Assembly (NCBI GenBank): GCA_017848795.1
Contig: JAFIHG010000050.1
Location: 62,001-126,000, forward strand
DNA length: 64,000 bases
Direction of reading: 5' to 3'
From: Candidatus Nanopelagicales bacterium
GTDB taxonomy: Bacteria > Actinomycetota > Actinomycetes > S36-B12 > CAIYMF01
Shown here: positions 1 through 64,000 of the stretch, one piece after another
Position numbering within the stretch: position 1 is the stretch's first letter
Layout of the letters: every line of letters starts with the position of its first letter
The notes under the pieces: generated by a model
Database searches by the model: none
What the model saw: only the letters and a program-made list of their open reading frames with translations
Told to the model about the DNA's origin: nothing
Program-made: the position numbers and the translations under genes

Positions 1-1
1 G

Positions 2-490
2 TTGACGGCGTTCACGGACGTGGTGGAGGTCGCCGTGGGGCACGTGGCGGCGCAGACACGCACGCCGCAGCACTACCTCATCGGCAAGATGGCGAACCTG
101 TCCGGGGACGCGCTGAAGGCTGCGGAGACCGGACTGGTGAAGAAGGCCGACGAGGCGACATTGCACTTCACCGCGCCGGTGCGTGAGCTGTTCCGGCTGA
201 TGGCGATGGTGCGCGGTGACCGGGGCGCGGCTGACGCGGCGCGCATGGGGACGGTGCAGTGGAAGGACCGCGAATCGCGTTCGGAAGCGCAGCTCGTGGA
301 CGCCCTGTCCAAGCTCGGCCAGTTGGGTGTGCCGCTGCGGTTCCTGCTGGAGCGGTACGGACTCTCGGATGCCGAGGTCGAGCGGGTTATGCGGATGCGC
401 GAGGACGAGGCGTTGGCGGACCCGGCGCTCAAGCTCGCGTCGTCGCTGATCTCGCCGGAGTCGCCGAATGCTGCCCCGAGCGGCGACTGA
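2..490 (+). CDS. Phage portal protein, SPP1 Gp6-like (5' truncated by window edge)
   Basis: This is the C-terminal part of the portal, the dodecameric ring at the capsid vertex through which DNA is packaged and ejected. The reading frame is open from the first bases, so the true start lies left of the window. The visible 162 residues carry the segment QTRTPQHYLIGKMANLSGDA, typical of the clip/stem region of Gp6-family portals in actinophages. A charged helical C-terminus with 'RMREDEA' follows. The gene overlaps the next gene by 23 bases, as is usual for portal-MuF pairs. The family call rests on motif recognition and on position directly before a MuF-like protein, scaffold and capsid gene. 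The initial part cannot be judged. Confidence 0.85.
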   Translation: MTAFTDVVEVAVGHVAAQTRTPQHYLIGKMANLSGDALKAAETGLVKKADEATLHFTAPVRELFRLMAMVRGDRGAADAARMGTVQWKDRESRSEAQLVDALSKLGQLGVPLRFLLERYGLSDAEVERVMRMREDEALADPALKLASSLISPESPNAAPSGD

Positions 491-2390
491 GCACTACCGC
501 CGCCAGCAGGTCCTCACGGCTGCCGTGCTGCGTGGCACCCGTCGCACGTGGGCGGCGATGGGCCGCGGCGACTGGGATGCCGCCTGGCGACGTGTCGGTC
601 CGCGCCTGACGGTCCTCGTGGCCGCCGGGCAGCTCCGGTCGGCCGTCGAATCTGCGTCGTACGTGCCCGATGTGGCGGCCGAGGTCGGAATCGACCCGGA
701 GTCGGTGGCACGGGTGCGTCCGTCCGGGTTCGCCGGGGTCGCGTCGGACGGCCGCCCGCTAGATTCGCTGCTCTACCAGTCGGTGACGACGGCGCGCACG
801 TCCGGGCTGGACGCGGCCGGTTCGCTGGCCGCCGGTGAGCGGTTCCTCGAGATGGCCGTGCAGACGCAACTCGCGGACGCCGGTCGGGCCGCGGAGTCGG
901 TGGCGATGACAGCGACCCCGGCGGTGACCGGGTACGTGCGGATGCTGAACCCGCCGTCCTGCTCACGGTGCGCTGTGCTCGCGGGCCGCTGGTACCGCTG
1001 GAACTCGGGCTTCCTACGCCATCCGCGCTGCTTCCCGGCTGGCGTGGTGGTGTCAGGCCCTGCGGTCGACGCGGCCACGCGGCGGTGGTACGAGGGCGAA
1101 CTCGTCGTCATCACGACTGCCGGTGGCGAGCAGTTGCCCGCCACCGGAAATCACCCGGTACTGACCGACCGTGGGTGGGTTCCGGCGAACCTGCTCATGG
1201 AAGGCGACAACGTAGTCCGCGGCACCGGTCGTGAGGGCGCTGTCCCCCTCGTGGTTCCACACGAACACCAGGTGCCATCCTGCATCGAGGATCTGTGGCG
1301 TCCGGACCGCATGGTGGCGCTTGGTGAGGTGCCAACCGCCGCCGAGGACTTCCACGGCGACGGGGGGTATGGCAAGGTCGACGTTGTACTTGCCGATCGC
1401 CTTCTGTGGAACGACGCCCATGCCACGAGTGGCGAGCTCGCCGAGCAGGAACAGTTCGCCGGGACTGTCGCAGAGCCCCTTCTGTTCGCGCAGTTGGGCA
1501 CGCCGGACGAGCGAGTCCAAGGGCTGAGTCGTGCCGCGGACGGCGTCATGGGCGGCGGCGGCCTGTTGTCGGCGCTCGTCAGCGGTCATGCGACGAGCGC
1601 GCACCTTGCCAGCGCGGGAGCGGTCTCGCGGCCGGAGGCCCTGTTCGACGAGGCGCTTGCGGATCGCCTCGCGGCTCACGTTGTAGCGGAGGCTGAGCGC
1701 GTACTCGCTCTCGCCGGCGCGGTATGCCGCCGCGATCTCGTCGGCGGGCAGCGTGAGGACCCGCCGCGGTGGGATGCCCCGGCGGGTCCGTTCACGATGG
1801 AGAGTCGTGGCGGATATGCCAGTCGCGGCGAGGATCTGCGCCTGCGCCTGTCCGGACAGGTAGCGCTTGATCGCGTCGTCGATGTTCGCCGGGTCGAGTG
1901 GAGTGGCCACGTCTACAACCTCACGTCAGTTGAGGGCTGGTATAGCGCTAATGGGTTGATTGTATCAAACTGCGATTGCAGGCATATCCCGGCCGCCGAG
2001 GATATGGCCGGGGACCTGACCACCGACCCGTACGCCTACTTCCGCAGCCTATCCAGCAAGGATCAGGCGCGGATCTTCACGGAGGACGGGGCGCAGGCGA
2101 TCCGCGACGGTGCGGACATCTACCAAGTCGTGAACGCCCACCGCACCGCCGCCGGGTTGACGACGCTCGAAGGCGTGCAGCGCCGCACCGGATGGGCTGC
2201 TGAGCGGCTGCACGGCGGACCACTGCCGCGCGGTGCGCGACCGAGCATGCGCCGGCTCTCGCCGGAGGGCATCTACGAGCTCGCGTCCGACCGTGACGAG
2301 GCGCTGCGGCTGCTGCAGCGGCACGGCTACATCACGGGCTACGGCCAGCACCGCGGCGGCGTGATCCGCGGCCAGCAGCGCACCACTTAG
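468..2390 (+). CDS. MuF-like minor head protein interrupted by an intein
   Basis: This is a minor head (capsid morphogenesis) protein of the SPP1 gp7/Mu gpF type, found inside the capsid near the portal. The 640-residue precursor has three parts: N-extein (residues 1-187), intein (188-501) and C-extein (502-640). Joining the exteins gives about 326 residues and rebuilds the family's HPxCxC signature: HPR before the intein and CDCRH after it. The C-extein also has 'GADIYQVVNAHR', common in this family. The intein sits exactly within the conserved Cys motif, as expected for an element that targets conserved sites. The ATG at 468 overlaps the portal gene, which suggests translational coupling. 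Without protein splicing the head protein would be disrupted. Confidence 0.88.
   Translation: MLPRAATEHYRRQQVLTAAVLRGTRRTWAAMGRGDWDAAWRRVGPRLTVLVAAGQLRSAVESASYVPDVAAEVGIDPESVARVRPSGFAGVASDGRPLDSLLYQSVTTARTSGLDAAGSLAAGERFLEMAVQTQLADAGRAAESVAMTATPAVTGYVRMLNPPSCSRCAVLAGRWYRWNSGFLRHPRCFPAGVVVSGPAVDAATRRWYEGELVVITTAGGEQLPATGNHPVLTDRGWVPANLLMEGDNVVRGTGREGAVPLVVPHEHQVPSCIEDLWRPDRMVALGEVPTAAEDFHGDGGYGKVDVVLADRLLWNDAHATSGELAEQEQFAGTVAEPLLFAQLGTPDERVQGLSRAADGVMGGGGLLSALVSGHATSAHLASAGAVSRPEALFDEALADRLAAHVVAEAERVLALAGAVCRRDLVGGQREDPPRWDAPAGPFTMESRGGYASRGEDLRLRLSGQVALDRVVDVRRVEWSGHVYNLTSVEGWYSANGLIVSNCDCRHIPAAEDMAGDLTTDPYAYFRSLSSKDQARIFTEDGAQAIRDGADIYQVVNAHRTAAGLTTLEGVQRRTGWAAERLHGGPLPRGARPSMRRLSPEGIYELASDRDEALRLLQRHGYITGYGQHRGGVIRGQQRTT
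1029..1970 (+). mobile_element. Intein (protein-splicing element) inside the MuF-like gene
   Basis: This is a 314-residue in-frame insertion with the marks of a HINT splicing domain. It starts with Cys1 (codon 1029-1031) in 'CFPAGVVV'. Block B is 'ATGNHPVLTDRGWVPANLL', with the TxxH motif at precursor residues 226-229. The C-terminal block is 'GHVYNLTSVEGWYSANG', ending 'IVSN' just before Cys+1 (codon 1971-1973). The last residue is the expected Asn, but the residue before it is Ser, not the usual His. The middle reads on this strand as Ala/Gly/Asp/Val-rich sequence with no recognisable endonuclease domain. Instead, 858 of its 942 bases are covered by an antisense endonuclease gene. The last 40 bases before Cys+1 are noticeably AT-richer than the flanking phage DNA. 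Confidence 0.92.
1053..1910 (-). CDS. Antisense homing endonuclease, Vsr/EDxHD-like, within the intein
   Basis: A 285-residue ORF lies wholly inside the intein on the opposite strand. Residues 8-47 and 53-92 look like two helix-turn-helix segments (for example 'ILAATGISATTLHRE' and 'LSLRYNVSREAIRKRL'). Residues 149-220 resemble a Vsr/DUF559-type nuclease fold: Glu152 in 'SPGELFLL', Gln169, 'GKYNVDLAI' with Asp178, 'AVEVLGGGWH' with Glu187 and His194, then 'ILDAGWHLVFVW'. The likely start is GTG at 1908-1910, preceded by a GTGAGG Shine-Dalgarno-like sequence (+ strand 1919-1924). In the codons spanning 1380-1439, third-position G/C is 16/20 on this strand against 13/20 on the intein strand, which favours this strand as the protein-coding one there. 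The inferred role is cleavage of intein-free MuF alleles to spread the intein. Activity is unproven. Confidence 0.8.
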   Translation of the reverse strand: MATPLDPANIDDAIKRYLSGQAQAQILAATGISATTLHRERTRRGIPPRRVLTLPADEIAAAYRAGESEYALSLRYNVSREAIRKRLVEQGLRPRDRSRAGKVRARRMTADERRQQAAAAHDAVRGTTQPLDSLVRRAQLREQKGLCDSPGELFLLGELATRGMGVVPQKAIGKYNVDLAIPPVAVEVLGGGWHLTKRHHAVRTPQILDAGWHLVFVWNHEGDSALTTGAADYVVAFHEQVRRNPPTVGQYRVISGGGQLLATGSRDDDEFALVPPPRGRVDRRA

Positions 2391-2440
2391 ACCACCGCGG
2401 CCCGCAAGGGGCAGCGGACCATCCCGCAACGGGAGCAGCA

Positions 2441-3049
2441 ATGCCGGATGACGAGCTGATCGACGACGCGACCGAGACGGACGCGCAGGACGGCAGCGAC
2501 GAGAGCGCCACGGCCGAGGTCGACCCGGCCGCGAAGCTCGAAAGTGACCTGGCCGCACAGCGGAAGGTCAACCGCGACCTCGAACGGAAGTGGAAGGCGT
2601 CACTTCGCGAGCTCGACGAGCTCAAGAAGTCGCAGCCGGCCACCCCGGAGGGCGACCAGCCCGACCCGGACGCGCTGAAGGCCGAAGGCCGCAAGGAGGC
2701 GCTGGCGCAAGCCAACGCGCGCATCCTGCGGGCCGAGATCAAGGCCGCGGCCGGCGGGAAGCTGAACGACCCGAACGACGCGATCCGCCTGCTCGACCTC
2801 GACGAGTTCGAGGTCGGCGACGACGGCGAGGTCGACGGGTCCGCCATCGCTGACGCGATCGCGGACCTCATCAAGTCCAAGCCCTACCTCGCCGTGCAAG
2901 ACGGCAAGAGGTTCCAGGGCGGTGGCGATGGCGGACCCCGCAATGGGCTCAAGAAGTCGCTCGACGAACAGATCGCAGATGCGCAGAAGTCCGGGAACGT
3001 CCTTCTCGCGCTGCATCTGCAGAACCAGAAGCTGACCGCCGGTCAGTGA
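2441..3049 (+). CDS. Phage capsid scaffolding protein
   Basis: This is a 202-residue acidic, charged, mostly helical protein directly before the major capsid gene, the usual position of the scaffold that directs procapsid assembly and is then removed. The N-terminus is rich in Asp/Glu/Ala. Residues about 30-65 ('KLESDLAAQRKVNRDLERKW') form a predicted coiled coil. A Gly-rich hinge 'GGGDGG' precedes a short amphipathic C-terminal tail ('LDEQIADAQKSGNVLLALHL') that probably binds capsid protein. Such C-terminal helices are typical of actinophage scaffolds. There is no cysteine and no catalytic motif, so this is not itself a recognisable protease. A purine-rich GGGAGCAGC precedes the ATG. Confidence 0.85.
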   Translation: MPDDELIDDATETDAQDGSDESATAEVDPAAKLESDLAAQRKVNRDLERKWKASLRELDELKKSQPATPEGDQPDPDALKAEGRKEALAQANARILRAEIKAAAGGKLNDPNDAIRLLDLDEFEVGDDGEVDGSAIADAIADLIKSKPYLAVQDGKRFQGGGDGGPRNGLKKSLDEQIADAQKSGNVLLALHLQNQKLTAGQ

Positions 3050-3112
3050 CCCTGCCTCATTACCGGCCCCCGGTTGAGGCATCCCTCGACACTCTTGAAG
3101 GAGTGATCAACC

Positions 3113-4291
3113 ATGGCCGGAGTGATTTCCGGGCTCGGCACCACCTACGGGCTGCCGAACTACACGGGCCTGCTGTACCAGCTGACCCCGTCCGATTCCC
3201 CGTTCTTCTCCGCGATCGGCGGGCTCGGCGGTGGCGGGCAGACCGACTCGACCGAGTTCGAGTGGTCGACGTTCGACCTGCGCGAGGCCGGCCAGAACGT
3301 CGCGCTCGAAGGCGCCACCGCGCCCACTGCGCAGGAGCGCGTCCGGGGCAACGTGACCAACGTGTGCCAGGTCCACCAGGAGAAGGTCTCCGTCTCCTAC
3401 TCGAAGCTCGCAGCGATCGGGCTGAAGGCTGGCTCGAACAACGCGCAGCCGAACAACGTGGGCAACGAGCTCGACTGGCAGGTCACGCAGATGCTCAAGC
3501 AGATGGTGCGTGACATCGAGTGGTCGTTCATCAACGGCGCATACCAGAAGCCGGCCAACAACAGCACCGCGCGCAAGACCCGCGGGCTGCGCGCTGCGAT
3601 CACGTCGAACAAGTCGACGCTGCTGGCGGCCACGACCGGGCTGTCGGCCGCGACGGACACGATCACGGAGTCGGCCACCCCGGTCGCCGACGGCGACAAG
3701 ATCGTGTTCACCGACGTGGGCGCGTCGACCGCGATCGTGCCCGGCCGCGTCTACTACGTCGTGTCGAAGTCGACCAACGCGTTCAAGGTCGCGGCGACCA
3801 AGGGCGGGTCGGCCATCACCATCGGCACCGCGACGGTCGCGTACCGCAAGCCGACGACCGCGCTCGCGCTCGACCACATCAACGGGATGCTCCAGTCCGC
3901 GTTCGACAACGGCGGCATCTCCGACTCGACCCAGGCCGTGCTGCTGTGCTCCTCGGCGCAGAAGATCGCGCTGTCGGCGGCCTACGCGTCCGCGTACGGC
4001 AAGTACGTGGAGTCCAACCGGACGGTCGGCGGCGTGAACATGTCGACCATCACGACCGATTTCGGCACGCTGAACGCGGTCATCGACCGGTACGTGCCGG
4101 CGGACACGGTCATCGCAGTGTCGCTGGACCAGTGCCGTGCGGTGTTCCTCGAAACCCCTGGCAAGGGGCACTTCTTCGCGGAGCCGCTGGCCAAGACTGG
4201 CGCGAGTGAGGACGTGCAGCTGTACGGCGAGGTCGGTCTCGCGTACGGCAACGAGGCGTCCCACGCGATGGTCGAGGGCCTGAAGGTCTGA
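3113..4291 (+). CDS. Major capsid protein, HK97 fold (SU10/DUF5309-like) with inserted domain
   Basis: This is the shell subunit of the head, 392 residues. The N-terminus has the capsid motif 'DSPFFSAIG', followed by 'FEWSTFDLREAGQNVALEG' and 'NVTNVCQVHQEKVSVSYSKLA'. A 'NELDWQVTQMLKQMVRDIE' helix corresponds to the family's spine helix. The C-terminal part includes 'TDFGTLNAVIDRYVP' and 'GEVGLAYGNEASHAMVEG', also typical of SU10-type (DUF5309) capsids. Residues about 175-247 are unlike the rest: a beta-rich, Ser/Thr/Ala/Val-rich segment with 'VPGRVYYVVSKSTNAFKV', which looks like a small domain inserted into the capsid fold and probably exposed outside. A strong AAGGAG lies 5' of the ATG. The gene follows the scaffold, as expected. 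Confidence 0.9.
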   Translation: MAGVISGLGTTYGLPNYTGLLYQLTPSDSPFFSAIGGLGGGGQTDSTEFEWSTFDLREAGQNVALEGATAPTAQERVRGNVTNVCQVHQEKVSVSYSKLAAIGLKAGSNNAQPNNVGNELDWQVTQMLKQMVRDIEWSFINGAYQKPANNSTARKTRGLRAAITSNKSTLLAATTGLSAATDTITESATPVADGDKIVFTDVGASTAIVPGRVYYVVSKSTNAFKVAATKGGSAITIGTATVAYRKPTTALALDHINGMLQSAFDNGGISDSTQAVLLCSSAQKIALSAAYASAYGKYVESNRTVGGVNMSTITTDFGTLNAVIDRYVPADTVIAVSLDQCRAVFLETPGKGHFFAEPLAKTGASEDVQLYGEVGLAYGNEASHAMVEGLKV

Positions 4292-4322
4292 CCGGGGCGA
4301 CGGCAGCCGAGAAGGGTGGTGG

Positions 4323-4847
4323 GTGAGAGTGCTGTTCACGCAGGATGAACTCGCCACCCTTCTCGGCTCCGACGTGCCCACGGACACCTACAACCTCGTC
4401 CACGGCCTCATCGAAGGCCAGATCGAGGAACTCGTAGGCCCGTTGGGCGCCCACACGTCCACGGTGGTCCTGCCCGTCGAGAATGGCGACACGGTGCGCC
4501 TGCCGTGGCGGGCGGTGTCCGCCGTCTCCGCAGTCACCGTCGACGGTGTGGCCGTCGACTTCATCTGGGACCAGCCGGTCCCGCGGCTGCGACTCTCCCG
4601 CTGCACGTCCGGCCCGGTCACGGTGACGGCCACGTACGGCACGTCGTGGATCTCCGCCGCCACCCGCGCGGTCGCGCTCGCCGCCGCCGCACGCGCCATC
4701 GCGAACCCGCAGGGGGTGCGCTCGGAGTCGATCGATGACTACTCGGTCACCTACGCGGACGGTGCAGAACCGGGCCGCGCAGGTGTGCATCTGACGCAAG
4801 CCGAGGTCGATGCGCTGACCGACTCGACGGCATACGTGACGGGATGA
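4323..4847 (+). CDS. Phage head-tail connector (gp6/gp15-like adaptor)
   Basis: This 174-residue protein follows the capsid gene, where the first adaptor ring that docks under the portal is encoded. The N-terminal helices ('DTYNLVHGLIEGQIEELVG'), a central beta part with 'LPVENGDTVRLPWRAVSAVSA' and a C-terminal helix ('ATRAVALAAAARAIANP') match the adaptor layout of HK97 gp6/SPP1 gp15-type connectors. The GTG at 4323 has a purine-rich GAGAAGGG just upstream; a second GTG lies two codons later. The 3' end overlaps the next gene in an ATGA junction. The family call rests on size, layout and position, not on a catalytic motif. Confidence 0.7.
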   Translation: MRVLFTQDELATLLGSDVPTDTYNLVHGLIEGQIEELVGPLGAHTSTVVLPVENGDTVRLPWRAVSAVSAVTVDGVAVDFIWDQPVPRLRLSRCTSGPVTVTATYGTSWISAATRAVALAAAARAIANPQGVRSESIDDYSVTYADGAEPGRAGVHLTQAEVDALTDSTAYVTG

Positions 4848-5239
4848 CCAGGCCCGCCGTGCTCGCCGCCGGCCGGCGCGCGAAGGCCGCCCGCATGACC
4901 TCCACCTGCAAGGTGGAGAGGATCACCGGCGAGGTGACCGACCCGGACACCGCGGTCGTCACGCTCACCCGTGACGTGGTGCTCGCGCAGGCGTTCTGCT
5001 ACATCCCGCGAGACCCGGTCGATGCGACCGCGCCGCGGGTCGGCGACGTCGGCGTCGCCACCGAGCAGCGCACCGCACTCGAACTGCCGTGGGACACGAC
5101 CGGTATCCGCGGTGGGGACCTGGTGACGATCCTGACGTCCCCGACCCCGGCGGTCGTGGGTCGGGTGTTGCGCGTGGCTGCGGTCGCGGCGGACGAGGAC
5201 GCGACCGCGCTGCGCCTGTCGTGCGAGGAGGTCACGTGA
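4844..5239 (+). CDS. Phage head-tail stopper/joining protein
   Basis: This 131-residue, beta-rich protein is translationally coupled to the gene before it (ATGA overlap at 4844-4847) and to the next gene (GTGA overlap at 5236-5239). It lies between the adaptor and the HK97 gp10-like gene, the place of the stopper that closes the head after packaging. Features include 'TCKVERITGEVTDPDTAVVTL', 'ALELPWDTTGIRGGD' and a closing 'RLSCEEVT'. It resembles DUF6093-type actinophage proteins, but the exact family is not certain from sequence alone. Confidence 0.65.
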   Translation: MTRPAVLAAGRRAKAARMTSTCKVERITGEVTDPDTAVVTLTRDVVLAQAFCYIPRDPVDATAPRVGDVGVATEQRTALELPWDTTGIRGGDLVTILTSPTPAVVGRVLRVAAVAADEDATALRLSCEEVT

Positions 5240-5619
5240 TCCACGTGGACACCTCCGAGCTGGATGCGCTCGCGGCGGACCTCGTCGCGTCCGGGCAGTC
5301 GATCGGGCAGCGGGTGCGCCCGGTGGTGCAGAGGGGCGCGTTGAACGTGAAGAACGACTGGCGGGAGCGGGCGACCCGTTCCGCTGGTGCGCACGGGCGT
5401 CTCTACCCGTTGTCGATCGGGTACGAGTCCCGCGAGGACCCGACGGGCGCCTACGCGGAGATCGGCCCGGACTCGGGACGCCCGCAGGGGCGCATGGGTC
5501 GCGGTTTCGAGTACGGCAGCATCAACCAGCCGGCGCACATGGACTTCCTGGCGGCTGCGGAGGCGGAGTCGCCGCGGTTCGCGAAGGCGCTGGCGGACCT
5601 GCTCGGCGGCATCCTGTGA
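5236..5619 (+). CDS. HK97 gp10-like tail-completion protein
   Basis: This 127-residue protein starts at a GTG that overlaps the stop of the upstream gene; an apparent ORF start further upstream lies inside that gene and is not used. The layout is a short N-terminal helix, 'VKNDWRERATRS', then 'YPLSIGYESR....YAEIGPDSGRPQGRMGRGFEYGS' and a C-terminal helix with 'PRFAKALADLLGG'. The 'GRMGRGFEYGSINQ' loop is characteristic of HK97 gp10/SPP1 gp16.1-like proteins, which join head and tail. It overlaps the next gene by four bases. Confidence 0.75.
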   Translation: MIHVDTSELDALAADLVASGQSIGQRVRPVVQRGALNVKNDWRERATRSAGAHGRLYPLSIGYESREDPTGAYAEIGPDSGRPQGRMGRGFEYGSINQPAHMDFLAAAEAESPRFAKALADLLGGIL

Positions 5620-6026
5620 TCGTCGAGCATCTGGCGGCGGTGCGGTCCCTGCTCGCGGGCCTGACGGTGCATGACGATCTGTTGCCGGAGCCGCAGTCGC
5701 GTGCGAGTTACCCGGCGGTCGTGTTGCGTGCCGCGTTCCGTGACGAGGCCGCGTTGACGGTGATGGGTGCGCATGACTCGGTGACGTTCCGGTTCGCGAC
5801 GACGTGCGCGGGCTTGACGGGTGAGTCGGCGCGGATCTACGCCGGGAAGGTCGCGGACGCGCTGCGGGACGTGCGCCCGTCGGTGGCGGGCCGGGTGTGC
5901 GGCCCGATCCATCTGGCTGCGTCGTCGGGGCAGCCGGCGCCGGACCTTGACGTGCAGGTGGCGGACTCGACGTCGCACCCGGCGTTCCTCACGGACGTGT
6001 GGCAGTTCGCGTCCGACCCTGCCTGA
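5616..6026 (+). CDS. Phage tail terminator protein
   Basis: This 136-residue protein comes just before the major tail protein block, the usual place for the terminator that caps the tail tube and joins it to the head. The alternating strand/helix pattern includes an N-terminal helix 'VEHLAAVRSLLAGL', central 'DSVTFRFATTCAGLT', and helix 'ARIYAGKVADALRDV', consistent with the gpU/gp17-like fold. The GTG start overlaps the stop of the gp10-like gene. No enzyme motif is seen. The role is inferred from order and fold-like pattern. Confidence 0.65.
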   Translation: MIVEHLAAVRSLLAGLTVHDDLLPEPQSRASYPAVVLRAAFRDEAALTVMGAHDSVTFRFATTCAGLTGESARIYAGKVADALRDVRPSVAGRVCGPIHLAASSGQPAPDLDVQVADSTSHPAFLTDVWQFASDPA

Positions 6027-6087
6027 CCCCCCTCTCTCGTCCCGGCCGTGTCGCGGTGCGGGCGTTCGTTCGTTGGAAGGACCGCGC

Positions 6088-6306
6088 ATGTTCGAGCCGC
6101 TGTCGTACGAGATCACCCCCCCGGCCGACTTCTCCCCGATCGAGGTCGCGCCGGCCCCGCTCGACGGCTTCGTGCCGATCGAGGCGCACAACCTGCCGGC
6201 CGTCGAGCCGGACCCCGAACCCGTGGCCCCCGAACCCGCGCCCGTCGAGGTCGCGGACACCCACCCCGACACCGACGCGGCACCGCGCCGGGCAGGAAAG
6301 GACTGA
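6088..6306 (+). CDS. Small Pro/Ala/Glu-rich phage protein
   Basis: This 72-residue ORF between the tail terminator and the major tail protein starts with an ATG preceded by TTGGAAGGA. The sequence is acidic and Pro-rich ('PVAPEPAPVEV') and ends 'RRAGKD'. It has no membrane helix and no family I recognise. Small proline-rich ORFs just before the tail tube gene occur in other actinophages, but their role is unknown. The strong ribosome-binding site, the in-frame fit and the six-base gap to the tail gene make it likely to be translated. Confidence 0.6.
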   Translation: MFEPLSYEITPPADFSPIEVAPAPLDGFVPIEAHNLPAVEPDPEPVAPEPAPVEVADTHPDTDAAPRRAGKD

Positions 6307-6312
6307 GGCCAC

Positions 6313-6819
6313 ATGGCACGCACTGTCGACCTCGGCGTCACGCAGATCTACTGGGTTCCCGGTGACGCCGGACTGACCACCCCGTCGGCGCCGAAGGCGT
6401 CCGAGATCACCGCTGGCAAGAACATCTCACCGTACGTGGTGACCACCACGGATATCGGCCCGGACGCGTCGGACACCGTGGACGAGCGCGCGATCACCGA
6501 CGTGGCGAACGTCGTGGTCCCGACGATCGGGAACTACCACGGCACCCTCGTCCTGTTCCGCGACTTCACTGCGGGCGCGCCGACAGCGAACGACCCGCTG
6601 ACGACCGTCGCCTCCGCGGCCGGCGCCGTGGGGTGGATCGCCCGCCGCGTCGGCCTGCCGAACTCGACCGCTCCCGCGTCCGGGCAGAAGTGGGAGGTCT
6701 ACAAGTTCATGACGGACTCCCCGCAGATCTCCGGCGGCGCTGGTGAGGGCTACCTGAAGGCGACGATCCCGCTGTTGCAGCAGGGGACGTTCTACCTGAA
6801 CACAGACTCGACCACCTGA
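6313..6819 (+). CDS. Major tail protein (tail tube subunit)
   Basis: This 168-residue beta-rich protein precedes the tail assembly chaperones and tape measure. It is the expected tube subunit of a non-contractile tail. Typical features are an N-terminal strand with 'GVTQIYWVPGDA', 'ERAITDVANVVVPTIGNYHGTLVLFRDF', 'GWIARRVGLPNS' and a C-terminal 'KATIPLLQQGTFYLNTDSTT'. The length is short, with no added Ig-like decoration domain. The gene is followed by an 80-base spacer before the chaperone genes, which is common because tail protein is made in large amounts. Confidence 0.82.
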   Translation: MARTVDLGVTQIYWVPGDAGLTTPSAPKASEITAGKNISPYVVTTTDIGPDASDTVDERAITDVANVVVPTIGNYHGTLVLFRDFTAGAPTANDPLTTVASAAGAVGWIARRVGLPNSTAPASGQKWEVYKFMTDSPQISGGAGEGYLKATIPLLQQGTFYLNTDSTT

Positions 6820-6899
6820 CGGCTCCCGGCCGGGGCGTCCGCCACGGGTGCGCCCCGGCCGGGTCTTGTCCACCCGTGGCACAAACCCGTGGAGTAGTC

Positions 6900-7412
6900 A
6901 TGGACCTCGCGACGTTCGACGCATGGATCGACGGCGCCGCACCGATCACGCACCGGGTCACCCTCTACCAGCGCGGCGACCTCATCGCCGAGATCGACGC
7001 GCTCGACGAGCAGATCAAGACCGCCGAGGCGGCCGGTGACACCGAACGCGGGATGAACGACGCCAGCCCGGACACGTTGCGCCTCAAGCGCGCCGAGCTC
7101 GCGCAGTCGTGGGCGGACTCGGCGCTGCACCTGTCGGTGCGCCCGCCGACGGTGAAGCGTGCCGACGAGATGCGTGAGGCCGTCAAGCGTGCGGAGAAGC
7201 TCGACGACGAGCAGGCCGCGATGCATGTGCTCGCAGCGTCCGTCGTCCGCGTCGAGACCGCCGCGGGTGACGCGCTCGACCTGCCGGACGGGATGAGCCT
7301 GGAACGGCTGAACCGGCTCATCGACAAGGTCGGGGAAGCGCAGGCGCAGCGCCTGTCGCGCACCTACTTCGAGGCGTTGACGCAGGTGCCGGACCTGGAC
7401 CCTACGAACTAG
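6900..7412 (+). CDS. Tail assembly chaperone, first frame (G-like)
   Basis: This 170-residue charged helical protein lies between the tail tube and tape measure genes, where the lambda G/GT-type chaperones sit. The ATG at 6900 is chosen because GGAG lies a few bases upstream; upstream in-frame GTGs lack this. The protein ends 'VPDLDPTN'. The following frame (-1 relative to this one) is open across the stop, so a -1 slip near 7397-7403 would make a longer fusion. Its role in tape measure folding is inferred from conserved order. Confidence 0.75.
   Translation: MDLATFDAWIDGAAPITHRVTLYQRGDLIAEIDALDEQIKTAEAAGDTERGMNDASPDTLRLKRAELAQSWADSALHLSVRPPTVKRADEMREAVKRAEKLDDEQAAMHVLAASVVRVETAAGDALDLPDGMSLERLNRLIDKVGEAQAQRLSRTYFEALTQVPDLDPTN
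7397..7403 (+). promoter_or_regulatory. Candidate -1 ribosomal frameshift site
   Basis: The heptamer GGACCCT is read G-GAC-CCT in the first chaperone frame and GGA-CCC in the -1 frame. It lies three codons before the first-frame stop at 7410-7412. The -1 frame is open upstream and downstream and continues 'PYELARCLRDVQWAALILEA'. It is not a perfect XXXYYYZ slip site: only the CCC codon is homopolymeric. The location fits the family rule that G/GT fusions arise just before the G stop codon. Confidence 0.45.
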
Positions 7413-7429
7413 CCCGCTGCCTGCGTGAC

Positions 7430-7759
7430 GTGCAGTGGGCTGCGCTGATCCTCGAAGCGAGGACAGCGCGCGCCAGCGGCGTGAGCGTGTCGGACCTGCG
7501 CGGGCACGGCTGGGGCTGGACCCCGCCGGACCGGCTGTTGGCGATGGCGCTGCTCGTGCATGAGGACTCGATCTGCCGCGGCTGCGGGCAGTACGTCGAC
7601 GAGGCGTACGACGTCCGGGCCGTGGGTGAGTACGAGGTGCGGTCGCAGGTGTGTGAGGGCTGTGCGGCCCGTGAGCGGCACCAGGACCGGAGCAAGGACG
7701 ACCGGCACGTGCACGGCGAGTTGACGTACGTGGTGGACCTGCGACGAGAGGAGGACTGA
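7430..7759 (+). CDS. Tail assembly chaperone, second frame (T-like) with zinc-ribbon motif
   Basis: This ORF lies in the -1 frame relative to the upstream chaperone and ends overlapping the tape measure start. The coordinates give the first possible independent start (GTG at 7430, 109 residues), but the frame is open upstream and the usual product would be a frameshift fusion. The sequence has 'WGWTPPDRLLAMALLVHED', then CRGCG and CEGC pairs, a four-Cys zinc-ribbon seen in some actinophage chaperones. It ends 'VVDLRREED'. No strong Shine-Dalgarno precedes the GTG, which supports frameshift expression. Confidence 0.7.
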   Translation: MQWAALILEARTARASGVSVSDLRGHGWGWTPPDRLLAMALLVHEDSICRGCGQYVDEAYDVRAVGEYEVRSQVCEGCAARERHQDRSKDDRHVHGELTYVVDLRREED

Positions 7760-10700
7760 TGGCCGACAAGGTCGTATCGGTCGTCCTCGAAGCGAAAATC
7801 GCCGGGTTCAAGACGCAGATGGCGCAGGCCGGCGCCGCGGTCAAGGGCGCCGGGGCGAGCATGGTCGGCACCCTGGACGCCGCGCAGAAGAAGTCCGTCG
7901 CGTTCGGGGACGCCTACCGCAAGTCCATGGACACCCGTCACCTGCGCGCGTTCGACATCGCGGGCGCGGGCCTGGTGGCGACGCTCGGCCTGGCGGTGGC
8001 GAAGGCCGCGTCGTTCGAGAAGTCCCTGTCCCTGGTGAAGGCCGTCTCGGGTGCGACGACCGAGCAGATGGCCCAGCTGCGGCAGGCGGCGTTGGACGCC
8101 GGGCAGGACACGGTGTTCTCCGCGTCGGAGTCGGCGGACGCGATCGCGGAGTTGAGCAAGGCGGGCGTGTCGACGGCGAACATCCTCGGCGGTGCGTTGC
8201 GTGGCGCCCTGGACCTTGCCGCCGCGGGCGGGCTCGGTCTGGCCGACGCGGCGACGATCGCGGCGCAGTCGATGAACACGTTCCAGCTTTCCGGCGCGGA
8301 CGTGACCCATATAGCGGACGTGCTTGCGGCGGGTGCGAACAAGTCCGCGGCGGACGTGGACACTCTCGCCCTGGCGATGCGTCAGGGTGGCTTGGTCGCC
8401 AAGCAGACCGGGCTCTCGTTCGAGGACACCGCCGGGGTGCTGTCCCTGTTTGCCGACAACGCCCTCGTGGGTTCGGACGCGGGCACGTCGCTGAAGACGA
8501 TGCTGCAGCGTCTGACCCCGCAGTCGAAGCAGGCGCAGCGCGCGTTCGACGACCTGGGTATTTCCGCGTATGACGCGCAGGGCAACTTCGTGGGGATCGA
8601 CAAGTTCGCCGGCCAGTTGCACGACCGGCTCAAGGACCTGTCCCCGCAGGCGCGTAACGCGGCCCTGTCGGTCATGTTCGGTTCGGACGCGGTGCGTGCG
8701 GCTGCGGTGCTGTATGAGGCCGGGGCGAAGGGTGTGCGCGAGTACGTCGACGCGGTCGACGACACGGGCGCGGCGTCGCGGATGGCGTCGACGATGACGG
8801 ACAACCTGGCTGGTGACATCGAGCGCCTGTCGGGTGCGATCGAGACCGGGTTGATCAAGGGCGGCACGGGTGCGAATGACGTGCTGCGTTGGTTGACGCA
8901 GCGGGCGGAGACGGCTGCGGACGCGGTGTCATCGCTGCCCGCTCCGGTGCTGGCGACGACGCTCGGCGTGACGGGCTTGTCGGGTGCGTTCCTGCTGCTC
9001 GCGCCGCGCATCATGGCGACGGTCGACGCGATGAAGGCGATGAACCTGTCGTGGGGCAAGCTCGGCAAGGGCCTGGCCGGTGGCGTCGCCGCGGTCGGCG
9101 TCCTCGCGATCGCGACGAGCGCGATGTCGGCGCGGCAGAGCATGTCGGACCTGAACGACGAGGTCGACAAGCTCCGGGACAACCTGAACGCGCCGGCCGG
9201 TCAACGGGGTCTGCTCTCGGACATCGTGAGCCAGTCCCGCGATGCTGCCGCCTCGCTGCACGAGGAGCTGTTCGGCGGTTCCGGGCTGGCCGCGGTGTGG
9301 TCGTCGATCACGCACGGCGTGGGGTCGGCGATCGGGGACTCGTGGAACCCGTTCGCGAACATCTCCGACGCCTTCGACAAGAGCAACGCGAAGATGCAAG
9401 AGGCGCAGCGGATAGGCGCCTCGTATCAGGCGATGCTCGGCGACCTCGCGTACAAGATGAACCTGACCGGTTCGGACGCCGCGAAGCTGGCCGACGAGGC
9501 GTACACCGCGGGCGTGCAGTTCACCGGCTCGTACCACGACCAGGCGGACGCCGTGGTCGCGTGGGCGCAGTCGACGAACGCGGGCAACCAGTCGGTGCAG
9601 GCGTCGATGGCGGCGACGGCGAACGCGGCGACCCGCATGTCCGACGTGCTGCTCGGTGCGTTCGGGCTGCTCGACGAGCGTGGCAAGAAGCGCGCGTTCC
9701 AGGCGTCGATCGACGCGCTGACGAAGGCGCTGAAGGACAACGGGCGCACCCTCGACATCAACACGTCGAAGGGCCGGGCGAACCAGGCCGCGCTCGACGA
9801 CATCGCCCGCGCGACGCTGGACCTGGCGACGACCAAGACGAAGGAAGGCGAGGTCGTCGTCTCCAACGCCCGCGCGTTGGAGCGTGGCCGCAACGCCTAC
9901 GTCAAGGCCGCCGAGGCGATGGGCATGAGCCGCAAGGCAGCGGAACAGCTCGCGGACCGGGTGTTCGGCACGACAGAGCAGGTCAAGAAGCTGTCCGCCG
10001 AGCTCAACGCGATCCCGAAGAAGACTTCCGCGCGGGTCGACGTGAACACGTCGTCCGCGGACCGGGCGCTGCAGGGCCTCGCGTCCCGGCTGCGGTCGAT
10101 CACCGGCCAGTCCTACACCGTGTCGATGACCGGTGTCGCCCGCGGCGGGCGCGGCTCCTCGGGCCGGGGACGGGCGAGCGGCGGCCCGATCACCGGGCCG
10201 GGCACCGGCACGTCGGACTCGGTGCCGATCTGGGCGTCGAACGGCGAGTACGTCATCCGGGCGTCGAGCGTCGCCCGGTACGGCCGGCACGTGTTCGACG
10301 ACCTGAACGCCGGCCGGTACGCGACCGGTGGGAAGGTTGGGGACCGCAAACGTGGGGTCGCGCAGCGCATCCAGGACCGGGTGAACCGGCGCGGTGAGTC
10401 GTTCCTCGACTACTACCGGCAGTCCCGTAGTCAGGTGCGCTCGTTCGGGCTGCTGTCGGCCGGCGCCTATGACCCGCAGCGGGAGGCGGACGCGTTGCGG
10501 GAGCAGACGGCGGCGTCGCAGGCGCTCGCGAACGCGCAGGACCGGCTCAACAAGATCCGCCAGTACGCCGCCCGCGCCACCGATCCGCGGGCCCGCGCGA
10601 ACGCGCTCGCCCTCGAAGCGGACGCCAAGTCGGAGTTGGCGAAGGCGACTGGGCGGCTCGCAGCGGCGGATCAGGGTGTCGCCGCGTCGCGGCCGTCCGC

Positions 10701-11151
10701 GGCCACGTACCTGAAGGCGCAGACGGGGCAGATCCGCACGGCGCGCACGTTCCTCGCGGACCTGAAGAAGCTCAAGTCGTGGCACCTGCGCTCGGATGTG
10801 GTGGCGGACCTGTTCTCCCGTGGCCCGGAGGAGGGTGGCGCGATCGCGCACGCGCTCGTCGAGGGTGGGAAGTCCGCGGTCGGTACGGCGAATGCGCAGC
10901 AGCGGCAGTTGAACCGGCTCGCGACTCGTGCGGGGAAGTTCGCGTTGGCGAACCAGTATGGGGCGTCGCTCGGGGATGCCCGCGCGATGGCCGGGGTGCA
11001 GGTCGTGATCCAGAAGGGCGCGGTCGAGGTGAAGGTCGACGGTGAGGTCGGCCGGGCGACTGAGCGGCGCATCGAGCACAAGGTCGAGCAGGCGGTCGGT
11101 CGCGCGATGCGCGCCACCGGCAACGCCGGCAAGCACGGGCGGCGCAAGTGA
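7759..11151 (+). CDS. Tail tape measure protein
   Basis: This 1,130-residue protein is the longest in the prophage. It sets tail length and leaves during DNA ejection. Residues about 90-340 carry the TP901-type tape measure core ('FEKSLSLVKAVSGATTEQ', 'DTVFSASESADAIAELSKAG', 'LSLFADNALVGSDAGTSLKT'). Hydrophobic segments around residues 395-455 could insert in the membrane. The C-terminal half is Ala-rich, helical and charged, with a Gly/Ser/Arg-rich spacer near 'GGRGSSGRGRASGG'. No lytic domain is recognised. The ATG follows GAGGAGG and overlaps the upstream stop. By the usual rule of about 0.15 nm per residue, the tail would be roughly 170 nm long. Confidence 0.9.
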   Translation: MADKVVSVVLEAKIAGFKTQMAQAGAAVKGAGASMVGTLDAAQKKSVAFGDAYRKSMDTRHLRAFDIAGAGLVATLGLAVAKAASFEKSLSLVKAVSGATTEQMAQLRQAALDAGQDTVFSASESADAIAELSKAGVSTANILGGALRGALDLAAAGGLGLADAATIAAQSMNTFQLSGADVTHIADVLAAGANKSAADVDTLALAMRQGGLVAKQTGLSFEDTAGVLSLFADNALVGSDAGTSLKTMLQRLTPQSKQAQRAFDDLGISAYDAQGNFVGIDKFAGQLHDRLKDLSPQARNAALSVMFGSDAVRAAAVLYEAGAKGVREYVDAVDDTGAASRMASTMTDNLAGDIERLSGAIETGLIKGGTGANDVLRWLTQRAETAADAVSSLPAPVLATTLGVTGLSGAFLLLAPRIMATVDAMKAMNLSWGKLGKGLAGGVAAVGVLAIATSAMSARQSMSDLNDEVDKLRDNLNAPAGQRGLLSDIVSQSRDAAASLHEELFGGSGLAAVWSSITHGVGSAIGDSWNPFANISDAFDKSNAKMQEAQRIGASYQAMLGDLAYKMNLTGSDAAKLADEAYTAGVQFTGSYHDQADAVVAWAQSTNAGNQSVQASMAATANAATRMSDVLLGAFGLLDERGKKRAFQASIDALTKALKDNGRTLDINTSKGRANQAALDDIARATLDLATTKTKEGEVVVSNARALERGRNAYVKAAEAMGMSRKAAEQLADRVFGTTEQVKKLSAELNAIPKKTSARVDVNTSSADRALQGLASRLRSITGQSYTVSMTGVARGGRGSSGRGRASGGPITGPGTGTSDSVPIWASNGEYVIRASSVARYGRHVFDDLNAGRYATGGKVGDRKRGVAQRIQDRVNRRGESFLDYYRQSRSQVRSFGLLSAGAYDPQREADALREQTAASQALANAQDRLNKIRQYAARATDPRARANALALEADAKSELAKATGRLAAADQGVAASRPSAATYLKAQTGQIRTARTFLADLKKLKSWHLRSDVVADLFSRGPEEGGAIAHALVEGGKSAVGTANAQQRQLNRLATRAGKFALANQYGASLGDARAMAGVQVVIQKGAVEVKVDGEVGRATERRIEHKVEQAVGRAMRATGNAGKHGRRK

Positions 11152-12989
11152 GCACCTACCGTCTGACCCCGAACACGAACGCGACCCGGTGGGGTAGCGG
11201 GTCACTGTCTGCGGTGGGTACGGCTCCGGCGTCGGGTGGCCAGTCGGACGGGTCGGATTCCTCGTACCTGTTGTTCGCCCCGGTGCCGGGTCCGTTCCAG
11301 TACACGCTGGCGGCGATGCGGGTGGCGTCGGTGGCGGTGCCGTCCTCTGAGCGGGTGGTGGCGTGCCGCGCGGGTGGCCGGGCGTGGCGGACGACGGCGG
11401 GCACGGTGTACGCGAACGTGTCGGCGGGCTTGCCGACGTCGGGTGAGCCGCGGCAGGTGGGTCCGGTCGGGACGCGGGCGTTGACGGGCTCGGCGGTCGA
11501 TTTCGCGTCGGGTACGGGTGCGGTGTTGTTGTCGCAGGCGGACGTGGACAGCCTGCGGGTGCTGGTGTCGGTGGTGGCGAGCGCCGCGGGTCAGCTGGCG
11601 CGGGTGTCGGAGTCGTGGGTCGAGCTGGTGACCGCGTCGATCCCGCGCACCCCGGTGAGCATCGCGGTGTCGTCGAGCACGGTGACCCGCCCGGTGGTGT
11701 CGTGGACGCACACCGACCGTACGGAGCGGACGACGACGACGAAGGCGCGCACCGGCAGCACGGCGACGATCACGACGAGCATCGCGCACGGGTTCACGGT
11801 CGGGCAGACCGTGGGCGTGTCGATCGGCGACGCGGACCTGGACGGGTCGTGGACGATCACGGCGGTTACCTCGACGACGTTCCAGTACACGACGACGACG
11901 TCGGGGACGATCTCGTCGACGTCGGCGTCGGGTACGGCGTGGACGGGTGACGACAAGGCGCAGTACCAGGCGCGGGTGAAAGTGTTCTCGCAGGCGCAGT
12001 ATTCGGCGTCCGGCTTCGACCCGGACGCGGTGACACCGATCTGGACGACGCTGGTCACGGACGGCTCGCAGTCGGCGCAGGTCGGGGTGGACCTGGTCAA
12101 CGGGACCACCTACCGCGCCTACGTGCGCACCAGCGCGACCGCGTACGGGCAGATCCTCACGAGCGCGTTCGGGTACGTGCAGTGGACCACCGCGCTCGCG
12201 ACCCCGGCCGCTCCGGGCACGTTCACCGCGACGTTGCAGCCCGACGGGTCCGTTGCGGTGGTATTCAACGGCACACTTATCGCCCCGGCCGGATCATGGG
12301 AGCCACTCACTCAGGCGCTGATCGAGCGCAGCGTTGATGGCGGGTCGACCTGGCAGCGGGTGTGGGTGCGGCCGGGAACGGCGGACACGCAGACCGGATC
12401 GGGGACGCGTCCGGCGACGGACGGCACCTACGGGGTGCAGATGCAGTACCCGGGCTGCGACCTGCTCGACTATGAGGCGCCGCGCGGCGGGACCGTGAGC
12501 TACCGGGGCCGGCAGGTGTGGACCGGGCCGTCGGGTGTGCTCATGTCCAACGCGGCCACCGCCAGCGTCACCGTGCCCAACGACGGCACCTACGTCCTGC
12601 GCTCCATGCTCGACCCGACCATCGCGTGCCGCCCGCGCGTCTACGCCGGCTCCCCGCCCGCGTGGGAACAGACCGAGACGCAGGCCGTCTACCGGCCCGT
12701 CGGGCGCACCGCGGCCGTCGTCGTCACCGGGGACCTGTACGCCCCCGACGCGGCATACACGTTCCGTTGCGCCACCCCCGCCGAGCTCGACGCGCTCATG
12801 CGGGTCTTGTCCATGCAGGGCCGGGTGCTGCTGCAGGAGCCGTTGAAGGACTCGGCCGGGTGGGGCCGACAAGCGTACCTGCGCGCCGGGGACAAGCGGG
12901 CCTGGGCGTTGGAGCCGCAGGCGCACGCCGACGCCCCGTACATGACCGTGAGCGTCCCGTTCACGGGCGTGGACGCCGGGGTCGGCTGA
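11148..12989 (+). CDS. Minor tail protein with fibronectin-type and small beta domains
   Basis: This 613-residue protein is coupled to the tape measure gene (GTGA overlap) and lies in the position of the distal tail protein. The middle region (residues about 175-270) holds a Thr-rich beta domain with 'SIAHGFTVGQTVGVSIGDAD' and 'TAVTSTTFQYTTTT', a decoration-type module common in actinophage tails. It is followed by fibronectin-III-like sequence ('TTYRAYVRTSATAYGQ'). The C-terminal third ('DALMRVLSMQGRVLLQEP') looks like the tail-tip attachment part. There are no catalytic residues. It is probably structural and exposed at the tail tip. Confidence 0.72.
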   Translation: MSTYRLTPNTNATRWGSGSLSAVGTAPASGGQSDGSDSSYLLFAPVPGPFQYTLAAMRVASVAVPSSERVVACRAGGRAWRTTAGTVYANVSAGLPTSGEPRQVGPVGTRALTGSAVDFASGTGAVLLSQADVDSLRVLVSVVASAAGQLARVSESWVELVTASIPRTPVSIAVSSSTVTRPVVSWTHTDRTERTTTTKARTGSTATITTSIAHGFTVGQTVGVSIGDADLDGSWTITAVTSTTFQYTTTTSGTISSTSASGTAWTGDDKAQYQARVKVFSQAQYSASGFDPDAVTPIWTTLVTDGSQSAQVGVDLVNGTTYRAYVRTSATAYGQILTSAFGYVQWTTALATPAAPGTFTATLQPDGSVAVVFNGTLIAPAGSWEPLTQALIERSVDGGSTWQRVWVRPGTADTQTGSGTRPATDGTYGVQMQYPGCDLLDYEAPRGGTVSYRGRQVWTGPSGVLMSNAATASVTVPNDGTYVLRSMLDPTIACRPRVYAGSPPAWEQTETQAVYRPVGRTAAVVVTGDLYAPDAAYTFRCATPAELDALMRVLSMQGRVLLQEPLKDSAGWGRQAYLRAGDKRAWALEPQAHADAPYMTVSVPFTGVDAGVG

Positions 12990-12990
12990 G

Positions 12991-14118
12991 GTGACCCGCT
13001 GGCCCGTCTCCGACGACTGGGACCGGGAGATCCGCAACGGCGCCCGCGTCCTGACCCGCGTCGACGTGCACGCGCCGACAGGCAACCTGCTGCGCGCCGC
13101 GGTGCCGTTCCACGACGGCAGCGTCACCATCGACGCTCGCCAGTCGCAGCGACGCACCTGCACCGTCACCTTCGCCGACCCGGACCGGACCCTGACCCCC
13201 GCGCAGGCCGGGGACCTGCTGTCCCTGCTCTCCGGCAACGAACTGCGCCCCTGGTGGGGCGTGCGCTACCCGGACGGCAGCGACGAGTGGGCGCCCCTCG
13301 GCTCGTTCCGTATCCGCACCAACCCGGCGGACGGGTGGACCGTCACCGTCACCGGCACGGACCCGTCCGCGGCGATCAGCGCGAACCAGTGGCTCTACCC
13401 GTACCCGATCGCGGCGAACACGCCGCTCGAGGACGCGCTCGCGGCGGCGCTCGCCGACCGGGCACCCGACCTCGACGTGGCCCTCTCGCAGACCGGGGTG
13501 CTCATCCCGGCGACGACGTTCGGCCTCGACGGCAGCACCGACCCGTGGCAAGACCTGACCGACCTCGCCGCAGACAACGGGTACGTGCTGTGGATCGACC
13601 AGGGCCGCACCGCGCGGCTCGCGCCCGCCCCGGACGTGCTAGGCGCGACCCCGGTGCTCGACCTGGGCGAGGACGAGCGCAGCCTGATCCTCGACGGGGC
13701 AGCGAAGGACTGGGACGACTCCGAGGCGTACAACGGCGGCCTCATCGTCGGGGAGTCCTCGGACACGACCCCGGTGCAGGTCGAGGTGTGGGACGACGAC
13801 CCGTCCTCACCCACGTACGCGTTCGGCCCGTACGGGCGCCGCCCCTGGCCGACGATCACCACCCCGCAGGCGACGTCGCTGGATGCGGCGACCCGGCTCG
13901 GGATGGCGGAGATCGCCCGCCGGCGCGGCGCCGCGCAGACCCTCACCCTGCCGCTGATCCCGGACGGGTCATGGGACGTCGACATGCCCATCCGGGTCAC
14001 GTCGTCGGCGCTGCGGGTGTCCGGTGAGGTCGCCGTCGTCGAGCAGATCACGTTGCCGCTCACCGTCATGGGAGGTCCGATGCAGGTCCGGGCGCGCACC
14101 GCGCAGGTCACGGCATGA
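12991..14118 (+). CDS. Tail-tip/baseplate hub protein (DUF5047/gp44-like)
   Basis: This 375-residue protein follows the distal tail gene directly. The N-terminus 'MTRWPVSDDWDREIRNGARVL' and the strand-rich 'LLRAAVPFHDGSVTIDARQSQRRTCTVTF' match actinophage hub proteins. Central 'WLYPYPIAANTPLEDALAAAL' and 'GYVLWIDQGRTARLAPAP' resemble gp44/gp27-like hub domains that form the trimeric ring holding the tail needle. The C-terminus 'GEVAVVEQITLPLTVMGGPMQ' is also typical. It overlaps the next gene by four bases. Confidence 0.68.
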   Translation: MTRWPVSDDWDREIRNGARVLTRVDVHAPTGNLLRAAVPFHDGSVTIDARQSQRRTCTVTFADPDRTLTPAQAGDLLSLLSGNELRPWWGVRYPDGSDEWAPLGSFRIRTNPADGWTVTVTGTDPSAAISANQWLYPYPIAANTPLEDALAAALADRAPDLDVALSQTGVLIPATTFGLDGSTDPWQDLTDLAADNGYVLWIDQGRTARLAPAPDVLGATPVLDLGEDERSLILDGAAKDWDDSEAYNGGLIVGESSDTTPVQVEVWDDDPSSPTYAFGPYGRRPWPTITTPQATSLDAATRLGMAEIARRRGAAQTLTLPLIPDGSWDVDMPIRVTSSALRVSGEVAVVEQITLPLTVMGGPMQVRARTAQVTA

Positions 14119-14648
14119 CCGCACTGCCGCTGGACCCGGTGCAGTTCGTCCGTGACCTGCAGCTGTCCGGGTGGGCCGAGCCGATCCGGTTCGCCGAGGT
14201 CGTGTCGGTGAACCGGTCGACGCGGGTGGCGACGATCCGGCCGTCGAACGCCCCGTCGGACGGGTCGCGTGACGTGGCGGCGCGCTGGCTCGGCCCGGAG
14301 CCGGTCGCGGGTGCGCTCGCCCGGATCGAGACGTACCGCGGTGACGTGCTCGTCGTCGGCGTCGTCGACGCGTGGCCCCGCGAGGCGGCCGGCGCGGTGA
14401 GCATCACCCCGTCCGCGGCGAACACCCCCACGAAAGCCAACATCACGTTCCCTGCCGGTCGGTTCACGCAGCCGCCGCTGGTGCAGGTGGCCGCGAACAC
14501 GACCGGGCCCGGCACGGTCGTCACCGGGGTGTCGTACGCGAACGTGACGACCTCGGGTTGCGAGGTGTGGCTGACCCGGATCAACACGGTCGCGACGACG
14601 GTCGGGTGGGCCGCGGTGCAGATGACTCCGACGTCGGCGGCCGGCTGA
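14115..14648 (+). CDS. Minor tail protein with H-type-lectin-like C-terminus
   Basis: This 177-residue protein is coupled to the hub gene by an ATGA overlap. The N-terminal part ('AEVVSVNRSTRVATIRPSN') looks like an OB/spike-type strand region. Residues about 100-177 ('FPAGRFTQPPLVQVAANT', 'SGCEVWLTRINTVATTVGW', 'AVQMTPTSAAG') follow the pattern of the H-type-lectin fold common in phage tail proteins, which may bind cell-wall sugar. The role is inferred from position and motif pattern. Confidence 0.62.
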   Translation: MTALPLDPVQFVRDLQLSGWAEPIRFAEVVSVNRSTRVATIRPSNAPSDGSRDVAARWLGPEPVAGALARIETYRGDVLVVGVVDAWPREAAGAVSITPSAANTPTKANITFPAGRFTQPPLVQVAANTTGPGTVVTGVSYANVTTSGCEVWLTRINTVATTVGWAAVQMTPTSAAG

Positions 14649-15064
14649 TGCTGCCGTTGGTCGTCCCGTCGCTGTTGGTGGCGGCGGTGGGTCTGAACGA
14701 CGGCGTGGACTGGGACGACGTCGGGTACGCGGCGGCGTTGGTCGTCGCGGTGTTGACGGCGGGTGCGCTGCTGTGGCGCCTGACGCGCTCGACGTGGCAG
14801 TGCCTGCATCAGATCAGCGTGGACACGGCGGCGTCGCGTGCGGCGCTGCCGGGGTTGACCGAGCGCATGGCGGCGTTGGAGGCGCAGATGCGCCCGAACG
14901 GTGGGACCTCGCTGCGGGATCAGGTGACGCGGATCGAGACGCGGCAGATCGAGTTCCGCTCGCGCATGGACGCGATGGGGCAGGACGTGGTCGAGCTGAA
15001 GGACGAGACGGTGCGCCAGGGGCAGCGCCTGGACGCGCACATCGACAGGCATGGAGGCGCGTGA
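14648..15064 (+). CDS. Membrane-anchored coiled-coil phage protein (DUF2746-like)
   Basis: This 138-residue protein starts at an ATG overlapping the upstream stop by one base. One strong hydrophobic helix (residues about 25-44, 'YAAALVVAVLTAGALLW') is followed by a helical, heptad-like tail ('TERMAALEAQM', 'QVTRIETRQIEFRSRMDAMG', 'DETVRQGQRLDAHI'). Similar small DUF2746-type proteins occur between tail and lysis genes in actinophages. The function is unknown: a spanin-like role, membrane attachment or superinfection effect are all possible, and none is shown here. Confidence 0.6.
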   Translation: MLPLVVPSLLVAAVGLNDGVDWDDVGYAAALVVAVLTAGALLWRLTRSTWQCLHQISVDTAASRAALPGLTERMAALEAQMRPNGGTSLRDQVTRIETRQIEFRSRMDAMGQDVVELKDETVRQGQRLDAHIDRHGGA

Positions 15065-15885
15065 TGGCTGCACCGGCACCCTCGTGGAATCTCGTGCGCG
15101 TGTTCGGCACGTGGCGCAACCTGGCGGACGGCGCGTTGAAGGCCGGGACGTACACGATCCGCGTGGTCACCCGCGTCACGAACTCGACTGATGACGCGAT
15201 CATCCCGTCCGGGGTGTTCGCGACGGGTGCGCTCTCGACGTCGGGTGGCGGGCCGTCGCTGTCGGTGCTGACCCCGTGTACGGACGACCCGGACAACGCG
15301 CAGGTGGCGAAGGTCGAGGTCAAGGTCGAGTTCGCGGACGGGTCGACGCCGGAGCGGTACGTGCTCGACGTGCCGTACGCGAACCGGCCGACCGCGGACG
15401 GTGGCAACGACGCGGGCGTGAACCTGCGGACGGCGGTGCTGGCGGACCCGACGACGCCGGACCCGACGGGGGCGTGGAAGGTCGGGGTGGCGAACGGCCT
15501 GGCGCGGTTGAACGCGGCCGGTCAGGTCGTCGACGCGTCCGGCACCCCGGTCACTGGTGGCGGTGGTGGCGGCTCGCCAGGCGCGGACGGCGCGTCCGCG
15601 TACGAGATAGCGCAGCAGAACGGGTTCGCCGGCACGCAGGAGCAGTGGCTGGCCTCGCTGAAGGGCGAGAAGGGCGACCCGGGCGCGCAGGGCGACCCTG
15701 GCGGTCCGGGGCCGAAGGGCGACCCCGGCGCGGCGATGGGTGTGCTGTTCGCGGCCGGTGGGGTGTACCCGCCGCGGCCGAGTGAGGCGGCGCAGGTGTG
15801 GGCGGTCGCCGACACGGCGGTGCGCCCACCGGACGACCGGGCCGGGGATCTGCTGCTCGTGTGGGACTCCAGCTCGTCGCTATGA
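15064..15885 (+). CDS. Collagen-like tail fibre protein
   Basis: This 273-residue fibre protein has an N-terminal beta-rich domain ('SWNLVRVFGTWRNLADGALKAG'). A Gly-rich hinge and a linker 'GASAYEIAQQNGFAGTQEQW' follow, then a short collagen-type Gly-X-Y run of about nine triplets ('GEKGDPGAQGDPGGPGPKGD') and a small C-terminal tip ('GDLLLVWDSSSSL'). The 'AYEIAQQNGFAGTQEQWLASL' plus collagen layout is a standard phage tail-fibre pattern and suggests a trimer. The gene is coupled on both sides by overlapping start/stop codons. Confidence 0.82.
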   Translation: MAAPAPSWNLVRVFGTWRNLADGALKAGTYTIRVVTRVTNSTDDAIIPSGVFATGALSTSGGGPSLSVLTPCTDDPDNAQVAKVEVKVEFADGSTPERYVLDVPYANRPTADGGNDAGVNLRTAVLADPTTPDPTGAWKVGVANGLARLNAAGQVVDASGTPVTGGGGGGSPGADGASAYEIAQQNGFAGTQEQWLASLKGEKGDPGAQGDPGGPGPKGDPGAAMGVLFAAGGVYPPRPSEAAQVWAVADTAVRPPDDRAGDLLLVWDSSSSL

Positions 15886-17057
15886 CCTGGCGGCGCGTGA
15901 AAGAAGCCTGGGCGTGCTCGGCTTCTGGGGTGTGGCATCCGGTCGCGGCGGCGGGCACGCCGGGACCGGGCTCGCAGGCACCCTCGACCCCGACGGGGCT
16001 GGACTACACCTCCACCCAGACCAGCGTCACCCTCACCTGGGACGCCTCCACGGCGCCGAGCGGCGGCAGCGTCGACTACTACGAGGTCACCCGCAACGGG
16101 ACCATCATCGGGCGGCCCGGTGGGCTCACGCTGACCGCGACGGGGCTCGCCGCCGACACCGGGTACGTGTTCGCGGTGCGGGCCGTGTCCGGCGCGGGTG
16201 TCCCCTCGGCGTGGTCCGACGAGCTGGTGGCGCGCACGAAGGCCACGACCCCGCCACCCGGCGGGACACTGTTCGGGTTCTCGACGGCGCTGCGCAGCGG
16301 GGAGTCGCGGGCGCAGGGCATCACGCGCGTGTCTGCACTGCTGGGCGTGCCGCGGGTGTACCGCTACTACCTGGGGTCCGGTGCGTTGACGTGGCCGACC
16401 TCGCAGATGGGCCAGTACGCGAGCGTCCCGCTCGCCATCTCACACAAGCCGTACCCGCCGTCGAGCGTCACCAACGGGTCGTGGGACGCGCGCATCGCGG
16501 CGTTCCTGGCGCAGTGCCCGACGAACCGGCCCACGTGGTACCTGTGCTTCGACCACGAGCTCGACTCGAAGGTGAACAAGGGCCAGTACGGGTTGAACGA
16601 GGCCGCTGCGGCGTGGAACTACATCGCGGCGAAGGTGAAGGCGTACGGCAACCCGCTGATCCGCACGTGCATGTTGCTAACGGGGTTCTCGTCCAACACC
16701 CGGTACAGGCAGTGGGCGGCGCAGATCGACCCGGACTTGGTGGACACCATCGGCGCTGACCCGTATGCGGCCGGGGCGACGACCGCCGCCGCCGCCATCT
16801 CGCGGTACAACGCCCTGTACGACGACATCGCCGCGGCGTTCCCCGGCAAGCACGTGGTGATCGGGGAGACCGGGACGGCGGACGGGACCGAGGCGCAGCG
16901 CAAGGCGTGGATCACGGGCGCGGTGCAGGCGATCCACAACCACGCGGCGACCACGGAGGTCGCGTCGTACTTCCATTCGACGGTCGGCGGGAACTTCGAG
17001 TTGGACGACTACCCGGACGCGGCGACGCCGTGGCGAGAAGCGACGGAGGCGGCGTGA
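15882..17057 (+). CDS. Tail-associated glycosidase-like protein (GH26-like) with fibronectin-III domain
   Basis: This 391-residue protein has two parts. Residues about 33-120 are a fibronectin type III domain ('PSTPTGLDYTSTQTSVTLTWD', ending 'SDELVARTKA'). Residues about 130-390 look like a clan GH-A glycosidase barrel: 'WYLCFDHELDSK' holds a His-Glu pair as in GH26 acid/base sites, and 'HVVIGETGTADG' holds a candidate nucleophile Glu. The start is the ATG at 15882, overlapping the fibre stop; an apparent longer ORF upstream lies inside the fibre gene. The inferred role is depolymerising host cell-surface polysaccharide at the tail tip. The substrate is unknown. Confidence 0.72.
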   Translation: MTWRRVKEAWACSASGVWHPVAAAGTPGPGSQAPSTPTGLDYTSTQTSVTLTWDASTAPSGGSVDYYEVTRNGTIIGRPGGLTLTATGLAADTGYVFAVRAVSGAGVPSAWSDELVARTKATTPPPGGTLFGFSTALRSGESRAQGITRVSALLGVPRVYRYYLGSGALTWPTSQMGQYASVPLAISHKPYPPSSVTNGSWDARIAAFLAQCPTNRPTWYLCFDHELDSKVNKGQYGLNEAAAAWNYIAAKVKAYGNPLIRTCMLLTGFSSNTRYRQWAAQIDPDLVDTIGADPYAAGATTAAAAISRYNALYDDIAAAFPGKHVVIGETGTADGTEAQRKAWITGAVQAIHNHAATTEVASYFHSTVGGNFELDDYPDAATPWREATEAA

Positions 17058-18337
17058 CCATCTGGGACTTCGAGTTCGGCAGCAACGGCGACACGATCAA
17101 GACCTCGGACGGGTTCGCGTCGGTCAACAAGACGCCGAAGATCAGTACGGCGTGGAAGGCGGGCGGCACCCGGTCGGCAGACTGCTCGACGACCAGCAAC
17201 GACAGCCCGAACCTGGGCGTGTCCGAGGGTGGGCGCACGACCGGTTGGGAGACGGTCGCGTTCCAACTCGACGGGCGGCCCTCGGCGAACCAGATCGTCA
17301 TGCAGGGCATGGATAGTTCGTTCGCCACGACCCTATGGCAGGTCCGGGTACTGACCGACGGGACGGTGCAGTTCCGCGACGCCTTCTCCGCGAAGTACAC
17401 GTCTACGGCCACCATCTCCACCTCGAAGGCGGACTATCGGTTCGCGCTGCTGATCGACGGCACCACGGTGCGCCTGAAGGTGTACGACGGGGCCAACTCG
17501 TCCTCGACCCTGCTCGACTCGGGGAACCTGTCGAGCGCGTACTCGAAGGGCTCGTGGGACGGGGTGCGGTACGGGCAGGTGGCCGCGGCCACGTGGGGGA
17601 TTCTGCTCGACAACATCAACCGGGTCACCGGAACCACCGAGCCGGGAGCGGCCGTGTCGCCGCCGACGATCGACCTCGGCGGCAACCGGACCATCCAGGA
17701 CTACGCGTCCGCCGCGTTCACCCCGACCGTGACCGGCAACACCGGCACCACCACCTACGCGTGGACGGTGCAGTCCGGGCCGTCGACGAGCTCGGGGCAG
17801 TTCTCCGCGCCGAGCAGCAAGAACACGACGTTCACCCCGGCGGGCGGACCCGGCACGTACACGCTGCGCCTGTCGGTCACCGACGACTCCGGGGTGACCA
17901 CGAAGGACGCCACGGTCACGGTGACCGCGTTGCAGGCCGGTGACACCATCGCCGCCGTCACGGTGTCCAGCGGCTGGACCGCGTCGGCCGGGACCGTCCT
18001 GGACTGCCTGTCGGACGGCGACTCCGGCACGTACGTGACGAGCAGCAACAACCCGTCCAGCCTGGACCTGAAGGTCACCCTGCGCGGCATCATCCCGCCG
18101 ACCGGGAACCTCGACGTGTGGCTGCGCGACCTGGGCCGTTCTGGTGGTACGGGCACGGTGGACGTGTCGCTGTACAAACCGGACGGCACCACGCTGGTGA
18201 AGAAGGTCAGCGGCACGACCGCGCCGACGTCCGCGGCGGACACGAAGGTCACGTTCCTGGCGGCGGACATCTCCGGGGTGAGCGCGGCGCAGTGGCGCGC
18301 GGGCTGCGTGCTGCTGGTGGAGGCGACGGCGTCGTGA
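17054..18337 (+). CDS. Tail-tip protein with lectin-like and PKD-like domains
   Basis: This 427-residue protein starts at a GTG overlapping the upstream stop. Residues about 1-200 ('WDFEFGSNGDTIKTSDGFASV', 'LLIDGTTVRLKVYDG', 'WGILLDNINRV') resemble a concanavalin-like jelly roll. Residues about 210-300 ('TYAWTVQSGPSTSS', 'GTYTLRLSVTDDSG') are a PKD-type Ig fold. The C-terminal third is another beta domain ('NLDVWLRDLGRSGGTG'). All modules are typical carbohydrate-binding or structural parts of exposed tail proteins. No catalytic site is recognised. Confidence 0.68.
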   Translation: MTIWDFEFGSNGDTIKTSDGFASVNKTPKISTAWKAGGTRSADCSTTSNDSPNLGVSEGGRTTGWETVAFQLDGRPSANQIVMQGMDSSFATTLWQVRVLTDGTVQFRDAFSAKYTSTATISTSKADYRFALLIDGTTVRLKVYDGANSSSTLLDSGNLSSAYSKGSWDGVRYGQVAAATWGILLDNINRVTGTTEPGAAVSPPTIDLGGNRTIQDYASAAFTPTVTGNTGTTTYAWTVQSGPSTSSGQFSAPSSKNTTFTPAGGPGTYTLRLSVTDDSGVTTKDATVTVTALQAGDTIAAVTVSSGWTASAGTVLDCLSDGDSGTYVTSSNNPSSLDLKVTLRGIIPPTGNLDVWLRDLGRSGGTGTVDVSLYKPDGTTLVKKVSGTTAPTSAADTKVTFLAADISGVSAAQWRAGCVLLVEATAS

Positions 18338-18504
18338 CCACCGTCCGCCTGTCCGGCATCGACGCGGTCGGTTCGCAGCCGGTGACGGTGGCGCTGTCCG
18401 GTATCGACGTCGAGGGCGCGCTGCCGACCATCCCCGACGACGGCATCTGGCTCGCGGTCGACGGTACGTACCGCCCGGCCGTGCTGTGGATCAACACCCC
18501 CTGA
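18334..18504 (+). CDS. Small phage protein of unknown function (56 aa)
   Basis: This short ORF begins with a GTG overlapping the stop of the tail-tip gene. It has two copies of an 'LSGID' motif ('VRLSGIDAVGSQ' and 'VALSGIDVEGA') and ends 'YRPAVLWINTP'. No membrane helix and no known family. It is predicted to be translated because of the coupling and because it fills the space before the next ribosome-binding site. Confidence 0.5.
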   Translation: MTTVRLSGIDAVGSQPVTVALSGIDVEGALPTIPDDGIWLAVDGTYRPAVLWINTP

Positions 18505-18518
18505 CCCGAGGAGTAGCA

Positions 18519-18554
18519 ATGCCTGACGTGTTCCTGCCCTACCTCAAGCGCTGA
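18519..18554 (+). pseudogene. Remnant start of the holin gene, cut off by the HNH element
   Basis: After GAGGAG, an ATG opens a frame of only 11 codons, MPDVFLPYLKR, then TGA. The intact holin 717 bases downstream begins MPDVILPFAKSW. Aligning the first 35 bases of both copies gives 25 identities, with the match ending at 'GCTG', where the stub turns into TGA and the intact gene continues with TGG. This reads as the original 5' end of the holin gene left behind when the HNH gene arrived. It still has a good ribosome-binding site and may be translated into the short peptide. Confidence 0.75.
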
Positions 18555-18579
18555 TACCATCTGTGCCACAAGCAAAGGC

Positions 18580-18614
18580 GGCCCCGAGCGACGCGCCAAC
18601 GTCCACTCGGGGCC
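18580..18614 (+). other. Hairpin in the HNH leader
   Basis: A perfect 9-bp stem (GGCCCCGAG at 18580-18588 with CTCGGGGCC at 18606-18614) with a 17-base loop lies between the holin stub and the HNH gene. There is no T-run after it. It could slow transcription, hide the HNH ribosome-binding site or be part of the mobile unit. Confidence 0.5.
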
Positions 18615-18631
18615 TGACGGAACACCTGACT

Positions 18632-18643
18632 AGGAGGTGATCC
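18632..18643 (+). promoter_or_regulatory. Extended Shine-Dalgarno of the HNH gene
   Basis: AGGAGGTGATCC pairs over 12 bases with the conserved 3' end of bacterial 16S rRNA (GGATCACCTCCT). It ends three bases before the ATG at 18647, so the GGAGG core has normal spacing of about nine bases. No other gene in the prophage shows such a long match. Confidence 0.8.
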
Positions 18644-18646
18644 GCT

Positions 18647-19243
18647 ATGGCGGATCGTATCTGCACTGTCGAAGGCTGCCAGCGGGAGATGCTCGCCCGC
18701 GGGGTATGTAGCCCGCACTACCAGCGTTGCTCGCGCGGTTCGATGCCCTGGCCCGCATATGTTGTGCTGCCCCGGCCGTCGCTGCCCATCGCCGAGCGCG
18801 CCTTGCGGAGGATCGAACGCCGGGAGCCTGGTGAGTGTTGGCCGTGGACCGGCTCGCTCTCGACCAACGGATACGGACAAATTGAGGACCTGGCGACCGA
18901 CGGTACGCGGCGACCGCGACGAGCCCACCGCGTCGTGTACGAGGCATTAGTCGGACCGATTCCAGATGGCCTCGACCTCGATCACACATGCCACACCAGG
19001 GATCGCTCGTGCCCCGGAGGAGATACCTGCCCCCACCGGGCCTGCTGCAATCCAGCGCATCTTGAGCCGGTCACGCGCAGCGTGAACCTCAAGCGCGGTC
19101 GAAACCGCTGGCGCGAAAAGACGCACTGCCCACAGGGGCACGCCTACGACGCCGAGAACACGCGGTTCTACCGCGGCCGGCGGTACTGCCGCACCTGCCA
19201 GAACACAAAGCACCTCAAGAAGAAGGAGCACTCCAATGCCTGA
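18647..19243 (+). CDS. Freestanding HNH homing endonuclease
   Basis: This 198-residue protein has an N-terminal zinc-binding segment ('CTVEGCQREMLARGVCSPHY'). The HNH nuclease core follows: 'CWPWTGSLSTNGYG', 'RRAHRVVYEALVGPI', 'LDLDHTCHTR', then Cys pairs and 'CCNPAHLEPVT' with 'NLKRG'. A C-terminal zinc knuckle 'CPQGHAYDAENT..YCRTC' is typical of phage HNH endonucleases. It sits between a holin stub and the intact holin. Its last codons overlap the holin start, and its TGA lies across holin codons 2-3. The inferred role is cutting phages that lack it near the holin start and spreading by repair. The target site is not shown. Confidence 0.88.
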   Translation: MADRICTVEGCQREMLARGVCSPHYQRCSRGSMPWPAYVVLPRPSLPIAERALRRIERREPGECWPWTGSLSTNGYGQIEDLATDGTRRPRRAHRVVYEALVGPIPDGLDLDHTCHTRDRSCPGGDTCPHRACCNPAHLEPVTRSVNLKRGRNRWREKTHCPQGHAYDAENTRFYRGRRYCRTCQNTKHLKKKEHSNA

Positions 19244-19439
19244 CGTTATTCTGCCTTTTGCCAAAAGCTGGGCGGCGCTCATCGTCGCCGTCCTGACCGG
19301 CGTCTCCGCCGTCGCGGACTTCCCGCAGTGGCTGACCGTCGTCCTCGCCGGACTGTCGGTCGTCGCGGTGTACGGCGTGCCGAACGGTGCCGCGTCCGAG
19401 TCGACCGCGGACCCGCTCGACGACATAAGCGAGCACTGA
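19236..19439 (+). CDS. Holin (small, two membrane helices)
   Basis: This 67-residue protein has two hydrophobic segments ('WAALIVAVLTGVSAVADF' and 'WLTVVLAGLSVVAVYGVP') and a polar acidic tail, matching small actinophage holins that form membrane holes for lysis. It lies directly before the endolysin and overlaps it by one base. The ATG follows GAAGGAG within the end of the HNH gene. The first ten codons are richer in A/T at third positions (GTT, ATT, CCT, TTT, AAA) than the rest, consistent with replacement by the HNH element. Confidence 0.8.
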   Translation: MPDVILPFAKSWAALIVAVLTGVSAVADFPQWLTVVLAGLSVVAVYGVPNGAASESTADPLDDISEH

Positions 19440-20092
19440 TGCCGACGGTGGCGCTCGCGCCGGGCATGGTCACCGACCGGCGCACGGCGCACATGCTCGC
19501 CGAGGCCGAGCGCCTGTTCGGCCGGACGCTGTACTACGCGCAGGGCTCCTGGTCGCACGCGCAGGCATCCGGCTCGACGCACGCCGGGTCCGGCGCGGTC
19601 GATGTGCGCACCGTCCCGCTCGGCGGCGACCACAAGGCGAAGATGCGCCTGGTGCGCGCCCTGCGTGAGGTCGGGTTCGCCGCCTGGTACCGGGAGTACA
19701 CCCCCGGACTGTGGGGTGAGCACATCCACGCCATCGCCATCGGCGCGCCGGGCCTGTCCTCCGGTGCCGCCTGGCAGGTGGCCGAGTACCGGGCGGGCCG
19801 CGACGGGCTGACCGGGCGCCGCCCCGACCCGAACGCCGCACAGTGGGACGACTACGGCCGGACGTGGGAGAAGTACAAGCACGCCAACCCGAAAGTCACC
19901 AAGGCGACCGGGGCGCGCGTGTGGGGCACCCCGTACGTGAAGTCGACCAAGGCGGGCCGCCGCAAGCGGGGCGAGCGGGTCCCGGTCGACGGGCACCGGG
20001 CCTGGCTGAACCGGCGCGGCAAGCCCGTGACGTGGCTGCGCCTGCACAACGGCCGCTGGGTGAAGGCCAAGCGCACGGACTGGCGCGGGTGA
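19439..20092 (+). CDS. Endolysin, peptidase M15-like
   Basis: This 217-residue lysis protein is coupled to the holin by an ATGA junction. The N-terminal half has the zinc peptidase pattern of the M15/VanY-like family: 'SGSTHAGSGAVDVRTV' supplies His and Asp, and 'GEHIHAIAIGA' supplies the last His. It likely cleaves peptide cross-links of host peptidoglycan. The C-terminal 70 residues ('VWGTPYVKSTKAGRRKRGER', 'RLHNGRWVKAKRTDWRG') are basic and may bind the cell wall. There is no signal peptide, so release depends on the holin. Confidence 0.82.
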   Translation: MPTVALAPGMVTDRRTAHMLAEAERLFGRTLYYAQGSWSHAQASGSTHAGSGAVDVRTVPLGGDHKAKMRLVRALREVGFAAWYREYTPGLWGEHIHAIAIGAPGLSSGAAWQVAEYRAGRDGLTGRRPDPNAAQWDDYGRTWEKYKHANPKVTKATGARVWGTPYVKSTKAGRRKRGERVPVDGHRAWLNRRGKPVTWLRLHNGRWVKAKRTDWRG

Positions 20093-20093
20093 G

Positions 20094-20291
20094 GTGGGCG
20101 CGGTCCCGTGCCCGGTGTGCGGCGGGCCGGTAGGGCGGCACTGCAAGAGCGAGCACGCGGCGTGCACGTGGGACCAGTGCTCCCGCTGCGCCGCGACCGT
20201 GGACCGGGTGACCAAGCGTCACACGCACCCGCTGGAGGCGTGCATGACGTGCGGACCGACCCCGAAACCAGCCGCAGAGGAGCAGCAGTGA
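20094..20291 (+). CDS. Small Cys-rich phage protein (zinc-finger-like)
   Basis: This 65-residue ORF starts at a GTG one base after the endolysin stop. Cys/His pairs are frequent ('PCPVCGGPVGRHC', 'CTWDQCSRCAA', 'HPLEACMTC'), suggesting two zinc sites. Small zinc-finger ORFs are common around phage lysis genes and may act as regulators or packaging helpers. The function is unknown. Confidence 0.6.
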   Translation: MGAVPCPVCGGPVGRHCKSEHAACTWDQCSRCAATVDRVTKRHTHPLEACMTCGPTPKPAAEEQQ

Positions 20292-20437
20292 GTGAGCAAC
20301 CCGTCGCGACAGCGACCAGCCGCGCCGGCCTCGACATCGCCACCGCTGACACCGACCTCGCGACCACCGCCACCGCTGACGCTGACCTCACCCTCGACGC
20401 ATCCCACGCCGAACTCACCCCGGAGGCGAGCACATGA
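20288..20437 (+). CDS. Short Ala/Thr/Asp-rich phage ORF
   Basis: This 49-residue ORF begins with a GTG overlapping the upstream stop (GTGA at 20288-20291) and ends in an ATGA overlap with the next gene. The sequence is repetitive in Ala, Thr and Asp ('ATADTDLATTATADADLTL'). There is no family and no membrane helix. Coupling on both sides is the main reason to call it. Confidence 0.4.
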   Translation: MSEQPVATATSRAGLDIATADTDLATTATADADLTLDASHAELTPEAST

Positions 20438-20763
20438 CCGCAGTGATGAAGCGCGGCGACCGCCTCCCCGCGCTCACCCTCACCATCACCGACGCCGGGG
20501 CACCCGTCGACCTCACCGCCGCGACCGCGATACGCCTCATCGTCCGCGCCGCCGCCGACCGCAGCACCGACCCGCCCCTGATCGACGCGACCATCCCCGC
20601 CCGCCCCGCCGACGGGGTCCTGTCCTACCCGTGGGCCGACGGCGACACCGCGACCGCCGGGGAGTACCGCGTCGAGGTCGAGGTCACCTGGCCCGGCGGG
20701 CTGCGCCAGACGTTCCCCGGCGACACGTACGGCGCGCTGCGCATCCTGCCCGACCTCGGCTGA
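20434..20763 (+). CDS. Small phage beta-sandwich protein, BppU-N-like
   Basis: This 109-residue protein shows the pattern of N-terminal fibre-attachment domains: 'MKRGDRLPALTLTITDAGAPVDLTAATAIRLIV', then 'GEYRVEVEVTWPGGLRQTFPGDTYGALRIL'. Similar short proteins occur as stand-alone genes in actinophages. It is the last rightward gene before the terminator at about 20,793. The role may be structural in the baseplate, but its separation from the tail module makes this uncertain. Confidence 0.6.
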   Translation: MTAVMKRGDRLPALTLTITDAGAPVDLTAATAIRLIVRAAADRSTDPPLIDATIPARPADGVLSYPWADGDTATAGEYRVEVEVTWPGGLRQTFPGDTYGALRILPDLG

Positions 20764-20792
20764 CCACCGCCGCGGCCTACGTGCCGCATCAC

Positions 20793-20829
20793 AGCGCCCC
20801 GCTCTCCCACGGGAGGGCGGGGCGCTTCT
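20793..20829 (+). terminator. Terminator at the end of the prophage late operon
   Basis: A 16-bp hairpin with one G-T wobble: AGCGCCCCGCTCTCCC (20793-20808) pairs with GGGAGGGCGGGGCGCT (20811-20826), followed by TCT. It lies between the last rightward phage gene and the convergent integrase gene, so it may stop both transcripts. Confidence 0.75.
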
Positions 20830-20905
20830 GGCGTCTAGGGGGGCTTGACCTGCGCTCAGGCGACCGCGAGCGTCCCCGCCGCGAGCACCGCATCCTCCGC
20901 CACCC

Positions 20906-21793
20906 TCAGGCGGCCGGGCGCGGCGGGCCGATCGAGTTCACCGCCGCGCGCAGTCGCTGATCAGGCAGCTTCGCGTAGATCTCCGTACTCTGAACGCTCT
21001 TGTGCCGCAACGCCTTCTGCGTCGCGTAGATGTCCCCCGTCGAGGCGAGCACCGCGGTCCCGTAGTAGTGGCGCAACTGGTGCGGAGTGCCCTCGACCCC
21101 GGCCCGGCGGATCGCCCGCAGGATCGCCAGCCCGACGCTGACCCGCGAGACGTGTCCGGCATCCCGAGACTGCGAGGGGAACCAGTAACCGCTGCGCGGC
21201 ATCGTGGCGGCCAGGTCCTCGACGCGCCAGTGCAGTGGCACGGGTGCGGCGTGGCGGCCCTTGCCGAGCACGTGCAGGTTCCCCAGTCGCAGATCCTCTC
21301 CGCGCACCTTCGCGATCTCGTGGACCCGTAGGCCGGCGAACGCGCCGAGGGTGACGTAGGCGCGGGTGTTGCCGGTGCGCGGGTCGCCGCAGGCCGCCAG
21401 GACCGCCAGCACGTCCTGCTCCGACAGCGGGCGCGGCTCACCCTTGATGGCGCGGTACGTGCCGTCGATCGTCGCGGTCGGGTTGTCGGCGCGTCGCCCG
21501 GTGCGCACCAGCCAGGCGTACCAGGCGCACACCTGCGCCCAGTAGGTCGCGCGGGAGTTGTCGCTCACGGTCAGGCCGTCGAGCCAGGCCTCCACCTGCT
21601 CGCCGCTGGCCTCGCGCGGGTCGAGGTCGCGGGCCATGCGCCGGATGGTGCCTACCCGCGAGCCGATGGTGCGCTCCGACATGCGCCGCTTCGGGTCTGT
21701 CATCCACGCGCGCCAGGCCGCTAGAATGTCCTCTAGCGTCTCGGGAAGCGGCAGCGCGGGCATGGTCCATTGTTGCGCGTTGAGCGCACACAT
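20906..21793 (-). CDS. Phage integrase, tyrosine recombinase
   Basis: This site-specific recombinase carries out prophage integration and excision. The N-terminal SAM-like core-binding domain includes 'TYWAQVCAWYAWLVRTGRR'. The C-terminal catalytic domain has Arg in 'FAGLRVHEIAKV', Lys in 'LGKGRHAAPVP', 'HQLRHYYGTAVL' (HxxR), 'RHKSVQSTEIYAKL' (His and the nucleophile Tyr). The start chosen is ATG at 21793 ('MCALNAQQW'); the frame is open to 21844, so an earlier start is possible. The gene lies about 100 bases from the tRNA-like attachment site and points away from it, as for many tRNA-integrating actinophages. Confidence 0.9.
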   Translation of the reverse strand: MCALNAQQWTMPALPLPETLEDILAAWRAWMTDPKRRMSERTIGSRVGTIRRMARDLDPREASGEQVEAWLDGLTVSDNSRATYWAQVCAWYAWLVRTGRRADNPTATIDGTYRAIKGEPRPLSEQDVLAVLAACGDPRTGNTRAYVTLGAFAGLRVHEIAKVRGEDLRLGNLHVLGKGRHAAPVPLHWRVEDLAATMPRSGYWFPSQSRDAGHVSRVSVGLAILRAIRRAGVEGTPHQLRHYYGTAVLASTGDIYATQKALRHKSVQSTEIYAKLPDQRLRAAVNSIGPPRPAA

Positions 21794-21898
21794 CGTGACT
21801 ACCACTCCCCCGTCGGCTTGAGTTCTACCGACAGTGGTCGTCACCTGTTCAGGCCGCTACAGGCGACGTTTGGGTGAGCGTCCGGTCGAAGTCCCTAC

Positions 21899-21943
21899 CT
21901 TCGGAGCAGAAGGCCGCAGGTTCAAATCCTGCCGCGGGCACCC
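21899..21943 (+). other. Prophage attachment site: 3' part of a tRNA-Arg-like gene
   Basis: The sequence matches a tRNA from the anticodon loop to the 3' end. The loop is CTTCGGA (anticodon TCG, Arg). The T-arm is GCAGG-TTCAAAT-CCTGC (21916-21932). The 3' acceptor strand is CGCGGGC plus discriminator A. The 5' half is missing: the bases before the loop do not pair with the 3' anticodon strand, and no GCCCGCG acceptor start lies upstream. This is the pattern of a phage attachment site where the intact tRNA remains at the other prophage end, here left of the window. Anticodon identity is inferred from loop position. Confidence 0.75.
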
Positions 21944-21974
21944 ACGATCCCTTGTCTGCACCCCGCCCTCCGCC

Positions 21975-23519
21975 TCACGCGGCCGTGAACAGCTGCGCGG
22001 TGCGCTGCAGCTCGCTGGCGAGGTGGTCGAGTTCGCCGATCGCCCGCGCCGCCTCCTTCGAGCTGTGCGCGTGCTGCTCGGAGGCGACGGCCACGTCCGC
22101 CATCGCGGCGACGACCAGCTCGGACGCCGAGCGCTGCTGGGCCGTCGCGAGCCGGATCTGCTCCGCGGCCGCTGCCGCGTCGCCTGCCGTGCCGGTCATC
22201 GACCCGAGCGCGTCCGCCACCCCGGAGGCCAGCGCAGCCCCCTCGCGGGCGGCGTGCTCACCGTCGTTCGTCGCGGCGACGGTCGCCTCCACGCCCGCCC
22301 GGATCGTGGCCACGATCGCCTGGATCTCACCGGTCGAGGCGACGGCACGCTCCGCCAGCGACTTGACCTCGGCGGCGACGACCGCGAACCCGCGGCCCTG
22401 GTCACCCGCGTGGGCGGCCTCGATGGCGGCGTTCAGGGCGAGCAGGTTGGTCTGGCCGGCGATCTGCTCGATCACCTCGACGACGGCATCGATGTGACGG
22501 CTCGAGGCATCGAGCGCCTGCGCCTCCCCCGCGATGCGCTCGACCTCGCCGACGATCCGTTCGAGCTGGCCCACGGTGGCCCGGACGGCGTCCTGCGCCC
22601 GCGACCCGGTCCGCGTCACCCGGTCCGCGGCGTCCGTGACGACTTCGGCCATCTCGGCGATCTGGGCCGCGGTCGCCGCGAGCTCCTGCATGGTCTGCGC
22701 CGTCTGGGCGAGCGCCGCCGTCTGCTGGAGCGTCCCGGCCGCCGACTGGTTGGCCGTCGTGGCCAGTTCGGCGGCGCTGCTGGCGACCTGCGCGCTCGCC
22801 TCCTGCATCGTGCCGACGACCACGCGCACCGCGGCGAGCGTCTCGTCGAGGGACTGCCACACCGGCGCGATCGGCTCCGCGCTGCCGGCGACCGCGCGCG
22901 CCGTCAGATCACCCTCCGCCACGCGGGCCAGCTCGGCGGACAGCCGCTGCACCTCGTCGGCGAGCGCCGTCCGGGCATCCTCGGCCTCGTCGCGCAGCGC
23001 CCAGAGGGCCCGCGTCAGCGCCATCATCAGCCCGGTCGTCGTCAGCAGCGCGACGGACGCCACCGCCACGGCGCTCCACGAGTCGGGCGGCAATGTGCCG
23101 GACGACCAGGCGGTGAGCGGGATGGCGGCGGTGCAGAGCATGCCGTACGCGTACGCCCAGCTGCTCGGCAACTGGACCGCGGCGAGCAGCACCAGGACGA
23201 AGTAGAAGCCCCAGACCGCGGCCGGGAACCCGCCCAGGGTCTGGCAGCAGAGCGTGACTGCGGCCCAGAACAGCAGCAGCACTGTGGTGTCGAACGCGAG
23301 CCGGTGGCGCGACTCCCAGCTGTCCTCGCCGTACCGGCGCAGCCGCACGACGAGGGCCGCCGGCAGCAGCACGACGACAACGCCCATGACGACCATCGCG
23401 GGCACCGGCACGGGCAGGCTGTCGAAGGTCACGGCCAGGACGAGCAGTGTGGGTGCCGCGATCGCGAGCGACACCGACAGGACCGTGGTGATCCGCATCA
23501 CCCGGTGGTCGAACGACAC
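21975..23519 (-). CDS. Methyl-accepting chemotaxis protein without extracellular sensor domain
   Basis: This 514-residue chemoreceptor has about six hydrophobic helices in residues 10-170 in place of the usual two-helix frame with an outer ligand domain. A HAMP-like segment ('[19 protein letters not shown]') links to the cytoplasmic signalling domain. The hairpin tip '[20 protein letters not shown]', followed by '[18 protein letters not shown]', binds CheA/CheW and is highly conserved. The sensor may respond to membrane state or a small ligand in the helix bundle. This is the first chromosomal gene beside the prophage; it ends about 30 bases from the attachment site, so it was not cut. The host is probably motile. 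Confidence 0.9.
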
Positions 23520-23657
23520 TCAGCGCTCCCAGCTCCCGGCGCCGGCACGGCCGGCAGGCGATCCCCGCAGCGGTTCATCGACCGTTCGGGTGATCACTTG
23601 AGACGTGCGCCGCCGTTCGGGTGAGGCCGATCGGCCGACGGTAGCCTCGGGCGCGCG

Positions 23658-24323
23658 ATGACGACCGACGCCGAGCCGCTGCCGCCCGGGGTACGCACCT
23701 ACTACCTGCGCCGCGGACGCCTGACGGCCGAGCACCGTGCACTCGTCGCGACCCTGCTCGCGCAGTACGGCCTTCCCGCGGGGCCGCTCGAGCCGGCCGA
23801 GCTCTTCGGCGGGCTCCCCGTCGCGCTGGAGATCGGGTTCGGGATGGGTGAGGCGACCGTCGCGATGGCGCAGCACGACCCGGGCACGGGCATCGTCGCG
23901 GTCGACGTGCACACCCCTGGCGTACTGCGCCTGCTGCGCGAGGTCCGCGCGCGGGGCCTTACCAACGTACGGGTCGCTCACGAGGACGCGCTGGCGCTGC
24001 TGCAGCAGCGGGTCCGCCCCGCGACCCTCGACGAGATCCGGGTCTACTTCCCGGACCCGTGGCCCAAGGCGAGGCACCACAAGCGTCGGCTGGTGCAGCC
24101 CGCGGTCCTCGCGCTGCTCGCCTCCCGGCTGCGGACCGGTGGCCGGTTGCACCTGGCCACGGACGTGGCGGCGTACGCGGCGGTGATGCGGAAGGTCAGC
24201 GCGGCCGAGCCGGCCCTGCGGCTGGTCGGCCACGACCGTGGTGCGCGGCCCCGGACCCGCTACGAGCATCGCGGTCGGGCGGCGCACCGCGCCGTCACCG
24301 ACCTGGTGCTGGCGCGCCGCTGA
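23658..24323 (+). CDS. trmB: tRNA (guanine-N7-)-methyltransferase
   Basis: This enzyme makes m7G46 in the variable loop of many tRNAs with S-adenosylmethionine. The 221-residue protein has the SAM-binding motif 'ALEIGFGMGEATVAMA', the substrate motif 'YFPDPWPKARHHKRRLVQ' and the C-terminal 'PRTRYEHRG', all TrmB signatures. The length is normal. It is divergent from the chemoreceptor gene across a 138-base spacer. The ATG start has no strong Shine-Dalgarno, so translation may be leaderless or weak. Confidence 0.93.
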   Translation: MTTDAEPLPPGVRTYYLRRGRLTAEHRALVATLLAQYGLPAGPLEPAELFGGLPVALEIGFGMGEATVAMAQHDPGTGIVAVDVHTPGVLRLLREVRARGLTNVRVAHEDALALLQQRVRPATLDEIRVYFPDPWPKARHHKRRLVQPAVLALLASRLRTGGRLHLATDVAAYAAVMRKVSAAEPALRLVGHDRGARPRTRYEHRGRAAHRAVTDLVLARR

Positions 24324-24341
24324 ACCCTCGCGCGCTGCGCG

Positions 24342-25202
24342 TCATCCGCCCCAGGGCTTCCACCCGTTGGCCAACCAGACCTTGTACGCGACCCGGTCCT
24401 GCTCGGGGCAGCTCGCGCGCTCCGGGCTCGGCGCGTAGGCACGACCGCCGTACCCGCGCCACAGCGTCATCGTCATCTGCCAGCAGCCGCGCCAGAGCCC
24501 GTTCGAGGAGACCACGTCGCACCGGCCGTTGCTCTCCCGCCACACGATCATCCGGGCGTGCGGCGAGTTGCGCCAGGCTCGCAGCGACACCCGCTCCCGC
24601 GCCGACCGGTGCGAGCGCGCGGCAGGCGTGAGCGTCACGTCGGCGACCCCGCGCGACCGGCTCGCCGCCTTGCGCTGGCGCTTCTGGGCCTTGCGCGCTG
24701 CCTTCCGCTGGGCCTTGCGCTCTGCCTTGCGCTGGGCCTTCCGCTGAGCCTTGCGCTCTGCCTTCCGCTGGGCCTTCCGCTGGGCCTTCCGTTCTGCCTT
24801 CCGTTGGGCCTTCCGCTCTGCTGCGCGCTTGCGTGCCTGCTCAGCGGGGTCGGCCGCCGTGACACCGACGACCGGCGCTGCGGCAGGCGCGCTCGTGGCG
24901 GGACCGGGCCGGGCGGGGATACGGCGCATGTCACGCGAAGCCGCGTCGTCGACCCGCCGGTCCGGTGACGCCCCATCGGAGACGACGTACGGCAGGTGCG
25001 CCGACATCGCCGCCGCCCCGTACGCCGGCGCGGACGGCTCGCCCGGCGCCGGCTCGCTCACCAGCAACGCGCCGCCGAGTGCCAGGACCGCGGTGCCGGC
25101 GAGCAGGACCGTGCCGCCGCGTCGCCGCCGCCCGGCGCGCTGCGTACCGCTGTCGCCCTGATCACGGGCATGGCTGTATTCGGAAGTCGACGAGGTCGAC
25201 AT
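24342..25202 (-). CDS. Secreted lysozyme-like protein with Arg/Lys-rich repeat
   Basis: This 286-residue protein has an N-terminal membrane/signal segment ('GGTVLLAGTAVLALGGALLV') and a low-complexity Pro/Ala region. A strongly basic repeat of four-residue units (RKAQ/RKAE, residues 129-172) follows. The C-terminal domain contains 'RMIVWRESNGRCDVVSSNGLW', 'GCWQMTMTLWRGYGG' and 'ASCPEQDRVAYKVWLANGW'. The Glu in 'WRESNG', the paired Cys and the last Trp-rich segment resemble the transglycosylase/Rpf-like fold of actinobacterial wall enzymes. The basic arm could bind the anionic wall. The gene ends 18 bases from trmB in convergent orientation. Confidence 0.65.
   Translation of the reverse strand: MSTSSTSEYSHARDQGDSGTQRAGRRRRGGTVLLAGTAVLALGGALLVSEPAPGEPSAPAYGAAAMSAHLPYVVSDGASPDRRVDDAASRDMRRIPARPGPATSAPAAAPVVGVTAADPAEQARKRAAERKAQRKAERKAQRKAQRKAERKAQRKAQRKAERKAQRKAARKAQKRQRKAASRSRGVADVTLTPAARSHRSARERVSLRAWRNSPHARMIVWRESNGRCDVVSSNGLWRGCWQMTMTLWRGYGGRAYAPSPERASCPEQDRVAYKVWLANGWKPWGG
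24687..24818 (-). repeat. 12-bp tandem repeat, 11 units
   Basis: Eleven tandem 12-bp units encode four-residue blocks of the form (E/Q/A)RKA in the secreted lysozyme-like gene. The first residue changes in the order E Q E Q Q E Q Q E Q A. On the + strand the unit reads roughly GCCTTCCGCTGG. Units differ by a few bases, so this is an aged repeat, not a recent expansion, but copy number could still vary between strains. Confidence 0.85.
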
Positions 25203-25649
25203 CTGCTACCTCCGCCACGCCTGCGAAGTGAGCTGTCGGGTTGGGCCGGTGAGGTCTGGCCCGTCGCGCACTGCGCGCGACTTCACCCCGAGGACACGGC
25301 TGGCCGCCGCGCCCGGAAGTGGGTCCTCCGCTCCCGTCCTGACTCGTCCCACGGCCGGGGACGGGACTCGGCGAGCCGACCGTGGCGGCGCCTGCTTCCC
25401 CACAGGGCCGCCAGCGACGCTAGCCCACCGGCGGGACGGCGGCGACGAGAGTGCGCCGATTCCCCGGATCCATCGCCCGGTGGGCTACGTTGCGTATCTG
25501 TACGCCTACAGACTGTCCATAGGGAGGAGGGCTGCTCGGTCGCCGGCAGGAGGCGCGCCGACCTCGATAGCGCTGACGGGTGACGGCCGGGACGTCGTCA
25601 CCCGCGTAGCGCACTCAAGGGTTGACAGCCACCGCCGAAACCCACCGGC
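25203..25649. other. Intergenic region, 447 bases
   Basis: This region lies between the divergent lysozyme-like gene and the small Cys-rich gene. A rightward frame from 25,228 stays open, but its Arg/Pro/Gly-rich product has no domain-like pattern and I treat it as chance. It likely holds promoters for both sides. A TTGACA lies at 25,622-25,627 without a good matching -10 element. An AGGGAGGAGGG purine run near 25,521 is not followed by a clear start codon. No riboswitch could be recognised. Confidence 0.4.
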
Positions 25650-25874
25650 ATGAAGCCCAACGGACCCGAGGCGGTCGTCAGGTCGATGCTCGCCGCCGTC
25701 CACCGGCGCGACCACGGCCACGCCGACGGCTGCTGCCGGCCGCACCAGGTCGAGGTGATCCATCTCGGGAGCGCCTCGATCGCGGTCTGCCACGACTGCG
25801 GCTTCGAGTCCGAGTTCCTCTCGATGCGCGACTGCGAGCGGACCGCCGGGGACCACCGCATGGCGACCGCCTGA
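25650..25874 (+). CDS. Small Cys/His-rich protein, unknown function
   Basis: This 74-residue ORF precedes the SipW-type cluster. It carries a possible zinc-ribbon: 'HADGCCRPHQ', then 'AVCHDCGFESEF' and 'RDCERTAGDH'. The start ATG has no clear Shine-Dalgarno. The codon use looks coding and the Cys spacing is protein-like. It may be a small regulator or an unrelated hypothetical. It is not long enough for a firm family call. Confidence 0.5.
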   Translation: MKPNGPEAVVRSMLAAVHRRDHGHADGCCRPHQVEVIHLGSASIAVCHDCGFESEFLSMRDCERTAGDHRMATA

Positions 25875-25972
25875 CCCCGACCCCGCCGGAGCGCCGGGCT
25901 CAAGTTCCGAGCCCGACCTGCCGACCTACAACCAAGCGACCAGACCACCCACGATCAGACCGGGAGACCCTG

Positions 25973-26662
25973 ATGGACGACCTGCTGCTGGAGTACGAGG
26001 GCAGCAAGCCCGCCACGCCGAAGGAGCGTGAGCGCCGCCGGCGGCTGGCCGCGACCGTGACGATCTGCGGACTGGCGTTCGTCGGCATCGGACAGCTGTC
26101 CACCGGCGCCTGGTTCACCGACACCGGCACCTCCAACATGGAGTTCGCCACGGGTGACGTGCAGGTCTCGCTGAACTCCGATCCGGCGTTCGTCGCGAGC
26201 GGAGCCAACACCCGCACCCTCGTGCTGAACAACATCACCAAGATGGCCCCCGGTGACACGGAGTACCAACCGGTCCAGGTCAGCAACGCCGGAAGCCTGA
26301 AACTGCGGTACGCGGTGACCGGTATCACCGTCGACACCACGCCCGGCCCGAACGGCGGTGGGCTGCTCTCCAACGCGCTGGACTACAAGATCTACGCCGT
26401 CAACAACGCGGGCGCCTGCGCCACCGGCGTGAGCTCGCAGCCGCTGCTCGCCAGCACGCAGATCGGCACCACGGAGACCGAGCTCGTCGGCAAGAAGGCG
26501 ACCGGCGTCGACAGCGGCGACCGTGAGCTGACCGCCGGCACGAACGAGTGGCTCTGCGTCGTCGCCTCGCTCGACGGACCCGGCACCGGCAACAGCTACG
26601 CCAAGGCCAAGTCCGACGTCACGCTCACCTTCTACGCCGAGCAGACCAAGAACAACCCGTGA
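25973..26662 (+). CDS. TasA/camelysin-like secreted surface protein (SipW substrate type)
   Basis: This 229-residue protein has a charged N-terminus with 'PKERERRRRLA', a hydrophobic signal helix ('TVTICGLAFVGIGQLSTGAWF') and just after it 'TDTGTSNMEFATGDVQV', the pattern of SipW-dependent signal peptides. The mature part is a beta-rich domain ('YQPVQVSNAGSLKLRYAVTG', 'LKYKI'-type strands and a final 'SDVTLTFYAEQ') like TasA/CalY, which form surface fibres in Bacillus. Two Cys in the second half could pair. The next gene encodes an ER-type signal peptidase. A GGGAG lies 5' of the ATG. Fibre formation is an inference from family and context. Confidence 0.78.
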   Translation: MDDLLLEYEGSKPATPKERERRRRLAATVTICGLAFVGIGQLSTGAWFTDTGTSNMEFATGDVQVSLNSDPAFVASGANTRTLVLNNITKMAPGDTEYQPVQVSNAGSLKLRYAVTGITVDTTPGPNGGGLLSNALDYKIYAVNNAGACATGVSSQPLLASTQIGTTETELVGKKATGVDSGDRELTAGTNEWLCVVASLDGPGTGNSYAKAKSDVTLTFYAEQTKNNP

Positions 26663-26699
26663 ACCACGACCCGCACAACTAGCACGACCCCGCACCACT

Positions 26700-26719
26700 C
26701 CCGGGCGGTACCGCCCGGG
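26700..26719 (+). terminator. Perfect palindrome between the TasA-like and signal peptidase genes
   Basis: CCCGGGCGGTACCGCCCGGG is a perfect 20-base palindrome in the 86-base gap between two genes of one cluster. There is no T-run. It could be a partial terminator or an mRNA-stabilising hairpin that lets the abundant surface protein be made in excess over its peptidase. Confidence 0.55.
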
Positions 26720-26748
26720 CAGCGACCCTGACCTCCAGGAAGGGTGCC

Positions 26749-27561
26749 ATGGCAACGACGACGGTCGAACGGGCCGACCCGGACTCCGCGGAGTCCGCGG
26801 TGCCGCCCGAGCGACGCGCACGGCCCCGCCCGGGGCGGCTGTCCCGCAGCCGCCACCGGGCGATGCGTGCGTTGCGACGTACGACCGGGCGCAAGCTCGC
26901 GTTCCGGCTCGTCATGCTGCTGTTCATCGGGCTGATCGCGGCGTCGTACGCGGTCCCGCTCTGGTTCCAGCTGCAAGGCGACAAGCTGCTGATCGTCACC
27001 TCGGGGTCCATGGAGCCGCAGATACCCACCGGCTCCGCGGTCGTCGTCCACCCGATCAGCTCCCCCGCCGAGCTGCGGGTCGGTCAGGTGGTCTCGTTCT
27101 GGCCGCTGGACAAGCCCGAGATGCTGACGCACCGGATCATCGCGCTCAAGCACGTCGAGCGCCGGGACAAGGACAACGCGACGATCCGGGACGCGTCGGG
27201 ACGACCGATCACCGACCCGTACATCCAGACGGCGGGCGACAACAACCGGCCCGACGAGTTCGGCAATCCGCAACCGGACCCGAACCTCACCCCGGTCGGG
27301 CAGGTCCGCGGCATCGTCCGCGACGTGCACGCCGGATGGGGCTACCTGCTCGCCTTCGCGCACTCGGGGCAAGGGCGGTTCCTGCTGTTCGTCCCACCGC
27401 TGCTGCTGCTGCTCGGCGCCGAACTGATGTCACGCGTGCCCGAACGCTGGTCGGCGGCCAACTGGAACAAGACGCTGATCGCGATCCGCAACCGGGACAG
27501 TGCGCGCGGGGGGCCGCTCGCGCGCTCCGAGTCGAAGACCGACCATGAGCTCGACGAGTAG
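26749..27561 (+). CDS. Signal peptidase I, SipW/ER type
   Basis: This membrane protease of 270 residues removes signal peptides. The basic N-terminus is followed by a membrane helix ('LAFRLVMLLFIGLIAASYAV'). 'IVTSGSMEPQIPTGSAVVV' carries the catalytic Ser87. 'EMLTHRIIALK' carries His128, where the usual bacterial enzyme has Lys, so this is the SipW/ER-type form. 'TAGDNNRPDEF' provides the conserved Asp. A second membrane helix is near the C-terminus ('FLLFVPPLLLLLGAEL'). The ATG follows AGGAAGG. Its likely substrates are the two neighbouring proteins, which share the SipW-type signal pattern. Confidence 0.9.
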   Translation: MATTTVERADPDSAESAVPPERRARPRPGRLSRSRHRAMRALRRTTGRKLAFRLVMLLFIGLIAASYAVPLWFQLQGDKLLIVTSGSMEPQIPTGSAVVVHPISSPAELRVGQVVSFWPLDKPEMLTHRIIALKHVERRDKDNATIRDASGRPITDPYIQTAGDNNRPDEFGNPQPDPNLTPVGQVRGIVRDVHAGWGYLLAFAHSGQGRFLLFVPPLLLLLGAELMSRVPERWSAANWNKTLIAIRNRDSARGGPLARSESKTDHELDE

Positions 27562-28447
27562 TCGCAGTTCCCGGCGCTCGCTCGCCGTCGTCGCCCTCGG
27601 GGCGACGGCGGCTTTCGCCGTGGCCTGCGTCCCGGCCGCGCTCGGCACCACCGGCGCGTTCTTCACCTCGAACGGCACCGCCGCCCTGAGCATCGGCACG
27701 GCCGCGGCCTGCGCGCACGGCCCGGACGCGCCGTACGCCGCGACCCTCGCGGGCAGCGCTCCGACGCCCACCTTCTGGTGGCGGTTCGCAGAACCGCCGG
27801 GAGCGAGCACGGTCGCCGACGCGACCGGCGCCGGCAACACCGGAAACATCGCAGGTACCGCACCCGCCACCGGGGTCGAGCTGGGCGCGCCCGGGCTGGT
27901 GCAGTGCGACGCCACCGGCGCGCTGGCACAGCACGCCTCCCCCGCCGGGACCGGGTTCGTCGCGTTGCCGACCCAGCGCACCCGACCTGGAGAGATCACC
28001 GTGGCGCTCTGGGTCCGGGCCCAGCCCGGCGCCACCGGCGGCCTCGTCGCGTTCGGCGACGCTGCGACCGGTCCGTCGGGTGCCACCGACCTCGTGCTCG
28101 GCCTCGACGCCAGCAGTCGGGCGGCGTTCACGGTGCGGACGACGACCGGAGCGCAGACCGTACGCAGCTCGGTGATCGACGACGTGAGCGACGGAGACCC
28201 GCACCTGATCGTCGCGTCGCTCAGAGCGACAGGGGGCGGCGAGCGGGCCGCCTCGCTCTACGTCGACGGTACCCAGGTCGACACCGCCGGCGGGCTCACC
28301 CTCGCCCCCGCGATCGACGGCTACTGGCAGACCGGGGGCGGGGACGGCGACGCGGCCGCGGCGGTGATCGACGAGCTGGCGGTGTGGGAGGGGGGTGTCC
28401 TCACGCCCGCCGAGATCGAGAGCCTGTACCGGGCGGACCACTGGTGA
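27545..28447 (+). CDS. Secreted LamG/concanavalin-like protein, probable SipW substrate
   Basis: This 300-residue protein starts at the ATG overlapping the signal peptidase 3' end by 17 bases. The N-terminus ('SLAVVALGATAAFAVACVPAALG') followed by 'TTGAFFTSNGTAALSIGTA' mirrors the signal and cut region of the TasA-like protein two genes upstream. The mature part has the LamG-like sandwich pattern: 'TFWWRFAEPPGAS', 'ITVALWVRAQPGATGGLVAFG', 'AASLYVDGTQVDTAGGL', 'VIDELAVWEGGVLTPAEIESLY'. These domains usually bind sugars or proteins. It may be a minor component or anchor of the surface structure. Confidence 0.78.
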   Translation: MSSTSSRSSRRSLAVVALGATAAFAVACVPAALGTTGAFFTSNGTAALSIGTAAACAHGPDAPYAATLAGSAPTPTFWWRFAEPPGASTVADATGAGNTGNIAGTAPATGVELGAPGLVQCDATGALAQHASPAGTGFVALPTQRTRPGEITVALWVRAQPGATGGLVAFGDAATGPSGATDLVLGLDASSRAAFTVRTTTGAQTVRSSVIDDVSDGDPHLIVASLRATGGGERAASLYVDGTQVDTAGGLTLAPAIDGYWQTGGGDGDAAAAVIDELAVWEGGVLTPAEIESLYRADHW

Positions 28448-28544
28448 CGCCGACGGAGCCTCAAGGCCTGCGGGCCGATGCCGATCCAGATAGGGGTACG
28501 GCATCGGCCCTCCGATGCGGCGGAACGGCGCGGAAGGAGGCGTC

Positions 28545-30704
28545 ATGCGGCGACGGCGATCGCTCACGACCACCTTCGCGCTGGTGAGCCTCGTCGCGAT
28601 GACCGCGCTAGGCACCGCGCTCGTCGCCCTCGTGTCGCAGATGATCAAGCAGCAGTCGCTCGACGACGCGGTCCGTACGGCGGTGGCCTACGCCCGGGCG
28701 GGCATCGAGGAGAAGATCCCGAAGGACCAGCTCAAGAAGGAACAGCTGTCGCCGGCCACGATCAAGGGGCTGCAGGCCCTTACGCAGTCCGAAGGCACCG
28801 GCATCCACCTGGACGACACCCTGCTCGCCGTGCGCCTGTGGGGCATCTCGGGCACGCAGCTCTTCGACACGTCGACCTGTGCCACCGGCTCTGTCTGCAC
28901 CACGGCGGGTTTCCCCGACGGGACCCGACTGGACCGGGCGCTTCGCGGTCAGCTCGAGGCCACAGCCGCCCTGGCGAGCGACGTGCGTCCCGACAGCGGC
29001 CCGGAGAGCAACCCGGAGGGCAGCGCCGCCGCGATGAGCGCGACCGACCGCGACATCGGGTCGCAGGTGCGCACCGTGCTCGATGTCTACGTCCCGGTCC
29101 GCGGCGAGGGGGCCACCGGCATCGGGGTCATCGAGGTCGTCCTGAACTACGACAAGGCGGCGGCCGCGACCGGCGAAGCCGTGCGCAACGTGGCGATGCT
29201 GGTGCTCGGTGGGCTCGCTCTGGTCTGGTTGCTGCTGTTCCGCACGGTCCGCAACGCCAGCAAGCGACTTCGGCAGTCCGCCGCGGAGAACGCCCGGCTC
29301 GCGCTGCTCGACCCGCTCACCGGCCTGCCGAACCGCCGGCTGCTCTCCGAACGGCTCGAGCGCGCGGTCGGGGAGGCACTCGACGAGGACATGCACGTCG
29401 GGCTGCTGCTGCTGGACATCGACCGCTTCAAGGAGATCAACGACTCCCTCGGTCACGACCGTGGCGACCTGCTGCTCATCGAGGTGGCACGCCGGCTGCA
29501 GGAGGTGGTGCGCGAGACGGACACGGTCGCCCGGCTCGGCGGTGACGAGTTCGCGGTGCTGCTGCCGACGGTACGAAGCGTCGAGGATGCAACCGTCCTC
29601 GCCGAGCGTGTCATCGCCGTGTTCGCCGAGCCGTACGAGATCGACGGGCTGGTGCTCCACGTCGAGACCTCCCTGGGCCTGGCGCTGCTACCGGACCATG
29701 CGCAGGACGTCACCTCGCTGTTCAAACGCGCGGACGTCGCGATGTACGACGCGAAGGCGGCGCGCCGGGGGCTGTCCATCTACTCCGCGGAGGGCGACGC
29801 GAGCTCGCCCGCCAAGCTGCTGCTGCTGGGCGACCTGCGCAAGGCGCTCGACTCGCAGGACCAGCTCTCGGTGCACTACCAGCCCAAGCTGGACCTGCAC
29901 ACCGGGGCGGTCGCCGGGCTCGAGGCGCTGCTGCGCTGGAACCATCCGGTGCGCGGGCTGATCCCGCCCGGCGAGTTCATCCCGCTGGCCGAGCAGACCG
30001 GGCTGGTGCACACCCTCACGCGACGGGTCCTCGAGATGGTGCTGGTGCAGCTGCGGGAATGGCGCCGGCTCGGCTGGGACATCCAGGTCGCGGTGAACCT
30101 GTCCGCACTCAACCTCGCCGAGCCCGACCTGGACGAGCGGGTCGCCGACCTGCTGGCCGAGTACGACGTGCCCGCCCACCTGCTCGAGTTCGAGATCACC
30201 GAGTCCGCCATCGTCCAGGACCCCGAGCGCGCGGCAGCCACCCTGGCGCGGATCGCCGCAATGGGGTCGACGATCGCCCTCGACGACTTCGGCATCGGCA
30301 ACACCTCGATCAGCCAGCTGCGCGACCTGCCGATCGACACCCTCAAGATCGACCGGTCCTTCGTCACCGACATGTCCGACGGTGGCGAGATCCTGGTCAA
30401 GGTGGTCACCGACCTGGCGCACGAGTTCCGGATGGTCGCCGTCGCCGAAGGCGTCGAGCAGCCCGAGGTCGCCGACCAGCTGCGCCGGCTCGGCTGCGAT
30501 CTGGCGCAGGGTTTCCTCTACGCCCGACCGGTTCCCGCCGACCAGCTCTCGGAGGTGCTCGCCGCGCTCGGCGTCCGGCTGCCCGGGCTCACGGTGCCGC
30601 TGCCCGCGCCGGTCGACGAGCCCGCGTCCGACGACCTCGACGAGACGCTGCGCCCCGAGCTGGACGAACCGGCCGCAGCCGGGTTCAGCCCTTCACGACC
30701 TTGA
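28545..30704 (+). CDS. Membrane GGDEF-EAL protein (c-di-GMP turnover)
   Basis: This 719-residue protein has two membrane helices (near residues 8-31 and 205-230) framing an outer sensor domain. It is followed by a GGDEF cyclase domain ('ARLGGDEFAVLLP', with a preceding RETD inhibitory site) and an EAL phosphodiesterase domain ('LEALLRWNHP', 'EFEITESAIV', 'LDDFGIGNTS', 'LKIDRSFV', 'VAEGVEQPEV'). Both active sites look intact, so it could make and break c-di-GMP; direction cannot be told. The ATG at 28545 is chosen for its GGAAGGAGG. It lies just after the SipW cluster, so it may control that cluster. Its 3' end overlaps the convergent transpeptidase gene by 20 bases. Confidence 0.92.
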   Translation: MRRRRSLTTTFALVSLVAMTALGTALVALVSQMIKQQSLDDAVRTAVAYARAGIEEKIPKDQLKKEQLSPATIKGLQALTQSEGTGIHLDDTLLAVRLWGISGTQLFDTSTCATGSVCTTAGFPDGTRLDRALRGQLEATAALASDVRPDSGPESNPEGSAAAMSATDRDIGSQVRTVLDVYVPVRGEGATGIGVIEVVLNYDKAAAATGEAVRNVAMLVLGGLALVWLLLFRTVRNASKRLRQSAAENARLALLDPLTGLPNRRLLSERLERAVGEALDEDMHVGLLLLDIDRFKEINDSLGHDRGDLLLIEVARRLQEVVRETDTVARLGGDEFAVLLPTVRSVEDATVLAERVIAVFAEPYEIDGLVLHVETSLGLALLPDHAQDVTSLFKRADVAMYDAKAARRGLSIYSAEGDASSPAKLLLLGDLRKALDSQDQLSVHYQPKLDLHTGAVAGLEALLRWNHPVRGLIPPGEFIPLAEQTGLVHTLTRRVLEMVLVQLREWRRLGWDIQVAVNLSALNLAEPDLDERVADLLAEYDVPAHLLEFEITESAIVQDPERAAATLARIAAMGSTIALDDFGIGNTSISQLRDLPIDTLKIDRSFVTDMSDGGEILVKVVTDLAHEFRMVAVAEGVEQPEVADQLRRLGCDLAQGFLYARPVPADQLSEVLAALGVRLPGLTVPLPAPVDEPASDDLDETLRPELDEPAAAGFSPSRP

Positions 30705-31722
30705 GCGCAGACTTGGCCAGCCAGTCCTTCCACGGCACGTTCCACGGTCCGCCGAGCCCGTTCGTCCACTCCATCGGGCGTCCGGTGTTCTTGGTGACGA
30801 CCGGGTCGCCCAGCATCACGTTGTCGTAGTACCACTTCGCGTCGTTCACGAACAGGTTCACGCAGCCGTGGGAACCGTTCCACCGGCCGATCCGCCCGTA
30901 CGCCCACGGGGCTCCGTGGATGTACTCCCCGGTCGGGGTGATCTGCACCGAGTACGGCGACATCACGTCGTACCCCAGACCCTGGTTCACCATCCGCTTC
31001 ACGACGTACTTGTTCGTCGCGACCTTGATCCCGGAGCGGGTGAGGAAGCCGGGCTTGCCCATCGACACCGGGATCGTGCGGACCTTCTTGCCGGTCCGGC
31101 GCACCACCATCTGGTGGGTGTTGTCGTTGATGCGGGCGACGAACGCGCGTGCGGTCTTGAACGAGACGGTGCGCGTCGTCGCCTTGTTCCCCACGACGAG
31201 CTTGCGCTTCTTGGCACCGTTGCGTGCGAGGACCGTGCCGGACAGGTCGGCGGCGAGTGTGATACGCGACTTCGCCGGCCAGAACCCGTGGCGGGGCCGG
31301 AAGATGACGGTGTCACTGGCGCGCCACGACCACGCCCCGACCACCGGGGTGCCGTCCGCCGTCACCCGCAGCCGGCGCTCCACCGTGCCCCTGCGCTTGA
31401 CCGGCTCGCCGAACCGCACGATCAGCGGGTAGGCGATGCCGACGGTCGGCGCCTTCTTCGCCGCCGGCTCGACGGTCATCCAAGTGCGGGTGCGGCGGAT
31501 CCTGGGGTCCTTCGTGGGCTCGCCCTTCGGCTCACCCGGGGCGGCGTTCGTCGCGGCGTGCGCCGGGACGACGACGCCCGGTGCCTCCGGTGCCGCCACC
31601 GCCACCGTGCGCTCGCCGGAGTCCGCGCGCTCCGAGAGCACCGCGGGCGTGATCACCGCCGCCGCGACCGCCACCGCTCCGGCCGTGACGACCACGGCGG
31701 TACGTGCACCGACTCCCGACAT
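30685..31722 (-). CDS. L,D-transpeptidase, YkuD type with Ig-like domain
   Basis: This 345-residue secreted wall enzyme forms 3-3 cross-links in peptidoglycan. The N-terminal hydrophobic segment ('TAVVVTAGAVAVAAAVITPAV') and Ala/Pro-rich linker lead to an Ig-like domain ('GIAYPLIVRFGEPVKRRGT', 'WSWRASDTVIFRPRHGFW') as in mycobacterial LdtMt2. The YkuD domain follows, with 'EYIHGAPWAYGRIGRW' and the catalytic 'NGSHGCVNL'. The motif is complete (His..Ser-His-Gly-Cys). The 3' end overlaps the GGDEF-EAL gene in the convergent direction. Confidence 0.92.
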   Translation of the reverse strand: MSGVGARTAVVVTAGAVAVAAAVITPAVLSERADSGERTVAVAAPEAPGVVVPAHAATNAAPGEPKGEPTKDPRIRRTRTWMTVEPAAKKAPTVGIAYPLIVRFGEPVKRRGTVERRLRVTADGTPVVGAWSWRASDTVIFRPRHGFWPAKSRITLAADLSGTVLARNGAKKRKLVVGNKATTRTVSFKTARAFVARINDNTHQMVVRRTGKKVRTIPVSMGKPGFLTRSGIKVATNKYVVKRMVNQGLGYDVMSPYSVQITPTGEYIHGAPWAYGRIGRWNGSHGCVNLFVNDAKWYYDNVMLGDPVVTKNTGRPMEWTNGLGGPWNVPWKDWLAKSALKVVKG

Positions 31723-31810
31723 CGCTGCCTCCCCTGTTCCCGTCCACGTTAGGTGACGGGACGTCGTCCGACTGCTCGGACGTACGCCCGATCGGCCTAG
31801 ACCTTTCGGC

Positions 31811-32566
31811 CTACTTCACGACCACGACCCGGTCCCCGACGCGCGCCCACCGGTAGAGGAACCGCGCGTTCTCGTCGGTCTGCCGGATGCATCCGCCGCG
31901 CCCGAGCGCCAGCCCGAGCGACTCCGGTGTCTGCAGCACCGCGCCGTTGCCCCACCGCGGGATGTCGTGGAAGCCGATGGCCGCCCCGGTCACGCCGTGG
32001 GCGAACCGGACCATGTGCGCGAACGTGACCTCGGCGACCGGGTTCGACGAGGTCGGCGACTTGGAGTAGATGCGGTAGCGCCCCGGACCGGGACGGTCGG
32101 CGCGACCGGTGACCGGGTAGTCGCGCACCACGGTGCCACGGCCGTCCACGATCCAGAGGTGCTGCGCACTCGCGCCGTACACGATGCGCCGCCCGACCCC
32201 GGATCCGGCAGGGAGCGGCAGGGTCGCCGCGATGGTGGAGAGCACCTTGCGTCCGGGGGCGATGGTCTGGCCGGTCACGGTCGGGAAACGGACGCTCAGC
32301 GGAACGGCAGGACGGGCGCGCCGTGCCGCGTCCCCCGCTCGCCGGTGCGGCGTGCCGGTCCGGCTGCTCGACGTGAGCGATGCGGTCGCCCGTGCGGGCC
32401 GGGCCGCGTCATGGGTGGCAGGGGCGGCCGCGGCGGTCCGGGTGGTCGTCCCAGCGGCATCGGCCAACGCTCCGGGAGCGCCGATCGTCGCACCGCAGAC
32501 GGTCCCGGCGGCGAAGGCGCCGACGAGCACCATGAGGGCGACGGGCTGCGGGCGCACTGCTGTCAC
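31811..32566 (-). CDS. YkuD-like L,D-transpeptidase homologue with altered catalytic motif
   Basis: This 251-residue secreted protein has an N-terminal signal-like segment ('ALMVLVGAFAAGTVCGATIGA'), a Thr/Ala/Arg-rich linker and a YkuD-like C-terminal domain ('HLWIVDGRGTVVRDYPVTGR', 'TSSNPVAEVTFAHMVRFAHG'). The catalytic region reads 'IGFHDIPRWGNG' and 'GRGGCIRQTDENARFLYRW': Cys and the first His are kept, but the usual SHGC is RGGC. It may be an active variant or a partner of the adjacent transpeptidase. The start is a GTG. There is no Ig-like domain. Confidence 0.75.
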   Translation of the reverse strand: MTAVRPQPVALMVLVGAFAAGTVCGATIGAPGALADAAGTTTRTAAAAPATHDAARPARATASLTSSSRTGTPHRRAGDAARRARPAVPLSVRFPTVTGQTIAPGRKVLSTIAATLPLPAGSGVGRRIVYGASAQHLWIVDGRGTVVRDYPVTGRADRPGPGRYRIYSKSPTSSNPVAEVTFAHMVRFAHGVTGAAIGFHDIPRWGNGAVLQTPESLGLALGRGGCIRQTDENARFLYRWARVGDRVVVVK

Positions 32567-32709
32567 GACGTGCTCCTCGGGGACGCGGCTGCACCGGACG
32601 CGTGCAGCGCCCGGCGTCGGCCGCTTCCCCGCGCGTGGTCCGCGCCGCCCGACGCGCCCAGCCTGTCAAGATCCGTGTCGCGGACCGCGGCGACACGCCG
32701 GAGCGCAGC

Positions 32710-33948
32710 TCAGCCGAACAGCTCGGGCCACCCGGAGCGGAAAGGGTGGACGAACAGCCCACTGGCGAGCTTCGGTTCGAACCAGGTGGATTTGGGCGGC
32801 ATCACCTGGCCGGCGTCGGCGACGGCCAGCAGGTCCGCCGTGGGCGTGGGCGGCAGGCTGAACGCGACAGCGCTGCCGGAACGCGCGACGAGGCGCTCGA
32901 GCTCGCCGGTGCCGCGGATGCCGCCGACGAACGAGAGCCGCTCGTCGGTACGGGGATCCGCGATGCCCAGCAGCGGCGCCAGGATCCGGTCCTGCAGCAC
33001 GCTCACGTCGAGGTCGGGCAGCGTCTCCCCGCGGGCCAGCCCCGGCCGCAATTGCAGCCGGTACCACTGGCCGTCGGCGTAGAGGCCGGCCTCGTGGGGC
33101 CGCTGCGGCTCCACGGCGTGTGGCTCCAACGTGATCTCGAAGTCGGTGGGAAGCGCGCCGAGCAGCTCACCCACGGTGCGCGGGCCGAGCTCGACGACCC
33201 GGTGGTAGGCCATCACGTGCACCTGGTCGTACGGGAAGACCACCGCGAGGAACCATTGCGCGTCGGCGTCGTCGGGCCGGGTGGCAGCCACCCGGGAGGC
33301 GGCCGCGCTGCGGTGGTGCCCGTCGGCGACGTACAGCCGCGGCTGTGCGGCGAAGGCCGCGGTCAGCGCCGCCGTCGCGTCGGGCGCGGCCACCGTCCAC
33401 AGCGTGTGCTCGACACCGTCGCGGGCCGTGAAGTCCGCGGCCGGTCGGCCGCCGGTCCCGTCGGCAAGCGCGCCGGTGAGCGCCGCGGCGTCGGGTGCGA
33501 GCAGGAACACCGGCTCGTCCTGCGCCTCCAGCGCCGCGATGTGCCGTACCCGGTCCAGCTCCTTGTCCGGGCGGGTGTGCTCGTGGACCGCCACCTGGCC
33601 GCTGTCGTACGCCGCGACGCTCACGACGGCCACCACGCCGGTCTGCTCCCGACCCGCCATGCGCTGGCGGTAGACGCCGTACCTCGGGACCGGGTCCAGA
33701 CGCAGCGCACCGCGCGAGGCGAGACCCGCGAGCGCCGCGCGGCCCTGGGCGTACACCTCCGGCGCGTACGGGTCGGTCCCCTCCGGCAGGTCGATCTCGG
33801 GCCGCGACACGTGCAGGAAGCTGTCCGGGTCGTCCGCGGCGAGCGCGCGGGCCTCCGCGGTGCTGACGACGTCGTACGGCGGCGCAGCCACCCGTGCCGC
33901 GCGCTCTGCCGCCGGCCGCAACGCCCGGAACGGCCTGACCTCGACCAC
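32710..33948 (-). CDS. DUF1015 family protein
   Basis: This 412-residue cytoplasmic protein opens 'VRPFRALRPAAERAARVAAPPYDVVSTAEA', the DUF1015 signature. Other family motifs include 'SFLHVSRPEIDLPEG', 'VFLLAPDAAAL', 'LYVADGHHRSAAASRVAA' and the C-terminal 'MPPKSTWFEPKLASGLFVHPF'. The 'DGHHR' motif resembles ParB/Srx-like CTPase or kinase folds, and related proteins are named SerK-like kinases in some archaea. Activity in bacteria is not certain. The length is normal. There is no clear operon partner. Confidence 0.85.
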   Translation of the reverse strand: MVEVRPFRALRPAAERAARVAAPPYDVVSTAEARALAADDPDSFLHVSRPEIDLPEGTDPYAPEVYAQGRAALAGLASRGALRLDPVPRYGVYRQRMAGREQTGVVAVVSVAAYDSGQVAVHEHTRPDKELDRVRHIAALEAQDEPVFLLAPDAAALTGALADGTGGRPAADFTARDGVEHTLWTVAAPDATAALTAAFAAQPRLYVADGHHRSAAASRVAATRPDDADAQWFLAVVFPYDQVHVMAYHRVVELGPRTVGELLGALPTDFEITLEPHAVEPQRPHEAGLYADGQWYRLQLRPGLARGETLPDLDVSVLQDRILAPLLGIADPRTDERLSFVGGIRGTGELERLVARSGSAVAFSLPPTPTADLLAVADAGQVMPPKSTWFEPKLASGLFVHPFRSGWPELFG

Positions 33949-34067
33949 CGCATCCTCCGATCCGCCGCAGTGAATCTACGACAGCGGCGCGGCGTGCCGA
34001 CGCGCGCGGGCGGTGGCGGTCGGCCACGATCGGACCGGCGGGCGCGGTGAACGAGGGGAGGGCCGGG

Positions 34068-34592
34068 GTGAGCGACGACATCCGTACGCTGGGCCGCGCC
34101 CTGGACGGGCGCGGGGCCCGGCGCGCCCGCAACCTGCGCCGGATCGGGCTCGTCGTCATGGTGGGCCTGGTCGTGGCCTCGCTGCTCGGCGTCTTCGGTC
34201 CCAGTCAGCAGGCCACGACCAGCGCTGCCGACGGTTGGGAGCTGACGCTGACGGCGCCCTCCCGGACACGCGGCGGGCTGCCCGCACCGGTCACGATCGC
34301 GGTGCACCGCGCCGGCGGGTTCACCATGAAGACGATCACGATCCGGCTGAACCGGGCGCTGTTCGACGTCGCCGACTTCCAGACCTGGTACCCGAACCCG
34401 AGCAAGGAGACCGGAGATCCGCAGTGGGTGGAGTACGAGTTCGACAGCCCGGACGACGACACCCTGCTGATCCGGCTCGACTCCCGCATCCAGCCCAACC
34501 AGGTACCGGCGGTGCGACCGGTCACCGTCTGGCTCCGCACCGACGGCGCGCCGCCGCTGTCGGCGACGGTGGACGCGCTGGTGCTGCCGTGA
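34068..34592 (+). CDS. Single-pass membrane protein, unknown function
   Basis: This 174-residue protein has a basic N-terminal tail ('GRGARRARNLRRIG'), one membrane helix ('LVVMVGLVVASLLGVFG') and an outer beta-rich domain with 'WELTLTAPSRTRGGL', 'FTMKTITIRLNRALF', 'WYPNPSKETGDPQWVEYEF' and 'VTVWLRTDGAPPL'. I do not recognise the family. The GTG at 34068 is favoured by the GAGGGGAGG before it; an upstream GTG at 34047 lacks one. The gene is followed after about 20 bases by a DUF421 gene, so the two may be co-transcribed. Confidence 0.7.
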   Translation: MSDDIRTLGRALDGRGARRARNLRRIGLVVMVGLVVASLLGVFGPSQQATTSAADGWELTLTAPSRTRGGLPAPVTIAVHRAGGFTMKTITIRLNRALFDVADFQTWYPNPSKETGDPQWVEYEFDSPDDDTLLIRLDSRIQPNQVPAVRPVTVWLRTDGAPPLSATVDALVLP

Positions 34593-34614
34593 TGCACACC
34601 CTCCAGGAGCGGTG

Positions 34615-35055
34615 ATGGACGTCGTGCTGCGCGCCGCCGCGGTCTTCGTCCTGCTCTGGGTCGTGCTGCGCTTCAGCGGCAAGCGCGAGGTGTCCGAGCT
34701 CTCGACGTTCGAGCTGGTCGTGCTGGTCGTGCTCGGGGACCTGATCGGGCAGACCGTGATGCAGGAGGACTTCTCCTTCACCGCAGGCATGCTCGCGGTG
34801 ATCACGTTCGTGTTGCTCTCGGTCGGCGTGTCCTACCTGAGTTGGCGGTTCAACAGGCTGCGCCCGGTGTTCGAGGGCACCCCGACGGTGATTCTCAAGG
34901 ACGGCGCGGTCGACCACGACGCGCTGCGCAACGAGCGCTACCACCTCGACGACCTGCTCGAGGCCGCCCGGATGGAAGGGATCCGGGACCTGGCCGACGT
35001 GGACCTCGCGGTCCTCGAGATCGACGGCAAGGTCTCGTTCTTCACCAGGCACTGA
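34615..35055 (+). CDS. DUF421 (YetF-like) membrane protein
   Basis: This 146-residue protein has three hydrophobic helices in residues 1-80 ('VLRAAAVFVLLWVVLRFSG', 'FELVVLVVLGDLIGQTVM', 'MLAVITFVLLSVGVSYLSW') followed by a cytoplasmic domain with 'EGTPTVILKDGAVDHDALRN' and 'DDLLEAARMEGIRDLADVDL'. The GKREVSELSTFELV segment is the family signature. DUF421 proteins affect spore or envelope traits in Bacillus; the molecular role is unknown. The ATG at 34615 is preceded by AGGAG. Confidence 0.88.
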   Translation: MDVVLRAAAVFVLLWVVLRFSGKREVSELSTFELVVLVVLGDLIGQTVMQEDFSFTAGMLAVITFVLLSVGVSYLSWRFNRLRPVFEGTPTVILKDGAVDHDALRNERYHLDDLLEAARMEGIRDLADVDLAVLEIDGKVSFFTRH

Positions 35056-35093
35056 TCCACGACCAGCGGTTCGTACAGGCGTACGATGTACGG

Positions 35094-35738
35094 ATGGTCG
35101 ACCGGAGCACGTCACTGGCGCACCAGCCCTCGCTGCTCGGCGACGACGAACCGGCGCACCTGGCCCTCCCGCTGCACGCACTGCGGCGTACGACGCTCTC
35201 GGGAGGCGCGTGGGTCGACCACCTGCCGGGCTGGATCGCCGGCTCCCAGGAGGTGTTCGAACGGTTGCTGGCCGCCGTACCGTGGCGCGACGAGCAGCGC
35301 CCGATGTACGAGCGCGTGGTGACGGTGCCGCGCCTGCTGGCCTGGTACGGCGCGAGCGACCCGCTGCCCCACCCGGTGCTCGAAGCGGCGCGCGCGGAGC
35401 TGAGTCGGCACTACCTGCCCGAGCTCGGCGAGCCGCTCGCCACCGCGGGCATGTGCCTCTACCGGGACGGCCGCGACAGCGTCGCATGGCACGGCGACAC
35501 CCTGGGCCGTGGGGCGCACGACGACACGATCGTCGCGATCGTGTCGTTCGGCACGGCCCGCCCGCTGCTGCTGCGCCCGCGCGGGGGCGGCGCGAGCCTG
35601 CGCTTCGCACCGGGCCACGGTGACCTGTTCGTGATGGGCGGTTCCTGCCAGCGCACCTGGGAGCACGCCGTCCCCAAGTCGACCCGCGCCACCGGGCCCC
35701 GCATCAGCGTCCAGTTCCGCCCCGCCGGCGTCGCCTGA
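35094..35738 (+). CDS. AlkB-like 2-oxoglutarate/Fe(II) dioxygenase
   Basis: This 214-residue enzyme resembles AlkB, which removes methyl groups from damaged DNA or RNA bases by oxidation. The iron ligands are His and Asp in 'VAWHGDTLGRG' and His in 'RTWEHAVPKS'; the 2-oxoglutarate Arg pair is in 'GPRISVQFRP'. Substrate-lid residues are in 'MYERVVTVPRLLAWYG'. The ATG at 35094 has only a weak ribosome-binding site. The gene ends just before a large palindrome and faces the acyl-CoA synthetase gene. Confidence 0.88.
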   Translation: MVDRSTSLAHQPSLLGDDEPAHLALPLHALRRTTLSGGAWVDHLPGWIAGSQEVFERLLAAVPWRDEQRPMYERVVTVPRLLAWYGASDPLPHPVLEAARAELSRHYLPELGEPLATAGMCLYRDGRDSVAWHGDTLGRGAHDDTIVAIVSFGTARPLLLRPRGGGASLRFAPGHGDLFVMGGSCQRTWEHAVPKSTRATGPRISVQFRPAGVA

Positions 35739-35744
35739 CCGAAC

Positions 35745-35809
35745 CGCGTGTCCCTGCTCGAAACGTCGTTATCCGGGCCGGATAACGACGTTTCGAGCAG
35801 GGACACGCG
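35745..35809. repeat. 65-bp perfect palindrome between convergent genes
   Basis: Two 32-base arms are exact inverse complements around a single central G at 35777. The left arm begins CGCGTGTCCCTGCTCG and the right arm ends CGAGCAGGGACACGCG. It sits 6 bases after the AlkB-like gene and 8 bases before the end of the acyl-CoA synthetase gene, so it may serve as a two-way terminator. It has no T-run, and its perfect, long and partly AT-rich core (AACGTCGTTATCC) looks more like a dispersed palindromic element than a normal terminator. Confidence 0.9.
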
Positions 35810-35817
35810 AAAGTAGG

Positions 35818-37710
35818 TCAGGTGGCGTACATCTGGGAGATCTCGTCGGCGAAGTGCTCGGAGACGACCCGCCGCTTGACCTTGAGGCTGGGCGTCAGCT
35901 CCCCGTCCTCCACCGTGAGGTCGCGCGGCAGGATCCGGAACTTCTTGATCGTCTCCCAGCGGTTGAGCTCCTGGTTGAGCTGGGTCACCGCCGCGTCGAC
36001 CTCCGCCTGCACCTTGGCGTCCTGCGGCCACGCCTCCGGCCCGCCGGTGAGCGCCTCGTTCTCGGCGAACGCGCCCGTGGTGTCCGGATCCAGAGTGACC
36101 AGAACGGTGGCGTAGTTGTGGCCGTCGGCCTGCACGACGACGTTGGACAGCAGCGGGCACAGCGCCTTGAGCCGCGACTCGATCAGGCTCGGCGCGATGT
36201 ACTTGCCGCCCGACGTCTTGATCAGGTCCTTCTTCCGGTCGGTGATCAGTACGCGCCCGGCGTCGTCGATCGTCCCGATGTCACCGGTCGCGAGCCAACC
36301 GTCGGCGCTCAGCACCTCCGCGGTCTCGGTGGGCAGGTTGTGGTAGCCGCGCATGATGCCCGGACCCCGCAGCAGGATCTCGCCGTCCTCGGCGATCCGC
36401 GCCTCCGTGCCCGGCAGCGGCCACCCGACGGTGCCGACCATGTTGCGTCCCGGCCGGTTGACGATCGTGCCGGCGCTGCTCTCGGTCAGGCCGTACCCCT
36501 CGAGGATCGGCAGCCCGATCGCGGCGAACCACTCGCCGACGTCCTTGGACAGCGCGGCCGAGCCGGAGACGAAGTACTCGATGCGGCCTCCCATCCGCTC
36601 CTTGACCTTCGAGTAGACGAGCCGGTCCGCGATGCGGTACTGCACCGACAGCCACGGCGGGACCGAGCGTCCGGCAGCCTGGCGTGCCACCACCTGCTTG
36701 CCCGTACCGATGGCCCAGTTGAAGATCTTCTCCTTCAGGCCGCCCTCGGCAGCCGTCATGGACGTGATCCGGGCGTACACCTTCTCGAAGATCCGCGGGG
36801 CGCCGGCCATGAAACTGGGCTTGATCTCGGCGAGGTTGTCCACGATCTTGTCGATCCGGCCGTCGACCACCGAGGTGAAGCCGATCTGCAGCTGGCCGGA
36901 CAGCAGCACCTTCCCGAACGAGTGCGAGAGCGGCAGCCACAGGAACTGCAGGTGGTCCGGGCGGAGCACCTTGATCCCGTCGATCGCCGCCGCCTCGTAG
37001 CACCAGTTGCCGTGGGTGAGCTCGACGCCCTTGGGGCGCCCGGTGGTCCCGGACGTGTAGATCAGGGTCGCGAGCCGGTCCGGTCCGATCTGCTCGACCA
37101 CCTGCCGTACGCAGTCGGGGTGCGCGGTGAGCTCCTCCTGACCGCGGTTGCGGAGATCGTCGAGACTCATGACCCAGTCGCCTGCGCCCTGCGAGCCGGC
37201 CGGCGAGATCAGGATCACCTTCTCGACCGCCGCCAGCTGCTCGCGGTGGGCGAGCAGCTTCTCCAGCTGCACGGCGTCGTCGGCGATCACGAAGCGCGAG
37301 CCCGAGTCGGACAGGATGTACGCCACGTCCTCGGCCGCCGTCGACGGGTACACCGTGGTCGTCGCGCCACCGGCACGCATGATCGCGAGGTCGGCGATGA
37401 TCCACTCCACCGACGTCGCGCCGGCGATCGCCACCCGGTCCTCGGGCGCGAGCCCGAGCGCGAGCAGGCCGGCGGCGATCTCGTCGACCCAGGCGCCGGT
37501 CTCCGCCCAGGTCCATGACTGCCAGCCGTCACCGCGCGGGCCGCGGAACGCCTCCCGGTCCGGGGTGGCCGCGACCCGTTGCGCCAGCAGCTCCCCCAGC
37601 GAGGGCGCGATCGCGGGCAGCGGCTCGTTGCCGCGGGTGCTGCGCCCCGCGCTCTGCGCCGGCTCGGTCGCGGCCTGCACGCCGGCGGTCTCATGTCCGG
37701 TGGAGGTCAT
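35818..37710 (-). CDS. Long-chain fatty-acid-CoA ligase (AMP-binding, FadD15-like)
   Basis: This 630-residue enzyme activates fatty acids with ATP and CoA. AMP-binding motifs are intact: 'LIYTSGTTGRPKGVELTHGN', 'LPILEGYGLTESSAGTIVN', 'DGWLATGDIGTIDDAGRVLI', 'DRKKDLIKTSGGKYIAPSLIE'. The 'LPLSHSFGKVL' and 'MAGAPRIFEKVYARI' segments mark the FadD15-type long-chain group. The ATG at 37710 is preceded by AGGAG; the longer open frame upstream has no coding character. It is a single transcription unit facing the palindrome. Confidence 0.9.
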   Translation of the reverse strand: MTSTGHETAGVQAATEPAQSAGRSTRGNEPLPAIAPSLGELLAQRVAATPDREAFRGPRGDGWQSWTWAETGAWVDEIAAGLLALGLAPEDRVAIAGATSVEWIIADLAIMRAGGATTTVYPSTAAEDVAYILSDSGSRFVIADDAVQLEKLLAHREQLAAVEKVILISPAGSQGAGDWVMSLDDLRNRGQEELTAHPDCVRQVVEQIGPDRLATLIYTSGTTGRPKGVELTHGNWCYEAAAIDGIKVLRPDHLQFLWLPLSHSFGKVLLSGQLQIGFTSVVDGRIDKIVDNLAEIKPSFMAGAPRIFEKVYARITSMTAAEGGLKEKIFNWAIGTGKQVVARQAAGRSVPPWLSVQYRIADRLVYSKVKERMGGRIEYFVSGSAALSKDVGEWFAAIGLPILEGYGLTESSAGTIVNRPGRNMVGTVGWPLPGTEARIAEDGEILLRGPGIMRGYHNLPTETAEVLSADGWLATGDIGTIDDAGRVLITDRKKDLIKTSGGKYIAPSLIESRLKALCPLLSNVVVQADGHNYATVLVTLDPDTTGAFAENEALTGGPEAWPQDAKVQAEVDAAVTQLNQELNRWETIKKFRILPRDLTVEDGELTPSLKVKRRVVSEHFADEISQMYAT

Positions 37711-38013
37711 GGCTGCTGCTCCTGTCGCCCCGGCACCTGCGGTGCCGACCCCTGTCTGCCACTGCTCATGCAGCTCTCCTCCGGCAAACCTACCTTCGCC
37801 GTGCCGTCGGTCACAGGCATACGGCGGTCCTCGTGCGGCGACCCGGTCCACCGGGGTGCCGGCCGTCCGACAGTCGAACGTTTCAAGGCCCGGTACTTCT
37901 GCCATCTCGCTAAGGTCCCCGCCGGGATCTGCCGAAGAACCCTCTCGGGGTGGCTCCGCCCGCGAGCCCGCCCTGCGCCCGACCGTCGTCCGGCCGCGAG
38001 GAGCACCTCACCG
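37711..38013. other. Intergenic region, 303 bases, divergent promoters
   Basis: This is the spacer between the divergent acyl-CoA synthetase and phospholipase-like genes. An open frame crosses it but starts no recognisable protein. Ribosome-binding sites lie at both ends. No clear -10/-35 pair, operator or RNA element could be recognised. Confidence 0.4.
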
Positions 38014-39207
38014 ATGCCAGCCCACACCCAGAGGACCGACACCGTCCTGCCGACCCGCCGGGTCGTGACCGTCACGGCCACCGCGCTGTGCGCGGCCGGC
38101 CTCGTCGCGGCCGTCCTGCCCGCCCCCGACGCCCAGGCCTGGGGGAACGGCGGGGACCGCAAGGGCCCGGGCGGCACCGTCCGCAACGGGTACGGCACCC
38201 ACGACTGGATCGTCGACCAGGCGTACCGGATCGCCGGCGGCAAGGCGGGCGTCGGCGGCTGGTTCGACCCGGCCGTCGCCCGCCGCTGGAGCGGCTACCC
38301 GGACGTCTACCGCAGCGCGGCCACCAAGGGCGACCACGTGTTCAAGGAATCGGGGGGCGGGCGCGGGGCCGCGCAGAAGAGCGCCGAGTACTACGTGCGC
38401 ACCGTACGGGCCTACCAGTCGGGTGACTACCGCGACGCCAGCAAGTGGTTCGGCATCATGGCGCACTACGTCGGCGACGTGAGCATGCCCTACCACGCGA
38501 AGGCCGACTCGCGGGACAACTCTGCGACCGCACGTAGGTACGAGGTCCACACCAGCGGGCTCACCTCGCGTGCGGGTGCGGCGCACGACCTGTGCCCCAA
38601 GCCGGCATCACTGCCCCGGGTCACCGATGCGCGGCAGGTGATCTCCGACATCGCGCGGCGCTCCCGGCCGTACGCCGGCAAGCTTCGCGGGATCCTCACG
38701 TCACGCGGGCCGGGGGCCGCACGCGCCATCACCCGCAAGGTGTTGCCGCTCTCGTGCAACAGCCTCGCGTCGCTGCTGCGCAGCATCCCGCGCGCCTCCG
38801 CGATGCCGGCCCGGGTCGCACGGGTGAAGGTGCGCCTGATCCGCACCAAGGTGGTGCTGGGACGTACGCCCAAGATCGACGTGTCGGCGTTCGACAGCCG
38901 CGGCCGCCGGATCGACGGGGCCGAGGTCCGGGTGGACTGGCCGGGCACCAAGCACGACGGGCGGTTCTTCACGATGCCGAACGGGCCGAAGCGCAACCAC
39001 GGCGGGCGGGCCAGCTCGAGCGCGCAGGCCAAGGTGCATGTCACGGTGCTCGACCCGGGCGGGCCGGGCGCGCTCACCTCCAAGCGCGGCAGCCGCCTCG
39101 CGGGCCAGGCGGTGACCGTGACCAAGGGCTACCGCACGCTGTCGCTCAGCCAGCTGAAGAAGGCGCGCAAGAAGGCCCGTAAGGCCGGAAAGCCCTGGCG
39201 GCCGTAG
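38014..39207 (+). CDS. Secreted zinc-dependent phospholipase C/P1-nuclease-like protein
   Basis: This 397-residue protein has a signal peptide ('VVTVTATALCAAGLVAAVLPAPDAQA') that would be cut to leave an N-terminal Trp ('WGNGG'); in this fold the free N-terminal Trp binds zinc. Further ligands are in 'YGTHDWIVDQAYRIAG', 'ATKGDHVFKESGG' and 'FGIMAHYVGDVSMPYHA' (HxxxD). The C-terminal third is a separate Lys/Arg-rich domain ('VRLIRTKVVLGRTPKIDVSAF', final 'KKARKKARKAGKPWRP'). The zinc core suggests cleavage of phospholipids or nucleic acid. The start ATG has GAGGAG about 14 bases upstream. Confidence 0.75.
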   Translation: MPAHTQRTDTVLPTRRVVTVTATALCAAGLVAAVLPAPDAQAWGNGGDRKGPGGTVRNGYGTHDWIVDQAYRIAGGKAGVGGWFDPAVARRWSGYPDVYRSAATKGDHVFKESGGGRGAAQKSAEYYVRTVRAYQSGDYRDASKWFGIMAHYVGDVSMPYHAKADSRDNSATARRYEVHTSGLTSRAGAAHDLCPKPASLPRVTDARQVISDIARRSRPYAGKLRGILTSRGPGAARAITRKVLPLSCNSLASLLRSIPRASAMPARVARVKVRLIRTKVVLGRTPKIDVSAFDSRGRRIDGAEVRVDWPGTKHDGRFFTMPNGPKRNHGGRASSSAQAKVHVTVLDPGGPGALTSKRGSRLAGQAVTVTKGYRTLSLSQLKKARKKARKAGKPWRP

Positions 39208-41064
<1,857 letters not shown>

Positions 41065-41181
41065 GGGTGGGGGATCCTGTCGTTCGGGTACGGGCGGACG
41101 GGCGGCAACGGGTCGGCCGGCTCCGGGCGCTATCGTCCCACGTGCGCCGGGTGCGCCGACCGGTCGGCACCACCGCGCGAT

Positions 41182-41211
41182 TTGGAGCGGCACGCCGCGA
41201 CCCGGTATCGT
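41182..41211 (+). promoter_or_regulatory. Candidate promoter of rpsT
   Basis: TTGGAG (41182-41187) and TATCGT (41206-41211) are separated by 18 bases, a plausible sigma-70-type pair about 70 bases before the ribosomal protein S20 start. The GAAGG before the GTG is the likely ribosome-binding site. Confidence 0.5.
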
Positions 41212-41280
41212 CGCGGGCCGGTGTGTGCTCGTACGGCCCGCCCGCATCCGACGACCCTGACGACCAGCGAAGGCTTCCAC

Positions 41281-41550
41281 GTGGCGAACATCAAGTCGCA
41301 GATCAAGCGCAACCGGACCAACGAGAAGGCCCGGCTGCGCAACAAGTCCGTGAAGTCCTCGCTGAAGACGGCCGTACGGCGGTTCCACGAGGCCGCGGAC
41401 GCCGGCGACGTCGCCGCGGCGCAGACCGCCGCCAGCTCCGCCTGCCGCGCCCTCGACAAGGCCGCGAGCAAGGGCGTCATCCACAAGAACCAGGCCGCGA
41501 ACCGCAAGTCGGCGATCGCCTCCCGCGCGGCCACGCTCGACAAGGCCTGA
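41281..41550 (+). CDS. rpsT: 30S ribosomal protein S20
   Basis: This small basic protein of 89 residues binds 16S rRNA early in 30S assembly. '[21 protein letters not shown]' and '[19 protein letters not shown]' are S20 signatures. The start is GTG with GAAGG upstream. It lies between divergent lepA and convergent holA, the standard actinobacterial order. Confidence 0.96.
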
Positions 41551-41566
41551 TCCAGGTCCTGCCCTC

Positions 41567-42619
41567 TCAGCGCCGCCCGGTACGGGTCGCGCCGGCGATC
41601 CGCAGCAGGGTGCGTTCGAGCAGGTAGCTGCTCTGCTCGCGGTCCAGCCCCGCCTCCTGCAAGACCTTGCCGCGGGCGTCGCGTCCCTTGACCGCGGCGT
41701 CGGCGACGGCGAGGGCGCCGAACGCGCGGGCCAGCGTGGCCGGGTGCCAGCGCCCGGTCTGCTCGCGCAGCGCCCGCAGCTTCCACGGCGGGGCGCCGAC
41801 GTGGGCGGCGAGCTGGCCCTCCGCCATGCCACGCGGCGCCGACCCGTACCGGGCCAGCGACCGCAGCCCACCGGCGACCGCGGACGTGATCGCCGGACCG
41901 ATGCCCGGGTCGTTCACCAGCGCCCAGCGCGTACGGCGGACCACCTCGGCGGCGCGGCCGTCCCACACGGCGTCGCTGATGAGGTAGCCCGGCACGTCGG
42001 CGACGCCCTCGTAGTACGTCGCCACGTCCTCGGCGTCGATCTCTGTGCCCTCGACGTCGGCGGCGAGCTGCGCCACCGCCGCGGCCAGCAGCCGCAGGTC
42101 GTCACCCACCGCGGCGCGCAGCGCGCTCACCGCGTCACCAGCCGGCCGGCGCCCGTGCGCGGCGAACTCGCGCGCGACGAACTCCTCGAACGCCCGGCCC
42201 TTGGGCTTCTCGCAGGCGAGGACCGCGAAGCCGCCCTTCTTCAGCTTGTCCGCGACCCCGCGTCCCTTGACGCCCCCCGGGTGGACGACGACGAGGGTCG
42301 CGCCTTGCCCTGGCCCGCTTCGTGCCGCGTCGAGCAGCACCTCGACGACGGCCGGGTCCGCGGACTCGGCGCCGCGGCACACCACGACCGCCGCGTCGCC
42401 GAACAGGTTCGGCGAGAGCGCGGCGGCGAGGTCGCCGGCGGCCCGCTCGGAGCCGAGATCGACGTCGCGACGTTCGGTCGCCGGGTCCGCCTCGCGCGCC
42501 CGGGCGACGAGGGCGGCGACCTCCCGGTCGGCGAGGAAGTCCTCGGGTCCGAGCACCAGGACGGCAGCCGCGTTGCGCGCGTCCGGCGAGGAGGCGGGCG
42601 CGCGGCGAGTGGGTGGCAC
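41567..42619 (-). CDS. holA: DNA polymerase III subunit delta
   Basis: This clamp-loader subunit of 350 residues opens the sliding clamp. The HolA pattern is clear: '[22 protein letters not shown]', '[18 protein letters not shown]', '[21 protein letters not shown]', '[20 protein letters not shown]' and the C-terminal helix '[20 protein letters not shown]'. It is the last gene of the leftward comEA-comEC-holA run and ends 16 bases from rpsT. Confidence 0.93.
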
Positions 42620-42668
42620 GCGGTCATCGTGCCACCCACCACCCGCAGTCCCTCGGCACCCCGGTCGC

Positions 42669-45005
42669 TCACCGGCCGCGCGCGAGAAGCAGCGGGCCGC
42701 CGTGCAGCGGGTCGGCGACGACGGCGAGGTCGCCCTCGGTGTCGGTACGGCCGATCGCGGCGCCGACCGCCTGATACGCCTGCAACGTCGCAGCCGCCGG
42801 GTGGCCGTAGTCGTTGTCGCGCCCGCAGCTGACGAGGGCGACGCCGGGCGCGCTCGTCACGGCGTACCTCGGGTCCTGGTGCCGCGAGCCGTGGTGCGGC
42901 ACCTTCACCACATCGACGTGCGGGATCCGCTGCTCGCCCAGCAGGACGCCCTGCGCCGGTGGCTCGACGTCGCCGGCAAGCAGCAGGGTGAGTCCCCCGG
43001 CCCGTACGAGCAGCACCAGGCTGGCGTTGTTCGGGCCGGAGTCGGTCCCGGTGAGCAGCCGCTGCGGCCACAGCACCGTCCACTCGAGCGCGCCGACCCG
43101 TACCTGCTCTCCCGCTGCCGCGGCGCGGACGGGCACGCCGGCAGCAGCTGCCCAGCCGCGAACCCGAGACGCCTCGCCGGGCGGGTCGGCAAGCGGGGAG
43201 ACGATCACCTCTCCGACCTCGCGTCCGCCGCGCAGCACGCCCGGTACGCCCTCGACGTGGTCGGCGTGCTCGTGGGTGAGCAGCAGCGCGGGCACCCGGC
43301 GCACCCCGAGCCGCTGCAGGCACCGATCCATCGCGGCCGGGTCGGGCCCCGCGTCGACGACGACCGCGATGCCCGGGCCCGCGTTGAGCACCAGCCCGTC
43401 GCCCTGGCCGACGTCGCAGGCGACGATCACCCAGCCCTCCGGGGGCCAGGACGAGGGCAGCAGCGGGCGGCCCGCCGCGGGCAGCACCACCACGACGAGC
43501 AGCACCACCGCGCCGGCAGCGGCCACCGGCCGGAGGCGGCCGGCGCGGTGCGCGGCCCAGCCGGCGGCGAGCACGAGCAGCAGCACGACCGCGAGCAGCC
43601 CGCCTCCGGGCGCACCGGTCGGCCAGGGCAGCACCGCGCCCGGCACGTCCTGCGCGTGGCGGGCAACCGCCGCGATCCATCCCGCGGGCACGGTCGCGAC
43701 GTGCGCGAGCACTGCCGCCGGGCCGGGCGCGAGGACGCCGAGCCCGGCGACGAGCAGCCCGAGCACGCTAGCCGGGCCGACGGCCGGCTCGGCGAGCACG
43801 TTCGCGGGCACCGACAGCAACGGGACCCCGCCGCCGATGGCGGCGACCAGCGGGGCCGCCGCCAGGGACGCGGCGACCGCCGCGGCCCACGACTGGCCGA
43901 GCGCTCGCACCACCCCGCCGGCCCGCCGCGGCGCCAGCCGTCGGCCGAGGGTGACCAGGCCGGCCGTGGCCGCCACCGACAGCGCGAAGCCGACGCGCAG
44001 CGTCAGGAACGGGTCGAGCACGACCAGTCCGGTGACGGTGACCGCGAGGACCGCGGCGCCGTCGGTACGCCGCCCGCCGAGCAGCGCCAGCATCCCCACG
44101 GCGGCCATGAGCGCGGCCCGCGCCACGGACGGTTCCGGACGCACGAGCACGACGTACGCCGGGAGCATCACGGCCCCCAGGGCCACCAGGCCGCGCCGGC
44201 GCAGCCCGGCCGCCCGGGCGACCCACCAGATCATCCCGAGCGTGACCGCGACGTTGCCGCCCGATACCGCCGTGAGGTGCGCGAGCCCGGAGTCCTTCAT
44301 CGCCTGGTCAAGGTCGTCGCCCACGGCGCTCGTATCACCGACCACCAGGCCCGGCAGCAGCGCTGCGCCGTCGCCGCCGACGCCGCTCGCCGCCGCCTGC
44401 AGCGCCGCGCGCAGCCGCTGCGCACCTTCCTGCAGGTCCGGCGCGGGCGCCGTGACCGTGACCGACTCGGCGGCGAGGTAGGCGGCGCTGCGCCGTAGCG
44501 GGTCGTCCGGCCCGATCCGGCCGCGCACCGTCAGGAGCGTGCCGGGCGCCGGGCGCAGCAGGGTGTCGTGCCAGGCCACGCGCACCGGCAGCGCCGACGC
44601 GTACCCGGCGCCGGCCCGGCGCCACTGCACCAGATCCGCGGTCGCGACGACGCGGTCGGCGCTGCGGTACGACCCGCTGGTGCGGCCCTGCTGCGCGACC
44701 GGGTCGCCGGTGAGCACGAGCGTTGCGGTGACGTACGCGCCGTCCGCCGCGGCGCTCGGCAGCGGACCGGAGACCAGCGGCGCGGTACGCAGCACCGCCG
44801 CACCGGCGGCGCACCCCGCGACCACCAGCACGGCGAGCACGCTGCGACCGACGAGAGCGGGTGCCAGGCCGACCACCACGAGCCCCGCTGCTGCGGCGGC
44901 GAGCAGTCCGGCGAAGCCGGCGGCGCTGCCGAGGACGCCCGCCGCGGCACTCCCCCACGCCGCAGCGGCGACGGCGACCAGCCGCAGCGCCGGCCGGGCG
45001 ATCAC
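42669..45005 (-). CDS. comEC: ComEC/Rec2 DNA-uptake channel protein
   Basis: This 778-residue membrane protein is thought to carry single-stranded DNA across the membrane during natural transformation. It has many hydrophobic helices, an OB-like outer part ('LTVRGRIGPDDPLRRSAAYLA'), the competence domain ('LVVGDTSAVGDDLDQAMKDSGLAHLTAVSGGN') and a C-terminal metallo-beta-lactamase-like nuclease ('LLLTHEHADHVEGVPGVL', 'VVKVPHHGSRHQDPRY'). All family motifs are present. It overlaps comEA by four bases, so the two are coupled. Confidence 0.94.
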   Translation of the reverse strand: MIARPALRLVAVAAAAWGSAAAGVLGSAAGFAGLLAAAAAGLVVVGLAPALVGRSVLAVLVVAGCAAGAAVLRTAPLVSGPLPSAAADGAYVTATLVLTGDPVAQQGRTSGSYRSADRVVATADLVQWRRAGAGYASALPVRVAWHDTLLRPAPGTLLTVRGRIGPDDPLRRSAAYLAAESVTVTAPAPDLQEGAQRLRAALQAAASGVGGDGAALLPGLVVGDTSAVGDDLDQAMKDSGLAHLTAVSGGNVAVTLGMIWWVARAAGLRRRGLVALGAVMLPAYVVLVRPEPSVARAALMAAVGMLALLGGRRTDGAAVLAVTVTGLVVLDPFLTLRVGFALSVAATAGLVTLGRRLAPRRAGGVVRALGQSWAAAVAASLAAAPLVAAIGGGVPLLSVPANVLAEPAVGPASVLGLLVAGLGVLAPGPAAVLAHVATVPAGWIAAVARHAQDVPGAVLPWPTGAPGGGLLAVVLLLVLAAGWAAHRAGRLRPVAAAGAVVLLVVVVLPAAGRPLLPSSWPPEGWVIVACDVGQGDGLVLNAGPGIAVVVDAGPDPAAMDRCLQRLGVRRVPALLLTHEHADHVEGVPGVLRGGREVGEVIVSPLADPPGEASRVRGWAAAAGVPVRAAAAGEQVRVGALEWTVLWPQRLLTGTDSGPNNASLVLLVRAGGLTLLLAGDVEPPAQGVLLGEQRIPHVDVVKVPHHGSRHQDPRYAVTSAPGVALVSCGRDNDYGHPAAATLQAYQAVGAAIGRTDTEGDLAVVADPLHGGPLLLARGR

Positions 45006-45769
45006 CCGACCTGCACGAGCGGCGCGAGACGCTCGTACGTCTTGGGCCCGATGCCGTCGACCTCGCGCAACTGCTCCACCGACGTGAAGCCGCCGTGCGC
45101 GTCGCGGTAGGCGAGGATCGCGGCGGCCGTCACCGGGCCGACACCCGGCAGGGTGTCCAGGGCGGCGGCGTCGGCCAGGTTCAGGTCGACGACGACGGGC
45201 GCCGTCGGCGCGGTCGGCGATCCATCCGCGAGCGGCGGCGGCCCGGCCTTCGCGCCGACGACAATCTGCTCCCCGTCGACGACCCGCCGCGCCAGGTTCA
45301 GCGCGCCGGTCGAGCGCCCGTTCCGTACGCCGCCGGCCGCCTCGATCGCGTCGGCGACCCGCGCCCCGGCAGGCAGCCGCAGCACGCCGGGACGACGCAC
45401 CGCTCCGGCGACCTGCACGACCACCTCTGCCGCAGGCGACCCGCTCGGCGCCGGCCCGGCACCGCCGGTGCTCGCCGGGCCAGCCGTGCTGCCGGAGTTG
45501 ACGAGGGTCGGGGTGAGCTCACCGCCCTGCGAGCGCCAGGTGAGCAGCCCCGCCACGAGCAGCGCACCGAGCGCGAGGGCCGCGAGCGCACGGGACGCGC
45601 CACGACCGGGCCGGCCCGGTGCCGGCGTCGCCGACGCGGGTGGAGCGGCAACGTCGAGCGGAGGCGCCGGAGGGTCGGCGACCTCGCCGTCGAGCCCGGC
45701 CAGCCGGCGCAGCCGCGCCCGTACGACGAGGGGGTCGGGGCCCTGCCCGAGCCAGGGGAGCCGGCGCAT
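45002..45769 (-). CDS. comEA: ComEA DNA-binding receptor
   Basis: This 255-residue protein has one membrane helix ('ALAALALGALLVAGLLTW'), a SLBB-type domain ('VVVQVAGAVRRPGVLRLPAG') and a C-terminal helix-hairpin-helix pair ('LADAAALDTLPGVGPVTAAAI', 'LREVDGIGPKTYERLAPLV') that binds double-stranded DNA outside the membrane. It hands DNA to ComEC, whose gene overlaps its 3' end. The extended start region (residues 1-25) is Arg-rich. Confidence 0.93.
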   Translation of the reverse strand: MRRLPWLGQGPDPLVVRARLRRLAGLDGEVADPPAPPLDVAAPPASATPAPGRPGRGASRALAALALGALLVAGLLTWRSQGGELTPTLVNSGSTAGPASTGGAGPAPSGSPAAEVVVQVAGAVRRPGVLRLPAGARVADAIEAAGGVRNGRSTGALNLARRVVDGEQIVVGAKAGPPPLADGSPTAPTAPVVVDLNLADAAALDTLPGVGPVTAAAILAYRDAHGGFTSVEQLREVDGIGPKTYERLAPLVQVG

Positions 45770-45808
45770 CCCGGCACGCTAGGCACCGGACCAGGCGTGG
45801 CGGAGTCG

Positions 45809-46510
45809 TCAGGCACCGCCCTGTGCACGACGGTGCACGTCGCGATCCTGTGGATCGCCTCCGGCGCGCCGTCCCGGGCGCGCGACGAGCCCGGTGAAGG
45901 TGCGCCGCAGGTTCTCCACGTGCCGGACGCAGACGATCACGCAGAGCGCGAGCGCGAAGAACAGGTCGAGGCCGTCGCTCGGCAGCAGCAGCGCGGTCGG
46001 TACGAGCACGAGCGCGCCGCAGACCGACGCGAGTCCGACGTTGCGGGAGACGGCGACGACGATCCCGAACACGGCGATCACCGGCAGCACCCAGAGCGGG
46101 TGCACCGCGAGGATGGCACCGAGCGCGGTCGCGACCCCCTTGCCGCCCCGCCCCCGCAGCCACGGCGAGGTGATGTGGCCGACGACGGCGGCCAGCCCTG
46201 CCACCCGCGCCGGGCCGGCACCGGCCACGAGCGCGACGAGCAGCACCGGCAGGTACCCCTTCGCCACGTCGAGCAGGCCGACGAGCACACCCACGCGCCA
46301 GCCCATGACGCGGCCGGCGTTCGTGGCCCCCGGGTTCCCCGAGCCGCGCCCGCGCAGGTCCGCGCCACGGGCCCGCGCGATCATCGACGCGGGGTTCAGC
46401 GAGCCGACGAGGTAGCCGAGCAGACCGGCGGCCGAGTACGTCCAGATCGTGCGGATGACGTCCGGCAGCAACGCCTGGAGCGTCGCACGCAGGTCCTGGA
46501 ATCCGGCCAC
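45809..46510 (-). CDS. plsY: Glycerol-3-phosphate acyltransferase, PlsY-like
   Basis: This 233-residue membrane enzyme transfers an acyl group from acyl-phosphate to glycerol-3-phosphate, the first step of phospholipid synthesis. Motifs are 'GYLVGSLNPASMIARARG', 'DLRGRGSGNPGATNAGRVMG' and 'HITSPWLRGRGGKGVATALG'. About six membrane helices are seen. It lies between comEA and the DegV gene on the same strand. Confidence 0.88.
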   Translation of the reverse strand: MAGFQDLRATLQALLPDVIRTIWTYSAAGLLGYLVGSLNPASMIARARGADLRGRGSGNPGATNAGRVMGWRVGVLVGLLDVAKGYLPVLLVALVAGAGPARVAGLAAVVGHITSPWLRGRGGKGVATALGAILAVHPLWVLPVIAVFGIVVAVSRNVGLASVCGALVLVPTALLLPSDGLDLFFALALCVIVCVRHVENLRRTFTGLVARPGRRAGGDPQDRDVHRRAQGGA

Positions 46511-46525
46511 GGCAGAGCGCTCCGC

Positions 46526-47383
46526 TCAGTGCGGTGAGACGACGACCGCGATCATGCCCGGACCGACGTGCGCGCCCACGACCGCACCCACCTCGGACAC
46601 CACGACCTGCGCACCGGGAAGCGCGGCGGTGAGCCGCTCCGCGACGGTCTCGGCGCGTTCCCGGGCGTCGAGGTGGTGCACCGCGAGGTCCGCCTCGCCG
46701 TCGGCCACCCGCGCCACGACGAGCTCCTGGATGCGCGCGAGCGCACGGGACGCGGTCCGTACCTTCTCCAGCAGCCGGACCTGTCCCTCCACGATGGTGA
46801 GGATCGGCTTGACGGCGAGGGCCTGGCCGAGCATCGCCTGCGCGGCGCCGACCCGCCCGCCGCGGCGCAGGTAGTCGAGCGTGTCCACGTAGAACAGCGA
46901 GTACGAGGCGGCGCAGCGTTCGCGGGCGGCGCGGGCGACGGCGTCGAGACCGGCGCCGTCGCTTGCGGCCCGGGCGGCGGCGATGACCCCGAAGCCGGCA
47001 CCCATCCCGACCGATCCGCTGTCGATGACGCGCGTCGGCACCGGCGAGCGGCGGGCGGCGAGCAGCGCCGACTCGTACGTCCCCGACATCTGCGCGGAGA
47101 GGTGGATCGACACGATGCCGGTCGCACCGGACTGCGCCGCACACTCGTATGCCTGCGCGAGACGTTCCGGAGCCGGCCGGGAGGTTGTCACCACCTGCCA
47201 CTCCCGCAACGCCGCCGCCACCTGGGCGGGGCTCACCTCCGTACCCTCGTCGTACGCCCGACCGGCGATCACCACCTGGACCGGTACGACGGTCACCGCG
47301 TCAGCAGGCAGCAGCCCCGCGGGCAGGTAGCTCGTGGAGTCGGTGACGACGGCGACCCGGCCGGCAGCCGCGGCGGTGCTCAC
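46526..47383 (-). CDS. DegV family fatty-acid-binding protein
   Basis: This 285-residue protein has the DegV features: 'VAVVTDSTSYLPAGLL', 'VTVVPVQVVIAGRAYDEG', 'SGATGIVSIHLSAQMSGTYESA', 'RVIDSGSVGMGAGFGVIAAA' and 'LDYLRRGGRVGAAQAMLGQ'. DegV/FakB proteins hold a fatty acid for phosphorylation by a FakA kinase. No fakA is in the window. The neighbouring plsY uses acyl-phosphate, which makes a link to lipid synthesis plausible but not shown. Confidence 0.9.
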   Translation of the reverse strand: MSTAAAAGRVAVVTDSTSYLPAGLLPADAVTVVPVQVVIAGRAYDEGTEVSPAQVAAALREWQVVTTSRPAPERLAQAYECAAQSGATGIVSIHLSAQMSGTYESALLAARRSPVPTRVIDSGSVGMGAGFGVIAAARAASDGAGLDAVARAARERCAASYSLFYVDTLDYLRRGGRVGAAQAMLGQALAVKPILTIVEGQVRLLEKVRTASRALARIQELVVARVADGEADLAVHHLDARERAETVAERLTAALPGAQVVVSEVGAVVGAHVGPGMIAVVVSPH

Positions 47384-47390
47384 GCCGCGC

Positions 47391-49877
47391 TCACCCCGGC
47401 ACGATGTTGACGAGGGACGGAGCGCGCACGATCACCCGGCGCGCCGGTCGCCCGGACAGCGCGGCCACGATCGCCGGCTCGGCGAGGGCGGCGGCCTCCA
47501 GCTCCGCGGCGGCGATGCCCGGCGGCACCTCCAACCGGGCGCGTACCTTGCCCGCGACCTGCACCACGCACGTGACCGACTCCTGCACGAGCAGGTCGGG
47601 GTCGGCCTGCGGCCAGCCGACGCGGGCCACGGTCGGCTCGTGGCCGAGCCGGGCCCACATGTCCTCGGCCGTGTACGGCGCCACGAGCGAGAGCATCACC
47701 GCGACCGCCTCGACCGCCTCCCGCACCGCCGGGTCCGCTGCGCCGGGCCCGCTGTCGATCGCCTTGCGGGTGGCATTGACGAGCTCCATCGTGCGGGCCA
47801 CGGCGACGTTGAACCTGTGGGAGTCGAGCGCCGCGGTGGCCTCGTGCACCGCGTGCGCTGTCGCGCGCCGCAGCTCGCGGTCCCCGGTGGCCGGGTCGGT
47901 GCCCGGGGGGCAGCTCACGTCACCGGCCAGCCGCCACGCCCGCGCCAGGAAGCGCTGCGAGCCGGACGGGGACAGGTCGGCCCAGTCGATGTCGTCCTCG
48001 GGAGGACCGGCGAACGCCATCGTCAGGCGTACCGCATCGACCCCGAACCGCTCGAGCTGCTCGCCGAGGTCCACACCATTGCCGAGCGACTTGCTCATGG
48101 CCTTGCCCTGGTTGATGACCTGACCCTGGTTGAGCAGCGCCGTGAACGGCTCGACGAAGTCGACCATCCCCATGTCGTGCAGGACCTTGGTGAAGAACCG
48201 GCTGTAGAGCAGGTGCAGGATCGCGTGCTCGACCCCGCCGACGTACTGCGCGACGGGCATCCACCGCCGCACCGCCTCCGGGTCGAACGGACCGTCGGTG
48301 TACGACGGCGAGCAGTAGCGCAGGTAGTACCAGGAGGAGTCGACGAACGTGTCCATCGTGTCGGTGTCGCGCTCCCCGGGCCCGCCGCACCGCGGGCAGG
48401 TCGTACGGACCCAGTCGGTCGCCGAGGCGAGCGGCGAGACCCCCTTCGGCGCCAGCTCGCTGCCGCGCAGGTCGGGCAGCCGGACGGGCAGCTGGTCGTC
48501 GGGTACGGGCACCTCGCCGCAGCTCGCGCAGTGCACGATCGGGATCGGGGCGCCCCAGAACCGCTGCCGGGACAGCAGCCAGTCGCGCAGCCGGAACGCG
48601 ACACCGCCGCGGCCGACCCCCTTGGACTCGAGCAGCTCGACGATCCGGGCGATCCCCTCCTCCTTGCCGGTGCCGTCGATCGGTCCGGAGTTCACGTGCA
48701 CGCCCTCGCCGGCGGTGGCGATGCCGCTGACCGCCGGGTCCGGCTCGCCGGTGTCGAGGACCACCCGGACCGGCAGGTCGAACTCGCGGGCGAAGTCCAG
48801 GTCGCGCTGGTCGTGCGCCGGGACCGCCATGATCGCGCCGGTGCCGTAGTCGGCCAGGACGTAGTCGGCAGCCCACACCGGGATGCGCTCGCCGTTCACC
48901 GGGTTCACGGCGTACCGCCCGAGGAACACCCCCGTCTTCGCCCGCTCGCTGGAGAGCCGGTCGATGTCCGAGAGCCGCTTGACCTGCTCGAGGTACGCCG
49001 CGAACTCTTCCCGGCACTCCGGGGCGCACAGCTCGTCGGCGAGCGCCGCGTCGGCGGCCACCACGAAGAAGGTGGCGCCGAACAAGGTGTCCGGGCGGGT
49101 GGTGAAGACCGAGACGGGCTCCTCGCGCCCGTCGATCGCGAACTGCACGTGCGCGCCCTCGGACCGCCCGATCCAGTTGCGCTGCATCGTCAGGACGCGC
49201 TCGGGCCAGCGGCCCTCGAGCGCGGTCATGTCGTCCAGCAACCGCTGGGCGTAGTCGGTGATGCGGAAGTACCACTGGGTCAACGTCTTCTTGGTGACCG
49301 GCGTCCCGCACCGCTCGCACGCGCCGGCCACGACCTGCTCGTTGGCGAGCACGGTCTGGTCCTTGGGGCACCAGTTGACGGCGGACGCCTTGCGGTAGGC
49401 GAGGCCGCGCTCGCGGAAGCGCAGGAACAGCCACTGCGTCCAGCGGTAGTACTCCGGGTCGGAGGTCGCGAGGCGGCGCGACCAGTCGAAGGAGACGGCG
49501 TAGCGCCGGAACGACGCCGCCTGGGTGTCGATGTTCGCGTACGTCCAGTCGGCGGGGTGGGCGTCACGCTGGATGGCCGCGTTCTCCGCAGGCAGGCCGA
49601 AGGAGTCCCAGCCGATCGGGTGCAGCACGTCGTACCCACGCTGGAACCAGTACCGGGCGACGATGTCGCCGAGCACGAACGCCTCGGCGTGGCCCATGTG
49701 CAGGTCGCCGGAGGGGTACGGGAACATGTCGAGCATGTAGCGGCGCTCGGCCCGTCCGTCGTCAGCGGCGCGGAACGGGTCGAGCCGGTCCCACACCGGG
49801 AGCCAGCGCTCCTGGATCTGCTCGACGTCGAACTGGCTCCCGGTCGTCCCGGAGGCCGGCGGCACGCTCGCGGTCAT
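47391..49877 (-). CDS. leuS: Leucyl-tRNA synthetase
   Basis: This class I synthetase of 828 residues attaches leucine to tRNA-Leu. '[18 protein letters not shown]' is the HIGH motif and '[17 protein letters not shown]' is KMSKS. A zinc-like '[28 protein letters not shown]' segment and the editing domain ('[19 protein letters not shown]', '[21 protein letters not shown]') are complete. The ATG at 49877 is chosen because the protein starts just before the usual N-terminal helix; the open frame further upstream has no family match. It is the first gene of the leftward run. Confidence 0.96.
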
Positions 49878-50121
49878 CGTCGCTCTCGTCTCGTCCTGGT
49901 GTCCCGCGCCGCTGCGGTCCGATCCCGGCGCGGACCACCATTGTCCCGTGCCGCGCGTCGCGCCCCGCGTCGGCCCGCGGGCATCGACCGTCCGTACCGA
50001 ATCGACCGACCGATCGGACCGGTGATTCCCGACAGCCCACCGGATCTTGGGTCGGGTCAGCAGGCTCTGTCCGTAAGCGTCCGGCGATCCCGGACGTCCC
50101 TGCGCTCCACCTGGAGTCCGC

Positions 50122-52218
50122 ATGCACCTCCCCCACCACCGGCTGACCCTCGCCGCCGCATGCCTCGGCGCCGCGGCGCTGGTCTCCGCGAGCCTGCTGC
50201 CCGTCGCCCAGGCGACCTCCGGCCACCACCAGGGGCCGCCGCCGGGCTGGGTGAAGATCCCCGGCTCCGCGTACCACCTGCAGTCGGGCGAAAAGGACCT
50301 CGGACCCGCCGCCCCCGGGTCACCGGCCCGCTTCACCCTCTCCATGAAGGTGCCGCGCCAGAACGCCGCCGACGCCCTGGCCAAGCTGGTCTCCGAACCG
50401 CGGTCACCGCTGTACGGCCGTTACCTGTCCCCGCAGCAGTACCGGCGGTTGTTCGCCCCGAGCGACGGCGCGGCGGCCCAGGTGACGCGGTGGCTGCGAC
50501 AGGCCGGGATGCGGATCGCGTACGACCCGGCGAACCACCTGACGATCACCGCGACCGGGACCGTCGCGGCGGCCGACCGCGCGTTCTGGACCGACCTGCA
50601 CCGCTATCGCACGGCACCGGACGCCGACGGGAACACCACCACCTTCCTGGCGCCGAAGACGCCGTTGTTCGTGCCGCGCAACGTCAACGCCGTCGTCGCC
50701 GGGTTCCTCGAGGGCATCAACCATGCCGCCCGGCTGACCCAGCCGATGTCCAGCCGCGCGGACCGCACCCGGGACCTGCCCGGTACCGAGGAGGCGACCA
50801 CGGACGCGGTGCACCCGTCCGCGCACACGGTGCCGACGTCACGGTCGGCACCGCCGCCCGAGGGGTTCGTGAACGCGGGCCCCTGCTCGCGCTACTGGGG
50901 AGCGAAGAAGGCATACGGCACGCCGAAGCTGCCGCGCGGGTACGCCGCACCGCCGCCGTACGCGCCGTGCGGGTACACGCCGCGCCAGCTGCAAGGGGCG
51001 TACGGATTGTCGGCGCTGCACGGGCGCGGGATCGACGGTCGAGGGACGACGGTGGCGATCACCGACGCGTACAACGCCCCGACGATCCTGCACGACGCCA
51101 ACACCTACGCCGCCAAGCACTCCCAGCCGCGTTTCCGTCCCGGGCAGTTCCGCGAGGTCAAGCCCGACTACTACCGGTACGGCTACCACGACACCGTCAA
51201 CGGCGACCAGTGCGGTGAGCAGGGCTGGTACGGCGAGGAGACCCTCGACGTCGAGGCGGTGCACGCGATGGCTCCGGGAGCGAACGTGCTCTACATGGGC
51301 GGGGCGAGCTGCCTGGACAGCGACCTGCTCGTCGCGCTCAACACCATCGTCGACCAGCACCGGGCGGACCTGATCAGCAACTCGTGGGGCGACGCCGGTG
51401 AGGAGGTCGACCCGGTCATCCTGGCGACCTACCACACGGTGTTCGTGCAGGCGGCGCTCGAGGGCATCGGCGTCTTCTACTCGAGCGGCGACAGCGGCGA
51501 CGAGGTCGACGGCACCGGCACCCGGCAGACCGACTACCCCGCCTCCGACTCCTGGGTGACCGCGGTCGGCGGCACCAGCCTCGCCGTGGGCAGCGCCGAC
51601 CAGTACCTGTTCGAGACCGGGTGGGGAACCGGCAAGAGCACCCTCACCGACGGCAGCTGGCAGCCGGCGCCACCCGGGTCGTGGGTGTACGGGGGCGGCG
51701 GCGGCACCAGCCAGGTGTTCGCCCAGCCGTGGTACCAGCGCCCGGTCGTGCCGTGGTCGATCTCGCACTACTTCGGCGCTTCGGCCGGGCGGGCGGTGCC
51801 CGACGTCAGCGCGCTCGGCGACCCGAACACCGGGTTCCTCGTCGGGGAGACCCAGACGTTCCCCGACGGGGTGCGCTACGGCGAGTACCGGATCGGCGGC
51901 ACCAGCCTCGCCTCGCCGTTGATGGCCGGCATCGAGGCGCTGGCCGACCAGGCAGCGCACCATCCACACGGCTTCGCGAACCCGGCGATCTACCGGCTGT
52001 ACGGCACCGGCGCGTACCACGACGTGGTCGACCCGAGCCGCGTGCAGTCCGTCGTACGCGTCGATTTCCTCAACGGTGTCAATGCCGACGACGGCACCTC
52101 GACCTCGTTGCGCACGATGAACCAGACGCAGTCGCTGCACACCCGCCGCGGCTACGACGACGTGACCGGCGTGGGCTCACCGACCGGGGCGCGTTACGTG
52201 CTCGGTCTCGGTCGCTGA
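50122..52218 (+). CDS. Secreted sedolisin-type serine-carboxyl protease (S53)
   Basis: This 698-residue protein has a signal peptide ('[24 protein letters not shown]'), a pro-domain ('[22 protein letters not shown]', '[13 protein letters not shown]') and an S53 peptidase domain. The catalytic Glu and Asp are in '[18 protein letters not shown]', the oxyanion Asp in '[12 protein letters not shown]', and the Ser in '[14 protein letters not shown]'. A calcium site is expected near the C-terminus ('FNPV'-type; here '[13 protein letters not shown]'). It probably degrades protein outside the cell at acid pH, as family members do. It is divergent from leuS. Confidence 0.9.
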
Positions 52219-52238
52219 TCCATCGCGGCGGTGACCTG

Positions 52239-53003
52239 TCACGGCGGTGTCCCGTCACGGTTTTCGTGACGGGGCACCGCCGGTCCGCTGCCCTGTGCCG
52301 CCTGGAGCGCAGCGGCGATCGCGCGCCCGACGGCCTCGTGTGTCGCCCAGGACCAGTGCAGCCCGTCGGGGTTCCCCGTGCCGGACGCGAGCGCCGGCCC
52401 GACGATCGGGTCCAGCTCGACCAGGCCCGTACCGTGACGCGCCGCCCACCGACGTGCCGCGGCGACGGCGGGACGGTGCGGGCGGTCCGCCGGGTACGCC
52501 GCGCTCGCGTACGGGGACGGCGTGAGCAGCACCGCGGGGATGCCCGGGCGGTAGTGCCGGACTCCCGACAGGGTCCGGGCGAGGTAGCGGTCGGTCGCCT
52601 CCTGCGGCAGCTGCCGCATACGTCCCCCGCTCACCCGGATCACGGGCGGCGCGAGGCGGCGGTACCACCCGCGCGCGGAACGGCGCAGCGCCCCGGGTCG
52701 TAGGTAGGCGATCCCCTCGCGCAGGTACGTCGGCAGCGCCGCGGGCAGCGCGTCCATCCCGCCGAGCCCGAGGACCAGCGCGTCGGCCCGCGGCAGCAGC
52801 ACTCCCCACACCCGCGGGTCCCGCGTCAACGCCCACCAGCCGTCGCGAGCCGTCCATCCGAGCCGGGCCACGACGTCGGCCCGTACGTCCGCACCGAGCG
52901 CAGCCGCGAGCACGTTCGGGTACAGCCGCGGGTCGTCGGGCGGCCACGGCCGGTCCGGACCGTGGAAGGCGAGCGAGTCGGCCAGGACCAGGACGTGTCG
53001 CAC
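52239..53003 (-). CDS. SGNH/GDSL-like hydrolase
   Basis: This 254-residue protein has the SGNH pattern: block I 'HVLVLADSLAFHGP' (Ser in ADS), block III-like 'ADALVLGLGGMDALPAAL', and block V 'NPDGLHWSWATHEAVGRAI' with Asp and His. It is likely an esterase or acyl-hydrolase. The start GTG at 53003 is the first with the family N-terminus; no strong Shine-Dalgarno precedes it. It converges on the sedolisin gene and is divergent from the aminotransferase. Confidence 0.75.
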   Translation of the reverse strand: MRHVLVLADSLAFHGPDRPWPPDDPRLYPNVLAAALGADVRADVVARLGWTARDGWWALTRDPRVWGVLLPRADALVLGLGGMDALPAALPTYLREGIAYLRPGALRRSARGWYRRLAPPVIRVSGGRMRQLPQEATDRYLARTLSGVRHYRPGIPAVLLTPSPYASAAYPADRPHRPAVAAARRWAARHGTGLVELDPIVGPALASGTGNPDGLHWSWATHEAVGRAIAAALQAAQGSGPAVPRHENRDGTPP

Positions 53004-53091
53004 GGCTGAGAGGATGGCAGCCGCCCACCGCGAGCACACCGCATAGCGTGGTGATGGACGCCCTCGACGCCGCGACACCCAGGGAGTGCGG

Positions 53092-54405
53092 ATGACCACG
53101 ACGGTCGGCCCGGCCAGCTATTTCGATCCCAGCCGCATCGAGGAGCTCGACGACCGCAGCGCCGAGCTGGTGCGGCGCAGGGATCGCGATCTCGGCCCGG
53201 CGTACCGGCTCTTCTACGAGCAGCCGGTGCACGTCGTACGCGGCGAGGGCGTGCACCTGTACGACCCGGAGGGCAACGAGTATCTCGACTGCTACAACAA
53301 CGTCCCGGTCGTCGGTCACGCACACCCGCGGGTGACCGAGGCGATCGCGACCCAGGCGGCCCGCCTGAACACCCACACCCGGTACCTGCACGAGGCCGTG
53401 CTGCGCTACTCCGAGGACCTGCTCGCCACGATGCCCGGCGAGCTGGGCCACGTCATGTTCAGCTGCACCGGGTCCGAGGCGGTCGATCTGGCGCTGCGGA
53501 TCGCGAAGTACCGCACCGGCCGGCGCGGCGTGATCGTGACGCGCAATGCGTACCACGGGGTGACGACCGAGACGGCGAGCGTGTCGCCGTCCCTCGGCGG
53601 GCTGCACCGGCTCGCCGACTGGGTGCGCGTCGTCGACCCGCCCGCCGGTCCGCAGGGCGCGCAGCAGTTCCAGCTGCAGGTCGCCCAGGCCGCGGCAGAT
53701 CTCGTCGCAGCCGGCGAAGGCGTAGCCGCACTGCTCGTCGACTCGATCTTCACCTCGGACGGCATCCTTCCCGAACCCGCGGGACTGCTCGCACCCGCCG
53801 TCGCGGCGGTCCGAGACGCCGGAGGCCTCTACATCGCCGACGAGGTGCAGGCCGGTTTCGCGCGGACGGGCGAGGCGATGTGGGGCTTCCAACGGCACGG
53901 CGTCGTGCCCGACCTCGTCACGCTCGGCAAGCCGATGGGCAACGGCATGCCGGTGGCGGCCACTGTCGTACGGCCGGAGGTGGTCGCGGAGTTCGGCCCC
54001 GAGGTGCGGTTCTTCAGCACCTTCGGCGGAAACCCGGTCTCGATCGCGGCAGCCCAGGCAGTGCTCGACGTGATCCACGACGAAGACCTGCAGCAGCACG
54101 CGTTCACGGTCGGCGAGCAGCTGCGCAAGGGGCTGCGGGAGCTCGCGACCCGGCACCGGGCGATCGTGGACGTCCGCGTCGCCGGGCTCTTCGCGGGCGT
54201 CCAGCTCGCCGACTCCGACGCAAGGCCCGCGACCGGGCTCGCGCTCGCGGTGATGAACGACCTGCGCCGGCGCCGGCTGCTCATCGGGACCGCCGGTCTC
54301 GAGGACGACGTGCTGAAGATCAGGCCTCCGCTGCCGTTCTCCGCCGATGACGCCGACCGGCTCGTCACGGAGCTCGACAACGCCCTGACCGCGCTCAGCG
54401 GTTAG
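53092..54405 (+). CDS. Class III aminotransferase-family PLP enzyme
   Basis: This 437-residue PLP enzyme carries 'EYLDCYNNVPVVGHAHPRV', 'VMFSCTGSEAVDLALRIAK', 'NAYHGVTTETASVSP', 'GLYIADEVQAGFARTG' and the PLP Lys in 'PDLVTLGKPMGNGMPVAA'. It is most like the AGXT2/phospho-lyase subgroup. The substrate cannot be fixed. The ATG at 53092 follows GGGAG. The 3' end overlaps the convergent DUF222-HNH gene by four bases. Confidence 0.88.
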   Translation: MTTTVGPASYFDPSRIEELDDRSAELVRRRDRDLGPAYRLFYEQPVHVVRGEGVHLYDPEGNEYLDCYNNVPVVGHAHPRVTEAIATQAARLNTHTRYLHEAVLRYSEDLLATMPGELGHVMFSCTGSEAVDLALRIAKYRTGRRGVIVTRNAYHGVTTETASVSPSLGGLHRLADWVRVVDPPAGPQGAQQFQLQVAQAAADLVAAGEGVAALLVDSIFTSDGILPEPAGLLAPAVAAVRDAGGLYIADEVQAGFARTGEAMWGFQRHGVVPDLVTLGKPMGNGMPVAATVVRPEVVAEFGPEVRFFSTFGGNPVSIAAAQAVLDVIHDEDLQQHAFTVGEQLRKGLRELATRHRAIVDVRVAGLFAGVQLADSDARPATGLALAVMNDLRRRRLLIGTAGLEDDVLKIRPPLPFSADDADRLVTELDNALTALSG

Positions 54406-56138
54406 AACGGTGGTTCGTCCTCGATCATCTGTGGTTCGGGTGCGCGTGGTGGACCCGAGTCAGGCCCGGGTGGGGCGCCGGGGTTGGGCAGGTATGCCTG
54501 GGGACGGACGGTGACGTGCTGGCCCCAGAGGGTGTGCCAGGTCATGGAGCCGTCCGCGTGACCGTCGTTGATGTCGACGAATCCGGCGGTCTTCAACGCG
54601 TGGTGTAGTTCGCACAGGCCGCCTTCGTTGGCGGTGTTGCTGGGCCCCAGCGGGTACGGCAGGCGGTGGTCGACTTGTCTGGCGGGCCGCTCGCAATAGG
54701 GCGCGGTGCAGCGCTTGTCCCGGGCGCGGATGAAGCGGATCAAGGGTTCTGGCAGGTAGGTGCGGCGCCCGTAGTCGAGCAGGTGCCCGGTGACCGGGTC
54801 GGTGACGATGCGCCGCCACACCTGCACGGCTCTGGCCAGCTCGCGTCCTACCGGGGCGGGGATGGGTTCGCCGTCGAGCAGGCAGGGGTTGTCGGCTTCG
54901 CGGCGCAGCGTGGCCAGATCGATGACCAGGTGTCCTTCGAGCACCCGGCGCCGGGAGTGTCCGCAGGTGCAGGTGCACGCGTCGGCGGCGTCGGTCTCAC
55001 CGGTGTCGCTGGTCGGGGCGGTGTCGCTGATCTCCTGGGTTTCGTTGCCCGTACGTAGCGGTGGGGTGCCGAGGATGGCGGCGGCGAGCACATCTGCCCG
55101 GCAGGCGCCGAGGCGGGCGCCGGGATCGGTCCGCGCGGCGCGGGCGCCGCCGCGCGCGTGTTGCAGGTCGCGAGCTTGGCGGGTGAGCTCGGCGTGCACG
55201 GCGGCGATGGTCGAGGCGTCATCGTGAGCGCTCAGCTCGCCCATCGGTTCCCCGGCGCGGGTGCGGGTGGTGACGTCGCGGCGTTCGAGGGCTTGGCGGC
55301 GTCGTTCTGCGCTGCCGTGCGGGTCGACCGCGCAGATGGCGGTGCGTACGGCGCGGCGGAACTGGGCCACGGTCTGCTCGCCGGCGCGGGGCAGCACCCG
55401 CGCTTGGATCTCCTGCTGCTTGTCCTGCGCGCTGCGCCAGGGCACGGCCTGCCCGGTCTCGGGGCGATCGCCCAGTTGCGGGTCGTCTTCGAGGACCGCG
55501 GTCTCGGCGACAAGCACCCCCAGGTGGGCCCGGCTGATGTCGCCGTGCGCGAGCCGGTCCCGGGTCGCGGAGAACACGGTGGCGGCGGCGCGGGCGTCCT
55601 CGAGCAGTCCTTCCGCGGCATAGGTGCCGATCGTGCAGACGACGGAGATCTCCTCGGCCAGGTGCTTGTCTGCCAGGAACCCGTCGCTGCTCTCGCGGTC
55701 CGGTGGGGGGCACAGTGCGGCGACGATGTCCAGTTCGCGGGCGGCGAGCCAGCCGCTCAACCGGCGGATCAGGGCCAGCTGCGCCAGGCGCTGGTACGGC
55801 GTCCCGGCCGTGTCGATCGTGGCCGGGTCGGCCGCGATCACCGGCAGCAGGCTGTGCGGGTCCAGGTCGGTCGAGGTGGTGCACAGCTGCTCGAGCCAGG
55901 TGGCCTGCGCGAGCCGGTAGCGGTCCTCATCTGCCAGGTCTGCAACGACCTCCTCGGCGTCCGGGTCGTCCGGCCCGGCCAGCGCGGCCAGCGCGGCGCG
56001 TTCGAACTGGTCGAGCATGGCGAGCTCGGCGTTGAACGCTGCCAGGTCCGCGGCCGTCAGCTGCGCGGCATACGCCCGCTCCGCAGCGCTCACCTCGACA
56101 GTGCGGGTGCGACGCTTCCGGCTCGGTGACATGCTCAT
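54402..56138 (-). CDS. DUF222/13E12-family protein with C-terminal HNH domain
   Basis: This 578-residue protein has a long helical DUF222 domain ('LAAFNAELAMLDQFERAALA', 'LAQLALIRRLSGWLAARELDI', 'ARAAATVFSATRDRLAHGDISR') and a C-terminal HNH nuclease ('RDKRCTAPYCERPARQVDHR', 'TANEGGLCELHHALK'). Such genes occur in many copies in actinobacteria (the 13E12 repeat family) and may be mobile-element-linked nucleases. The codon region and upstream bases (56,140-56,205) are more AT-rich than the surroundings. No inverted repeats were seen. Confidence 0.88.
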   Translation of the reverse strand: MSMSPSRKRRTRTVEVSAAERAYAAQLTAADLAAFNAELAMLDQFERAALAALAGPDDPDAEEVVADLADEDRYRLAQATWLEQLCTTSTDLDPHSLLPVIAADPATIDTAGTPYQRLAQLALIRRLSGWLAARELDIVAALCPPPDRESSDGFLADKHLAEEISVVCTIGTYAAEGLLEDARAAATVFSATRDRLAHGDISRAHLGVLVAETAVLEDDPQLGDRPETGQAVPWRSAQDKQQEIQARVLPRAGEQTVAQFRRAVRTAICAVDPHGSAERRRQALERRDVTTRTRAGEPMGELSAHDDASTIAAVHAELTRQARDLQHARGGARAARTDPGARLGACRADVLAAAILGTPPLRTGNETQEISDTAPTSDTGETDAADACTCTCGHSRRRVLEGHLVIDLATLRREADNPCLLDGEPIPAPVGRELARAVQVWRRIVTDPVTGHLLDYGRRTYLPEPLIRFIRARDKRCTAPYCERPARQVDHRLPYPLGPSNTANEGGLCELHHALKTAGFVDINDGHADGSMTWHTLWGQHVTVRPQAYLPNPGAPPGPDSGPPRAPEPQMIEDEPPF

Positions 56139-56240
56139 ATCATACGCATGTACTGCGGCCCTTGCAAGGCTTTTTCGTGAGTATTTCCAACTACTTTCTG
56201 CCGCCCGAGGATCACTGAGGGCGACCGGTGCCAGCAGCGG

Positions 56241-57677
56241 TCAGTCCTGCAGCACCTGCACGGTGGCCAGCGTCGGGTCTGCGGCGTACGCGATGCGCAG
56301 CCCCGCCTCGCCGGCGGCGCGCAGCCGCGCGAGGGCGTCGGCGGTGACCTCCTCGCCGGGCACCAGCACCGGCACTCCCGGTGGGTACGGGGCGATCAGC
56401 TCGGCGCAGGTGCGCCCGGCCGCTGCGGCGAACGGGACCGCCTCCCGGTCGGCGAAGAACGCCTCGCGTGGGGTGCAGCGCTGCGGCGAGAAGCTGCCCC
56501 ACTGGCTGGCTGCCTGTACCGGCCGCGGCGCGCCCGCGGGAGCGTCCATCGCGGTGCGCAGCGTCTCGGTCAGCAGGTCGAAGGCGGCGTCGTCGTCGAG
56601 CAGCCCGGCGATGGGTACGAGCGTGTCGCGGTCGGCCATCTCCACCCCGATGCCGACGTCCTGCAGCGCCTGCTCCAGCTCGACTCCCGACCGTCCGGAA
56701 GCCGCTGTGAGCAGGACGATCTTCGCCGGGTCGAAGCGGCCGGGGAAGTCGTCCGGGCCGGGCGCGAGCAGGCCGGTCGGTCGCAGCGCCGCCCGCAGCC
56801 GTGTCACCCGCGCCGCCAACGCCGTGAGCAGCTCGCGTCCGACGGGAGCGGCGAGCAGCGCGCGCGCCGCGTCGATGCTCGCCAGGATCGCCCCGGACGG
56901 GCTGGTGGTGTGCCCGGCGTCGAACCCCCGGTCCAGCCGATCCGCGGCCAGCCGGTCGGTGCGCGCCAGCAGCAGCGAGGCCTGGCTGAACGCCGGCAAC
57001 GTCTTGTGCGCGCTGATCACCATCGCGTCGGCACCCCGCGCCATCGCGTGCTGCGGGTATCCGGGCGCGAACCCGAGGTGCGCTCCCCAGGCCTGGTCCA
57101 CGATCACGGGTACGTCGCGGGCGTGCGCGAGCTCGCAGATCGCCGTGACGTCGGCGAGGGTCCCGAGGTAGGAGGGCTCCACGCACAGCACGCCGACGGC
57201 GTCCGGGTGCTCGTCCAGCGCGCGCTCGAGACCGGGCAGCGACAGCCCGGACGGGATGCCGAACCGGTCGTCCACCTCGTTGGGCAACCACACCGGGTGC
57301 AGGCCCGCGAGCACCAGGCCGAGCAGCGTGCTGCGATGCGCCGTCCGCGTGACGAGCACCGTCTGGCCGGGTCGGCCGAGGGCGAGCACCGCCGCCTGGT
57401 TGGCGTGGCTGGATCCTCCGACGGAGAACCGGCACCAGTGCGCACCCCACAGCTCGGCCGCCTTGCGCTCGGCGTCGCGCAGCACACCCCGCTCGAGCTT
57501 GACCGTGTCGATGCCGCCGTGCAGCGGTACGTCACCGTCGAGCAGCCGGCCGTACGCCGCATCGAGCCGGCCGGCCCGCCGTTTGTGCCCGGGGATCGCG
57601 AAGGTGACCGGGTCGGCTGCGACGTGAGCCGCGAACGCCTGCAGCAACTCGGCATCCGCCACCCATTGCGCCGTCAT
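56241..57677 (-). CDS. Orn/Lys/Arg decarboxylase-family PLP enzyme
   Basis: This 478-residue enzyme has the family pattern 'FAIPGHKRRAGR', 'DVPLHGGIDTVKLERGVLRDAE', 'GGSSHANQAAVLALG', 'VPVIVDQAWGAHLGFAPGYP' and the PLP Lys in 'MVISAHKTLPAFSQASLL'. The length fits the short (non-wing-domain) members. The amino acid decarboxylated, if any, cannot be told. It is divergent from the MFS transporter gene with a short spacer, and they may share regulation. Confidence 0.88.
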   Translation of the reverse strand: MTAQWVADAELLQAFAAHVAADPVTFAIPGHKRRAGRLDAAYGRLLDGDVPLHGGIDTVKLERGVLRDAERKAAELWGAHWCRFSVGGSSHANQAAVLALGRPGQTVLVTRTAHRSTLLGLVLAGLHPVWLPNEVDDRFGIPSGLSLPGLERALDEHPDAVGVLCVEPSYLGTLADVTAICELAHARDVPVIVDQAWGAHLGFAPGYPQHAMARGADAMVISAHKTLPAFSQASLLLARTDRLAADRLDRGFDAGHTTSPSGAILASIDAARALLAAPVGRELLTALAARVTRLRAALRPTGLLAPGPDDFPGRFDPAKIVLLTAASGRSGVELEQALQDVGIGVEMADRDTLVPIAGLLDDDAAFDLLTETLRTAMDAPAGAPRPVQAASQWGSFSPQRCTPREAFFADREAVPFAAAAGRTCAELIAPYPPGVPVLVPGEEVTADALARLRAAGEAGLRIAYAADPTLATVQVLQD

Positions 57678-57733
57678 CCGCGTCAGGTTAGCCGGGCCCG
57701 CCCCGGGTCCCGCGCTGCTAGCGTCGCCGCACC

Positions 57734-59071
57734 ATGACGACTGGGGCCCAGCCGCGGACGAACGCGGTGCTGTCGCGCCGGCGCTTGCTCGGCTTCGCCG
57801 CCGGGTCGGTCGGGACCGGGGTGTTCAGCACCGTCCCGGGGCTGCTGCTGCTGTTCCTGCTCACCGACGTGCTCGGTGTACCGGCCGGCTGGGCCGCGGC
57901 GATCCTGGTGCTGCCCAAGGCGTGGGACGTGGTGCTCAACCCGATCGTCGGCTCGGCCAGCGACCGCGAGGCGGTCCGCACGGGGCGCCGGACGCGCCTG
58001 CTCACCGTCGGTGCGATCGGTGTGCCGGTCTGCTTCGTGCTGCTGTTCGCGGTGCCGATCCCGTCGGGCGCCGGAGCGGCGCTGTGGGTCACGGCGGCGT
58101 TCGTCGCCGCCGCGACGGCGTACGCCTGCTTCCAGGTGCCGTACGCCGCGCTGCCCGTCGAGATGTCCCCCCTCGAGCGCCAGCGCACCCGTGCGGTCGC
58201 CTGGCGGATGGTCGCGCTCACCGTCGGGATCCTCGTCTCGGGGGGCCTGGCCCCCGCGATCGTCGACGCGCTCGGCAAGGACCGGCCGGCGTACGCCGTG
58301 ATGGGACTGGTCGTCGCCGTCATCGTGCTCGCCGCGATGCTCACTGCGGCCCGCTCGACGCGCTGGGTGCCGTCCCGGCCGGGTGCGCAGTCCCTCGGGC
58401 TGCGCGAGTCGTTCGCGCTCGCGCGCGGCAACACGTTGTTCTTCCTGCTGATGTCGTCGTACGTGCTGCAGGCGCTGGCGGTGGCGACGATGCTGGCCGG
58501 CGCCGCGTACGTCGCGACCTACCGGCTCGGCGACTACGCGCTCACCAGCGCACTGTTCGTCGCGCTGGTCGGACCGACCGCCCTCGCCGTGCCGGCGTGG
58601 AACGCGCTGGCGGGTCGGGTGCGCCGTATCCACCTGCTGATCACCGCCACCGTGGTGTACGCGCTGGGTGCGGCGGCGTTCCTGCCCGTCGCCGGGACCG
58701 GGTCGGTGACCGGGGCGCTGCTGCTCGCGGCGCTGCTCGGCGTCTGCTACGCCGCGCTGCAGCTGTTCCCGTTCGCCCTGCTGCCCGACACGGTGCTCGC
58801 CGACGCGGGCCGTACCGGCAGCGCGCAGGCCGGCGCCTTCACGGGGTTGTGGACCGGAGGCGAGACGCTCGGCTTCGCGCTCGGACCCGGGGTGTACGCG
58901 GCGGTCCTCGCGACCGGGGCGTTCCGCTCCTCGACGTTCGACGCCCCCGTCACCCAGCCGGACTCCGCCCTCGCCGCGGTGCTCCTCGGCTTCTCCGCGG
59001 TCCCGGCCGTGCTGCTGCTCGTCAGCCTGCCGCTGCTCCTCGCGTACGCCCGCCGCGAGCAGTCGCGGTGA
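57734..59071 (+). CDS. MFS transporter, GPH (sugar:cation symporter) type
   Basis: This 445-residue transporter has about 12 hydrophobic helices. The 'NPIVGSASDREAVRTGRRTRLL' loop is the GPH-family loop 2-3 motif. The half-repeat 'WNALAGRVRRIHLLI' follows the central loop. A Na+ or H+ driven uptake of sugars is the usual role; the substrate is unknown. It overlaps the HD gene by four bases, so the two are coupled. Confidence 0.85.
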   Translation: MTTGAQPRTNAVLSRRRLLGFAAGSVGTGVFSTVPGLLLLFLLTDVLGVPAGWAAAILVLPKAWDVVLNPIVGSASDREAVRTGRRTRLLTVGAIGVPVCFVLLFAVPIPSGAGAALWVTAAFVAAATAYACFQVPYAALPVEMSPLERQRTRAVAWRMVALTVGILVSGGLAPAIVDALGKDRPAYAVMGLVVAVIVLAAMLTAARSTRWVPSRPGAQSLGLRESFALARGNTLFFLLMSSYVLQALAVATMLAGAAYVATYRLGDYALTSALFVALVGPTALAVPAWNALAGRVRRIHLLITATVVYALGAAAFLPVAGTGSVTGALLLAALLGVCYAALQLFPFALLPDTVLADAGRTGSAQAGAFTGLWTGGETLGFALGPGVYAAVLATGAFRSSTFDAPVTQPDSALAAVLLGFSAVPAVLLLVSLPLLLAYARREQSR

Positions 59072-59712
59072 GCACCGGTGCGCCCGGCCGGGACGACCTG
59101 CCTGCGGGCCTGCGCCGCGAGCTGCGCGCCCGGTACGGCGAGCCGCACCGGCGCTACCACGACGGTCGCCACCTGGACGCGGTGCTCGCCGCCGTCGACG
59201 AGCTCGCCGGCGAGGCGGACGACCTCACCGCGGTGCGCCTGGCCACGTGGTTCCACGACGCGGTCTACGACCCGACGCGCAGCGACAACGAAGCGGCCAG
59301 CGCGCGGCTCGCCGAGCGGCTGCTGCCGGCGTACGGCGTCGACGAGCAGCGGGTGGCCGAGGTGGGCCGGCTGGTGCGGCTGACCGCCACCCACGACCCG
59401 GAACCAAACGACCGTGACGGGGCGGTGCTCTGCGATGCGGACCTGGCGATCCTGGCCGCGGCCCGTCCGGCGTACGACGCCTACGTGCGCGAGGTCCGCG
59501 CGGAATACGGACAGTTGTCGGACGCCGGGTTCGCCGCCGGCCGCGCGGCGGTGCTGCGCGGACTGCTCGGCAGGGACCGGCTGTTCCGGACCCGGACGGG
59601 CTACCGGCGCTGGGAGCGCGCGGCGCGGACGAACCTCAGCCGGGAGTTGGCCGCACTCGCCGGCGCCGCAGCCCCGCCGCCCGCAGCCGGGTCATCAGCT
59701 CCCGGGACGTGA
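59068..59712 (+). CDS. HD-domain metal-dependent hydrolase-like protein
   Basis: This 214-residue protein has the HD pattern: '[20 protein letters not shown]', '[20 protein letters not shown]' (His-Asp) and '[11 protein letters not shown]' with Asp. These proteins act as phosphohydrolases, often on nucleotides; the substrate is unknown. The GTG start overlaps the transporter stop. The last 77 bases overlap the antisense DUF4031 gene. Confidence 0.85.
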
Positions 59713-59908
59713 CGAGCACGGCTCCCGCGGCGACCGCCTGCGCGAGCCGCTCCTCGGGCAGGTCGTAGTGGTCCCGGTCGAACCCCCGGCGCGGGATGCC
59801 GAGCCGGCCGGCGAACTCGTGCAGCTCGTCGTACGACTCGTCGCTCACCAGGTGACCCCACAGCCGCCCGCGGAACGTCCACTTGGGCGGGTCGACCAGG
59901 ATCGTCAC
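59636..59908 (-). CDS. DUF4031 protein
   Basis: This 90-residue protein opens '[23 protein letters not shown]' and has '[25 protein letters not shown]', the DUF4031 signature, then a basic C-terminal tail ('[10 protein letters not shown]'). The function is unknown. Its 3' end overlaps the HD gene by 77 bases on the opposite strand; both proteins end in low-complexity sequence there, so one tail could be flexible. Confidence 0.85.
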
Positions 59909-60034
59909 GCCCGCATGCTAGGTGCGTCGCGGTCGCGGCGGTCGCCCACGTCGGCGCGGCGACGCGTAGGCTGGGCGACGCCGACCCGGGACGCTCCGGA
60001 GCCCGGGCAGACCAAGTCCCCAGGAGAGACCTCC

Positions 60035-63000
60035 GTGTCACCGGAGCCAGCGTCGCCGTCCGACACCAGCACCGACCTGCTCGCGAGCTTCGGTCCCAAC
60101 GAGTGGCTCGTCGACGAGATCTACGAGCAGTACCTGACCGACCGCAACCAGGTCGACCCCGCCTGGTGGGAGTTCTTCGCCGACTACTCCCCCACCGAGC
60201 ACGCCGCGGTACGCGCGCCCGCGAACGCCGAGCAGGCGTCGGTGCCCACGACGGCCGGGCCGGACCCGGCCGCAACCGCCCCCACGGCGCCTGCTGCGCC
60301 CGCCACTGCGCCGACCGCGCCCGCACGTCCCACGCCGGCTGCTGCCCCGGCCGCGCCCGCCACTTCGACGCCCCCCTCGCCCGCGGCCCCGCCGCAGCGC
60401 GACAACGGCTCGGACCCTGTCGAGTCGGTGGCACTGCGCGGCGCCGCCTCCCGCGTGGTGAGCAACATGGAGGCGAGCCTCACGGTCCCCACGGCGACGA
60501 GCGTGCGGACCGTCCCGGCGAAGCTGTTGATCGACAACCGGATCGTCATCAACAACCACCTGGCGCGCAGCCGCGGCGGCAAGGTGAGCTTCACCCACCT
60601 GATCGGGTGGGCGGTCGTCCGGGCGCTGCGCGCCAACCCGGAGATGAACTACGCGTACGCCGAGGTCGACGGCAAGCCCACGCTGCGCCGGCACGAGGCG
60701 GTGAACCTCGGGCTCGCGATCGACCTGGAGCGGCCCGACGGCACGCGCCAGCTGCTCGTGCCGAGCATCAAGAACGCGCACGACATGGACTTCGCCGGGT
60801 TCTGGTCGGCGTACGAGGACCTGATCCGCCGGGCCCGGTCCGGCAAGCTCACCGTCGACGACTTCGCCGGCACCACGATCAGCCTGACCAATCCGGGCAC
60901 CATCGGCACCGTCCACTCCGTGCCGCGGTTGATGGCCGGCCAGGGCACGATCATCGGCGTCGGTGCGATGGAGTACCCGGCGGAGTTCCAGGGAGCGGCA
61001 CCGGAGACCCTGGCGCGCCAGGCGGTCAGCAAGACGCTCACCCTCACCTCGACCTACGACCACCGGATCATCCAGGGCGCGCAGTCCGGGGAGTTCCTCC
61101 GCGTCGTCCACCAGCTGCTGCTCGGGGAGCAGGACTTCTACGACGAGGTCTTCGCCGCCCTGCGCATCCCGTACGAGCCGATCCGGTGGGCCCAGGACAT
61201 CGCCACGGCGCACGACGACGACCTGGACAAGACCTCCCGGGTGCAGCAGCTCATCCATGCCTACCGCGTGCGCGGCCACCTGATGGCCGACACGAACCCC
61301 TTGGAGTACCACCAGCGTTCGCACTCCGACCTCGACGTCGGCAGCCACGGGCTGACGCTCTGGGACCTCGACCGCGAGTTCGCGACCGGCGGGTTCGGCG
61401 GCACGCGGTTCGCCAAGCTGCGGGACATCCTCGGGATCCTGCGCAACTCGTACTGCCGCACGATCGGCATCGAGTACATGCACATCCAGGACCCCGAGCA
61501 ACGGCAATGGATCCAGGAGCGGGTCGAGATCCCGCACGCCAAGCCCGACCGGGCCGAGCAGCTGCGGATCCTGGCCAAGCTCGGCGCCGCCGAAGCCTTC
61601 GAGACCTTCCTGCAGACCAAGTACGTGGGGCAGAAGCGGTTCTCGCTGGAGGGTGCGGAGACGGTGATCGCGCTGCTGGACGCTGTGCTGTACAGCGCCG
61701 CGGCCGCGCAGCTCGACGAGGTCGCGATCGGTATGCCGCACCGTGGACGGCTCAACGTCCTGGCGAACATCGTCGGCAAGTCGTACAGCCAGATCTTCCG
61801 GGAGTTCGAGGGCGGCTTCGACCCGGGCATGGCGCACGGCTCCGGTGACGTCAAGTACCACCTCGGAGCAGAGGGCACGTACACGTCCGCCGACGGGCAG
61901 CAGATCGCGGTGTCGCTCACCTCGAACCCGTCACACCTGGAGGCCGTGAACCCGGTGCTGGAGGGGTACGCCCGGGCCAAGCAGGACCTGCTGGACCGGG
62001 GCGACGCCTACCCCGTACTGCCGATCCTGCTGCACGGCGACGCGGCGTTCGCCGGCCAGGGCGTCGTGTCGGAGACGCTCACGCTCTCCCAGCTGCGTGG
62101 CTACCGCACGGGCGGCACGGTGCACGTCGTCGTGAACAACCAGGTCGGGTTCACGACCTCCCCGGCGGCGAGCCGCTCCTCGACGTACGCCACCGACGTC
62201 GCCCGCACGGTGCAGGCGCCGATCTTCCACGTGAACGGCGACGACCCGGAAGCATGCGTGCACGTCGCCCGGCTGGCCTTCGAGTTCCGGCAGGCGTTCA
62301 AGAAGGACGTCGTCATCGACATGGTCTGCTACCGGCGCCGCGGCCACAACGAGGCGGACGACCCGTCCCTCACCCAGCCGCGGATGTACAAGATCATCGA
62401 CAACAAGCGGTCGGTGCGCAAGCTCTACACCGAGGGCCTGATCGGCCGCGGCGACATCACGGTCGAGGAGGCCGAGCAGGCGCTGCGCGACTACCAGGCC
62501 GAGCTGGAGAAGGTGTTCCAGGCGACCAAGGAAGTGACCGCCGAGGAGTCGTTGAACGAGCGGTCGCGGCAGGTGGAGCGCGAGGGGCAGAAGGCGCTCG
62601 TGCCGCAGCGTCCGGCCGCGGAGGTGGCGACCGCCATCAGCGACGAGACGGTCAAACGGGTCATCGACTCCCAGCTGTCCCTGCCCGACGGTTTCGCGGT
62701 CCACCCGCGGCTCGCGCCGCAGCTGCAGCGGCGGGCCCGGATGATCGAGCAGGACACCATCGACTGGGCGCTCGCCGAGACGCTCGCGATCGGCTCGCTG
62801 CTCACGGAGGGGCGAGCCGTACGCCTCGCCGGGCAGGACACCCGTCGCGGCACCTTCGGCCAGCGGCACATCGTCATCGTCGACCACGAGACCGGATGGC
62901 AGTACAAGCCGCTCAAGCAGTGCTATGCGGGCGGCGGCAAGCTCTACGCGTACGACTCCCCGCTCTCGGAGTTCGCCTGCCTCGGCTTCGAGTACGGCTA

Positions 63001-63775
63001 CTCGGTCGCCCGTCCGGACGCGCTCGTGATGTGGGAGGCGCAGTTCGGCGACTTCGCGAACGGTGCCCAGACGATCATCGACGAGTTCATCGCGTCCGGC
63101 GAGCAGAAGTGGAACCAGCGCTCGTCGGTCGTCATGCTGCTGCCCCACGGCTACGAGGGGCAGGGCCCGGACCACTCCTCGGCGCGGCCGGAACGGTTCC
63201 TGCAGCTGTGCGCCGAGGACAACATGACGATCGCGATGCCGTCCACGCCGGCGTCGTACTTCCACCTGCTGCGCTGGCAGGTCTACTCCAAGCTGTACCG
63301 CCCGCTCGTCGTGTTCACGCCGAAGTCGATGCTGCGCAACAAGGCCGCGGTCTCGGCCACCGAGGACTTCGTCGACGGCACGTTCCGCTCGGTGCTGCCG
63401 GACGTGATGGCCGACCCTGCGGCGGTGCGCAAGGTGCTGCTGTGCAGCGGCAAGCTCTACTGGGAACTGGTTGCGGAGCGTACGGCCCGCGGTGCGACCG
63501 ACACCGCGATCGTCCGTCTCGAGCGGCTCTACCCGATACCGACCCGCACGCTGCCGGAGGCCCTGGCGGGCTACCCGAACCTGCAAGAGGTGCGCTGGGT
63601 GCAGGAGGAGCCGGCCAACCAGGGGGCCTGGTCGTTCATGGCGATGACGCTGCCCGCGGTGATCGGTCGCGGCCTGCTGGGGATCACCCGGCCCGCGTCC
63701 TCGTCGCCGGCGGTCGGTTCGCACCACCGCCACGACGTGGAGCAGCGCACCATCGTCGAGCGTGCGTTCGGGTAG
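60035..63775 (+). CDS. kgd: Multifunctional 2-oxoglutarate decarboxylase/dehydrogenase E1-E2-like protein
   Basis: This 1,246-residue protein is the actinobacterial fusion that runs the 2-oxoglutarate step of the TCA cycle. It has four parts. The N-terminal helix segment is '[20 protein letters not shown]'. An Ala/Pro-rich linker follows at residues about 58-125. The E2-like acyltransferase core has '[20 protein letters not shown]', without a lipoyl domain. The E1 part has '[20 protein letters not shown]', '[16 protein letters not shown]', '[12 protein letters not shown]', '[16 protein letters not shown]' and '[22 protein letters not shown]'. Length and layout match Kgd of mycobacteria, where GarA and acetyl-CoA regulate it. 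The GTG follows AGGAGA. Confidence 0.95.
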
Positions 63776-63780
63776 CGGCC

Positions 63781-63960
63781 GTGTACTTCACCGACCGCGG
63801 CATCGAGGAGCTCGAGGACCGGCGGGGCGAGGAGGACGTCAGCCTCGCCTGGCTGGCCGCCCAGCTGCGCACCTTCGTCGACCTGCACCCGGAGTTCGAG
63901 GTCCCGGTCGACCGCCTCGCTGTCTGGCTCGCCCGGCTGGACGACCAGGACGACGACTGA
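63781..63960 (+). CDS. Small DUF6104 protein
   Basis: This 59-residue acidic protein starts at a GTG six bases after kgd: 'VYFTDRGIEELEDRRGEEDV', 'LAWLAAQLRTFVDLHPEFEV', 'DRLAVWLARLDDQDDD'. The pattern is that of DUF6104, a short conserved actinobacterial protein next to kgd. The function is unknown; linkage suggests a role with the enzyme. Co-transcription with kgd is likely. Confidence 0.88.
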   Translation: MYFTDRGIEELEDRRGEEDVSLAWLAAQLRTFVDLHPEFEVPVDRLAVWLARLDDQDDD

Positions 63961-64000
63961 CCGTCCCCGAGCGGTCCCCCGTCAGGGGGTGAGGACGAGC

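Follow-up and report, generated by a model that had tools for sequence, protein, structure and literature searches.

Homing endonucleases are thought to persist in harmless places or within self-splicing introns and inteins. The closest known parallel to the element characterized here is provided by the mORFs of fungal mitochondria, which have been described for atp6 of Allomyces and for atp6, atp9, cox2 and nad3 of Glomus (PMC3630166). As in our locus, an ORF encoding a homing-type endonuclease is located near a gene end, a diverged end replaces the native one and a remnant of the latter is left behind. The copies of the fungal gene ends differ mostly by synonymous exchanges and share 64–81% of their nucleotides and 94–100% of their amino acids (PMC3630166). 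However, the fungal elements are mitochondrial, involve LAGLIDADG or GIY-YIG nucleases and are found at gene 3' ends, whereas the elements reported here reside in phages or prophages, encode HNH_3 nucleases and mainly concern 5' ends, which are supplied with a ribosome-binding site (RBS) and a coupled start codon; two cases involve 3' ends. Among phage systems, the mob genes of T4 and the HNH genes of cluster J mycobacteriophages (PMC2988022, PMC3706429) resemble our element in nuclease type, in their frequent insertion around lysis cassettes and in the replacement of flanking sequences, and they resemble its sister case Malisha in their sporadic distribution among close relatives, but they have been described as inserted between genes. 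ShiLan, which occurs in actinophage methylases (PMC11855218), is an HNH homing element located within a coding sequence that does not destroy the gene. In contrast to our element, its sequence maintains the open reading frame of the host gene and encodes the HNH protein in another frame, and neither a stub nor a duplicated gene end was reported. The engineered HomeR drive (PMC7968924) also cuts a gene near its end, homes in and carries a re-coded end of 22–27 amino acids, but this is a synthetic Cas9 system and the analogy is one of logic, not of kinship. In the open-licence literature searched, we found no description of a phage HNH element that carries a gene end, and the searched passages of Barth et al. 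and of a Skunavirus survey (PMC10448857, PMC12724721) do not mention one. Priority is not established by this search.

The window, by which we mean the whole 64-kb stretch of DNA that was analysed, covers the right-hand portion of a roughly 41-kb prophage that resides in an actinobacterial genome. A gene for a tyrosine integrase (20906–21844, reverse strand) is adjoined by a tRNA 3' fragment (21895–21942), and a 96% copy of this fragment was found 41 kb upstream and outside the window (G000:C24:42610–42657). We read this repeat as the attR and attL sites of the prophage. The stub, the HNH gene and the holin-like gene, in this order and all on the forward strand, lie between tail genes and a gene for a peptidase-like lysis protein. 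The stub (ATG at 18519, TGA at 18552–18554) encodes the peptide MPDVFLPYLKR, is preceded by a GAGGAG motif (18508–18513) and is interpreted as the displaced original 5' end, with the old RBS, of a small membrane-protein gene. The intact HNH gene (18647–19243) encodes a freestanding endonuclease of 198 amino acids, which matched PF13392 (HNH_3, E=1e-9) and phrog_826 (E=5e-46) and contains, as seen in an alignment, the DH...CNP.HLEP HNH core as well as CxxC pairs. An HNH domain in an independent ORF is a criterion of free-standing phage HNH homing endonucleases, and it is met here. The restored gene (19236–19439) begins with MPDVILPFAKSW, encodes a 67-amino-acid holin-like small membrane protein, and its ATG lies 717 nt downstream of the stub ATG. 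Its RBS, AAGGAG (19223–19228), is located within the HNH coding sequence, and the HNH stop codon TGA (19241–19243) spans its codons 2–3. This anatomy and the restored reading frame are directly visible. The next gene of the lysis cassette (19439–20092) overlaps with the holin-like stop codon and encodes a peptidase-like protein with a SGSTHAGSGAVDVRT...EHIHAI motif; it did not match any entry in Pfam or PHROGs, and its homologues in other actinobacterial genomes share up to 44–54% identity. Pfam and PHROGs did not yield a holin assignment for the 67-amino-acid protein either, and the term holin rests on its size, its hydrophobicity and its place beside the peptidase-like gene. A distant homologue sharing the motif VYGVPNGAA was detected in locus L003.

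RNA folding predicted a strong G+C-rich hairpin between the stub and the HNH gene (18580–18614), which was present in both the MFE and the centroid structures (z-score of the region −2.0). A perfect inverted repeat (GATCCGC-TATG-GCGGATC, 18639–18656) places the HNH start codon in the loop of a predicted hairpin, and translational control of the HNH gene is conceivable on this basis. PtaRNA1 was considered as another RNA element at the locus and was rejected since its Rfam match was far below the gathering score.

The similarity between the stub and the start of the holin-like gene is unlikely to be due to chance. When the 35-mer at 19236 (19236–19270, codons 1–12 of the target) was compared with all positions on both strands of the window (about 128,000), the stub was the best non-self match with 25 of 35 identities, and the next-best match reached 20, that is 5 fewer. 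At the peptide level, the stub ranked first among the 4,126 start codons of the window when compared with the N-terminus of the holin-like protein (score 35 vs. 23 for the next). The GC3 value was 0.50 for codons 1–12 of the holin-like gene, 0.95 for the remainder of this gene and 0.91 for the stub. Both copies cease to be similar within a Trp codon (stub, ...CGCTG/ATACC; gene, ...AGCTG/GGCG), and the element's own sequence starts precisely where the similarity breaks off (TG/A vs. TG/G). Reading the sequence in this way, the TGA of the stub probably represents a former TGG codon that was split by the insertion. The initial annotation, which was made from the sequence alone, had located the feature at 18519–19272 with a spacing of 717 bases and the HNH stop across codons 2–3, had counted 25 identities over the first 35 bases and had described a recoded copy with A/T-ending codons. 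All of these claims held.

Our main reading, to which we assign a probability of roughly 0.75, is that an HNH homing element was inserted into a lysis-cassette gene and carries a diverged replacement of the start it displaced; cleavage, homing and resistance are inferred. According to this model, the freestanding element would have inserted inside codon 12 of the small lysis-cassette gene. It would comprise, in this order, the HNH gene, an RBS and the diverged first 12 codons of the target in frame with the gene body, and the original 12 codons would have been left upstream as the stub. By inference from known phage homing endonucleases (PMC2988022), the HNH protein may cut or nick the uninterrupted gene near the junction. 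Repair off an element-bearing copy, with the stub side and the gene body serving as putative homology arms, would then copy the element in. The rewritten start would keep the gene expressed, and it may no longer be a site for the nuclease because many of its positions differ from the old start.

Independent information was obtained from Gordonia phage Malisha (locus L008). Its HNH protein, gp29, and the one encoded in the window share 39% identity. In Malisha the HNH gene sits within the lysin B gene, which is uninterrupted in close relatives such as Spooky, Squiddly, CheeseTouch and others. Over 83 nt the Malisha stub is identical to the beginning of lysin B in Spooky, and it then switches to the HNH element. 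In contrast, codons 1–35 of the restored Malisha lysin B share only 69 of 105 nucleotides (66%) and 26 of 35 amino acids (74%) with Spooky. The codon differences in this part comprise 17 synonymous and 9 nonsynonymous ones, whereas codons 36–100 are 88% identical at the nucleotide level. Thus, the native copy resembles the element-free relative and the inserted copy is diverged, as is the case for mORFs. For Malisha it is shown that the stub is the start of the uninterrupted gene and that the rewriting is local. The rewriting does not end at the insertion point but continues for about 24 nt, and it thus affects the sequence on either side of the presumed cut site. Presence of an HNH gene in one phage and its absence from the same locus of a relative is a criterion for homing endonucleases, and Malisha and Spooky fulfil it.

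We then asked how frequently this design occurs. The screen involved 169 HNH loci whose stop codon was readable; these were derived from 80 IMG/VR and 80 genome contigs (minus a few lacking the stop), nine loci from phage records and the window. A first, unanchored protein screen was swamped by low-complexity G+C-rich frames, and start-anchored, composition-filtered versions were used instead; further cases were accepted on score plus inspection of the DNA. Here, we found at least eight further loci with a design like that of Malisha and the window, so that recurrence is shown for related nucleases of phages that are themselves unrelated. In Cantare the stub reads MHDRSVVEEYDTIALSELKPF and the ParB-like gene MHERSVVEEYDTMRLQDLTPF. 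A serine integrase gene is the target in Cryobacterium (L105; stub ..LYLRQSTHREES, gene ..IYIRQSTAREES) and a RusA-like gene in a Burkholderiaceae MAG (L137; MNINFTIPGTPVAKG and MMISFTIPGAVVGKG); other replaced targets are unknown genes. Loci L091 and L118 have the same stub/HNH/replacement anatomy, in L054 the stub is fused in frame with the HNH ORF, and in L056 the HNH gene runs antisense to the target. Two mirror cases concern 3' ends. In L095 the upstream gene ends with IIDWQVFKELIEGSDYE-stop and the remnant past the HNH gene with IIDWEVFKELIRDSDYE-stop, and in a Hymenobacter locus (L132) the copies share 33 of 48 amino acids. In the same-strand 5' cases, including the window, the HNH stop overlaps with the restored start, which suggests translational coupling. 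Over 11 cases with 213 aligned codons, we counted 153, 181 and 78 identities at codon positions 1, 2 and 3, respectively, and 88 of the 138 codons specifying the same residue used a different codon. Such third-position-heavy divergence is expected of two copies that have both evolved as coding sequences. For L105, L137 and L132, HNH-free comparators were too distant or absent.

A score of at least 47 was reached by 9 of 169 true HNH flanks and by 3 of 305 control placements next to the HNH gene of these loci; the three control hits look like within-gene repeats. When flanks were swapped between loci, the maximum of 676 comparisons was 46. The window, L054 and L118 scored below 47 and rest on start-codon anchoring and context. 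In a wide screen the score alone is a modest discriminator, and the frequency of about 5% is a rough value for the best-matching loci of one HNH family. We consider these loci a recurrent kind of freestanding HNH element that provides a diverged replacement for the displaced 5' or 3' end of its target, with cleavage being inferred. A duplicated gene end with one copy on each side of the HNH ORF, which is a criterion of mORFs, is present in the window, Malisha, Cantare and others. A LAGLIDADG or GIY-YIG nuclease in a fungal mitochondrion is not, since the window contains an HNH_3 protein in an actinobacterial prophage. The window element works like a fungal mORF but is not a member of this group.

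The relatives of the prophage itself were less informative. A close relative of the 67-amino-acid gene was not found by tblastn in phage records, in 195 related genomes and in 395 genomes of the class, and scans of viral and genome contigs for the holin-like gene yielded distant relatives only. The same was true when an HNH-free relative was sought via the DNA pattern of the stub start, the endolysin and a tail protein. In the absence of an HNH-free relative, it is unproven that the window stub represents the ancestral start. Only 12 codons are common to both copies. Fifteen viral contigs (L185–L199) match the stub DNA pattern, but the short peptide that they encode, MPDVFLPYLHSYPMY(S/L)HAMCH, is unrelated; it appears to represent a conserved short ORF of other phages that overlaps with the stub peptide by chance. 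The initial annotation had interpreted the locus as a homing element with a recoded target start, and this interpretation is supported by the sister case and the further loci. It had predicted that the sequence of an HNH-free relative would start like the stub and continue with the common tail. This was met for Malisha and Spooky, whereas its own prophage yielded no close relative for the comparison. Neither of the patterns it had named as refuting was found: both MPDV ORFs without the HNH gene were not seen in the phages searched, nor was a separate small gene resembling the stub. Its suggestion that an altered cleavage site spares the gene remains an inference without cleavage data.

The strongest alternative is that the replacement end is the 5' end of a divergent natural homologue, which was co-converted during a transfer of the HNH gene from one phage to a distant relative. 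Selection for rewriting would then not be needed and resistance would be a by-product. We consider this slightly less probable than not, and it is compatible with the main reading. In its favour, free-standing phage endonucleases are known to co-convert their flanks (PMC2988022), the counterpart architecture in fungal mitochondria was read as horizontal transfer (PMC3630166), and the copies also differ in amino acids (9 of 35 codons in Malisha). Against it, no donor was found: among six natural 5' ends compared with the rewritten Malisha end, none was closer than Ecliptus (71% of nucleotides), although the remainder of lysin B is 85–86% similar to this phage. Moreover, the rewriting is sharply limited to the neighbourhood of the insertion. 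Whether rewriting was selected or a divergent donor supplied the end is unresolved, and the two are not mutually exclusive.

The remaining alternatives are all very unlikely. The stub might be an independent small ORF or a relic of tandem duplication, with the HNH gene landing between the copies later. It does have its own RBS, and two small membrane proteins are common in lysis cassettes. However, the similarity ends inside one codon at the start of the HNH element, the Malisha stub is the interrupted gene itself, the pattern repeats with serine integrase, RusA, ParB-like and lysin B genes, and the sequences searched did not contain a relative that has two full-length MPDV genes but lacks the HNH gene. 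The likeness of the two MPDV starts might also be due to chance, since only 35 bases were compared and 1 of 353 shuffled pairings in the anchored screen equalled the score of 35. Against this, the stub leads all window positions by 5 matches, both copies lie at RBS-preceded start codons on either side of the HNH gene, and sister cases exist. Finally, a group I intron or intein-like insertion that splices the stub to the gene body, with an incidental second start, would fit the facts that HNH genes are often intron-borne and that cluster J actinophages carry an intron-borne endonuclease (PMC3706429), but no Rfam intron family was detected at E up to 5 over 17800–20000, the HNH gene has a complete stop and the restored gene a complete RBS and start, splicing would duplicate the stub codons because the copy repeats them, and Malisha and L095 show the same layout with different sequences. 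An intein was rejected separately, since the stub ends in TGA, the stop codon of the HNH gene, at 19243, does not lie in the reading frame of the target and there is no through-open extein frame.

If the main reading is correct, an element supplied with a replacement for the gene end can occupy conserved coding sequence, and its removal becomes costly. Such elements would alter the ends of lysis, recombination and partition genes and could help to explain the end-mosaicism of phage lysis genes. They would be natural counterparts of engineered rescue drives, and a fast experimental system is provided by the Gordonia phages Malisha and Spooky, which are sequenced isolates with a laboratory host. 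A bolder reading, against which we lean slightly, is that home-and-rescue HNH elements are natural and widespread in phages and attack the conserved ends of valuable genes. In this joint claim, a selectively rewritten, cleavage-proof end (5' or 3', in either orientation) would allow essential genes to be invaded without the help of introns or inteins, and the target gene would be broken if the carried end were lost.

Two additional loci showed possible end duplications, namely L153 (407–945; MNPTCELPGC and MNPLCEICGL) and L120 (2365–3130; ..TARLALLR-stop and ..DARLALL-stop). Both are borderline, being within the control range or ambiguous. Mycobacterium phage Piper2020 gp23 (L007:2863–3591) was considered as a second example and rejected, since this HNH gene directly precedes an unchanged gp24 start; thus, not every HNH gene of the family replaces a gene end. 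Misha28 lacks the gp23 HNH gene, and this pair represents a plain insertion for contrast. In L009 (961–1549), an antisense HNH gene is located between the two halves (VTGFSPQGA and MTEIYDADVPRVDLVDKGANG) of what appears to be an XkdF-like phage protease gene, which was apparently split.
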